A stretch of DNA of 35,989 bases from a virus: positions 1 to 35,989 of IMG/VR virus record IMGVR_UViG_3300046167_000263; one strand, given 5' to 3'. Positions within the stretch are counted from its first letter, which is position 1, and each line of letters opens with the position of its first letter. A program made the translations under genes and the position numbers. Positions 1-35,989 of the stretch are shown here, in pieces. The notes under the pieces were generated by a model that worked only from the letters and a program-made list of their open reading frames with translations, had not been told where the DNA came from and did not search any database.

Positions 1-32
1 CATCCCTTCTTCTCAAAAGAAAATAAAAACTC

Positions 33-104
33 ACCTAAGACATTGCTTGTCCTACCACCTAAGACATTACCTGTCTAACCCCATAGGACATTGCTTGTCC
101 CACC
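33..104. repeat. Three tandem 24-bp imperfect repeats
   Basis: Three back-to-back 24-bp units lie at 33-56, 57-80 and 81-104. All share the core GACATT-n-C-n-TGTC. The core contains a small dyad (GACA-TTGCT-TGTC), extended to GGACA/TGTCC in the third unit. Such direct repeats with an internal dyad resemble replication iterons or repressor operators. They abut the end-repeat that starts at 103. The function is inference. Confidence 0.7.
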
Positions 105-186
105 GGTAGTGAACACCTGAGCACTAGTGAACGTTTGAACAGGGGGTGGGGGCGGTCGAGTTGTCGTCGCGACTCCGTGTATGTAT
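103..186. repeat. Left copy of 83/84-bp end repeat
   Basis: This 84-bp stretch recurs at 35907-35989 at the other end of the window. The only differences are in the G-rich tract, where GGGGGTGGGGG here becomes GGGGAGGGGG there (one substitution and one indel). Inside it are TAGTGAAC twice (107-114 and 125-132), the G-tract and a GTCGCGAC palindrome. It could be a terminal redundancy, a circular-contig overlap or a true dispersed repeat. The sequences in front of the two copies differ, which argues against a plain assembly overlap. Confidence 0.75.
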
Positions 187-247
187 ACATAAACAGCCCC
201 TCAAAAAAATTCAGTCCTCAAGGGGCTTCTACCACGACTGCCAATCA
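187..247. other. Short non-coding segment with weak hairpin
   Basis: AGCCCCT at 195-201 can pair with AGGGGCT at 221-227 across a 19-nt A-rich loop. There is no U-tract on either strand after the stem, so I do not call a terminator. No gene is visible. Confidence 0.3.
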
Positions 248-337
248 AATCCTATGGAAATCAACGTGGATTCTCTTTAATCCTATAGAAATTAACAAAC
301 CAAGGTAATCCTATGGCTATATCCTATGGAGTTTAAC
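248..337. repeat. Four ATCCTATGG-type iterons
   Basis: Related units start at 248, 279, 307 and 321. They share (A)ATCCTATGG followed in three of four by a GAAAT-n-AAC or GAGTTTAAC tail. The second unit has ATAG in place of ATGG. All are in the same orientation. Such direct iterons in non-coding DNA upstream of the late operon suggest binding sites for a replication or transcription factor. The role is inferred. Confidence 0.6.
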
Positions 338-340
338 ACC

Positions 341-531
341 GTGTACCATATCCGATCTTCGATCGGTTCTTGGGTCACTTAAAGAAACCTTAGTGTTCTT
401 CGTGTACCATAAGAAGTCAGTTTATGGTAGTCAATTTATGATTCCCTTTATTTATATTCTTTAGGGATTACTACGTTTAAGGACTTAACTGCCTTATGAT
501 GTTGCTGTCTTATGGTACACATTGTACCATA
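341..531. promoter_or_regulatory. GTGTACCATA box cluster, putative operator/promoter region
   Basis: The decamer GTGTACCATA occurs at 341-350 and 402-411, inverted at 511-520, and as TTGTACCATA at 522-531. The last two form a dyad. The box at 402 continues as ..AGAAGTCAG..TGGTAGTCAA to 434, and almost the same element occurs at 33466-33499 in the other main control region. A perfect 6-bp hairpin (CCGATC-TTC-GATCGG) sits at 352-366. The whole stretch lies upstream of the first late gene, so it probably binds a phage or host regulator of the divergent arms. Confidence 0.55.
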
Positions 532-612
532 CGTGCTTACAACGTCAAGTGTTTATATATGTATATGGTATATTATTTTACATTAATAGTATTAATAAGT
601 TGACAGTTGTAT

Positions 613-1215
613 ATGAATCAATTTGATGAGGGTATGAAAGACGAGGAATCAATGAGCCAGACCGAGAAGGAGAAGGCAGCTTTGCTGAGTGAGATCCAGC
701 AAAGTATCCACGAGGTAAGTAACCAGAAGCGGGGACTAAAGGTTAAGTGCTTGAGTGTATATGACCCAGAGAAGACGGCTAAGTTGCTTTACTTGTACAG
801 TACTGGAAGTAGCCAGACTCGCTTAGTGCGGCACTACGGCTTTGATCGGGATACTATTATCAGTGTTCTGGCGGACTACGCTGACCATATGGGAACCTTC
901 AAGGAGCTAAGTGGTCGCATAGCTGCTAAGAACTACCTGAACCTAAGTAGCCTGGAGGAGGATTTAATTGAGAAGGTACGTGACCGTATGGAGAATGACC
1001 CCGAAATGGAGGTTGGCTTCAAGGATCTCAAGGAGCTATCAATAGCTAAATCAAATGCCTCAAGGGAGGCGATGACGGCTAGGGGTGAGGCTACGCAGAT
1101 CACGGAGGATCGAAAGGTCTACACACAGGATGACTACGAGGCTACTATAGCGGCTGCCCGTGATCGTATCAAACAAGCAAAGGAAGCGGAGGTAATAGAT
1201 GTTCATAGTAAATGA
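613..1215 (+). CDS. Putative terminase small subunit
   Basis: This 200-aa soluble protein opens the late operon. Residues ~66-90 (SQTRLVRHYGFDRDTIISVL) look like a helix-turn-helix, as in the DNA-recognition end of phage small terminases. A charged helical middle and an Ala/Lys-rich C-terminus could oligomerise and contact the large subunit. The role would be recognition of packaging DNA and delivery to TerL. The call rests on the HTH, the size and the position about 650 bp upstream of terL with only small ORFs between, not on a family signature. An in-frame TTG at 607 could add two residues, but the ATG at 613 is preferred. No strong ribosome-binding site is visible. It could instead be an HTH regulator. 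Confidence 0.6.
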   Translation: MNQFDEGMKDEESMSQTEKEKAALLSEIQQSIHEVSNQKRGLKVKCLSVYDPEKTAKLLYLYSTGSSQTRLVRHYGFDRDTIISVLADYADHMGTFKELSGRIAAKNYLNLSSLEEDLIEKVRDRMENDPEMEVGFKDLKELSIAKSNASREAMTARGEATQITEDRKVYTQDDYEATIAAARDRIKQAKEAEVIDVHSK

Positions 1216-1456
1216 GGAGAATGAGGAACTGTACGGCAGGATCCGTGCGCAGCTTGGTGAGCACTTCACTAACTTTATGTTCATTGTAATGGATGAATCA
1301 GGTGATGTTTACTATGACTATACGAATCGACCAGTAGGTAAGATGCTGGCGAATGAGATGCTTCAGGAGTGCAACAACCCAATTGACGACGATGACTGGA
1401 TCTGGGATTTCGAGGATGATGATATCTCGGAGGATGACAGCCTATGGGAGGATTAA
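1199..1456 (+). CDS. Small acidic protein, unknown function
   Basis: This 85-aa protein is not recognised. It is strongly acidic at its C-terminus, with runs of Asp/Glu such as NPIDDDDW and FEDDDISEDD. The ATG lies inside the last codons of the preceding gene (17-bp overlap) and has a good Shine-Dalgarno sequence (GGAGGT, 5 nt before the start). The overlap indicates translation coupled to the putative small terminase. An acidic tail could bind basic protein surfaces or mimic DNA, but that is speculation. Confidence 0.7.
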   Translation: MFIVNEENEELYGRIRAQLGEHFTNFMFIVMDESGDVYYDYTNRPVGKMLANEMLQECNNPIDDDDWIWDFEDDDISEDDSLWED

Positions 1457-1457
1457 T

Positions 1458-1661
1458 ATGATGGAAAAACGCAGAACTAGACTAATACTAGAGGAGCAAT
1501 CAGAGACGAGAACCTTTGAGTTCGACTACAGTCCTTCTACTACGGAGCTTGTGCAGGAGATGTACCTTCTTTGCTTGGCTGGTGGTCACGACAAGGACAA
1601 TGTGGCTGGAGCTATGTTTGAACTAGGGAGTCAACTAACAGAGGATTACGACAATGGGTAA
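1458..1661 (+). CDS. Small hypothetical protein
   Basis: This 67-aa protein is not recognised. It has a basic N-terminus (MMEKRRTRLIL) and a mixed helical remainder without membrane segments. The longer frame opening at 1353 is rejected because GGGAGG sits just before the ATG at 1458, and the upstream part would run through the preceding gene in another frame. ATG at 1461 is an equal alternative. It is packed between neighbours in the terminase operon and overlaps the next gene by 8 bp. Confidence 0.65.
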   Translation: MMEKRRTRLILEEQSETRTFEFDYSPSTTELVQEMYLLCLAGGHDKDNVAGAMFELGSQLTEDYDNG

Positions 1662-1779
1662 AGGATGCGCACCCCGCAAGGGACACAACGCTGAGAAGCA
1701 GCGTAAGAACTACGACGAGATTGACTGGAGCAAGAAGCCAGCAGTCCAGAAGATAGACAAGCCAGCCAAGTCAAAGTAA
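1654..1779 (+). CDS. Tiny Lys-rich protein (41 aa)
   Basis: The product begins MGKGCAPRKGHNAEKQRKNY and ends in repeated Lys/Pro. It has one cysteine, is highly basic and is probably unstructured or nucleic-acid binding. It overlaps the previous stop by 8 bp and shares a TAATG with the next ORF, so it is translationally embedded in the operon. The function is unknown. Composition and packing support coding. Confidence 0.6.
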   Translation: MGKGCAPRKGHNAEKQRKNYDEIDWSKKPAVQKIDKPAKSK

Positions 1780-1865
1780 TGCCAATAGAAGCTCTACAGG
1801 CTAGTATTCTTTTTGTATTCATATTTACTAGTGCTTATATGTTCATTGATCTGTATAAAAAGTAA
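1779..1865 (+). CDS. Tiny single-span membrane peptide (28 aa)
   Basis: The peptide MPIEALQASILFVFIFTSAY continues for eight residues to a Lys-Lys end. Residues ~8-24 form one hydrophobic helix, so it is a candidate one-span membrane peptide. Both ends are TAATG overlaps with its neighbours. Its first 18 bp, including the overlap, are repeated at the start of terL (1773-1790 versus 1859-1876, one mismatch), as if the ORF arose by a local duplication or insertion. The function is unknown. Confidence 0.5.
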   Translation: MPIEALQASILFVFIFTSAYMFIDLYKK

Positions 1866-3538
1866 TGCCAATTGAATTCACAGATCACCCTATCCTTACG
1901 CCGCCGACTGACGAGGAAATCGTCCTTCTTGGTGAGGCTGACCCCAAGTTACTTGAGGAACTTCACAAGGCGCACGAGGGACGCATACAAGCTGCTACAG
2001 AGGATCCCATCCGCCACGGGTTCGACCTTCCGGGCTGGGAGCGTATGACGGACTCATTCAAGGATTATAATGAGGTACTAGCACTAGGTGGTAATCGCAG
2101 CGGCAAAACAACGGGCTGTGCGAAGCGCATAATGGAGGCTGTCAGTTCTAACAATGACGGTCACATTGTTTGTTTTTCTCAGAACGCGGATACCTCCATC
2201 AAGGTACAGCAGCCAGCCATCTGGGAGATGATGCCCAAGGAGTTCAAGAAGAAGACCAAGAGCATTGACGGTTATATCAATTATTCTATGCAGAATGGTT
2301 TCACGGGTAGTTCCTTTGTGTTCCCTGATACAAGGACACGGGTGGACTTCAAGACTTACACGCAGTACAGCAACAATGCTACTATCCTTGAGGGTTTCGA
2401 GTTCGGGTTCCGCAAGGAGAACATCAAAGCTGGGGATGAGTCCAACATAGGAGCCTGGCTGGATGAGTACCTAGGTGATGCTGCTCTGGTTAATACCCTA
2501 CGTTTCCGCCTAGCTACACGGGACTCAAAGATGGTGATTGGTTTTACCCCGATTGACGGGTACACGCCATTCATCTCGGACTACCTAAAGGGAGCCGAGA
2601 CACTGGAGACTCGACCTGCGGCTTTGCTTAATGGCAAGGAGTTACCTATTAAGCAGTACAGTCCAAGCCGTGATGCGGCTGTGATCTACCTGCACTCGGA
2701 CGAGAACCCCTTCGGTGGCTATGATCGAATTGCAAAGGACCTAGCTGGTCGCCCCGATGATGAGATCAAGGTTCGTGCCTACGGCTTACCTGTTAAATCC
2801 GCCAATGCTTTATTACCATTCTTCAATACTGAGGTAAACGTACTATCGGAGGAGCCGAACAAGTACGAGATGGCGTTCCCCGACATTTCTGATAAGTCGC
2901 AGTTCACCTGCTACCAAGTGGTTGACCCCGCTGGTGCAAGGAACTACACCTGCATCTGGGCTGGTGTAAACGAACACGGCGAGGTATACATCCGCAAGGA
3001 GTGGCCTGATCGGGATTCGTACGGCGAGTGGGCTATGTTCGGGGATCCTAAGTGGAAGTACGGACCAGCAGCCAAGAAGATTGGGCTAAATGTCGAGGGG
3101 TACTGTGAGTTATTCAAGGAGATCGAGGATGACCTACAGATAGAAGTAACCGAGAGAATTGGGGACTCCCGCTTCTTTGCTAGGGAGAATGAGAACAATG
3201 ATGACCTGTTTACTTCGTTCTATGATTACGGCCTAAGCTTTATACCATCGGACGGCAAGATGGAGGAACAGGGGATTACTGCCCTTGATGATTGGTTCAA
3301 CTATAACCCCAACGTAGGGGTAGACGAAGCCAATCGCCCTCTATGCTATATTCACAAGGACTGCGGTAACCTTATCGACAGCCTTATTAACTACAACTCA
3401 GCGGGGAAAAGTGACGAGCCACTGAAGGATTTCTTTGACGTTATTCGATATTTGAGAATGTCGAACGGCGGCGAAGGGCCTGATTTCTTTTCATCCAATG
3501 AAATGCAAACTACCAACAGAGGTAAAGGAGGATACTAA
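1865..3538 (+). CDS. terL: Terminase large subunit
   Basis: This is the ATP-driven packaging motor and nuclease that fills the prohead through the portal. It is 557 aa, normal for the family. Walker A is GGNRSGKT at residues 75-82. A Walker-B-like IGAWLDE lies at 195-201 with the catalytic acidic pair D200/E201. The C-terminal half carries an RNase-H-like nuclease start (VVDPAG, D354) with further acidic residues downstream. The start ATG overlaps the stop of the preceding 28-aa ORF, and the stop overlaps the next ATG. It lies between the putative small terminase and the portal gene, the usual packaging order. Confidence 0.95.
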   Translation: MPIEFTDHPILTPPTDEEIVLLGEADPKLLEELHKAHEGRIQAATEDPIRHGFDLPGWERMTDSFKDYNEVLALGGNRSGKTTGCAKRIMEAVSSNNDGHIVCFSQNADTSIKVQQPAIWEMMPKEFKKKTKSIDGYINYSMQNGFTGSSFVFPDTRTRVDFKTYTQYSNNATILEGFEFGFRKENIKAGDESNIGAWLDEYLGDAALVNTLRFRLATRDSKMVIGFTPIDGYTPFISDYLKGAETLETRPAALLNGKELPIKQYSPSRDAAVIYLHSDENPFGGYDRIAKDLAGRPDDEIKVRAYGLPVKSANALLPFFNTEVNVLSEEPNKYEMAFPDISDKSQFTCYQVVDPAGARNYTCIWAGVNEHGEVYIRKEWPDRDSYGEWAMFGDPKWKYGPAAKKIGLNVEGYCELFKEIEDDLQIEVTERIGDSRFFARENENNDDLFTSFYDYGLSFIPSDGKMEEQGITALDDWFNYNPNVGVDEANRPLCYIHKDCGNLIDSLINYNSAGKSDEPLKDFFDVIRYLRMSNGGEGPDFFSSNEMQTTNRGKGGY

Positions 3539-3909
3539 TGCCTAAGAAGAAACTAATACAAATCGCAGAAGAACAAGAAGTGAAATTCGAGGAAGCTATG
3601 CGCATCGCGCTTGAGAAGCTACCAGAGGGTTCACTGACTGGTCGAGGTAAGAACACCTGGGTCACCGAGGAGGGTACTAAGGTACTGGAGGGTTCCTTTA
3701 TGATTGAGGAAATCATACCTAAGCACTTCAAGGGCAAGGTTTTAAGGGAATGCCCTAACCCGCGGTACAACTACGTGTACAGCAAAGAGATTGGTAAACG
3801 TGTGCCAGTACTAGTCCCAAGCCGGTACAAGGGTCGTATGATCGGCAAGGTCATTACCTTCGAGGCAATTGAGGATAAGGGAGGTATCAGCTACCGCTAT
3901 GCAAAATGA
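3538..3909 (+). CDS. Hypothetical protein in packaging operon
   Basis: This 123-aa protein is not recognised. It has a Lys-rich start, a predicted helical N-terminal third (~residues 8-30), and then a basic beta-type region containing NPRYNYVYSKEIGKRVPVLV. The start is secure: the ATG overlaps the terL stop and is preceded by a strong AAAGGAGG. Its place between terL and portal suggests packaging or head assembly, but nothing in the sequence fixes a role. Confidence 0.75.
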   Translation: MPKKKLIQIAEEQEVKFEEAMRIALEKLPEGSLTGRGKNTWVTEEGTKVLEGSFMIEEIIPKHFKGKVLRECPNPRYNYVYSKEIGKRVPVLVPSRYKGRMIGKVITFEAIEDKGGISYRYAK

Positions 3910-4138
3910 ATACATTGTGAGTGAACCCACTGAAGATATTACTACTGACCGTAACTGGTGCAGGGAGCAGTCCGATAGATTAGCAAGCTGGGAGATACTT
4001 CGTAGGCACGTATTACACGAATCCGGAGTACAGATGACTAATGCTGACCTATGTGATACAATAGGCGTATCATCGACTTATACGATTCGACTATTAAAAT
4101 CCATACAAAAACGCCTACACTCGCAAGATGCTGAATGA
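3899..4138 (+). CDS. Small HTH-containing protein
   Basis: This 79-aa protein has a probable helix-turn-helix near residues 46-75 (NADLCDTIGVSSTYTIRLLK). It could be a small DNA-binding regulator or a packaging accessory. The ATG at 3899 is chosen over an in-frame TTG at 3869, which would lie deep in the preceding gene. A GGGAGG lies about 14 nt upstream, somewhat far. It overlaps both neighbours (11 bp each side). The family is not recognised. Confidence 0.65.
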   Translation: MQNEYIVSEPTEDITTDRNWCREQSDRLASWEILRRHVLHESGVQMTNADLCDTIGVSSTYTIRLLKSIQKRLHSQDAE

Positions 4139-6212
4139 TTCAATTTCTGACTCCTTGACATACGTCCAGGATGAACCCGACATTAAGACCCTACGTTACG
4201 CTTACGACCAGACAGTAACGGAACTGGAGTCCTACTTTGACCTCTGCCGTACTAGCTACGATGACCGACGTAACTGGTGGCCGGGCAAGAGCCGCGATCA
4301 CCGCAAGCACGGTGCTGATGCATTCCCTTGGGAGGGATCATCCGATATGGAGTGCCACGTCATTGACGAGCGCATTACTCGACTAGTATCTTTGTTTATG
4401 GCATCGCTAAATCGGGCTAATGTACGAGCATTCCCCGTTGAGAGTGGTGATATTGGACGCAGCCGAGTAGTATCTGGATTCCTTAAATGGATGGTCAGTT
4501 CGGGCTATATTCCACGATTTTACCGAGAGATGGAACTCGGTGCTAACTATTTGCTTGAGCGAGGATTACTGATCACGTATGTCGGATGGCAACGTGAGGA
4601 TCGACGGTTCCTGCAGGAACTTGACCTTAATCAGATTGCACAAGTCAGCCCTGAGGTAGCAGTAGCTATCCAAGATGGGAACGATGACGAAGAACTTATC
4701 GCCTTGCTACAAGCTACTTTTGAAGGAACAACCAAGAAGCGAGCCAAGAAAGCAATCAAGGAACTACGTAAGGATGGCGTAGCTGAGTTGCCAATCGTAC
4801 GCCGACAGGTCAATGCCCCAGAAGTTAAGACACTAGCCCCCGATGGGGACTTCTTCTTCCCTCCGTACGTAACTGACCCACAGCGTTCACCTTACTGCTT
4901 CTGGCGTACTTACTACACCCCACAAGAACTAGAGAACAAGGTAATCACAGATGGATGGGATCAGGACTTCGTTGACCACGTCATTGATAAATATCGTGGC
5001 GTTAACATTGATTCAATTGAGCGCGAGCAGGAAGGCGGTCGTAGTATCAGCCTTACTGACAATGCGTACGAAGCGCAGGAACTCATTGAGATCTGCTACG
5101 GATACCAGCGTCTAGTTGACGAAGAGGATAGTGCAGAAGGTATTTACTGCACAGTATTCCACCGTGAGTTCGATGGTGACGATGTGACACAGGGCTACGC
5201 TAAGTTTGAATTACTTAACGGCTACGAGGACTACCCAGTTGTAGTAACCAAGCTATCCGAGGATAGCAAGCGACTGTATGACACAATGACAGTACCCTCT
5301 GTACTGCGTGGCATCCAGAACCAAGTAAAGGTTGAGCGGGACTCCAGAGTTGACCGTAATAGCCTAGCTACCCTACCTCCTATCCTGCATCCAGTTGGTC
5401 AAGCACCTACTGATTGGGGTCCAGGACGTATGATTCCTTATCGCCGTAAAGGTGACTTGGACTTTGCTCCTACGCCTCCACCCCCCACTGGCTCGATTGA
5501 AATGGAATCCACACTGTTGGATCTAGCTGATCGCTTAGTTGGATTGGACGAAGAGGGCAGCATTAGCCAAATCCGCAAGCAGTTCCTAGTTGATAAGTTC
5601 CTTAGCCACACAGCAGAGGTTCTGCGTATGGCATTCAAGTGCTTCCAACGCTTTGGACCCGACGAGATCTTCTTCCGCGTAACCGGGATCCCTGATCCTC
5701 AGACATTTGACAAGGGGAACGCTGATGAGAACTTTGATATTCTTATTAACTTCGACGTGCAGAACACTGACCCACAGACAGTGGAAGCAAAGACCCAGCA
5801 GTTCGTAGCACTGAACCAGCTTAACTCTAACAACCGCCTGAACGTAGATGCCCTTCTGGATGTCATTGCCACAAGCATTGATCCAGTTATGGCGGACGCA
5901 GTTCTTCAGCCAGTTGAGACAGCACAGCAGGAAGTAGTCAAGCAGGTCACAGATGATCTATCCAAGATCTTCGCAGGCATCGAGATGCCAGCACGTCCAG
6001 CAGGTGCTCAGATTGCATTGCAGGTTATCCAGCAGTACACTCAGCAGCCCGATGTTGCACAACGTGCTCAGACAGACGAAGCCTTTGCAGCTCGATTACA
6101 GAAGTACGCAGGTCAGTACACATTCCAGATGCAGCAAGCACAGAATGCTCAGATTGGTCGCGTAGGTACAGCACCTGCACAAATGGGAGATATTGATACA
6201 CAGAACCTATAA
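4128..6212 (+). CDS. Portal protein
   Basis: This 694-aa protein forms the dodecameric DNA gate at one head vertex, which binds terminase during packaging and the neck proteins afterwards. Size, position after terL and the N-terminal pattern (RRNWWPGKS.., FPWEGSSDMECHVIDERITR) fit the large P22-type portals. The C-terminal ~100 residues are rich in Gln/Ala with long predicted helices, like the barrel of P22-type portals. It starts inside the preceding small gene and ends in a TAATG overlap with the lysozyme gene. No clear ribosome-binding site is visible, so translation may depend on coupling. Confidence 0.9.
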   Translation: MLNDSISDSLTYVQDEPDIKTLRYAYDQTVTELESYFDLCRTSYDDRRNWWPGKSRDHRKHGADAFPWEGSSDMECHVIDERITRLVSLFMASLNRANVRAFPVESGDIGRSRVVSGFLKWMVSSGYIPRFYREMELGANYLLERGLLITYVGWQREDRRFLQELDLNQIAQVSPEVAVAIQDGNDDEELIALLQATFEGTTKKRAKKAIKELRKDGVAELPIVRRQVNAPEVKTLAPDGDFFFPPYVTDPQRSPYCFWRTYYTPQELENKVITDGWDQDFVDHVIDKYRGVNIDSIEREQEGGRSISLTDNAYEAQELIEICYGYQRLVDEEDSAEGIYCTVFHREFDGDDVTQGYAKFELLNGYEDYPVVVTKLSEDSKRLYDTMTVPSVLRGIQNQVKVERDSRVDRNSLATLPPILHPVGQAPTDWGPGRMIPYRRKGDLDFAPTPPPPTGSIEMESTLLDLADRLVGLDEEGSISQIRKQFLVDKFLSHTAEVLRMAFKCFQRFGPDEIFFRVTGIPDPQTFDKGNADENFDILINFDVQNTDPQTVEAKTQQFVALNQLNSNNRLNVDALLDVIATSIDPVMADAVLQPVETAQQEVVKQVTDDLSKIFAGIEMPARPAGAQIALQVIQQYTQQPDVAQRAQTDEAFAARLQKYAGQYTFQMQQAQNAQIGRVGTAPAQMGDIDTQNL

Positions 6213-6727
6213 TGACACCTAGAGAGTACGCAATCAGTCGAGTCAAGGACAAGCGAGCAAAGGAATACTTTGCTATGATGGTCGAGAATGAAGGCTATAA
6301 GCAAAAGGTCTACAAGGACAGCAAGGGCAAGCGAACCATTGGTATAGGCTTTAACTTAGAGGAACCGATGAATCGCAGGATCCTCAAGGAAGAAGGTATG
6401 GATATCAATGAAATCTTCCAGGGCAAGAAACTCAGTGACTCAGAGATTAAGAAACTATATAACCGTAGCTTGACCCAAGCATTCAACGATGCTGTAAAGT
6501 TCGACCCCAAGTTTGCAAGTCGCCCTGAGCCAGCAAAGAAAGCCATCGTAGATATGTCATTCAACCTTGGTCTTACTAAACTCAAGAAGTTTGAAAAGAT
6601 GAGTGAAGGACTACGAGCCAATGACTACAATAAGGCGGCAGACGAGATGGTTGACAGTGACTGGTACAAGGATGTTAAAAGTCGCGGTCCCCGTACAGTT
6701 AGTTTAATGCGCTCACTAGCACAATAA
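6212..6727 (+). CDS. T4-type lysozyme (GH24 endolysin)
   Basis: This 171-aa muramidase would cleave the MurNAc-GlcNAc bond in peptidoglycan. The GH24 catalytic triad is spaced exactly as in T4 lysozyme: E27 in VENEG, D36 in VYKD and T42 in TIGIGFNL. The downstream NLGLTKLKKFEKM and the SDWYKDVKSR..R end also match the family. There is no signal peptide, so it would need a holin. It sits between portal and scaffold, about 6 kb from the holin candidate at 12823, which is unusual. It could be a lysis enzyme, a virion-associated lysozyme, or both. Confidence 0.95.
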   Translation: MTPREYAISRVKDKRAKEYFAMMVENEGYKQKVYKDSKGKRTIGIGFNLEEPMNRRILKEEGMDINEIFQGKKLSDSEIKKLYNRSLTQAFNDAVKFDPKFASRPEPAKKAIVDMSFNLGLTKLKKFEKMSEGLRANDYNKAADEMVDSDWYKDVKSRGPRTVSLMRSLAQ

Positions 6728-6728
6728 T

Positions 6729-6947
6729 ATGAATATCCAAGAAGATCTACAAGCCCTGCATAATCACGAAACCTTTGCTCGGTTCATTAAGACTATTCAC
6801 GACCTACGTGAGGAGACCATTAGTGAAATGCACGAAGCATCAAGTGATACTATCCAGCAGGTATCCGGTCGTATCATTACGTACGACCAAATCCTCCAGT
6901 TTGTGAACTGGGAAGCCCTCAAGAAGCGTCACTCGGATCAGTTGTAA
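6729..6947 (+). CDS. Small hypothetical protein
   Basis: This 72-aa acidic, mostly helical protein contains FARFIKTIHDLREETISEMH and ends in NWEALKKRHSDQL. It starts one base after the lysozyme stop. Similar small proteins occur in the head-gene clusters of marine podoviruses from memory, but I know of no function. The next promoter begins just past its stop. Confidence 0.75.
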   Translation: MNIQEDLQALHNHETFARFIKTIHDLREETISEMHEASSDTIQQVSGRIITYDQILQFVNWEALKKRHSDQL

Positions 6948-6954
6948 ACCAGTG

Positions 6955-6963
6955 TGTTATAAT
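6955..6963 (+). promoter_or_regulatory. Extended -10 promoter (TGTTATAAT)
   Basis: A perfect TGn-TATAAT box lies in the gap between the 72-aa gene and the scaffold gene. No TTGACA-like -35 is seen at the right distance, which fits an extended -10 promoter read by host sigma-70 polymerase. Transcription would start near 6970, about 36 nt before the scaffold ATG. The same box occurs before 10132 and 19022. Confidence 0.6.
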
Positions 6964-7005
6964 CCACCCATCGCCATCGCTCGGCGTTAATGAGTGGATA
7001 ACTAT

Positions 7006-8112
7006 ATGACAGACAAAATCGCAACTGCTAACGCTGAGGCAGACCAAAGTTCAGTGGACAATACTAATATATCCGTCGCGGATCTTGCAGCCCGGAGGCT
7101 TGGAGGACTAACTCAAGGATTAGATATCCCTGAAGTAAGTAATTCAGAACCCGATGCAGAGGTAACCGAGGAAGTAACCGAAGGGGTAGCCGAAGAGGAA
7201 ATTGAGGAATCAGTTGAGTCAGAGGAAACCGAAGAGGAAGCAACCGAAGAAGCTGAAGGATCCGAAGATGTTCTTTCACAGTTGGACCTGGACGATATGT
7301 CCGAGGATGATTTGCGTGAACTAGCTGACAAGTTAGGCAGCCGTGCTGTAGCTCGATTCGGAGAATTGACTGCAAAACGTAAAGCTGCCGAAGAACGACT
7401 TGCTCAGATGGAAGCCAAGCTACAAGAAAAACCCAACCCGCTAGAGACCAAGAAGGTCGACAACAACCCTTACAGCAACCTTGACTCCGTCGATAAGTTG
7501 CAGGATAAGGCACAGGAAGTCGAGCAAGTAGTCGAGTGGGCGGAGGATATTCTATTCGAGAGTGATGGCTACGCAGCAGATGATGTAGTAACCGAGATTG
7601 AAGGTAAGGAGTGGACTAAGAAGGACGTGCGGCAGGCTTTGTTAAAGGCTCGTAAAGCACAGAAAACTTTTCTCCCTGATCAGCTCAACAAGGTTCAGGC
7701 ACAGATCCAAGGAGAGCAGCTTGCTGATTCCTTCTCTGATCGTGCTCGAAAAGAACTTAGTTGGCTAGAGGGTGAGGACAATGACTTACGCAAACAATTC
7801 GAGGCTACGGTAGGCGACGACCGCTTCAAGAAAATAAAGACAGTTATCAAGCGTGAAGCCCCCGAAGTAGCAGCGCAATTGGATTATTGGTTCGCTCACG
7901 CTACAAACAGCATCTATGGGCGCAAGCCAGTAGAGAGCAAGAAAACATCACCTGTACTTAACCCGTCAAAGACAGGGACACCATCCTCGGCTAAACCAGA
8001 GAAGACTTCGACAAGAACAGCCAAAGCTATCAAGGAATTGGAAGCTAGGTTCAGAGAGTCGGGTAGTGCTCGCGATTTTGCAGAACTCCGAAAATTCAAA
8101 ATGGGACAATAG
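7006..8112 (+). CDS. Putative capsid scaffolding protein
   Basis: This 368-aa, very acidic protein has long stretches of Glu/Val/Thr (residues ~45-90, e.g. EVTEEVTEGVAEEEIEESVE) and a helical coiled-coil-like middle (~100-250). Its C-terminus is basic and Lys/Ser-rich. Scaffolds of T7- and P22-like phages have this composition and lie just upstream of the major capsid gene, as here. The ATG at 7006 is chosen; a GTG at 6994 is in frame. The role would be to template capsid assembly inside the prohead and then leave. Identification is by composition and synteny. Confidence 0.8.
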   Translation: MTDKIATANAEADQSSVDNTNISVADLAARRLGGLTQGLDIPEVSNSEPDAEVTEEVTEGVAEEEIEESVESEETEEEATEEAEGSEDVLSQLDLDDMSEDDLRELADKLGSRAVARFGELTAKRKAAEERLAQMEAKLQEKPNPLETKKVDNNPYSNLDSVDKLQDKAQEVEQVVEWAEDILFESDGYAADDVVTEIEGKEWTKKDVRQALLKARKAQKTFLPDQLNKVQAQIQGEQLADSFSDRARKELSWLEGEDNDLRKQFEATVGDDRFKKIKTVIKREAPEVAAQLDYWFAHATNSIYGRKPVESKKTSPVLNPSKTGTPSSAKPEKTSTRTAKAIKELEARFRESGSARDFAELRKFKMGQ

Positions 8113-8147
8113 TTCCGAAACTTATTAACAACTAATCACAATATATT

Positions 8148-9134
8148 ATGTCATTCTCAAATACATACGACACAACTAATCCCGGTTCTGGGGTATCTAA
8201 CCGCGAGGACCTTACTGATGTCCTCACTATCCTTGCTCCTGAAGAAACACCAGTTCTTTCTTCTGCGAACAAATCCAAAGCAAATGCTACTTTCGTAGAG
8301 TGGACTGTTGACGGCCTTGCGGACGTTAACACTGCCGGTATCCGCGAGGGTGCTGACGTTAGTGCATTCACTGACAAGTTCTCTGGACGTGCTCGTCTTG
8401 GTAACTACGTTCAAAAGTTCCGCCGTGACTTCCAGGTTTCTGACCTGCAAGAAGCTGTTGACAGCGTAGGTCCTGCTAAGATCGCACAAGCTGAAGCTAA
8501 GTCCATCCGTGAACTCAAGCGCGACATCGAGGCAACTCTTTGCGGTGCTCAAGCACGTACAGCCGAGAACGGTACTGATACTCCTTACCGTATGGCTGGT
8601 CTTGGTACTTTCATCGACAGTAATGCTGCTGACGCTCTTGTACCTGCTGGTTACAAGACTCCTGCATCCAGCGAGCACACTTCTGGTGACTTCTCCGAGG
8701 ACACTCTTAACTCGCTTATCACTTCGATCTTCCGCGAGAATGGTTCAAGCAACAACCTTATGTTGGTTGCTGACACTGCTCTTCGTCGTGAAGTAAGTGA
8801 CTTCTCTCGTGTCCTTGAAACTGGTCAGAACGACCTCCGCAACGTGAACTACGACGGCGGAAGCTCTACTATCAAGGTATCGGTTGACCTCTACCAAAGC
8901 GATCACGGTATCGTATCTGTTGTAAATATGAACCCTGCTTGCGCTCCTGACACAACTAACAAGGACACAGGCTACCTCATCAACCCTGAGTACTACGGTG
9001 TACACGAACTGATCCCTATGGGTTCGACTCGTCTACCTAACCAAGGTGGTGGTGAGCGCGGCTACGTTGATTGCGCCCTTACATTGGGTGTTTACCAGCC
9101 AGCCGCTCACGGTAAGATTACAGCAATCGCTTAA
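8148..9134 (+). CDS. Major capsid protein, SU10/DUF5309-like
   Basis: This 328-aa protein forms the icosahedral shell. It matches the DUF5309 (SU10 major capsid) pattern in the N-terminal half, with APEETPVLSSANKSKA, then a VEWTVD strand, EGADVSAF, and GNYVQKFRRDFQVSDLQEAV. Position right after the scaffold and even codon use support this. The gene lacks a Shine-Dalgarno sequence; the leader is AT-rich (CAATATATTATG). A hairpin with a U-tract follows the stop, common after a highly expressed capsid gene. The fold is expected to be HK97-type. Confidence 0.92.
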   Translation: MSFSNTYDTTNPGSGVSNREDLTDVLTILAPEETPVLSSANKSKANATFVEWTVDGLADVNTAGIREGADVSAFTDKFSGRARLGNYVQKFRRDFQVSDLQEAVDSVGPAKIAQAEAKSIRELKRDIEATLCGAQARTAENGTDTPYRMAGLGTFIDSNAADALVPAGYKTPASSEHTSGDFSEDTLNSLITSIFRENGSSNNLMLVADTALRREVSDFSRVLETGQNDLRNVNYDGGSSTIKVSVDLYQSDHGIVSVVNMNPACAPDTTNKDTGYLINPEYYGVHELIPMGSTRLPNQGGGERGYVDCALTLGVYQPAAHGKITAIA

Positions 9135-9148
9135 ATCTAATTGATCAA

Positions 9149-9183
9149 GGGTTGGGGGCAAAATGCCCCCGCCCTTTTCTTTT
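9149..9183 (+). terminator. Rho-independent terminator after capsid gene
   Basis: GGGTTGGGGGC at 9149-9159, loop AAAAT and GCCCCCGCCC at 9165-9174 form a strong GC hairpin followed by TTTTCTTTT. It starts 14 bp after the capsid stop. The next gene's ATG (9184) directly follows the U-tract, so its translation depends on read-through. Confidence 0.9.
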
Positions 9184-9492
9184 ATGGATATTGTTATTCC
9201 AAACATCAAGAAGTACTCCGATGGCGAGATTGATCGTGCGTTTATGAACGAGATCAAGAATGGCTTCAAGCTGGAGGCGGCAACCGAGAAGGACCGCTAC
9301 CAACAAGCAGTCAAGGAGGCATCGGAATTAAAAGGCAAGACGCACCCGACCTTGGGCAAGCCTATTGCAACAATGCCAGCGCGTGAGTTCTTCCGCCTGA
9401 CATCTAAATACGGACACGACGAGGTTCACTCGAAGGAGTTCCTACAGAATTACAACAAGCGGTTCCCGGAACTATCACCTAATCAAATCTAA
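9184..9492 (+). CDS. Hypothetical protein downstream of capsid
   Basis: This 102-aa basic, helical protein contains PNIKKYSDGEIDRAFMNEI and TMPAREFFRLTSKYG. An upstream in-frame ATG at 9163 lies inside the terminator stem, so ATG 9184 is preferred. The gene ends in a TAATG overlap with the connector gene. Position suggests a head or neck component. The family is not recognised. Confidence 0.75.
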   Translation: MDIVIPNIKKYSDGEIDRAFMNEIKNGFKLEAATEKDRYQQAVKEASELKGKTHPTLGKPIATMPAREFFRLTSKYGHDEVHSKEFLQNYNKRFPELSPNQI

Positions 9493-10106
9493 TGCAGACG
9501 AAGTCATACGACGATTTACTGGCACTTACAACAGCCCTAATAGGGGCAGGAAGCCTTACGGATCCAGAGAAGGCTCAGATCCTTCAGTTCGTGAATCGAC
9601 GTGCTCACGAGGCATATCAGACCTCTGAGAGCTGGCCTCGATATATGACGGCAGGAGAAGAGAGGACAGTATCAACCAGTCCCGCTCAAACAGTTCCTTA
9701 TACGGAGTCCGCTAAGGATAATATTGCTGAGTTCATTCGGATACATCAGAAGCAACCATTTCTTAATAACTCCGCAAAGGAGTACGAGTTCTATGTGACA
9801 TCCCAAGGTGCTCACATTATGAACGTCAGTAGCAATGAAGCTGGCTCAGTATTTGTTACATACAAAAAAGAGTTCTCTCCATTTACTGCTACATCCACGG
9901 ACATACCACAGGAGTGGTTCTACTTTATCGCACACGGATCATATGCTGACTTCCTACGGGTACAGGGCGAGCAAGAGAAGGCAATTGCTGAAGAGCAAAT
10001 AGCTGCCACTTACCTTGCACTGGAACTGGAGAAAATCGACAACCGTGTAAACAATACTAACCTTGTAAATAGATTCTCAACTTACGTCAGCCGCCAGGCT
10101 CGATAG
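9492..10106 (+). CDS. Putative head-tail connector/adaptor protein
   Basis: This 204-aa protein begins with a helical segment (SYDDLLALTTALIGAGSLTD.., QFVNRRAHEAYQ..SWPRY) and ends in long helices (residues ~140-190), with a beta region between. Phage neck adaptors of the P22 gp4 or T7 gp11 type share this layout and occupy this position just after the capsid gene. It would bind below the portal and anchor the tail. This is inference from synteny and architecture; no catalytic motif is present. Confidence 0.6.
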   Translation: MQTKSYDDLLALTTALIGAGSLTDPEKAQILQFVNRRAHEAYQTSESWPRYMTAGEERTVSTSPAQTVPYTESAKDNIAEFIRIHQKQPFLNNSAKEYEFYVTSQGAHIMNVSSNEAGSVFVTYKKEFSPFTATSTDIPQEWFYFIAHGSYADFLRVQGEQEKAIAEEQIAATYLALELEKIDNRVNNTNLVNRFSTYVSRQAR

Positions 10107-10115
10107 TAACCCCTG

Positions 10116-10124
10116 TGATATAAT
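10116..10124 (+). promoter_or_regulatory. Extended -10 promoter (TGATATAAT)
   Basis: A perfect TGn-TATAAT lies in the 25-bp gap before the gene at 10132. With the usual 6-7 nt spacing, transcription would begin at about 10131, so the mRNA would be leaderless or nearly so. No -35 box is visible. Confidence 0.6.
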
Positions 10125-10131
10125 CAACAAT

Positions 10132-10389
10132 ATGAAATCACGCAATAACGCCCTCGAATTTTCCTCAGTTGGATCCGAAGTACTTGATGCCGGTGACTCC
10201 GTTACAGGCAAACGCTACGGAGCCATTCAGATTATTACTGACGCTAACTTCGGTACTCTTACCGCAAGCAATGTAGACCAGTCCTCTGCTGTACTTACAG
10301 GAGTAGGTATCGGAGCTGGGACAATTATCTACGGGCAGTTCAGTGCCGTAGCAGTCACCAGCGGTCTAGTAATCTGCCACAAGTACTAA
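10132..10389 (+). CDS. Small beta-rich virion protein
   Basis: This 85-aa protein is rich in Gly/Ala/Val/Thr with alternating hydrophobic residues (AIQIITDANFGTLTA.., VTSGLVICHKY), suggesting a compact beta fold like head-decoration or fibre-cap proteins. It has its own promoter with start at or beside the ATG. It sits directly before the fibre gene, one base apart. The exact role is unknown. Confidence 0.65.
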   Translation: MKSRNNALEFSSVGSEVLDAGDSVTGKRYGAIQIITDANFGTLTASNVDQSSAVLTGVGIGAGTIIYGQFSAVAVTSGLVICHKY

Positions 10390-10390
10390 T

Positions 10391-12421
10391 ATGTTCCTTA
10401 GCCTAAAGGGTGCATTAGGTCGTAACCCTATGATCAATAGGGTTGGTCAGAGGCTTCTTCAAGCATTTGAAGGGGCTTCTGCTGCGTATAGTCTACGTAA
10501 CCTAGCTAGTAACATTGCTTCGGTTGTACGTGTAAGACGTGCAAGTGACAACTCCGAGAAGGACTTCTCAGCTGCTGACGTATCCTCTGGTGCAATGACC
10601 TCCTGGGTGAACGCACAAGTAGTCCCACCACTGGACGTTCGTGAGCTGGTAGATGGAGAACGCACAGGTGACCTTGTAGAAGCTGCGGCTGCCTACAGCC
10701 TTCGTAACCTTAGTGCAAGCTACACAGGTGGCGTAGTGGACGTAAGGCGTTCTAGTGACGACGCAGAGGAATCCTTTACTGCGGCTGAGGTTGCTGACGG
10801 GACTCTGACGGATTGGGTTACTGAAGAACAAGTAGGGTGGAATTTGCAACCCACTTGGGATGTTTATGTGGGCGATGGAATAATTGGCTCTCAATCAAGC
10901 ACAGCAACCACCAGCACGCTTTCTTTTACTACTACATCTGGAGCATCATCTATTCGACAAAGTTCAAAGCCAAATCACATTGTTGCTTCATCTGGCGACA
11001 CTGTTGAAATAAATTTAGACGTTTCTGGTTTAGACAGCGATATGAGACTGAGGCTATCTCCACGTAATTCTAATGTTACTTCACTTAATTTTTCAAGTAT
11101 ATCCAATGGAGATAATCAAACACTTTCAGGGACATTGATAGAGGATGCGGGTTATGTCCGTTTTCTTGATTTAGAGGCAACTAGTGGAGCAACTATTACA
11201 ATAAACTCCATCAAAGTAATAGGTAAGTCTGGCTTCGTAACCCAATGGTATGACCAATCAGACAACGACAACCACGCAACTCAAGGGACAGACGCAAGTC
11301 AGCCTAAGATTGTTGATGGTGGTGTGCTTGTGAGTGGTGGGATTGACTTTGATGGGGTTGATGATGAGTTGAAAGCTGCGTCTTTTAGCGCATCTCAACC
11401 AATCACCTCCTTTTCTGTGTTTACTCAAGATTCCGTATCCAGCACCATCTACGGCTCAGGCGGGGGTCACGTCCTCATCACTTCATCTACGAATAAAATC
11501 TCGTTAAACACTGGAACCGCTTTAGTTTCATCTGCGTCTATCTCACTGGGAACACAGGCACTAGTATCTGCTCTAGCAAATTCGACCTCTAGTTTTACTT
11601 ATATCAATGGCGGAAATACCACAACTGGTGATGCTGGAACAACGGGGATTGCTAGTCCTCTAAGACTGGGAAACACTAGTTCAGGTAGGTTTACAAATGG
11701 CAAAATCCAAGAAATCATCATCTACAACTCCGACCAATCGGACAACCGAACAGCATTTGAAGCCAACATCGGTGAGACTTACGGCATCGACCTACCATCT
11801 GGAGTAGACACAGGGTACGACCAAGTGGACGGCTTTGTGGAGACTTGGTATGACCAGTCAGGTAACGGCAGTGATGCTGTGCAGGAGGTAGCTGGAAGCC
11901 AGCCTAAGATTGTTGATGCTGGGTCTTTGGTTTCTGGTGGGTTGGAGTTTGATGGGGTTGATGATTACTTGGGAACATCTACCTTTAGCCTTGCACAGCC
12001 TTATACCACTTTAAGCGTTTCGAAGAGTTTTATTGATAACGCTTCATCTGGACTATTAGCTGTTGCAGCCTCACCAAACGGAGCGCCGTCATTAAATAGT
12101 TTCTATCGAGCTGATAATGGCTTTGCTATCAATGCAGGAGTGACACTAACAACTGCTCCGTCAACAACCTATTCGACCAATACCAGTTACCTGAAAACAT
12201 CGTTATTTAATGGTGCATCTTCTGATATTTCTGTAAATGGAATTTCACAAAGGTTCGGCAATGCGGGTTCGTTTGATGCTTCTGGTTATTTGTACCTGGG
12301 GAACTTTAGCGGCAATCATCTAAACGGCACCATCTCCGAAATCATCATATACAACTCCGACCAGTCAAACAACCGTGAAGCTATCGAAGCTAACATTAAC
12401 AATCAATACGACATTTACTAA
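10391..12421 (+). CDS. Tail fibre/adhesin with two LamG-like domains
   Basis: This 676-aa protein probably recognises the host surface. The N-terminus holds two copies of a ~43-aa module (AAYSLRNL..V-VRR-SD..E-F-AA-V-G..WV) at ~residues 31-73 and 100-143. A ~120-aa Ser/Thr-rich segment (~157-280) follows. Two concanavalin A/LamG-like jelly-roll domains then start at ~281 and ~481. Each begins with (T/E)-WYDQS-N, has QPKIVD-G-LVSGG..FDGVDD-L, and ends with EIIIYNSDQS-NR-A-EANI. LamG domains bind glycans. The ~157-280 segment and parts of the jelly-rolls look more AT-rich than the start, hinting at module exchange. Confidence 0.85.
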   Translation: MFLSLKGALGRNPMINRVGQRLLQAFEGASAAYSLRNLASNIASVVRVRRASDNSEKDFSAADVSSGAMTSWVNAQVVPPLDVRELVDGERTGDLVEAAAAYSLRNLSASYTGGVVDVRRSSDDAEESFTAAEVADGTLTDWVTEEQVGWNLQPTWDVYVGDGIIGSQSSTATTSTLSFTTTSGASSIRQSSKPNHIVASSGDTVEINLDVSGLDSDMRLRLSPRNSNVTSLNFSSISNGDNQTLSGTLIEDAGYVRFLDLEATSGATITINSIKVIGKSGFVTQWYDQSDNDNHATQGTDASQPKIVDGGVLVSGGIDFDGVDDELKAASFSASQPITSFSVFTQDSVSSTIYGSGGGHVLITSSTNKISLNTGTALVSSASISLGTQALVSALANSTSSFTYINGGNTTTGDAGTTGIASPLRLGNTSSGRFTNGKIQEIIIYNSDQSDNRTAFEANIGETYGIDLPSGVDTGYDQVDGFVETWYDQSGNGSDAVQEVAGSQPKIVDAGSLVSGGLEFDGVDDYLGTSTFSLAQPYTTLSVSKSFIDNASSGLLAVAASPNGAPSLNSFYRADNGFAINAGVTLTTAPSTTYSTNTSYLKTSLFNGASSDISVNGISQRFGNAGSFDASGYLYLGNFSGNHLNGTISEIIIYNSDQSNNREAIEANINNQYDIY

Positions 12422-12657
12422 TGTATCTAATCTACACAACTGAACAAGACGCTATCGACCGTGCAGACGAAGAAGGCAAGGAAATCGGCTTCTCCTACTG
12501 GAATGAAGGCAAAGGCACACGCTGGTTGACTAAGCCAGTACCTACTGCGGATGGTATGTGGGCATTGGATGTCTCCGAGTATGACTTGGACGGACTTGAA
12601 GAATCCGCACTAGAGGAATCCTATCGGCCTGTAGAGGCATATTCGGAGGAAATATAA
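12421..12657 (+). CDS. Small acidic protein, unknown
   Basis: This 78-aa acidic protein is not recognised. It starts MYLIYTTEQDAIDRADEEGK and ends in Glu-rich sequence. It overlaps the fibre stop (TAATG), and its own stop overlaps the next start. Small acidic partners after fibre genes can be fibre chaperones, but no motif shows that here. Confidence 0.7.
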   Translation: MYLIYTTEQDAIDRADEEGKEIGFSYWNEGKGTRWLTKPVPTADGMWALDVSEYDLDGLEESALEESYRPVEAYSEEI

Positions 12658-12821
12658 TGGAAGACATAGTGTACAAATCGACAATAGGAACAGGGGGATT
12701 TATCGCCACCATTGAACTCGCACCCGTTAACGAAATACTAGGATTTGTAGTAGGTCTTGCGACCTTTATCTATATGACGGCATCCGCAGTCAAAGTAATC
12801 AAAGAACTCAAAAACAAGTAA
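12657..12821 (+). CDS. Small one-span membrane protein (54 aa)
   Basis: The product has a short polar N-terminus, one hydrophobic segment at ~residues 28-46 (LGFVVGLATFIYMTASAVKV), and a basic Lys-rich end (VIKELKNK). A GGAGGA lies 6 nt before the ATG. It sits directly before the 3TM holin candidate, so it may be a holin partner or lysis accessory such as an antiholin. This is inference from topology and position. Confidence 0.7.
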   Translation: MEDIVYKSTIGTGGFIATIELAPVNEILGFVVGLATFIYMTASAVKVIKELKNK

Positions 12822-12822
12822 T

Positions 12823-13221
12823 ATGACACCAGAACTAATTGCAATGCTCGGAGGAGGCGTAAGCGGTTTCGTAATGAAGCTGGTCGGCGCACAGATGGAG
12901 AACCAGGCCCGTCAGTTTGAGCGTATGCTGGGCAAGCAACAGGGTGCAGATGCGTCAGCTGATGCAGCCGCAAAGCGTGATGCTGGTGTATTGGTCCGTA
13001 GGTTCCTGGTGGTATCCACCGTCTTTGCCATTGTAATAGCCCCATTCGTCTTTGCGTGGACAGACGTAGGGGTAAGCATAGGTAGAGAGACAAACGGCTT
13101 TCTAGGGATATTCAAGGGTGTGCAATGGGACACCGTGCAGGGATTCGTCATTTTACCAGAAATTAGGCAGACTGCCTTAGCCATCGTAGGATTCTACTTT
13201 GGTTCATCCCAAATCAAATAA
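12823..13221 (+). CDS. Putative 3TM holin
   Basis: This 132-aa protein has hydrophobic segments near residues 1-18, 64-86 (RFLVVSTVFAIVIAPFVFAW) and 115-130 (QTALAIVGFYFGSS). An amphipathic Gln/Ala-rich stretch lies between the first two. Length and layout fit the three-transmembrane holin family (GTA_holin_3TM type). It would form membrane holes for lysozyme release. The lysozyme gene is about 6 kb upstream, so the lysis genes are split. It starts one base after the preceding small membrane gene. Confidence 0.75.
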   Translation: MTPELIAMLGGGVSGFVMKLVGAQMENQARQFERMLGKQQGADASADAAAKRDAGVLVRRFLVVSTVFAIVIAPFVFAWTDVGVSIGRETNGFLGIFKGVQWDTVQGFVILPEIRQTALAIVGFYFGSSQIK

Positions 13222-13225
13222 TACT

Positions 13226-13306
13226 ATGTATACTCGAAAACCAGCAAAGGCAGGTAAAGGTTCCTGCGGAGAACGAAAAGGCTGCGGCTGCAAGGATAAA
13301 GGATAA
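13226..13306 (+). CDS. Tiny Cys/Lys/Gly-rich peptide (26 aa)
   Basis: The peptide starts MYTRKPAKAGKGSCGERKGC and has three cysteines in its second half. It is very basic. It shares a TAATG overlap with the next ORF and begins a run of four small basic Cys-containing ORFs. Cysteine spacing could allow metal binding. The function is unknown and the ORF is very short. Confidence 0.5.
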   Translation: MYTRKPAKAGKGSCGERKGCGCKDKG

Positions 13307-13446
13307 TGCCTAAGGACGCTTGCTATAAGAAAGTAAAAGCCCGTTACAAGGTATTCCCATCTGCGTATGCAAGTGGGGCAATTGCCAAGTGCCGGAAGGT
13401 AGGGGCTAAGAACTGGGGAACTAAATCCAAAAGGAAGAAGGTTTGA
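13306..13446 (+). CDS. Small basic Cys/Lys protein, marine-phage family
   Basis: This 46-aa protein begins MPKDACYKKVKARYKVFPSA and has two cysteines and many Lys/Arg. From memory, the pattern ACY-KVK-RYKV-PSAYASGA-..KCRKVGA-NWG recurs in marine phages and large algal viruses, usually without a known role. It starts at a TAATG overlap, and the next ATG directly follows the stop. Confidence 0.7.
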   Translation: MPKDACYKKVKARYKVFPSAYASGAIAKCRKVGAKNWGTKSKRKKV

Positions 13447-13719
13447 ATGGCAGTGCGGAAGACACAGAAGGGAGCCGACCTCAAAAGGTGGTTCAAGGAG
13501 AAGTGGGTAGATGTCCGATCAGGGAAGCCCTGCGGACGACAAGCGGGAGAAGAGCGAGGCACGCCTTATTGCAGACCATCAAAGCGTGTAAGCAAAAGGA
13601 CACCTGTTACTGCCTCCGAGATGACTGCGTCCCAGAAGAAAAGGAAGGTCTCCGAGAAGAAGAAACTAGGGCAGCCAGCAGGCAAGCCCCGCCGTGTTAA
13701 ATCAATCAAGAAAAAGTAA
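13447..13719 (+). CDS. DUF5872-like small basic protein
   Basis: This 90-aa, strongly basic protein has LKRWFKEKWVDVRSGKPCGR near the N-terminus, a second Cys in TPYCRPSKRV, and a Lys-rich tail. The pattern resembles DUF5872, found in marine viruses and phages. It could bind nucleic acid or be a minor virion protein. It is immediately adjacent to its neighbours (ATG right after the previous stop; stop in TAATG). Confidence 0.75.
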   Translation: MAVRKTQKGADLKRWFKEKWVDVRSGKPCGRQAGEERGTPYCRPSKRVSKRTPVTASEMTASQKKRKVSEKKKLGQPAGKPRRVKSIKKK

Positions 13720-13964
13720 TGCCTGACAAATCAAAGATGAAGTGCAACGTACCCCGACGTGAAGTACAGGGCGGTAAGAAGTTCGTCGTGAAGGCTTGCC
13801 AGGGCGGTAAGGAAAAGATCGTCCGATTCGGGGATGCTAATATGAGCATCAAGAAGGATCAGCCAAAACGTAAGAAAAGCTACTGCGCTCGCAGTGGTGG
13901 AATCAAAGGTAAGAGTAATAAATTATCTGCTAACTACTGGAGCCGTAAGGCTTGGAACTGCTAA
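13719..13964 (+). CDS. DUF6321-like small basic protein
   Basis: This 81-aa basic protein has KKFVVKACQGGKEKIVRFGD, NMSIKKDQPKRKKSYCARSG and a C-terminal ..YWSRKAWNC, the typical DUF6321 pattern. It has four cysteines. Members are common in cyanophages, pelagiphages and algal viruses; their role is unknown to me. It closes the run of four small basic ORFs and overlaps the next gene by TAATG. Confidence 0.8.
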   Translation: MPDKSKMKCNVPRREVQGGKKFVVKACQGGKEKIVRFGDANMSIKKDQPKRKKSYCARSGGIKGKSNKLSANYWSRKAWNC

Positions 13965-14563
13965 TGCCTATAAATTCTGTATACTATGATGGATCCCAGT
14001 GCCGGATCTACACTAGCGAAACATCCGCTATTTTGCCCTCCGCTCCATCGGCGGAGCCTTTCTATATTCGGAATGCTGGTCCAGATATACTGGTATTGAA
14101 TCCTGTTTCGGGTCAGACAGTCGAAGGTGTATCATCCTTACAGATGGCGCAGAATGATTGCTTCCTGTTAGTACCACAGGGTAAAAACTGGGTAGCAGTA
14201 TTGCACTCACCGGATAAGCTGACTGTGTCTCAACTGGGGTTCACTAAGGGTGCAGGTGGTGCAGTTACCCAGACTGGTACGATTAACTCCGCCGTCACTT
14301 TAAATAAGCCCTGTGGAAGGATTAACCTAGTTACCCATAACTTCGGTAATAATGACATACAAGCATTTACCCTGAACAATAGCCTCATTGAGGTGGATGA
14401 TGTTATAATCATCAGCTTACGGGACGGTGACGGAAAGCTATACAGCCAAGTTATTGTTAATGATGATGGATCCTGCCAGATTGCAGTAGGAGATGCCCAC
14501 AATCAGAGTACAGGTAATATTGATGTAGTAATTAATTTCGCAATAATCAAGGGAGATAGCTAA
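13964..14563 (+). CDS. Virion-associated beta-structured protein
   Basis: This 199-aa protein has an N-terminal part (~1-90) with short hydrophobic beta strands. Its C-terminal part (~105-199) has GRINLVTHNF.., TLNNSLIEVDDVIIIS and a closing ..IDVVINFAIIK, reminiscent of beta-sandwich fibre or decoration domains. The ATG at 13964 (TAATG) is chosen; the in-frame ATG at 13952 lies inside the preceding gene. It is probably a tail-fibre or appendage part; the family is uncertain. Confidence 0.6.
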   Translation: MPINSVYYDGSQCRIYTSETSAILPSAPSAEPFYIRNAGPDILVLNPVSGQTVEGVSSLQMAQNDCFLLVPQGKNWVAVLHSPDKLTVSQLGFTKGAGGAVTQTGTINSAVTLNKPCGRINLVTHNFGNNDIQAFTLNNSLIEVDDVIIISLRDGDGKLYSQVIVNDDGSCQIAVGDAHNQSTGNIDVVINFAIIKGDS

Positions 14564-16968
14564 TGGCCGTTTATCATAGAACTCAAAGACTCCAGATATT
14601 TGGAGAGAAGCCAGAAATCCAAAAGCTGTACGGTAGTCGCTACCGTATGGTTGTTCGCTGCGTAGCGAAGAATGACACGAAGGCTTGGTACGATGACAAC
14701 AAGTCTCAGATCTTTGCTGACTTTGGTTCACTATACTCAGCCCAGATGTCAGTTGATGGCATTGATGCACGTACAGGTGAAGCCTATGACGATATGGTTC
14801 TCGTTAAGAATGAGGCTACGTACACACGATCCGGGGAGTACGTCATCATATTCACGTACGAGACACTTACGGACAGTTTCGTACAGGAGGCAGAGGACAA
14901 GGTTGACTTTGACCTCAATGGATTAAAGCGACTTACACGTACAATCATTGCAAGGGGCACGGTTGCTTACAGCTCCACTGTAGGGACTACAACCATCGTA
15001 GGATCGTCTCCACTGCTTACCCTAGCCCAAGTATCAGAGGATCAGCTAGAAGCCTCTGAGGACGGTTTTAAGCGCATACAGGAGGTATGGCTGGAGAGTG
15101 GAACATTGTCTGAAACACTGGACAACGTAGGTTCCCAGAAAGCGAAGGTCATCGAGACCATTGGTGCTGACCCTGCTACTCCTTCTGGCTACTCGTTGGC
15201 TAGTAAGCAGGAGAGTGACTTCGAGGGGTTCCAGACCAATCGGTTTACCTTCCTTAAGAACAACGTAGTCCTTTCGGAATCAGAAGACAAAGTAGGTTCC
15301 CAGTTAGCTATTGTAAAAGAGGTGTTCAACGGAACTCCTACTACACCAAGTGGATATAGCTTAGCTAATGAGCAGGAAAGTGACGTGGATGGAATCCCCA
15401 CCAGGAGATACACATTCCTTAAGGATAACGTAGAGCTGTCCCGTAGTGAAGACAAGGTTGGTAGCCAATTGGCAATTGTCACTCAAGTATTCAATCCGAC
15501 TTCAGATCCCACGGAAACTGGGTATTCAATAGCCCGCACAGAAGTTTCGGATGTCGACGGTATCCCAACTAAGAGTTTTACGTTTCTAAAGAACAACGTA
15601 GTCCTTTCGGAATCCGAGGATAAGGTTGGCTCACAGCTAGCCATTACACAAGAGGTGTTCAACGGAACTCCTTACAGTCCACCATCGGGATACAGTATAG
15701 CTAATACACAGGGATCCGATGTAGACGGAATACCAACAAAGCGTTTTACATTCCTAAAGCCAAGTATCCTATCACTCCAACAGGATTTCAACAATGGTCT
15801 AAAGCGAGTATCGGTACAGGCATTCGGGATGACTTCCGCTGCCGTTAGTTCTGAACTTACAGCAATTACAGGTAGTCACGAATTAATATCTCAGACTGAA
15901 AGCGATTACGAGGGGATAAAAACATCTACCTTCCAGTACCAGCTTGATGAATCATTTACGGAGGACTACGAGTTAAATGGATTAAAGCGTATCTCTATTG
16001 TTGAACTTAGTACTACTAACTTCACGGCGCGAGACATTGGAGTGGAAGGGGTCGCAGCTACACCTCAAGATGGTTTATATTTGGGTGCGCAAGACATTGA
16101 CAATGGTGGTGCTATTAAGGTTCGTCGGTCCACTTGGGTTGAGGCCGGGGTCATTAGTGTATCAACGGATGAGGATTCAATTCTCAGCGAGGTAGTTGTT
16201 GATGCAATCAACTTAACTGTAACTCAGGTCAGGACTAAGGTTTCGGAGGTTACCGCAAATCATAGTATACGATCCCAGACAACCAGGGACTATGAGGGCC
16301 TAAATAACATTAGGTATGTTTTTGATATTCGATCAACAACCACTGAGACGGAGTTAGGTGACTCGCAGATTGGCGTTGAATTTGAAACTGGGATTCAAAC
16401 AGATGGCAGCAGTGACTTTATAATCACCAGGAAGTATGCGATCTCCTCAGCTAATACAACATCATCAATCAAGAAACTTATTCCACCAGAAATTAATGAC
16501 CCAGTATTTGACGGGACGGGCGGCACACAGAAGGCATACATAGTTGACCAAGAAGTAAAGCCAAATGGACAAGATGGAGCTGTATTAACACGGACATTTG
16601 CAATGCTACCTACGCACTTAGATGAGTGGGATGAGATGGTTGTTCGATTCCCAGGAGTAAGCCGTGGACCGTTCCAACTAGATGAAGGTTTTGCCTTTCG
16701 ATCCGAACCATACAGTGAGGCTGTCCCTGTTCGCATATGCCGTGACTTTTACCTGTCGAACCCACAGAGAATCTGCCGTCCTGATGAATTTCGACCAGTT
16801 GACGAGAACGGGAACCGGGTGGCAGTATTAACTGCTGACACGGTTCCAACAGCTGATGAATACATTGGGTATGTTAATTCGGGAAAATACCTGAATGATC
16901 GTGTGTCTATTCATCGGTGGCAGGGTGACATTTGGGAGCGTAGAATTGTACAATTTAAAGCTGAGTAA
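14563..16968 (+). CDS. Large repeat-containing tail protein
   Basis: This 801-aa structural protein is built from repeats. After a unique ~120-aa start, (N/D)G-(L/F)-KR modules recur. Four tandem 55-56-aa units (residues ~189-401) share VGSQ-A-V..VFN..GYS-A..ESD-(V/F)-(D/E)-G..T-R-FTFLK-NVVLSESEDK. Looser copies follow (SDYEGIKTSTFQY, RDYEGLNNIRYVF). The C-terminus is unique (GVSRGPFQLDEGFAFRS). Such beta-repeats suit a long rod or baseplate/appendage protein. No enzyme motif is seen. The family is not recognised. Confidence 0.7.
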   Translation: MAVYHRTQRLQIFGEKPEIQKLYGSRYRMVVRCVAKNDTKAWYDDNKSQIFADFGSLYSAQMSVDGIDARTGEAYDDMVLVKNEATYTRSGEYVIIFTYETLTDSFVQEAEDKVDFDLNGLKRLTRTIIARGTVAYSSTVGTTTIVGSSPLLTLAQVSEDQLEASEDGFKRIQEVWLESGTLSETLDNVGSQKAKVIETIGADPATPSGYSLASKQESDFEGFQTNRFTFLKNNVVLSESEDKVGSQLAIVKEVFNGTPTTPSGYSLANEQESDVDGIPTRRYTFLKDNVELSRSEDKVGSQLAIVTQVFNPTSDPTETGYSIARTEVSDVDGIPTKSFTFLKNNVVLSESEDKVGSQLAITQEVFNGTPYSPPSGYSIANTQGSDVDGIPTKRFTFLKPSILSLQQDFNNGLKRVSVQAFGMTSAAVSSELTAITGSHELISQTESDYEGIKTSTFQYQLDESFTEDYELNGLKRISIVELSTTNFTARDIGVEGVAATPQDGLYLGAQDIDNGGAIKVRRSTWVEAGVISVSTDEDSILSEVVVDAINLTVTQVRTKVSEVTANHSIRSQTTRDYEGLNNIRYVFDIRSTTTETELGDSQIGVEFETGIQTDGSSDFIITRKYAISSANTTSSIKKLIPPEINDPVFDGTGGTQKAYIVDQEVKPNGQDGAVLTRTFAMLPTHLDEWDEMVVRFPGVSRGPFQLDEGFAFRSEPYSEAVPVRICRDFYLSNPQRICRPDEFRPVDENGNRVAVLTADTVPTADEYIGYVNSGKYLNDRVSIHRWQGDIWERRIVQFKAE
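15127..15765 (+). repeat. Tandem 165/168-bp coding repeats
   Basis: Four in-frame units start at 15127, 15292, 15457 and 15625 (spacing 165, 165, 168 bp). Parts are nearly identical in DNA, for example the AACAACGTAGTCCTTTCGGA segment in units 1 and 3. This points to fairly recent duplication or gene conversion within the tail gene. Confidence 0.85.
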
Positions 16969-16974
16969 TGAGTA

Positions 16975-17157
16975 ATGAGCAAAGGTAATCCAGTTATTAA
17001 AAAGACGGTCGTCGCTCCAACAAGGATGGTTCAGAACCAGTCCCCTGAGCAAAGGATGGCTGAGATTGAAAGCCAAATGAAGCCGTTCAAAATGATTGAA
17101 ATGGAAAATAAGAAAAATCGAGTCCTGCAAGGAAGGAACATAGTAATCCCTCAGTAA
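16975..17157 (+). CDS. Small hypothetical tail-region protein
   Basis: This 60-aa protein is charged and probably helical (SPEQRMAEIESQMKPFKMIE). The ATG at 16975 lies 6 bp after the previous stop; an earlier TAATG start at 16968 gives only six codons. It ends in a TAATG overlap. The function is unknown. Confidence 0.6.
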   Translation: MSKGNPVIKKTVVAPTRMVQNQSPEQRMAEIESQMKPFKMIEMENKKNRVLQGRNIVIPQ

Positions 17158-17714
17158 TGTCTACTTCAATTAATAAACGAATTGAGGATGCGGAGAAACG
17201 TCTACGGGAATTTAAGCGCACTGAATCCTTCAAGGGTTATGTAGCAATCACCAAGCAAAATGTCGTATTGCCCGATGCAGTAAAGGATGATCTGGGAACG
17301 CCAAGCAGGGTTCTCAAGATTAAAATTGTTTCACTTGGCTACCAGGACGATGATTTAATGCTCTCAATTGGCGGAGTAAAAATCTTTAATACTCGCCTCC
17401 CAGCTAATATGTACTACGGGGAACAAGAACTATTTGGCTTTGAAAACAGAAATAAAAAATGGAGGACAGAAGGTTTCAGAATAGCTACCGTAACCAGAGC
17501 AGCAGCAATTGAAAAGGGTGCTGAATGGCTAGTGGATTCTATTGTAAGTGTCAATACTGCCAACGTTATTCCTACGGGCTGGGCAACTCACCCCTGGTTA
17601 GCGTATTTATATTTGGACTCAGGAGTAACAGTAATTATACGGGGCGGCAGTTATGCTGAGGGATCGGAGGATAATGTAACCATTCACCCAAACGGAAGTT
17701 TTAAATTAATCTAA
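17157..17714 (+). CDS. Hypothetical tail-region protein
   Basis: This 185-aa protein has a short helical start (INKRIEDAEKRLREFKRT) that could be a coiled coil, then a beta-rich body (VLKIKIVSLGYQDDDLMLSI..). This is an anchor-plus-domain layout seen in fibre or appendage subunits. It lies between the repeat protein and the next tail protein. The family is not recognised. Confidence 0.6.
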   Translation: MSTSINKRIEDAEKRLREFKRTESFKGYVAITKQNVVLPDAVKDDLGTPSRVLKIKIVSLGYQDDDLMLSIGGVKIFNTRLPANMYYGEQELFGFENRNKKWRTEGFRIATVTRAAAIEKGAEWLVDSIVSVNTANVIPTGWATHPWLAYLYLDSGVTVIIRGGSYAEGSEDNVTIHPNGSFKLI

Positions 17715-17721
17715 TTATATT

Positions 17722-18999
17722 ATGCCAGAAATAACAATCTATACAAATGACGGGGACTGCGCTAACGGCGTAGCTGAAATTAACCCATTTACAGTCGGTG
17801 ACGCAACTGATGAGTGGACACTGAAATTTAACAACGGGACTAACTTTTACTCTCCGTCCAATGTTACTATGCGGGTAGGTCACGTAAATGGACTGCCCAA
17901 TGGAACCTACAACAATGCATTCAAGTGGGTTGATAGGGCAGATAATAAAAGCACTGGAAGTATTAGCGTATCCAGTGGTGTACCGACATTAAGTTTTGAT
18001 ACTGATCCAGCGGGTGGGGTAGTTGGGGCTAATGGCGTGTATATATTGCGCGGTCCAGAATTAGACGGTCGTATCACTGGCATCGACATTATCGACAAAG
18101 GACACCCCTATTGGTTTTATGGTGACACAATCACTAAGAATGCATTCGTGGCAGAAGGTGAACCCACGGAGAAGGCCATAGTAACATACACAAGGGAGGC
18201 TGATACTAGTGTGAATCTAGGATCAAATAATGCGGGCAAGATATCCTATGTCCGCCACAAATTTTTTGACAACACAGGCAACACTTCTCCCAGGTACTGG
18301 ACTGACGTAACAAACGTAACTAGTACTAACTCACCAATACCAGGATCAACTAAACCAACTCTATCTGCAGCACAACTAGCAAGTTTCGAGGGTATTTACG
18401 ATGGTAGTAACCTTGTATTCACCCCATCAAATGGTGGATCTTATCTTTATGGTGATCAAAATGGGACTATACAGGGTGATGATACTGGGTCAGGGAGCAT
18501 ATCATCTAGTGTTGAATGGGTGGCTACAAGGTCCAGGCTAGGATCAATTTCAATTTCTAGCCCTGGAGCTGGATTTACTGTTGAGCCAACAATAGTGTTT
18601 TCTGAAAGCGCATTAAGTAAAACGCAGTACACTGGCGTACCGCTTTCCAACCCCGTTCTAAGTGTTCGTATAGCTAGAGCTAAATACGAGTTCCCGTTTA
18701 AGCGGGACGAGAGCGGAAATAACATTATTGCCGCTACTACATTATCTCCTTACTCCGATGGTGAGGTAACTAGTTCAACTCAATACGACCACAGTACATT
18801 AGTCATCCGACCTGAAACAGTTGCTACTGCTTCACTTACTCCAAGTGGAACTGACTGGGTTGGCACTATGAACCCAATTAACGCTTATACTACAGCAAGA
18901 CTAGCACTACGTAACAGCACTCAACTTGATATACAGATACGTGGAGACGGACGTACACTGTTCCAAGGTCAGCTTACTGTCCTTAATAAGATCGCCTAA
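17722..18999 (+). CDS. Putative tail/appendage structural protein
   Basis: This 425-aa protein is beta-rich, with high Gly/Ser/Thr/Asn and repeated short strands (SISVSSGVPTLSFD, GRITGIDIIDKGHPYW, SISISSPGAGFTVEPTIVF). The last two fragments resemble each other, suggesting a duplicated motif. No enzymatic signature is present. Location between tail genes and the ejection proteins supports a tail role. The stop codon abuts the next promoter. Confidence 0.6.
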   Translation: MPEITIYTNDGDCANGVAEINPFTVGDATDEWTLKFNNGTNFYSPSNVTMRVGHVNGLPNGTYNNAFKWVDRADNKSTGSISVSSGVPTLSFDTDPAGGVVGANGVYILRGPELDGRITGIDIIDKGHPYWFYGDTITKNAFVAEGEPTEKAIVTYTREADTSVNLGSNNAGKISYVRHKFFDNTGNTSPRYWTDVTNVTSTNSPIPGSTKPTLSAAQLASFEGIYDGSNLVFTPSNGGSYLYGDQNGTIQGDDTGSGSISSSVEWVATRSRLGSISISSPGAGFTVEPTIVFSESALSKTQYTGVPLSNPVLSVRIARAKYEFPFKRDESGNNIIAATTLSPYSDGEVTSSTQYDHSTLVIRPETVATASLTPSGTDWVGTMNPINAYTTARLALRNSTQLDIQIRGDGRTLFQGQLTVLNKIA

Positions 19000-19006
19000 C
19001 CCTTTA

Positions 19007-19015
19007 TGATATAAT
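19007..19015 (+). promoter_or_regulatory. Extended -10 promoter (TGATATAAT)
   Basis: A perfect TGn-TATAAT lies between the tail gene and the gene at 19022. The expected +1 is at about 19021-19022, the A of the ATG, so the transcript would be leaderless. No -35 is visible. Confidence 0.6.
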
Positions 19016-19021
19016 ACCGCT

Positions 19022-21376
19022 ATGGCCATTAACGAGCAAACTCAGAAGGATACTGCTAAAGCAGAATCCAGAACATTCGGAAGGAATAAGCAAACTCAAA
19101 AGGATACTGCTAAAGCAGAATCTAGAACATTCGGAAGAAGTAAAAGAGCACAGGAGGAAGAAGAGGAAGAACTCCTAGCCCAGGAGGAAATCCTCAAAAA
19201 CAACCCTATGATGCAGCCCGTCAACCTAATGGGTCAGCAGGCTCCTGTAGAACAACTGTACCCAGAACAAGGTATGCAATTCGACGGTACTGGTGGCTCC
19301 TTGTTTGGCGCACAGCCAACCGATGGTGGTATTGATCCTACTGCTTTAGCAGGACTAGGACTAGGTGGAGGCATCGTAGCCGCTGGGACTGGCGGTCAAG
19401 CGGCAACATCACAAGTGCTTTCACCGATGGCTCAGAAGATAGCTGCACAGGATGCGGCTCGGCAATCCGCCGCTGCCGCTCAAGCTAGGGTCAATAACAG
19501 AATTATTGGAAGCAATATGCCAGCCGGTGGGGCAAACCCTACAGTGACTGGTTCGGTTAAACCTGGTACGCTTCAAAATCCATCCAATATCATTGGAAGG
19601 AATTTGCCTGCTGGTGGGGCTAATCCACAGGTTACTGGACGAATCAGGCCTGGGACACTAGGCAGTATGGCTCGACCCGCTGCTGGTTTAGCAGCTCTGG
19701 GTGGGGCTGGAGTAAGCAGTACTGCAGTAGCTCCAGCGACCGCAGCCCTTATAGGTGGGTATCTTGCTGGTAAGACAGTCGATGTGCTGGGAGGGGATGC
19801 GCTGAGAGGAGCTGGACTTACCGATAGGGAGGGCGGTATGTTTGGAATTGGTGGCGAGTTAATTGGCGAAGCCATTTACGGTGACGGCAATCTTCCCGCA
19901 TACTCTCCAGAGGAGCTAGCTAACATACAACAAGGGACGGTTGCATCAGATGAGTCAGCTCGTCGTGGCAGAAGTCAACAACGCCAAGGTGAATTGGATC
20001 GGCGGGAACCATTTATTGCGTCAGACCAGATGGCAACACCTGAAGTTCGTGCGGGTAGAAGCCAACAACGCCAAGGTGAGCAATCTCAACTTGGTGGATT
20101 CTTTGAACCCGGTGGCTTCGGTTATGAATACTTGGGTGGTCGTCTCGGTGAAACTATCGGACAATTTGTAGGTGAGCAAAAATATGGAACTGGGCTTGAC
20201 GTTGAGGGTGTAGCCACTGGCAGACCACTTAACCCGCGTGGACTACCAGGTCAAACCGCTACATTGGGTGCTAGTGCTTTGGAGCTACTTGGTGATTACG
20301 GAATTGATCCTGTTGCAACAGCAGCTCAAGTGGTTCCTGAATATGTAACTGGTTTGGATCTAACTGACAGTAGCCTAATTGATACACCTACAGCCGAAAC
20401 GCCTGAGGCTCAAACAGCAATACCAAAAATACCACAAGGTGCACCCGGTAGCCCTCAAGCATTCTTTGAGGAGTACCGTTCAAAGGGACCGTTGACACCA
20501 GAACAAATTGCGCGTGGTGAAGTAGCGGCAGCACGGATGGGCAGGACGTTTGATCCAGATACCGGATTCTCACAGACCCAAGTCCAACCTCGAGTAGCTG
20601 CACCAGTGACATCTGGGCTAGTAACACAATCAGGAATTCCTCTAAGCGAGTTCCTTAGCGGTGCTGCTATACCTAGTGCTGGACTGCGGGCTGAGTCCCC
20701 TATGTACGCCGATGATTCGGTGTCCCGTGGATTGACTGGAGACGCTGGTAGGGCTGCCTATGAAGCTGCTTCTGCGGAACGTGAAGCTAGACTAGCTGCC
20801 CGTATGCAACAACCAGGTGAAACAATTACTGAGCGTGATACACGCGTAGCAAGAGGGCGTACTCAATCGTCCGTAAATGTACCAACTGATGTACGTGAGG
20901 CTATGTTGACCCCAGAGGGTCGCAGGACAGCTAAACAAATAAACCGCCTAGCGCGGTGGAGCGGAAGCACTCAAGGGCAAGAAATGGGAGGCGTAGCTGG
21001 GCTAGAGCAAATCTTACAGCCAGTTGAAATTGATCCACAGCAACAGCAGTACGATGCAATGCGCCTCCAAAAGCTAGGACTTGAGCTTGACCGCTTACAG
21101 CAGGAGGAGCCAGATAAACATACAGTTGCTACAAGTGAGGTCGATAGCCTTATTTCTGCTGATATAATTCCTCTAGACAAACGCAATGATGCTATACTTA
21201 GAAGGATGGGATACGACCCAGAAGAATTATTGGGCAGTGGATTGAATGACGGAGGTGGTAGCGGGGATGCAAATATACCTCAATCAGCTATTGACTATCT
21301 AAAGAATAATCCAGATGCAGCATCTGACTTTGACGCTAAATATGGTGCTGGGTCTTCTGGTAAATACCTCACATAA
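19022..21376 (+). CDS. Putative internal virion/ejection protein 1
   Basis: This 784-aa, low-complexity protein is rich in Gly, Ala, Gln and Pro. The N-terminus is a perfect-looking double repeat (QTQKDTAKAESRTFGR twice, residues ~6-39) followed by an acidic run. A hydrophobic Gly/Ala stretch lies at ~115-135 (LAGLGLGGGIVAAGTG) and another at ~215-260. Further pairs are PAGGANP-VTG..PGTL and GRSQQRQGE. Position before the 1140-aa protein, size and Gly/Ala segments fit internal core proteins of podoviruses, which are ejected with DNA. No transglycosylase motif is visible. Confidence 0.6.
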   Translation: MAINEQTQKDTAKAESRTFGRNKQTQKDTAKAESRTFGRSKRAQEEEEEELLAQEEILKNNPMMQPVNLMGQQAPVEQLYPEQGMQFDGTGGSLFGAQPTDGGIDPTALAGLGLGGGIVAAGTGGQAATSQVLSPMAQKIAAQDAARQSAAAAQARVNNRIIGSNMPAGGANPTVTGSVKPGTLQNPSNIIGRNLPAGGANPQVTGRIRPGTLGSMARPAAGLAALGGAGVSSTAVAPATAALIGGYLAGKTVDVLGGDALRGAGLTDREGGMFGIGGELIGEAIYGDGNLPAYSPEELANIQQGTVASDESARRGRSQQRQGELDRREPFIASDQMATPEVRAGRSQQRQGEQSQLGGFFEPGGFGYEYLGGRLGETIGQFVGEQKYGTGLDVEGVATGRPLNPRGLPGQTATLGASALELLGDYGIDPVATAAQVVPEYVTGLDLTDSSLIDTPTAETPEAQTAIPKIPQGAPGSPQAFFEEYRSKGPLTPEQIARGEVAAARMGRTFDPDTGFSQTQVQPRVAAPVTSGLVTQSGIPLSEFLSGAAIPSAGLRAESPMYADDSVSRGLTGDAGRAAYEAASAEREARLAARMQQPGETITERDTRVARGRTQSSVNVPTDVREAMLTPEGRRTAKQINRLARWSGSTQGQEMGGVAGLEQILQPVEIDPQQQQYDAMRLQKLGLELDRLQQEEPDKHTVATSEVDSLISADIIPLDKRNDAILRRMGYDPEELLGSGLNDGGGSGDANIPQSAIDYLKNNPDAASDFDAKYGAGSSGKYLT
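19031..19138 (+). repeat. Tandem 54-bp coding repeat
   Basis: Two in-frame 54-bp units, 19031-19084 and 19085-19138, differ at only a few bases and encode 18-aa copies containing QKDTAKAESRTFGR. It starts three codons after the ATG. Confidence 0.9.
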
Positions 21377-21381
21377 ACTAT

Positions 21382-24300
21382 ATGGCAAATCAATTTGACC
21401 AGTTCGATTCAAAGCAAAATGCCTTTGATCAATTCGACGAACCCAAAAACTCATTTGACCAGTTTGATGAAGAGGGACCCGGTATCGGGAAGACCGTAGC
21501 TGGTCTTGGTGCTGAGGTTGTTGTCGGCGAGGGTGCTAAGTTAGCTGGGGCTGCTCTCGGCGCAAAGGCTGGTGCAGCTGCGGGTGCTTTTTTCGGTGGA
21601 GTAGGTGCTGTGCCTGGCGCGGCAATTGGTGCTACCCTCGGCTACGTTGGCGGCGCATTAGCTGGTGGCGTAGGTGGCTCTCTATTGGCTCAAGAGATCG
21701 AGGGTCGTGACGAGGCAAGCTGGGGTCGTGTAACAGCTGACACAGCCCTTAATCTAATCCCAGGTGGCCTGGGCAAGGCTTCCAAGGGCGCAAGTCTCCT
21801 GCCCCGTCTAGCGAAGGAAGGAACTAAGCGTGTAGCAGGGGGTGCTTTAATATCAGCAGGTGGTGCCCAATTAGAGAAGGCTGTAGATGAAGGCGAGTAC
21901 CTTACTAACGAGGAACTGGGTGATGCTTTACTAGTAGGTGGCGGTCTAGGTTTAGGCCTAGGTGCTGCTGGTGAGCTAATGAAAAAGGCTTACCCTAAGT
22001 TTGGAGGTAAGACAGGTGAGTACCTAAATGAGGCATATGAGAAGGGTGACCCTGACGCTATGCAGGTTGTAGAGACACTGGCTGGTGAGAACCCGAATGG
22101 TCGTGGTGCTCGGTTTATGCGTACCCTTTACAAGAACATCAGCCCATCCAAGGTTGTTGGCAAGGATGCAACAATGGACGCAGTCCGAGCAAAAAATGAA
22201 TCCGAAGCAGCTACTGATCTAGCATCAACCGTCCGTCGGATTGTTGAGAGTGCGGAGAAGAAAGCCCCAAAGGAAGATATTGATGCACTTAATGACTACG
22301 TAGCAAACAAGAGCAATGTACTCCCGGAATCATTGGCAGGCATCAAGGACACACTTGACGATGCTCGCATCAAGATTGATCAGTACCAGAATACAATCTA
22401 CGAAATGTACAAGTCCGGGGAGCTGGACATTGATCCACGCATTGCAGCCAAGATCAAGGACAGCATAGACTCCAAGAATTACTTTACCCGTGAGTACAGA
22501 TTCTACGAGGATAGTAGCTATCGCCCATCAGCTAATGCTGAGAATAAACTCAGAATGGAACTCAAGCAGAAGGGTGAGAGCGACGAAAGTATTAATCAAT
22601 TTATACAGAACTTACAGGACAGCCGTTCGGACTCATTGCAGTTAATGAATACCATCGCTGGTAATAAGCGTGTATTCAAACGTAAGAATAAAGATCTTAC
22701 TGAAGCAATGAGGGAATACCTTGGTGAGTACGAAGGTGCTAGTGAGAGGCTATTTGGGACAATATCACGTCTTGGTCGATTGGCATCCTACGAAGCTGGT
22801 AATCGCCGCATAGCCGACGATATGCTGAAGGAGGGAACTGGCGCAACCTTTGCCCCAGGTCAAGTCCCCGAAGGCTTTGAGCCATTGGTTATTCGTGGAC
22901 GTGCAATGCGCTCAGGCGACACACGAGTAGCCCGCAAGAAGAAGGTTCCAGTAAGTGATGAGAATCCATCTGGATACGTTCAGACGAGCGAGTTAAAGAA
23001 GGGTGATACTATCTACGTACCAAGTGAAGCCAATGAAGCACTTAATGAGTTATACGGTAGCGGGGTAGTGAAGGATACCGGTCCGTGGCTTGCTCGTACT
23101 GTTGGCGGCTTACTCAAGACTACTACCGCTGCCGCTAAGTTCGTCCGTGTACCATTGAATTTAGCATCCTACCCAGTCCAGCTGGTTGGCAATGCTGTGC
23201 TTGTAGCAGGCCAGGGGATGAACCCAGCCAGGGGCTATACTAAAGGTATGCGCGTAGCAATCAATGAGGCACTTCCCCAAAAGTTGAAGAGTGGTAAAAT
23301 CTCATTGCTTGAACTTAACCGACTCAAGGAGTTAGGTATAGTTGACAAGGGTATTACTGCGTCTGACATCCGCGATGGATTCAAGAGTGGCATTGCTCCT
23401 AAGTTCTTCCAACGTGCAGTGAACGGCGTAGGCAAGGCCTACAATGCCTTTGATACCGCACAGCGCATATCCGTGTTCGAGAACTACAAGAAGTTCTTGG
23501 GTGACATTATCCCTGATGCTGACATCAAGCGTATAGGTACAAGGGAGTTCGAGCAACTTGCTGGTGATTTGACGAACAACACCTATATGAATTATGACCG
23601 AATCAACAAGGGTGTAAGGTCACTCTCAAGGTACGGCATACTTAATGAGTTCGGCGCATTTAACTTTGAACTAACGAGGACTACATTCAATCAAGCCCGA
23701 CTTGCAAAGCAGATGAGCGATGGGACATTCGCCAAGATGTTACAGGAGAAGTACGGTGTCACAATGAACCAGGACACAGCTCGTAGAATCAAGACGGAGG
23801 GCTTTAAGCGTATGGCAGCTTTGAGTGCAGTGCTGTCTGCTGGCTCCGCTGTGCCCTGGGTACTAAACAGGGAGGAGGGCGTTGATTCAGAGAAGGAACA
23901 GGCAATGCGTGAAACTGTCCTTGCACCCTGGGAAGAGAGTCAGTCCCTACACATCCGTAAGGATGGCAATAAGATTCGTATAGCTAACCTTGGTTACCAA
24001 GTTCCTACCGCTGAGTTATCATCAATTGCTGAGGCGGGATTTCGTGGGGGCAACTTTATGGAAGGTATGAGTAAGTCCATTGATTCTATGTGGAGTAAGT
24101 TCGGTGGTGATCTTACCATCAATATGAAGAACATCGTATCCGCCGTGAACAATATGGATGCCAATGGTCGCCGTATCTCCGATAAGGTTGATGGACTATC
24201 CAAGAACCTGGACCTAGTTAGCTGGTATATGGGGGAAAACTTTACGCCGGGTACAGTCACTGATTTGAAGAAGTTAGATGAACGTGAGTCAACGGACAAC

Positions 24301-24804
24301 ATCCTGCGATATACACTGGGTTATCGTGTGCGAAACCTAGATATGCTGGAGAGTGCTGGTTACAAGTTCCGGGATATGAAGAAGAGCCTCAAGGGGATTA
24401 ATTCAAAGTACTCATCAGCTAGTTACAATCAGGACGATATGTCAGGTGCTTACGAAGAACTCAACAATGTTTACCGCTCGCAGATGGAGCAGGGAGTACG
24501 TCACGTAAATAACCTCCGTACACTTGAAGCATCAGAGGATGAAATTAAGAAGCAACTCAGTAAGAGTTTTAATAAGTCCGAGGTAGAGAATCTAATGACG
24601 GGTACTGTACCAGATATGCCGATCTCAACTGGAGTACCATCCAATCGAATCGAGAAGAGAGCAAGGTACGTCGAACTCGCTGGCAAGATGCCAGAGGAGA
24701 TGGCAATGAAGATGCTACGGGATGACTACGAGCGAGGCAAGCTGAAGCGTTCAGACATTCAGGCCGTTATTCGCCGCATTCAGATGCAGCGGTACCCAAG
24801 GTAA
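21382..24804 (+). CDS. Putative internal virion/DNA-ejection protein 2
   Basis: This 1140-aa protein is the largest in the window. Residues 5-9, 15-19 and 25-29 are FDQFD repeats, an N-terminal pattern I know from large ejection proteins of marine podoviruses. Residues ~38-105 form a Gly/Ala-rich glycine-zipper region (AGAAAGAFFGGVGAVPGAAI) that could insert into a membrane. The remainder is long, charged and mostly helical. It is the last late gene and follows ejection protein 1. By analogy with T7 gp16, it may help form the DNA channel across the envelope, but no lysozyme-like motif is seen. Confidence 0.75.
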   Translation: MANQFDQFDSKQNAFDQFDEPKNSFDQFDEEGPGIGKTVAGLGAEVVVGEGAKLAGAALGAKAGAAAGAFFGGVGAVPGAAIGATLGYVGGALAGGVGGSLLAQEIEGRDEASWGRVTADTALNLIPGGLGKASKGASLLPRLAKEGTKRVAGGALISAGGAQLEKAVDEGEYLTNEELGDALLVGGGLGLGLGAAGELMKKAYPKFGGKTGEYLNEAYEKGDPDAMQVVETLAGENPNGRGARFMRTLYKNISPSKVVGKDATMDAVRAKNESEAATDLASTVRRIVESAEKKAPKEDIDALNDYVANKSNVLPESLAGIKDTLDDARIKIDQYQNTIYEMYKSGELDIDPRIAAKIKDSIDSKNYFTREYRFYEDSSYRPSANAENKLRMELKQKGESDESINQFIQNLQDSRSDSLQLMNTIAGNKRVFKRKNKDLTEAMREYLGEYEGASERLFGTISRLGRLASYEAGNRRIADDMLKEGTGATFAPGQVPEGFEPLVIRGRAMRSGDTRVARKKKVPVSDENPSGYVQTSELKKGDTIYVPSEANEALNELYGSGVVKDTGPWLARTVGGLLKTTTAAAKFVRVPLNLASYPVQLVGNAVLVAGQGMNPARGYTKGMRVAINEALPQKLKSGKISLLELNRLKELGIVDKGITASDIRDGFKSGIAPKFFQRAVNGVGKAYNAFDTAQRISVFENYKKFLGDIIPDADIKRIGTREFEQLAGDLTNNTYMNYDRINKGVRSLSRYGILNEFGAFNFELTRTTFNQARLAKQMSDGTFAKMLQEKYGVTMNQDTARRIKTEGFKRMAALSAVLSAGSAVPWVLNREEGVDSEKEQAMRETVLAPWEESQSLHIRKDGNKIRIANLGYQVPTAELSSIAEAGFRGGNFMEGMSKSIDSMWSKFGGDLTINMKNIVSAVNNMDANGRRISDKVDGLSKNLDLVSWYMGENFTPGTVTDLKKLDERESTDNILRYTLGYRVRNLDMLESAGYKFRDMKKSLKGINSKYSSASYNQDDMSGAYEELNNVYRSQMEQGVRHVNNLRTLEASEDEIKKQLSKSFNKSEVENLMTGTVPDMPISTGVPSNRIEKRARYVELAGKMPEEMAMKMLRDDYERGKLKRSDIQAVIRRIQMQRYPR

Positions 24805-24809
24805 CAAAA

Positions 24810-24841
24810 AGCCCCGCCCTCAACACACAGAGGACGGGGCT
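24810..24841 (-). terminator. Terminator between convergent arms
   Basis: AGCCCCGCCCTC (24810-24821), an 8-nt loop and GAGGACGGGGCT (24830-24841) form a 12-bp stem with one mismatch. On the - strand the stem is followed by TTTTTG, giving a clear terminator for leftward early transcripts. On the + strand the hairpin lies just after the last late gene but lacks a U-tract. Confidence 0.85.
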
Positions 24842-24960
24842 ACCGTAACGAAACGAGGGATTAAAAAGGACGAACATAAACACCCCGCTGCGAATTACTC
24901 CTACAGCTTACCTCGATCTGTATTATACACTATGGCTTTCTAGCCTGCGTAAGGAAATCT

Positions 24961-25515
24961 TTAAGCTTGCGCTTCTCTTCCTGAAGACTCTTTCGCTGCT
25001 TCAACCATACGATCAATACGGTATGACAGAAGCCTGGACTCCTGTCGAATCATATCAATCTGGGTCTGAACTCGCTCAATGTTTTCTTCGGTGTTTTGCA
25101 TACTGGAAATCTGTACTGAATCCTCCTGCTTGTCAACAAATAACTCAGGAAAATTTAACCCTTCTAGTGGAAAACCTAGTTCCTCGAAACAGAAGGTATC
25201 ACGAGCAATAGCTGCCTCCTTCTCGTCAGTGAATGAACCCAAGTACTTGACCTTGTGTTGGTGTTCTTTACCTAGGCCTACGTTCACAATGAACTTAGGG
25301 TTATCCTTCGGGACTGATACACCCCTGTACTTGGACTTACCTCGAACCTTCTGGTATCCTCTTAGGTTTTCGGATCGTGTCACGTACCGCAGGTTAGATG
25401 GTCTATTGTCCGCCCTGTTTCCGTTGATGTGATCAACGTCATAGCCCTTTGGTTTATTCCCTAGGAAGGCTCTTGCGATCAGATCGTGGACTTTGTACTG
25501 TTTGCCCGTTAACAC
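24961..25515 (-). CDS. HNH-AP2 homing endonuclease, body (frameshifted)
   Basis: This frame encodes the catalytic part of a phage HNH homing endonuclease: KQYKVHDLIARAFLG, then the HNH core DVDHINGNRADNRPSNLRYV. An AP2-type DNA-binding domain follows (SKYRGVSVPKDNPK..KYLGSF..EKEAAIARD..LNFP), then a coiled-coil tail. The only start is a GTG at 25515. Its natural N-terminus lies in another frame (25454-25660), and deleting one G from the GGG at 25505-25507 would fuse the two. A second +1 shift near 24990 would extend the coiled coil (LQEEKRKLKDFLTQARKP) to a stop at 24930. It is probably a broken mobile gene, or the sequence has errors. Confidence 0.8.
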   Translation of the reverse strand: MLTGKQYKVHDLIARAFLGNKPKGYDVDHINGNRADNRPSNLRYVTRSENLRGYQKVRGKSKYRGVSVPKDNPKFIVNVGLGKEHQHKVKYLGSFTDEKEAAIARDTFCFEELGFPLEGLNFPELFVDKQEDSVQISSMQNTEENIERVQTQIDMIRQESRLLSYRIDRMVEAAKESSGREAQA

Positions 25516-25660
25516 CTTGAATCATATATCCATCGCTGTTCTTCGAGCCGAATCTACGACCATTACTCATAGGGCTATCAACCTCTAAGCTACCATCTGA
25601 GTAGCAGGTTACCTTTACTCCATTTATTGTTATGTCCTTTGATGTTTCTGTGGTGATCAT
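25454..25660 (-). CDS. N-terminal fragment of the HNH endonuclease
   Basis: This frame gives 68 aa, of which the first ~50 (..YSDGSLEVDSPMSNGRRFGS, NSDGYMIQGVNG) are typical of the start of HNH homing proteins. After the GGG at 25505-25507 it reads QTVQSPRSDRK, which is out of frame. Removing one G gives GVNG-KQYKVHDLIARAF, joining smoothly to the catalytic frame. The gene starts overlapping the end of the PD-(D/E)XK nuclease gene by 4 bp. Confidence 0.7.
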   Translation of the reverse strand: MITTETSKDITINGVKVTCYSDGSLEVDSPMSNGRRFGSKNSDGYMIQGVNGQTVQSPRSDRKSLPRE

Positions 25661-26067
25661 AGTTCTTTGGTGTTGATGATTAGTGCGCTGCTGTTGTACA
25701 GATACCCAGTGCGCTTAGTTATTATTTGTACTGCATTGAAGTCCGTAGTCCAAGGCATCTCACGATCCTCGAACCCGAAGTCATAGTCATCCCGAATTAG
25801 CTTAGATATATTCCAAGCGTACAGCAGGTGCTGGAATCCGTTCACATAAACGAAGTCCTTCTTTATTGATTCAGCTATACCGATATTGGTATCAACCTTT
25901 AACTGCTCGATGATCCAGGGGTCATATGCCTTACGGCGTACCTTAATCTCAACCAGATAATCAATGCTCTCGTAATCAAAAGGACTGAACTCGTCCTCGG
26001 CTTTGGTCAGCTTGTGCATCCGTGGGAATGCTGCCATTATGTACTGTGCTACTTCTTCCTCCGTCAT
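25657..26067 (-). CDS. Putative PD-(D/E)XK nuclease
   Basis: This 136-aa protein contains FDYESIDYLVEIKVRRKAYD. D36 and the E40-x-K42 motif fit the active site of PD-(D/E)XK enzymes, though the D-to-ExK gap is short, so D31 or an earlier acid may be the first ligand. Later WTTDF, the FVYVNGF strand and a conserved-looking Tyr/Lys-rich end match a small phage nuclease-like family I know only as hypothetical. It overlaps dnaB by 4 bp and probably acts in DNA processing or host DNA degradation. Confidence 0.6.
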   Translation of the reverse strand: MTEEEVAQYIMAAFPRMHKLTKAEDEFSPFDYESIDYLVEIKVRRKAYDPWIIEQLKVDTNIGIAESIKKDFVYVNGFQHLLYAWNISKLIRDDYDFGFEDREMPWTTDFNAVQIITKRTGYLYNSSALIINTKEL

Positions 26068-27296
26068 TGTCCGAACCTCCCTGTGCAGTGATAGAATTTA
26101 AATAACCCACCGATATCACGTTCACCTTCACGGTTCTTAGCGATCTCATAGGTTAAGCGAGTGAACGCCCCCCGGCTGTCTACGTCCTTTGAGGACTCAA
26201 CATCACCGCTTGACGGATACATAAGCAGAACAATATCAGCATCATTCTCAATGTCCCCGGAATCCTTTAGGTCATACAACTTGAGTCGGCCAGCCTTGGC
26301 TCCCTCTCGGTTGACTTGTGCCAGTAGGATAACAGCTATATTGAGATCAATAGCCATCTGCTTAATCTTGTGAGAGATACTAGCGATGCCCTCAGCCTTA
26401 CCCATCCTAGAGGAGAATGGTATAAGCTGGAGGTAATCAATCACCAGTAACTTTACTCCGTGCTTCTGTACGAACTGACGTGTCTGACTGTACAGATCAT
26501 CGGCATTCTTAACAGCGTGAGAAGTATAGATAGGTAATGTCTTAAGCTGGTTGATGGTATTGTGGACTCGCTTCTCCTGCTCCGGGCTAGCTGTCCTATC
26601 CTCAACACTGCGTAAGTTCACACCTGATATAACCTGCGTCAGTCGCTTCGTGAGCTGCTTCTGCGGCATCTCCAATGAGAACACCCCGCAGGCGTGACCA
26701 TCCTTTACAACGGACTGAGAGACGATGTACATAGCAAGTGCTGACTTACCACAGGAGGTAGGTGCAGCCACTGTCAGTACCTCGCCAGCAGCGATGCCTC
26801 GGTTGCCGAACTCACGGTCCAGATTATTGGTGTGAGTCTTAACAACGTCAGCCTCGTACTCACCGGACTGCATCTTGGCGATGTCAGCCAGCAGCTCTTC
26901 AGCAGAGAAACCTATGTCAGCCTTACCTTGGGTGAGGAGTGGACGCTCGGTTATCTCAGACTCAAGGGTGCTGCGAATCTCGTCGTAGGACTTGGTTTCA
27001 TTCTCAACCTCCTCAACAGCGAGTCGGCAGGACTTCATAATCTCACGAAGCCTTGCCTTCTCTGCTACTGTCTTGGCGTAGAACTTAGCTGAGGTGGTGC
27101 TGGAGACGCTGTCAGTGACTGACATTATACCCGCTATACCTCCGACCTCATCAAGCCCCTGTAGGGTCTTCAGATGCTCTGAGATTGATACCTCATCAAT
27201 TGGCTGACTTAGCTGTGCAAGGTCACCAATGGTTTGGTAAAGTAATCTAAAGCGTAATAAGTAAAAATCCTCTGGCTCAAGCAAGGGACGAACCAT
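26064..27296 (-). CDS. dnaB: DnaB-like replicative helicase
   Basis: This RecA-fold hexameric helicase unwinds DNA at the fork. From the ATG at 27296 it has 410 aa: Walker A APTSCGKSA (178-186), the FSLEM motif (206-210), Walker B VKLLVIDYLQL (281-291), AQVNREG and a C-terminal arginine-finger region (KNREGERD). The frame continues upstream to 27398 and encodes a typical DnaB N-terminus (QPHSAEAEEKLIASCLLPG), so the true protein is longer. No ATG, GTG or TTG exists there. An ATG at 27402 in the +1 frame would work if one base were removed. No primase or polymerase gene is present. Confidence 0.93.
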   Translation of the reverse strand: MVRPLLEPEDFYLLRFRLLYQTIGDLAQLSQPIDEVSISEHLKTLQGLDEVGGIAGIMSVTDSVSSTTSAKFYAKTVAEKARLREIMKSCRLAVEEVENETKSYDEIRSTLESEITERPLLTQGKADIGFSAEELLADIAKMQSGEYEADVVKTHTNNLDREFGNRGIAAGEVLTVAAPTSCGKSALAMYIVSQSVVKDGHACGVFSLEMPQKQLTKRLTQVISGVNLRSVEDRTASPEQEKRVHNTINQLKTLPIYTSHAVKNADDLYSQTRQFVQKHGVKLLVIDYLQLIPFSSRMGKAEGIASISHKIKQMAIDLNIAVILLAQVNREGAKAGRLKLYDLKDSGDIENDADIVLLMYPSSGDVESSKDVDSRGAFTRLTYEIAKNREGERDIGGLFKFYHCTGRFGQ

Positions 27297-27337
27297 ATCG
27301 TATATGGATGTGTCACCTGGCAGTAAGCAGGATGCAA

Positions 27338-27574
27338 TTAGTTTTTCCTCGGCTTCAGCACTATGTGGCTGATTGTGTATTTGTAGATCCAGATTCGTTC
27401 ATTTTCAAGTAATTCTACCAGAGAACGAAGGACCTGTCCAAGGGACTTATGGGCTACACGGTTTCCTTCCGGGATTCTATAACCATCAATTGTGTTATAG
27501 ATCGAGAGGGATACTTCGGCTGCTTCTTTTATTTTAGTCATTTCGTTACGGTGTGTTTCGGTTATATCAGTCAT
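27338..27574 (-). CDS. Small hypothetical protein upstream of dnaB
   Basis: This 78-aa, mostly helical protein is not recognised. Its last ~20 codons (..IWIYKYTISHIVLKPRKN) overlap the open dnaB N-terminal frame by about 60 bp, more than any neighbouring pair. That tail may be an artefact of the suspected indel near 27384; without the extra base it would end a few codons sooner. It is preceded by a GC hairpin (27583-27612). Confidence 0.6.
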   Translation of the reverse strand: MTDITETHRNEMTKIKEAAEVSLSIYNTIDGYRIPEGNRVAHKSLGQVLRSLVELLENERIWIYKYTISHIVLKPRKN

Positions 27575-27582
27575 AAGAGTTA

Positions 27583-27612
27583 CTTGCCCCCTACGGAATT
27601 GTAAGGGGCAAG
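27583..27612. other. Hairpin in intergenic leader
   Basis: CTTGCCCC (27583-27590) pairs perfectly with GGGGCAAG (27605-27612) around a 14-nt loop. No U-tract follows on the - strand, so it is not a clear terminator. It lies just before the start of the 78-aa gene and could be an RNA processing or stability element. Confidence 0.4.
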
Positions 27613-27687
27613 CATCTTAGCACAAGGACTTACTCGGACTCAGCTCTTTCGAGCATCCCTATGGCTATCAACGAGTAGCCAATTAGG

Positions 27688-27963
27688 TCACGGAATATGT
27701 CCTTTGGATTGGTCGCCATTGGTAACTACCTTTAGCTGACCATCGTTACAGAAAGCCTTCGCTCTCTGGAATTTGTCCTGCATTCTGATGCACACCCCAG
27801 TCAAGGGGTGCACACCAAACTCGGAGGAGCCGTCAAAGTTTGCGAAGGGGTTATCGCAGCTTTTGCCTCCTGTATAGTCCGAGCATTTGCCAGCAGTCAT
27901 TTCCAATATGGAAACAACTTCCTCTTGGCGGAATTGCTCCCACCAGATCTTATCGAATTGCAT
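27688..27963 (-). CDS. DUF1599-like protein, frameshifted
   Basis: This frame gives 91 aa with the hallmarks of DUF1599 (nucleotide-modification-associated) proteins: ILEMTAGKCSDYTGGK, NPFANFDGSSEFGV and GVCIRMQDKFQRAKAF. It then runs into NGDQSKGHIP and stops. In the +1 frame the expected ending is intact (NPKDIFRDLIGYSLIAIGML, then ERAESE) with a stop at 27630. Deleting one C of the pair at 27711-27712 restores a 110-aa protein. Family members are linked to phage nucleotide metabolism. It is either a real truncation or a sequence error. Confidence 0.75.
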   Translation of the reverse strand: MQFDKIWWEQFRQEEVVSILEMTAGKCSDYTGGKSCDNPFANFDGSSEFGVHPLTGVCIRMQDKFQRAKAFCNDGQLKVVTNGDQSKGHIP

Positions 27964-27966
27964 TAC

Positions 27967-28209
27967 TTAGAATGGGGCTTCGTCATTGGTTGGCGCACTT
28001 GCAGCTTTAGGGGTAGAGCCTGCACCATCCACTGGGTTCACCGCTAAGGACAGGAAGTTAGTACCGCTCTTGGCTGTCTTCTTCCAGCCCTTGAGGTAGT
28101 ACTCCTTACCCTCGACGTTAATCTTCCCGCTGTAGTCAGGATGATTTGGTTTCTCTTTACGGTCATTGACGAAGAATGTACCGGAGTTAGTGTTATCGTA
28201 TTGTGACAT
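27967..28209 (-). CDS. Putative ssDNA-binding-like protein
   Basis: This 80-aa protein has a basic beta-type body (HPDYSGKINVEGKEYYLKGW then KKTAKSGTNFLSLAV) and an unstructured tail ending NDEAPF. The end mimics the acidic SSB C-terminal tip (DDDIPF type) that recruits repair and replication proteins. It sits between the ERF recombinase and replication genes. I infer an SSB-like role; the body is not a recognised OB fold by eye. Confidence 0.55.
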   Translation of the reverse strand: MSQYDNTNSGTFFVNDRKEKPNHPDYSGKINVEGKEYYLKGWKKTAKSGTNFLSLAVNPVDGAGSTPKAASAPTNDEAPF

Positions 28210-28236
28210 ATTATTACTTTCGTTATTGGTTTTAGT

Positions 28237-28491
28237 TTAGTTATTATTACTGACTTCCTTGTCCAGCTTTACAGCCTTCAGGGATGTATCAGGAAATTTG
28301 ATCTCTACCCCAAGGTAGTCAATCAATGCATTCACCTTCTTGGAAAGCATCTTGTTTCTTTCCTCTAGGTGAAGGTTGTACTTGCGAAGTTCTGCAAGGT
28401 CATCTTCGATGCCAGCAAAGGTTTCATCGTAGTGCTTGTCCAGTACTTGGATAGTTGAGATAAGGTCGACTAGTTCGTTCTGTAGGTTCAT
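28237..28491 (-). CDS. Small coiled-coil protein
   Basis: This 84-aa protein has heptad-like helices across ~residues 1-60 (ELVDLISTIQVLDKHYDETF, AELRKYNLHLEERNKMLSKK). It starts one base after the ERF stop. No catalytic motif is present and the function is unknown; it may help multimerise a recombination complex. Confidence 0.65.
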   Translation of the reverse strand: MNLQNELVDLISTIQVLDKHYDETFAGIEDDLAELRKYNLHLEERNKMLSKKVNALIDYLGVEIKFPDTSLKAVKLDKEVSNNN

Positions 28492-28492
28492 A

Positions 28493-28960
28493 TTAGAATT
28501 GGGTTACTTGTTTACGTGGTGCGGATTTTCCGTGGTCATTAGTAGCATCCGGATCCTTGGTGTCGTCAATAGCAAAGAGTCCATTCAATGCATATTTTCT
28601 GGCATAGGATGAAGCGGAGCCAGTGATCTGGGCATCGTCCATTCCTTTCTTGGTCTCAGCCTCACGGGCGAATCCATTTACGTTTATAGTATAATCATCC
28701 CCGCTCGATGTAGATGCCAGGGTAGCTGTAGCCTTTACATATACTCGACCGCCCACCTCGACGATGTCGTCGCTGATGGCTAGTGTGCAAGTATACTGAG
28801 CCAGCAAGGGTTTCAGTGCAGTAAGGATATCCTCACAGGAGCGGTAGCGATACCCTCCGAATTTGTTGGTCTGTCCTTTGGGTGCTTTAAGCTCCGTCTG
28901 GATTAACTGTAGTTTCTGTTGTATGTTCATCTTATCTTTCTTTGTTTCTGTTTTACTCAT
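28493..28960 (-). CDS. erf: ERF-family ssDNA annealing recombinase
   Basis: This 155-aa protein anneals single strands in phage recombination, concatemer formation or replication restart. It has family hallmarks: GGYRYRSCEDILTALKPLLA (residues ~35-54) and GMDDAQITGSASSYARKYAL (~105-124), followed by NGLFAIDDTKD. It is a little shorter than many ERF proteins because the C-terminal region is brief. It overlaps the endonuclease VII gene by 8 bp, forming an annealase-resolvase pair. Confidence 0.92.
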   Translation of the reverse strand: MSKTETKKDKMNIQQKLQLIQTELKAPKGQTNKFGGYRYRSCEDILTALKPLLAQYTCTLAISDDIVEVGGRVYVKATATLASTSSGDDYTINVNGFAREAETKKGMDDAQITGSASSYARKYALNGLFAIDDTKDPDATNDHGKSAPRKQVTQF

Positions 28961-29399
28961 ATTTATTCTTGGTTAGTTTACGGAACAGCTCTTTGCGCTG
29001 CTTTTGATTTTTACAGGAAGCAAGATCATTATCACTTGCTCCTAGGTCTTTTAACTCTGTCACTTGTTCGGCGGCTGTCAAGCTATTTCCAAACTTCCTT
29101 GTAAGTTGTGTAAGTCCCACGGGGTGAAGGACATCCAGTGTCTCTTGCTCCAAGTAGGCGGCCATTGCCTCCAAAGTATTTGGTAAGTTCTCCTTATCAC
29201 CCTTGCACATCTTGAGGTAAAAGTTCTCAACCTTGCCTAGTAGACTGTTAGCCTGGCGTGAGATTACACCTCGAACCATTCCGTTCTGGTGGTCGTGGTC
29301 CAGTACCCAGTCCTGTGTCTTGATGTCCAGTATAGGGCAGGAGATTGGCTTGTTGCCCTCCCGGAACTCCTTGATTTGATTCTGTGATAGGTAGGTCAT
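28953..29399 (-). CDS. Endonuclease VII-like Holliday junction resolvase
   Basis: This 148-aa protein would cut branched DNA before packaging. The core is WVLDHDHQNGMVRGVISRQA with catalytic D34-H35-D36-H37 and N51 in QANSLLGK, matching recombination endonuclease VII. The usual zinc cysteines are mostly missing: only C21 remains of the first pair, and SRQAN replaces CxxCN, as in some other phage relatives. The C-terminal ~80 residues are helical. It overlaps erf downstream and the small coiled-coil ORF upstream. Confidence 0.88.
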   Translation of the reverse strand: MTYLSQNQIKEFREGNKPISCPILDIKTQDWVLDHDHQNGMVRGVISRQANSLLGKVENFYLKMCKGDKENLPNTLEAMAAYLEQETLDVLHPVGLTQLTRKFGNSLTAAEQVTELKDLGASDNDLASCKNQKQRKELFRKLTKNKYE

Positions 29400-29557
29400 A
29401 GTGAATTAGTAGGCTCTTTATTAAGGGCAGCGATTGCCTGCTTGAGTTGATTGTTCTCCTCCTGTAGTCGGAGGTTCTCATTGCGTAGGTAGATGAAGTC
29501 CTCCTTTAAATCTAGGATAATATCAGTGAGTGATGGTTCATTTATGTTATCGGTCAT
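29396..29557 (-). CDS. Small leucine-zipper-like protein (53 aa)
   Basis: The product begins MTDNINEPSLTDIILDLKED and contains FIYLRNENLRLQEENNQLKQ, a clear heptad Leu/Asn coiled coil. Its stop overlaps the endonuclease VII ATG (ATGA), supporting coupled translation. The function is unknown; it is perhaps a dimerising partner of the resolvase. Confidence 0.7.
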   Translation of the reverse strand: MTDNINEPSLTDIILDLKEDFIYLRNENLRLQEENNQLKQAIAALNKEPTNSL

Positions 29558-29616
29558 ATCTGTATTAGTATTTTTCTCAATGTGTTTATTGAATTGGGAA
29601 ATGTAAACCTATAGCT

Positions 29617-29970
29617 TTAACGTGTCGCTTGCGGCATCATTTCATCAATGGATTCTCTGTCACAGTCACAGTACAGTAGAGCTGTGCCTGGTTCATAGAT
29701 TTCACAGTTGTTATCAATCAGCCAGTCGAGCCGTTCCCTGTCCTTCCGGAGTTCGGCAAGCTCACGCTCTAGCTTCCTAGAGTGCATTGCTAGTTCTGCT
29801 ACGTTGTGTCGAACCTCATCTGTTCTCGGTGTATCCACCTCGAAGGAGGGCAGTGGTTTTAATGTATTTTTCATCTTGTTTCGTTTTAGGTGATGCCCGT
29901 TGCCACTTTGGTCAGTCATAAATACTTCGCCGTTCTCGGTGTAGCACTGTGCTGATGTGTTGTAGTTCAT
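29617..29970 (-). CDS. Hypothetical protein with coiled coil
   Basis: This 117-aa protein has a coiled-coil middle (residues ~58-85: AELAMHSRKLERELAELRKD) and a Cys-containing acidic end (LLYCDCDRESIDEMM). The central TPRTDEVRHNVAEL..RERLDWLID pattern recurs in many phage early hypothetical proteins. The first ~31 residues look unrelated, so a start at the internal Met near 29875 is possible. Confidence 0.65.
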   Translation of the reverse strand: MNYNTSAQCYTENGEVFMTDQSGNGHHLKRNKMKNTLKPLPSFEVDTPRTDEVRHNVAELAMHSRKLERELAELRKDRERLDWLIDNNCEIYEPGTALLYCDCDRESIDEMMPQATR

Positions 29971-29977
29971 AGTTCTA

Positions 29978-30361
29978 TTAGATACGCCCGATGATAAAAT
30001 CTCGGTAGGCTCGTAGGGCGCGTTTAAATTCTGGAGTTGGCGGTGTTGGTGCGGCTTTCAATATATCAGCAAACTCCCTGTCTATGGCGATGTAGGCTTT
30101 GGCTGAATTAGGTGTGCCTTTCTTTACACCCGTGCTGTCCTCATAGTAATCCACATCACCATTGTAATCACGCTCCCACCTCTGCCAGAAGCCATTACTG
30201 CCTTCGTGGTAAGTTGGCCGCCCCTTGACATCTCGCTCGTACCTCCCCCAGTAACCATCACAGTCCTCGAAGTAGGTCACTCTGTCATTGTCATCTGTAA
30301 TCTCGATAGGGAAGCCGAATGCAATCCCTAGTTCCTTGTATGTTTCGCTTAGTTTTTTCAT
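29978..30361 (-). CDS. Aromatic 21-aa repeat protein
   Basis: This 127-aa protein contains two and a half tandem 21-residue repeats at 27-47, 48-68 and 69-79, each like (R/D)-x-x-Y-(F/H)-E-x-(C/S)-x-G-(Y/F)-W-x-R-(Y/W)-E-R-D-x-x-G. The remainder is helical and ends in an Arg/Tyr-rich segment. Aromatic-acidic repeats of this sort occur in phage early proteins without a known role. Confidence 0.65.
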   Translation of the reverse strand: MKKLSETYKELGIAFGFPIEITDDNDRVTYFEDCDGYWGRYERDVKGRPTYHEGSNGFWQRWERDYNGDVDYYEDSTGVKKGTPNSAKAYIAIDREFADILKAAPTPPTPEFKRALRAYRDFIIGRI

Positions 30362-30373
30362 AGTGCTGTTAGT

Positions 30374-30685
30374 TTAATTTGGTTGATAAGCAGGAATCTT
30401 AAATGTCCTCTTCCAAAGGAAGTAAGTTGATTGATGGATGCCGCACTGCTGCACCGATGTTTTCAGTGATACCCCAGTTCCGCGCATCGTGTCAATCGTT
30501 TTTATGATCTCAGTCTTCTCCTCCTGGCTGAGTCGGTGAGTAGGTCGGTTGCAGTTACTGCCGGGGATGAAGTCCCGTGTGCCTGCTGTCCTCTCAAGGT
30601 ATTCATTGTCCTCAACCTCCTTGGCAATTCTGGCTTCCGCCCATCGCATAAAGCCGCTTACTGATTCTGCTGTTCTTTCGTACAT
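30374..30685 (-). CDS. HTH protein, possible regulator
   Basis: This 103-aa protein has a probable helix-turn-helix at ~residues 72-93 (GVSLKTSVQQCGIHQSTYFL), preceded by a helical, acidic N-terminus and RLSQEEKTEIIKTIDTM. The C-terminal part resembles the DNA-binding end of transposase or replication-regulator HTHs. It could be an early transcription regulator. It ends 12 bp before the next gene. Confidence 0.6.
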   Translation of the reverse strand: MYERTAESVSGFMRWAEARIAKEVEDNEYLERTAGTRDFIPGSNCNRPTHRLSQEEKTEIIKTIDTMRGTGVSLKTSVQQCGIHQSTYFLWKRTFKIPAYQPN

Positions 30686-30693
30686 TGTTAATT

Positions 30694-30897
30694 TTATCCT
30701 TTAAGTTCGTTTACTTCTGTTACTGATATTATCCTCCCTGTGCCGCCACGCTTGAACACGCAGCGACCACTGGGATCTGGTCTTTTCTTCAATAAAAGCA
30801 GGACAGCGGCCTTCTCGTCGTGCGCCCACTTGTACACCTTGCCGACGTAGCCCTCCGGCATATCGTCACGCTTGGTGCGTATCTCGTACTCAATCAT
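30694..30897 (-). CDS. Small basic hypothetical protein
   Basis: This 67-aa protein starts MIEYEIRTKRDDMPEGYVGK and contains RPDPSGRCVFKRGGTGR. It overlaps the methyltransferase 3' end by 8 bp, consistent with coupled translation. No known family is seen. Confidence 0.6.
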   Translation of the reverse strand: MIEYEIRTKRDDMPEGYVGKVYKWAHDEKAAVLLLLKKRPDPSGRCVFKRGGTGRIISVTEVNELKG

Positions 30898-32014
30898 ATA
30901 GTCGTTGTGACAATGTTACGAATGCCTTAGCTGCTGTGGCAGGGACTACTCCGTTTCCCAAGAGCCTAAGTCTGTCCACCCTACTGGAAGACCCATTAGG
31001 TGTTCGACCCAGTCCGGGTTCAGCTTGCCCTGTAACTCTCGGTTCTTCCCATTCGTGTTGGGGTTCGCCCGGTCGGGCAGGCCAAGCTCCCCACGAACCG
31101 CCATTGCACTCAGGCACTTGCTCGCCTGTGAGTTGCCTTTGATCCTGTATTTCTCCTCGCCCACGGTTGCTGTTGGCCAATTCTTGGCTGCCTTCCGGCT
31201 GTGGTTCATATCCGGGTAGTGAACCTGCTCCCTTAGATTCATACACCCTGCGTTCTTCTCCGCTCTGGTCTGAGCCAGCTTCTCTGGAGTCCGAACTATG
31301 TTCACGTGGTCGAATGCTTGAGGAGTATCCCAATTCTTCCCCTCGTGAGTCTCCACCGCATCCCGCAGCTTCGCCCCATACCAAGGACTGTTCGGATCTT
31401 GGCTGTGCTTGCTTCGGTATACTCCGTCCACTATCTCGGTTGGATAACTCCCCCCTGTCGTGTCGAAGACTGTCGCCGTTGGCCACCCCAAGGATGAAGA
31501 CTCGCTTTCTCTGATGAGGCGCGCCGACTTCTTCCGCTGAGAATATTCCTGCCGTTGCTCGGTAACCCAAGTCTTCCAGCTCTCGGAGGACATATTGGAG
31601 AACTGGTTCTCCGTCGGCTGTCTTGCAACTGAGGATCCCTTGTACGTTTTCAAGGAAAACAATTCTAGGTTGGCACTCTCTGATTCCGTCTGCGATGTAG
31701 GGGAAGAGGTGCCTGGGGTCTTCAGTAGCTTGACGCTTTCCAGCAGCTGAGAATGGCTGACACGGGAATCCTCCAGAGAGGATGTCCACGCATCCACGAA
31801 ACTTTCCGTATGGGAAGGTCTTAACGTCCGTGAAGACAGGTGCTGCATCCAGCTTTCCCTCTTCCATCTTTGCAACCAGGTTCGCGACAGGGAATCCTTC
31901 CCTCTCCACGTAAGCGACTTCTCGCAGGTTTGGCAGAACGCTTCTAAGTCCAAGCCCGATTCCTTCGTATCCAGAACATAGGCTGAGGTGTGTAATTGTT
32001 TTGGTAGTATCCAC
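30890..32014 (-). CDS. dcm: DNA (cytosine-5) methyltransferase
   Basis: This 374-aa enzyme transfers a methyl group from SAM to cytosine C5. Motif I is LSLCSGYEGIG (10-20), catalytic motif IV is GGFPCQPFSAAG (81-92; C85), motif VI ENVQG (122-126), motif VIII QRKRVF (168-173), and motif X RLRLLGNGVVPATA (348-361). The target-recognition region (~180-345) is polar and low-complexity (GYSSSIRPREHSSDS). It probably protects phage DNA from restriction. The best start is GTG at 32014, while an ATG two bases upstream opens a second long frame through the gene. Confidence 0.95.
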   Translation of the reverse strand: MDTTKTITHLSLCSGYEGIGLGLRSVLPNLREVAYVEREGFPVANLVAKMEEGKLDAAPVFTDVKTFPYGKFRGCVDILSGGFPCQPFSAAGKRQATEDPRHLFPYIADGIRECQPRIVFLENVQGILSCKTADGEPVLQYVLRELEDLGYRATAGIFSAEEVGAPHQRKRVFILGVANGDSLRHDRGELSNRDSGRSIPKQAQPRSEQSLVWGEAAGCGGDSRGEELGYSSSIRPREHSSDSREAGSDQSGEERRVYESKGAGSLPGYEPQPEGSQELANSNRGRGEIQDQRQLTGEQVPECNGGSWGAWPARPGEPQHEWEEPRVTGQAEPGLGRTPNGSSSRVDRLRLLGNGVVPATAAKAFVTLSQRLYD

Positions 32015-32016
32015 AT
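30946..32016 (-). CDS. Long open overlapping frame inside the methyltransferase gene
   Basis: Starting from the ATG at 32016, a different frame stays open for 356 codons across almost the entire methyltransferase gene. Its C-terminal half is not random-looking: WPTATVFDTTGG, then WPTATVGEEKYRIKGNSQAS, then LNPDWVEHLMGLPVGWTDLG. From memory, WPTPT repeats and LNP-WVE-LMG-P-GWT-L recur in annotated phage methyltransferase-linked proteins. The same DNA encodes VANGD or LANSN in the enzyme frame where this frame reads WPTAT. It may be a real overlapping gene, a conserved coding shadow of the enzyme gene, or a chance open frame favoured by base composition. Confidence 0.35.
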   Translation of the reverse strand: MWILPKQLHTSAYVLDTKESGLDLEAFCQTCEKSLTWRGKDSLSRTWLQRWKRESWMQHLSSRTLRPSHTESFVDAWTSSLEDSRVSHSQLLESVKLLKTPGTSSPTSQTESESANLELFSLKTYKGSSVARQPTENQFSNMSSESWKTWVTEQRQEYSQRKKSARLIRESESSSLGWPTATVFDTTGGSYPTEIVDGVYRSKHSQDPNSPWYGAKLRDAVETHEGKNWDTPQAFDHVNIVRTPEKLAQTRAEKNAGCMNLREQVHYPDMNHSRKAAKNWPTATVGEEKYRIKGNSQASKCLSAMAVRGELGLPDRANPNTNGKNRELQGKLNPDWVEHLMGLPVGWTDLGSWETE

Positions 32017-32052
32017 TGTATCTTTCTTTTAGTTTTAGTTTAGTTTAGTTGA

Positions 32053-32814
32053 TCACATCCTGAGCATCCAGTACAGCTCCGCGCATTTCTTCGCTACCTT
32101 GATGCCCTTCTCAAGCTCCTCCTCGCTCCAGACCTTGTGGTAGTGCTTCTTGGTGTCGCAATCAATGATCACTGAGATGCACCCAGGCAGGTAGTCCAGC
32201 TTGTGCTCCTTCATCATCATATAGGCTTCAATGCCCAGCTGCTGGCAGTCCTTGTCGTAGCACTTAGCCTTGCCCTTTGTATTGGTTCGGCACTTGTAGT
32301 CCGCGAGGAATAACTTTTCGTCACTGTCGTATCCAATGAAGTCAATGCTGCCCGCAATCTTGATACGATTGCTTGCAATGATATGCTCACAGGAAACTGG
32401 CTTTACTCCGCTCTCGTGAACCCACTCAACGAACGGCATAGCCCAATCATTCCAGGGCGTGTCCAGCGGTGATTCCCCAAGCTCTAGGTAGTCGTGATTG
32501 ATGAAGTCCTCAATGACCTTGTGAACAGTCGTCCCGAACTCAGATGACTGAATCTCTTCGCCAGTGACAGGGTGTTCCCTTGTGCCGTACGTCAGACGCT
32601 CAACATCCTGCCAAGCAAGGTATGGGTACTCCCTCGCTAGCTGCGTGATCATCCGGGGTTTATAGATGCTATCAAGGAAAGCATCCTTCACTATGCCTAG
32701 CACCGTCGTGACAGAAGGGTAGACCTTCTTGACCTTCCGAGCTTGTGCGGGTGTTAGGATATCCGCCTCAAACTGAGGGTTCAATATATCGTTGCAGCGG
32801 TAGAAGTGACTCAT
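32053..32814 (-). CDS. RecB/Cas4-like PD-(D/E)XK exonuclease
   Basis: This 253-aa nuclease has the PD-(D/E)XK core: GSIDFIGYDSDEKLFLADYK with the acidic D in GSID and the D-Y-K (D/ExK) ending in LADYKCR, then a Gln-Tyr motif (QQLGIEAYMMM). The N-terminal half has the usual family elements (YPSVTTVLG, and H in TTVHKVIEDF). Phage members process DNA ends for annealing, and ERF is encoded in the same arm. It ends 36 bp before the methyltransferase start. Confidence 0.85.
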   Translation of the reverse strand: MSHFYRCNDILNPQFEADILTPAQARKVKKVYPSVTTVLGIVKDAFLDSIYKPRMITQLAREYPYLAWQDVERLTYGTREHPVTGEEIQSSEFGTTVHKVIEDFINHDYLELGESPLDTPWNDWAMPFVEWVHESGVKPVSCEHIIASNRIKIAGSIDFIGYDSDEKLFLADYKCRTNTKGKAKCYDKDCQQLGIEAYMMMKEHKLDYLPGCISVIIDCDTKKHYHKVWSEEELEKGIKVAKKCAELYWMLRM

Positions 32815-32999
32815 TTTCTTTTCTTTCCATATGTTGAGTACGATGCACGGCCCGTCTTGGTTCGGCGCGCATCCTTAATTAGACCTAGCCTCCGGAAGTG
32901 AGCCACCGCCTGGCGACCCTCCTCCATTAGCTTATGATTCCGCATTGCGGACTCGTACAGATCCGAGAATTGATTGATTGCGTGTGTTGCTTCGCTCAT
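32811..32999 (-). CDS. Small basic hypothetical protein
   Basis: This 62-aa protein has a helical N-terminus and a Lys/Arg-rich tail (RRTKTGRASYSTYGKKRK) that could bind nucleic acid. It overlaps both neighbours by 4 bp (ATGA-type), so translation is coupled. The family is not recognised. Confidence 0.65.
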   Translation of the reverse strand: MSEATHAINQFSDLYESAMRNHKLMEEGRQAVAHFRRLGLIKDARRTKTGRASYSTYGKKRK

Positions 33000-33247
33000 A
33001 GCTCCTCCTGATCCATAATGAACTCGACACCCTCACGCAGGACAGTGCTGCGGTCGAACTCCTCGGCAAAGTATCTGCCAGAATAAAGCTCTATGTCTTC
33101 GCTTGATAGAATGAGAAGGGTGTCTTCTCCTAGGGTACTCTCCTTTGATTCCGGAAGCATAGCTTTGACCCATACGAATCTCAGCTTGTATTCCGCGATG
33201 AAGTCAAGGATTGAGTCCGCTGACCTTGGTGGTAGTTCTGTATTCAT
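32996..33247 (-). CDS. Small acidic hypothetical protein
   Basis: This 83-aa protein has FIAEYKLRFVWVKAMLPESK in the first half and an acidic end (EEFDRSTVLREGVEFIMDQE). It overlaps the next gene by 4 bp. There is no known family and no membrane segment. Confidence 0.65.
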   Translation of the reverse strand: MNTELPPRSADSILDFIAEYKLRFVWVKAMLPESKESTLGEDTLLILSSEDIELYSGRYFAEEFDRSTVLREGVEFIMDQEEL

Positions 33248-33261
33248 AGTATTAGTATAGG

Positions 33262-33405
33262 TTAGAATTGAGCAATAAGCGCAGCGATCAGCAGCATAAT
33301 GCTACCACCCAGCGCACAGGCCAGGACCACACAAGCGGAGTAAAAGATCTTCTCCCCGCCTTTGACGAGATGATCTAGGTTTGTATTTTCTTTTGTTTTT
33401 TTCAT
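33262..33405 (-). CDS. Small one- or two-span membrane protein (47 aa)
   Basis: The product begins MKKTKENTNLDHLVKGGEKI and then has a continuous hydrophobic stretch at ~residues 21-46 (FYSACVVLACALGGSIMLLI, then AALIAQF). The ATG is preceded by an A-rich leader. It is the first gene after the control region at 33406-33568. It could alter the host membrane early in infection. The function is not recognised. Confidence 0.6.
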   Translation of the reverse strand: MKKTKENTNLDHLVKGGEKIFYSACVVLACALGGSIMLLIAALIAQF

Positions 33406-33568
33406 TTTTATGACGTTTTTATCGGTTAGTAGGTGTATCAAGTATTGACACGATTTGAATATGCTGTGTACCTTAAGACAGTCAGCCCTTGGTAGTCAAC
33501 AATCAATTATAATTAAAATTAAAGGAATCATAAACTGGCAGTCATAAGATTGACAGTCATATGGCAGG
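33406..33568. promoter_or_regulatory. Early control region with GTGTACC element
   Basis: This non-coding, AT-rich gap lies between two leftward genes. GTGTACCTTAAGACAGTCAG at 33466-33485, continuing to TGGTAGTCAA at 33499, matches the left-end element at 402-434 over ~33 bp. CAGTCATA repeats follow at 33539 and 33554. TTGACA-like strings occur, but I cannot fix a promoter. It is probably the operator or promoter for the early cluster from 33405 leftward. Confidence 0.55.
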
Positions 33569-33844
33569 TTAGATGAGATCAAGGGTTTCCTGGAAGATTA
33601 TTGCCCTGTCATCGTGGTTAAGTAGCTCAACTGGTAGCTCGTATGGTGTTTCACTGTCAGTCCAGTAGACTAGTTTTACGATCTCGAATTCTTCCAAATC
33701 GCGTTCCTCCCAAGATTCAGTTACGGACTGCTCCCCTGCGTCGCTGCTGCACTCGCATTGAGTAGTCACTGCCTCGGCCTCAACCGTCACGTCGAAATAG
33801 CGATCAGGTCTAAGTTCTATGCCTTGTAGTTCTATAGTTTCCAT
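33569..33844 (-). CDS. Small acidic early protein
   Basis: This 91-aa, highly acidic protein contains ECSSDAGEQSVTESWEERDL and beta-type strands (YFDVTVEAEAVTT, IVKLVYWTDSETPYELP). The start has an A-rich leader (AAAAGAAA then ATG). The net charge is DNA-mimic-like, as in some anti-restriction proteins, but no family is recognised. Confidence 0.65.
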   Translation of the reverse strand: METIELQGIELRPDRYFDVTVEAEAVTTQCECSSDAGEQSVTESWEERDLEEFEIVKLVYWTDSETPYELPVELLNHDDRAIIFQETLDLI

Positions 33845-33868
33845 TTTCTTTTATGTGTGGTTTATGTG

Positions 33869-34084
33869 TTATGAGATAGCAATACAGAACGCGAACTCCT
33901 TAGCGGCCTTATGTGCCTGTTCAAGGCTATTAGTGAACAGAACCGTCAGGTTCTCGCCTGCGTCAGTATCATTCATTACAACGCGGTAGTCGTGGCGATC
34001 ATTGCCATTTGCAATAATTGACTCAAGGCCATCTTTATCATTTTTGTATGTCTTGATAATTTCCATTTTATGTTTATTTGACAA
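33869..34084 (-). CDS. Small hypothetical early protein
   Basis: This 71-aa protein contains YKNDKDGLESIIANGNDRHD and ends in FTNSLEQAHKAAKEFAFCIA. ATG 34066 (MEIIKTYKND) is a likely alternative start with an A-rich leader. It overlaps the upstream gene. The function is unknown. Confidence 0.6.
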   Translation of the reverse strand: MSNKHKMEIIKTYKNDKDGLESIIANGNDRHDYRVVMNDTDAGENLTVLFTNSLEQAHKAAKEFAFCIAIS

Positions 34085-34277
34085 ATTCAGTTTTTGTATT
34101 TTTCCCGTAGAGTGTATTATCTTTTTTCTTAAGGTTTCTCATTCTTCTGGCCGCAAATCCTAAGGCGCGCCGGACATTTTCTGTTTTGTATTCAGCATAA
34201 AATACCTTGTACGGTTGCTTTGCTACTCCAATGCCGTGAAAAAATTCAGTGTGGTAAAAGGTGATCTTAAGTTTCAT
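34074..34277 (-). CDS. Small basic early protein
   Basis: This 67-aa basic protein begins MKLKITFYHTEFFHGIGVAK and has an Arg/Lys-rich helix (ENVRRALGFAARRMRNLKKK), so it may bind nucleic acid. The ATG has a long A-rich leader and no Shine-Dalgarno sequence. The family is not recognised. Confidence 0.6.
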   Translation of the reverse strand: MKLKITFYHTEFFHGIGVAKQPYKVFYAEYKTENVRRALGFAARRMRNLKKKDNTLYGKNTKTEFVK

Positions 34278-34551
34278 TTTTTTTACTTTCTTTTATGTGT
34301 TATGCAGCGGACTTTTCCCGTGCTTCAATTACTGTTATTTACTATCATCTAGTGCTTGTCAAATGTTTTTTTAATTATTTTAAATTATTTTCCCGTGCTT
34401 CCCTTGCTTCCCTGGCTTGTCATTACCCTTACCCTTACCCTTGGATTAAATTAAAACGCCTTGTGCGGCATCATAGCGCGCGTTGCTTGTGCATTGACAC
34501 TGAAACACATTGAACTTCCGGGCAGTTGCCAGTCATATAATTAAGCGCAAA
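34278..34551. other. Non-coding gap with TTACCC repeats
   Basis: I see no convincing gene here. The DNA holds a 14-bp direct repeat (TTTTCCCGTGCTTC at 34313 and 34388), poly-A/T stretches, and TTACCC three times in tandem at 34423-34440. It separates the first short early operon, which ends in a terminator at 34552-34579, from the next one leftward, so it probably contains a promoter. A + strand open frame here looks like chance. Confidence 0.5.
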
Positions 34552-34579
34552 AAAGGTCGGCGTTTTACTGCCGACCTTT
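34552..34579 (-). terminator. Rho-independent terminator of the first early operon
   Basis: AAAGGTCGGC (34552-34561) pairs perfectly with GCCGACCTTT (34570-34579) around an 8-nt loop. On the - strand the stem runs into TTTTTTGCG. It lies 9 bp past the stop of the 44-aa gene. Confidence 0.9.
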
Positions 34580-34588
34580 GCTTTGCTA

Positions 34589-34723
34589 CTACTTGCCTTC
34601 CGTGGCTTTCAGCTTAGCGTTCAATGCCCTTACCCTGGCTGGCGTGTAACGTGCCTTTATAGCGGCACGTATAGCGATCACTTGCTGATCAGTAAGCTTT
34701 AGATTGTCTATGTATACATTCAT
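34589..34723 (-). CDS. Tiny basic protein (44 aa)
   Basis: The product begins MNVYIDNLKLTDQQVIAIRA and is helical and basic (..AIKARYTPARVRALNAKLKA). It starts at a TAATG overlap with the DUF7178-like gene and ends in two stop codons just before the terminator. It is probably coupled to its neighbour. The function is unknown. Confidence 0.65.
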   Translation of the reverse strand: MNVYIDNLKLTDQQVIAIRAAIKARYTPARVRALNAKLKATEGK

Positions 34724-35331
34724 TATCTACCCCAAGCCTCCTTTATTGTTACCCAAATTACCGCCTGCAATTCATAACCTTTTAGCCCGTATTTCCGCGC
34801 AAGCTTTAAAGTGATCGCCTCCAATCGCCTATATTGCGCTGGCGTGCAACTTTCAACCGTGTCTTTTATCCCCTCTTTCGGACTGCATAGGCACGCTCTA
34901 ATGTGCCATTTATCAACCGTCACGAAGTCAGCAGCAAGTAGCCCGACATTTGCCGCGAATGCGTGAGTTTTAGGCGATTTGGCAGTGATTTCCGTATCTC
35001 CGGAAAGTATCGCAAACGCCTTGCGCTTATTTGCCCCGTACGTGCATACCCTTACTTCTTCCGCCGTCTTTCCATCTTTCCACGCTTGGCACACGTTGAA
35101 CGCATCGACTTTATTACGTTCCCATTTATTATTAGGCGAAAGCGCGGATATTACTGCCGCGGTCCTATATGGCTCAATGTCGAACGTTTCGGATAGATAC
35201 CTGGCCCAATCTTGCGCTTCATTGTACCAGCGCAAACCATTGTATCGTTGATCCGGGGTTGCTTTTCCAAGCCAGCGTTCGAGACTGTTGAATATTTTTC
35301 GATCAGTAGTTTCTTTAATTGTGCGTTTCAT
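34723..35331 (-). CDS. DUF7178-like early protein
   Basis: This 202-aa protein matches a common phage early family by eye: GLRWYNEAQDWARYLSETF, VISALSPNNKWERNKVDAFN, CTYGANKRKAFAILSGD, then KSPKTHAFAANVG, VTVDKWHIRAC and ..YELQAVIWVTIKE. Members have a DNA-glycosylase-like helical look, but I know of no proven activity. It is transcribed leftward close to the control region, so it is probably expressed early. No clear Shine-Dalgarno sequence is seen. Confidence 0.8.
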   Translation of the reverse strand: MKRTIKETTDRKIFNSLERWLGKATPDQRYNGLRWYNEAQDWARYLSETFDIEPYRTAAVISALSPNNKWERNKVDAFNVCQAWKDGKTAEEVRVCTYGANKRKAFAILSGDTEITAKSPKTHAFAANVGLLAADFVTVDKWHIRACLCSPKEGIKDTVESCTPAQYRRLEAITLKLARKYGLKGYELQAVIWVTIKEAWGR

Positions 35332-35383
35332 TTATTAAAGGCGATTTTGATCAGATTCGCGAACTGGTTTAGTTATGTGTCGA

Positions 35384-35623
35384 TTAGAGTGAATCGACAA
35401 ATGCGACAAGAGATGGATTGCAAAGCGAATTGTTGCGAAGCCTTTGAATATAGCTATTTGCGACAATAACAGCTGAATCATCTGATTCCGATACTTTCAA
35501 TAGGTCGTTTAGGGTTTCAGTGTCACTTGCATTCAGCCCATTGACAACGTATTGCCACTGATCAGAATCCCATTTGATGCTTACTTTTTTATTACCTACT
35601 GATTTGACGTTGATTGCTTTCAT
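35384..35623 (-). CDS. Small early hypothetical protein
   Basis: This 79-aa protein starts MKAINVKSVGNKKVSIKWDS, with a short beta-type N-terminus and a helical C-terminus. It is the first gene of the leftward arm, directly beside the repeat-rich control region. The leader is AT-rich (ATATATATCAA). The family is unknown; it could be an early host-takeover factor. Confidence 0.6.
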   Translation of the reverse strand: MKAINVKSVGNKKVSIKWDSDQWQYVVNGLNASDTETLNDLLKVSESDDSAVIVANSYIQRLRNNSLCNPSLVAFVDSL

Positions 35624-35906
35624 TTGATATATATTTATTAGTTATATTTAAGAGTGAGACGCCATCAATGCATCTAAAACAAAGGTCGTCAAATATATTT
35701 TCAATTATTTTTCTAAGCCAAACCTTTCCACCATTGAGACAGCGAGACAGTGAGACAGTGAGACAGTGAGACAGTGAGACAGTGCAAATGGCAGTGCAAA
35801 TGGCAGTGCGAATACATCCCATCAATTAAGAATAAATTAATACTTCACGCACAGCTGCCATTACTGAACGTCCGATCACTACTGAACCAATGAGCACCAA
35901 GCCAAC
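35624..35906. promoter_or_regulatory. Right-end control DNA
   Basis: There is no convincing gene. It is AT-rich next to the early gene, with TATATTT runs that could be leftward promoters, then the microsatellite at 35736-35807, then sequence with repeated ACTGAAC. If the genome is circular, this joins 1-606 to give a divergent control region between the early and late arms. Confidence 0.5.
35736..35807. repeat. 8-bp and 12-bp tandem repeats
   Basis: Six GAGACAG(T/C) units occupy 35736-35783 and two GCAAATGGCAGT units occupy 35784-35807. Slippage-prone repeats in non-coding DNA may be origin or packaging elements. A short - strand frame through them is an artefact of the repeat. Confidence 0.9.
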
Positions 35907-35989
35907 CCGGTAGTGAACACCTGAGCACTAGTGAACGTTTGAACAGGGGAGGGGGCGGTCGAGTTGTCGTCGCGACTCCGTGTATGTAT
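35907..35989. repeat. Right copy of 83/84-bp end repeat
   Basis: This segment matches 103-186 with one substitution and one 1-bp gap in the G-tract, and ends exactly at the last base of the window. See the left copy for interpretation. Confidence 0.75.

Follow-up and report, generated by a model that had tools for sequence, protein, structure and literature searches.

M.EcoHK31I (YGGCCR) was, as reportedly set out by Lee, Kam and Shaw in 1995, an enzyme whose beta gene overlaps the alpha gene in another frame. Multispecific C5-methyltransferases of Bacillus phages (SPR, phi3T and rho11 type) carry several recognition modules of ~40 aa between motifs VIII and IX. In M.AquI (CYCGRG), a split C5-methyltransferase, the break lies before the end of the TRD. 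A published account describes M.EcoHK31I as requiring two polypeptides: motifs I-VIII and X lie on the larger one and motif IX on the smaller, and the predicted TRD was placed in the large subunit (PMC3404938). A search of the open-access literature (most subscription journals and REBASE lay outside it) found no general account of such overlaps, only M.EcoHK31I, M.AquI and artificial splits.

Here we analysed a locus in the window, a whole stretch of 35,989 nt of viral DNA (IMG/VR record IMGVR_UViG_3300046167_000263), in which two frames on the minus strand overlap almost completely. Both are open as the original prediction had described them: frame B for 356 aa from an ATG at 32016, and frame A for 374 aa from a GTG at 32014, 2 nt behind that ATG. 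The overlap is of the +1 type, codon position 1 of B being codon position 2 of A (Table 1). On the evidence of sequence comparison, we consider it highly probable that the two frames encode the two subunits, alpha (A) and beta (B), of one orphan phage C5-cytosine DNA methyltransferase with nested genes, in the arrangement of M.EcoHK31I.

As M.EcoHK31I is described, the two loci agree in having motifs I-VIII and X in alpha and motif IX in a beta encoded in the other frame. However, almost the whole of beta in the window lies over alpha, from a start 2 nt ahead of alpha's own, the recognition region of the locus apparently lies in beta (as one to six cassettes among relatives) whereas the predicted TRD of M.EcoHK31I lies in the large subunit, and the locus is a phage-borne orphan with no restriction nuclease seen beside it. 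With M.AquI it shares the placing of the catalytic part and the TRD/motif IX part on separate chains, but motif X stays in alpha and the second gene is nested, whereas that of M.AquI follows the first. Like the SPR, phi3T and rho11 type, it is a phage orphan, and its tandem cassettes may correspond to their recognition modules between VIII and IX; those enzymes are one chain in one frame, whereas here the array sits in a second frame, on a separate putative subunit. In prokaryotes and their viruses, long nested genes on one strand for which selection has been shown in both frames are, to our knowledge, rare. This locus is such a pair; it has close to 100 relatives, brings its own internal controls and follows a clear enzymatic logic.

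Table 1. Features of the nested locus in window coordinates (aa, residues of frame A or B).
Feature	Position	Strand	Details
Frame A, alpha subunit	30890..32014	-	GTG start, 374 aa; C5-methyltransferase large domain, motifs I-VIII and X
Frame B, putative beta subunit	30946..32016	-	ATG start, 356 aa, +1 relative to A; TRD-like cassettes and motif IX
ATGTG, overlapping starts (ATG, B; GTG, A)	32012..32016	-	70 of 79 complete loci
GAAAG, possible ribosome-binding site common to both frames	32022..32026	-	Candidate from sequence
Alpha motifs I-VIII, A aa 7-178	31481..31996	-	Overlying B aa 7-178 also under selection
Catalytic Cys85, motif IV (GGFPCQPFS), frame A	31760..31762	-	Invariant in alignment
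Alpha linker, A aa 188-311	31082..31453	-	Frame-A reading of the cassettes; no predicted fold, pLDDT ~35
Alpha patch WPARPGEPQHEWEEPRV, A aa 311-327	31034..31084	-	Identity by block 0.47 then 0.76; pLDDT 62
Alpha motif X, RVDRLRLLGNGVVPATA and helix, A aa 345-373	30896..30982	-	Begins within B, runs beyond B's stop
Beta cassette 1, type T4, WPTATVFDTTGG...GAKLRDAVETHEGKN, B aa 178-228	31333..31485	-	Cassette census
Beta cassette 2, type T1, WDTPQAFDHVN...NLREQVHYPDMNHSRKAAKN, B aa 229-279	31180..31332	-	24 loci, varying positions
Beta cassette 3, type T11, WPTATVGEEKYRIKG... to motif IX, B aa 280-331	31024..31179	-	Cassette census
Beta motif IX, LNPDWVEHLMGLPVGWT, B aa 332-348	30973..31023	-	Conservation, relative L212 and selection

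Methyltransferase motifs split between two frames

Alpha carries motifs I, IV (PCQ), VI (ENV), VIII and X, and C85, E122, N123, R169, R171, G353 and N354 are invariant in the alignment. The Pfam family DNA_methylase (PF00145) matched it at 4e-34 over aa 8-191 only. No TRD or motif IX was found in the alpha chain: the Pfam match stops at aa 191, and over motif IX frame A evolves with a wA (see below) of 1.10. The original prediction had placed all motifs in frame A, which is right for I-VIII and X and wrong for motif IX and a recognizable TRD. AlphaFold2 modelled aa 1-187 with pLDDT mostly above 90 and the motif X helices at about 80-98, with aa 188-311 unstructured at ~35, and a Foldseek search with this model returned M.HhaI as best match (E 1.3e-14, 184 columns). 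In the model, alpha is a C5 large domain whose TRD is replaced by an unstructured gap. Inside the overlap frame A is relaxed except at the patch WPARPGEPQHEWEEPRV, which is conserved and is possibly a piece of alpha that touches beta or DNA.

Beta matched phrog_1008, a family named 'DNA methyltransferase', over aa 72-350 (E 3.4e-14). The family also includes gp56 of Paenibacillus phage Shelly ('g55 internal gene') and gp5 of Catdawg; beta is a member by profile, and the family entry is silent on most members being nested subunits without a catalytic domain. Searches of PDB, Pfam and NCBIfam gave no useful match for beta, and Pfam holds no beta family; a sub-threshold HMG-box match was ignored. 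Because AlphaFold2 modelled beta alone (75 sequences) at a mean pLDDT of only 50, this model was left out of the fold search. The strings that had first drawn attention to frame B were confirmed: WPTAT occurs at aa 178 and aa 280, LNPDWVEHLMGLPVGWTDLG spans aa 332-351, and TGGCCAAC reads VAN or LAN in A and WPT in B. The best-conserved segment of beta is LNPxWVExLMGxPxGWT, with L, N, P, V, E, L, M and G invariant in all 75 rows of an alignment of the window and the collection loci (three GenBank-record rows were left out).

One-frame relatives identify this segment. In L212, whose protein is spanned end to end by PF00145, RLNPDWVEWLMGYP...GNSVVP aligns to KLHPRECARVMGYP...GNSVV of M.HhaI, motifs IX and X, in a second stretch that is weak but right in order and spacing. 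L214, of 723 aa, has several WPTP-type blocks, about five in number, between VIII and IX, followed by IX and X, and comparison of its protein with the beta profile gave motif IX at 98.5% probability. At the level of sequence, these alignments suggest that frame B holds the small-domain part absent from alpha. As cassettes and motif IX lie between VIII and X in such one-chain proteins, a two-subunit C5-methyltransferase from nested genes is most likely.

The original prediction had offered beta as an accessory or self-protection factor. With motif IX and an apparent target-recognition array, beta instead looks like the missing half of the enzyme. We think it quite improbable that beta is a real protein with another job, such as a regulator, inhibitor or self-protection factor, and no enzyme subunit: its N-terminal half (about 175 aa) is under selection and has no homology to a known domain, as that reading would allow, but beta also holds the very motif that alpha lacks and cassettes that one-frame enzymes place between VIII and IX.

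For the two-subunit enzyme we propose that alpha would fold as the large domain, with SAM binding, the PCQ cysteine, motifs I-VIII and the motif X helix, and with an unstructured linker where a one-chain enzyme has its TRD and motif IX. Beta would give the small domain, with motif IX and one to six tandem WPT cassettes. The overlapping ATG and GTG would form one initiation region that launches both subunits, and these would pair into an active, probably multi-specific heterodimer. Methylation of phage DNA by this enzyme would shield that DNA from host restriction, and cassette swaps between phages would provide a fast change of specificity.

Both frames are protein-coding

To see whether the second frame could be open by accident, we kept protein A fixed and drew its synonymous codons anew, taking codon usage from seven other genes of the window. 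Frame B then contained on average 8.2 stops within codons 1-178 and 12.3 across the full overlap, and 0 of 20,000 resamplings left either span open. When B was instead held fixed over aa 178-350, 0.01% of draws left frame A open. Within the first 178 codons the third frame, which is unused, has five stops. The absence of open resamplings indicates that the two-frame arrangement is not due to chance.

To collect relatives, IMG/VR was scanned with each frame separately (93 stretches for B, 113 for A), which together with a few GenBank loci and the window gave 98 unique loci; some of the relatives with an intact B were gathered with frame A as the sole query. Frame B was open in all 75 aligned loci and intact through motif IX in 76 of the 79 complete viral relatives. 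Each of the three exceptions looks like a single local lesion in a frame that is otherwise preserved: L158 has a stop in B, L051 has one within motif IX, and L075 has what appears to be a frame-shifting indel. These lesions may represent sequencing or assembly errors or recent loss. The open frame of B varies widely in length among relatives, from about 255 to 550 aa, which implies that insertions and deletions in mid-gene keep both frames.

Selection was measured in 36 independent pairs with a script modelled on overlapping-gene dN/dS, which classed each difference by its effect on protein A, on protein B or on the two together (wA and wB for the two frames). The catalytic part gave a wA of 0.23. 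In the TRD segment wB was 0.25 and wA 0.53, over motif IX wB was 0.16 against the wA of 1.10, and over motif X, mostly past B's stop, wA was 0.09; the third, non-gene frame gave 1.70. Along the gene, constraint therefore passes from frame A to frame B and then returns to A. In the catalytic half the simple wB is uninformative, being 0.59 there and 0.56 past B's stop, and the slowing of synonymous change was therefore used for this part. Four-fold sites of A differed by 0.07-0.15 under B compared with 0.37 in A codons 357-374, after B's end, and with 0.19 in neighbouring genes of the same pairs. Synonymous change in A is thus 2-5 times slower where B lies over it than immediately past B's stop, indicating that the N-terminal half of B is under selection of its own. 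The dSS classes held too few sites to be relied on.

These results leave hardly any probability for frame B being a chance shadow of the methyltransferase, its openness and apparent conservation stemming from selection on A. In the first 178 codons A is indeed the more constrained frame, so that part of B's conservation is passive, and the raw wB there equals that past B's stop. However, the resampling and the 75 open loci, the 2-5-fold slowing of A's synonymous sites beneath B, and the relaxation of A rather than B over the TRD and motif IX, the latter present in B only, all run against a shadow, and the synonymous constraint together with the frame swap refutes it. Frequent stops in homologues and a lack of synonymous constraint had been named as the signs of a shadow; the outcome was the opposite, with B intact and constraint present, and the suggestion of a genuine overlapping gene is borne out by homologues that keep B open and by constrained synonymous sites in A.

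The two starts also argue for separate products. ATG (B) and GTG (A) lie exactly 2 nt apart in 70 of the 79 complete loci; the remaining nine also have both starts, at distances of 2-11 nt, as seen in L060 (ATGACATGG) and L084 (TTGACATGG). An SD-like word precedes the start in 62 of the 79 loci by a permissive pattern, and the shared ATGTG may yield near-equal synthesis of the two subunits. Programmed frameshifting from A to B after motif VIII, and possibly back to A before X, would instead join the frames into a one-chain enzyme. Such an A-B-A reading restores the motif order of a one-chain C5-methyltransferase, and one-frame relatives exist. Still, we regard it as highly improbable: B has its own start next to A's in 79 of 79 complete loci, B is open and constrained over the catalytic half, which a frameshift product does not use, and two shifts in opposite directions are needed. 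M.EcoHK31I and M.AquI, according to the same account, function as two chains (PMC3404938). Frameshifting could nonetheless add a minor product to the two nested subunits.

A hypervariable, shuffled cassette array

From B aa ~178 to motif IX, beta consists of tandem blocks of ~30-50 aa that open with W-(P/A/D..)-T. A census of 74 loci counted 248 such blocks, one to six per gene, in 53 types, a number that is approximate because types were called by a simple identity rule. Among 624 locus pairs with >90% identity in the catalytic DNA (516 nt), 8 had the same cassette string and 341 had no cassette in common. The window and L010, for instance, are 100% identical in catalytic DNA and read T4-T1-T11 and T4-T8-T2-T33, respectively. 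The cassette array is hypervariable and shuffled among loci, and every exchange has to leave two frames open. Because of this variability and of the position of similar blocks between VIII and IX in one-frame relatives, each cassette is probably a target-recognition module and may confer one specificity. The locus makes the idea that a cassette equals a specificity directly testable.

The neighbourhood holds genes for ERF, endonuclease VII, a PD-(D/E)XK nuclease and small proteins, and no restriction enzyme was recognized among the nine neighbouring genes scanned, so that an anti-restriction role or self-marking of phage DNA is likely. A gene for 67 aa lies downstream (30694-30897), with its ATG (30897) 8 bases inside the end of alpha (30890), and also follows alpha in relatives such as L121; overlap and recurrence together suggest that its translation is probably coupled to that of alpha.

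Relatives, layouts and annotation

A scan of 84,980 species genomes with the beta profile yielded 80 loci (146 confirmed stretches), from Acinetobacter, Clostridia, Verrucomicrobiota, Planctomycetota, Myxococcus, Actinomycetota, an archaeal MAG and others. The layout could be classified at 73 loci, a few of them from GenBank phages. Motif IX was nested in the +1 frame in 62, with motif X in frame A in 54 of these and uncalled by the pattern in 8; both IX and X lay in the +1 frame in four (the M.AquI layout), six were fused in one frame, and one had B downstream in +2. Database 'WPTPT' proteins, which the original prediction had proposed to look for over or beside C5-methyltransferase genes, do occur there, nested in +1 at 62 of 73 loci. 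Division into I-VIII and TRD-IX-X in overlapping frames was seen in L168, L176, L187, L190 and Mycobacterium phage Catdawg (gp6/gp5). In a tree of the alpha domain the fused forms fall within nested clades, with fewest changes of 3 for the fused label and 7 for all labels. In phages and in the Acinetobacter group beta starts close to the start of alpha; in many Clostridia its start lies within alpha, at about 130-180 nt. The family was carried by 7 of 99 genomes sampled from one genus and 5 of 95 from one order. The nested arrangement had been known from a single bacterial enzyme; in these scans it is widespread among phages and bacteria. This breadth across many phyla and phages, the paired ATGTG start and the hypervariable array appear to be new.

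Annotation at these loci often records one frame. In Synechococcus phages Ssp-JY39 and Sc-Yong805-2 (L002 and L005) only beta is annotated, as 'hypothetical protein', and the catalytic alpha in the other frame is unannotated; in Phage C75C1 and Acinetobacter phage ABMM1 only alpha is. Both are annotated in Paenibacillus phage Shelly (gp55 and gp56) and Catdawg. The 'WPTPT' proteins are therefore a real family (phrog_1008) and not, as had been suspected, a mis-annotated one. A nested pair explains both a 'DNA methyltransferase' family without catalytic motifs and why alpha alone or beta alone is recorded, and suggests that many phage cytosine methylases deemed complete amount to half an enzyme as long as the second frame is left out. 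We give an even chance to a broader proposal, a widespread class of modification enzymes whose specificity resides in a rapidly shuffling array of short cassettes in the +1 frame of their own catalytic gene, both subunits made from one AUGUG and each cassette adding one methylation target. If this is true, phages switch or stack protections by swapping ~100-150-nt blocks that are open in two frames.

The genome of Myxococcus sp. AM401 (L185, L194) holds at least three beta-family matches, with open frames of about 305-309 aa. The nearest bacterial-genome relative of the window's alpha is L235, on an Opitutae MAG contig (Verrucomicrobiota), at a tree path of 0.2. This nearness is a hint that the phage host may be a marine member of the Verrucomicrobiota, or that the L235 contig is itself viral.
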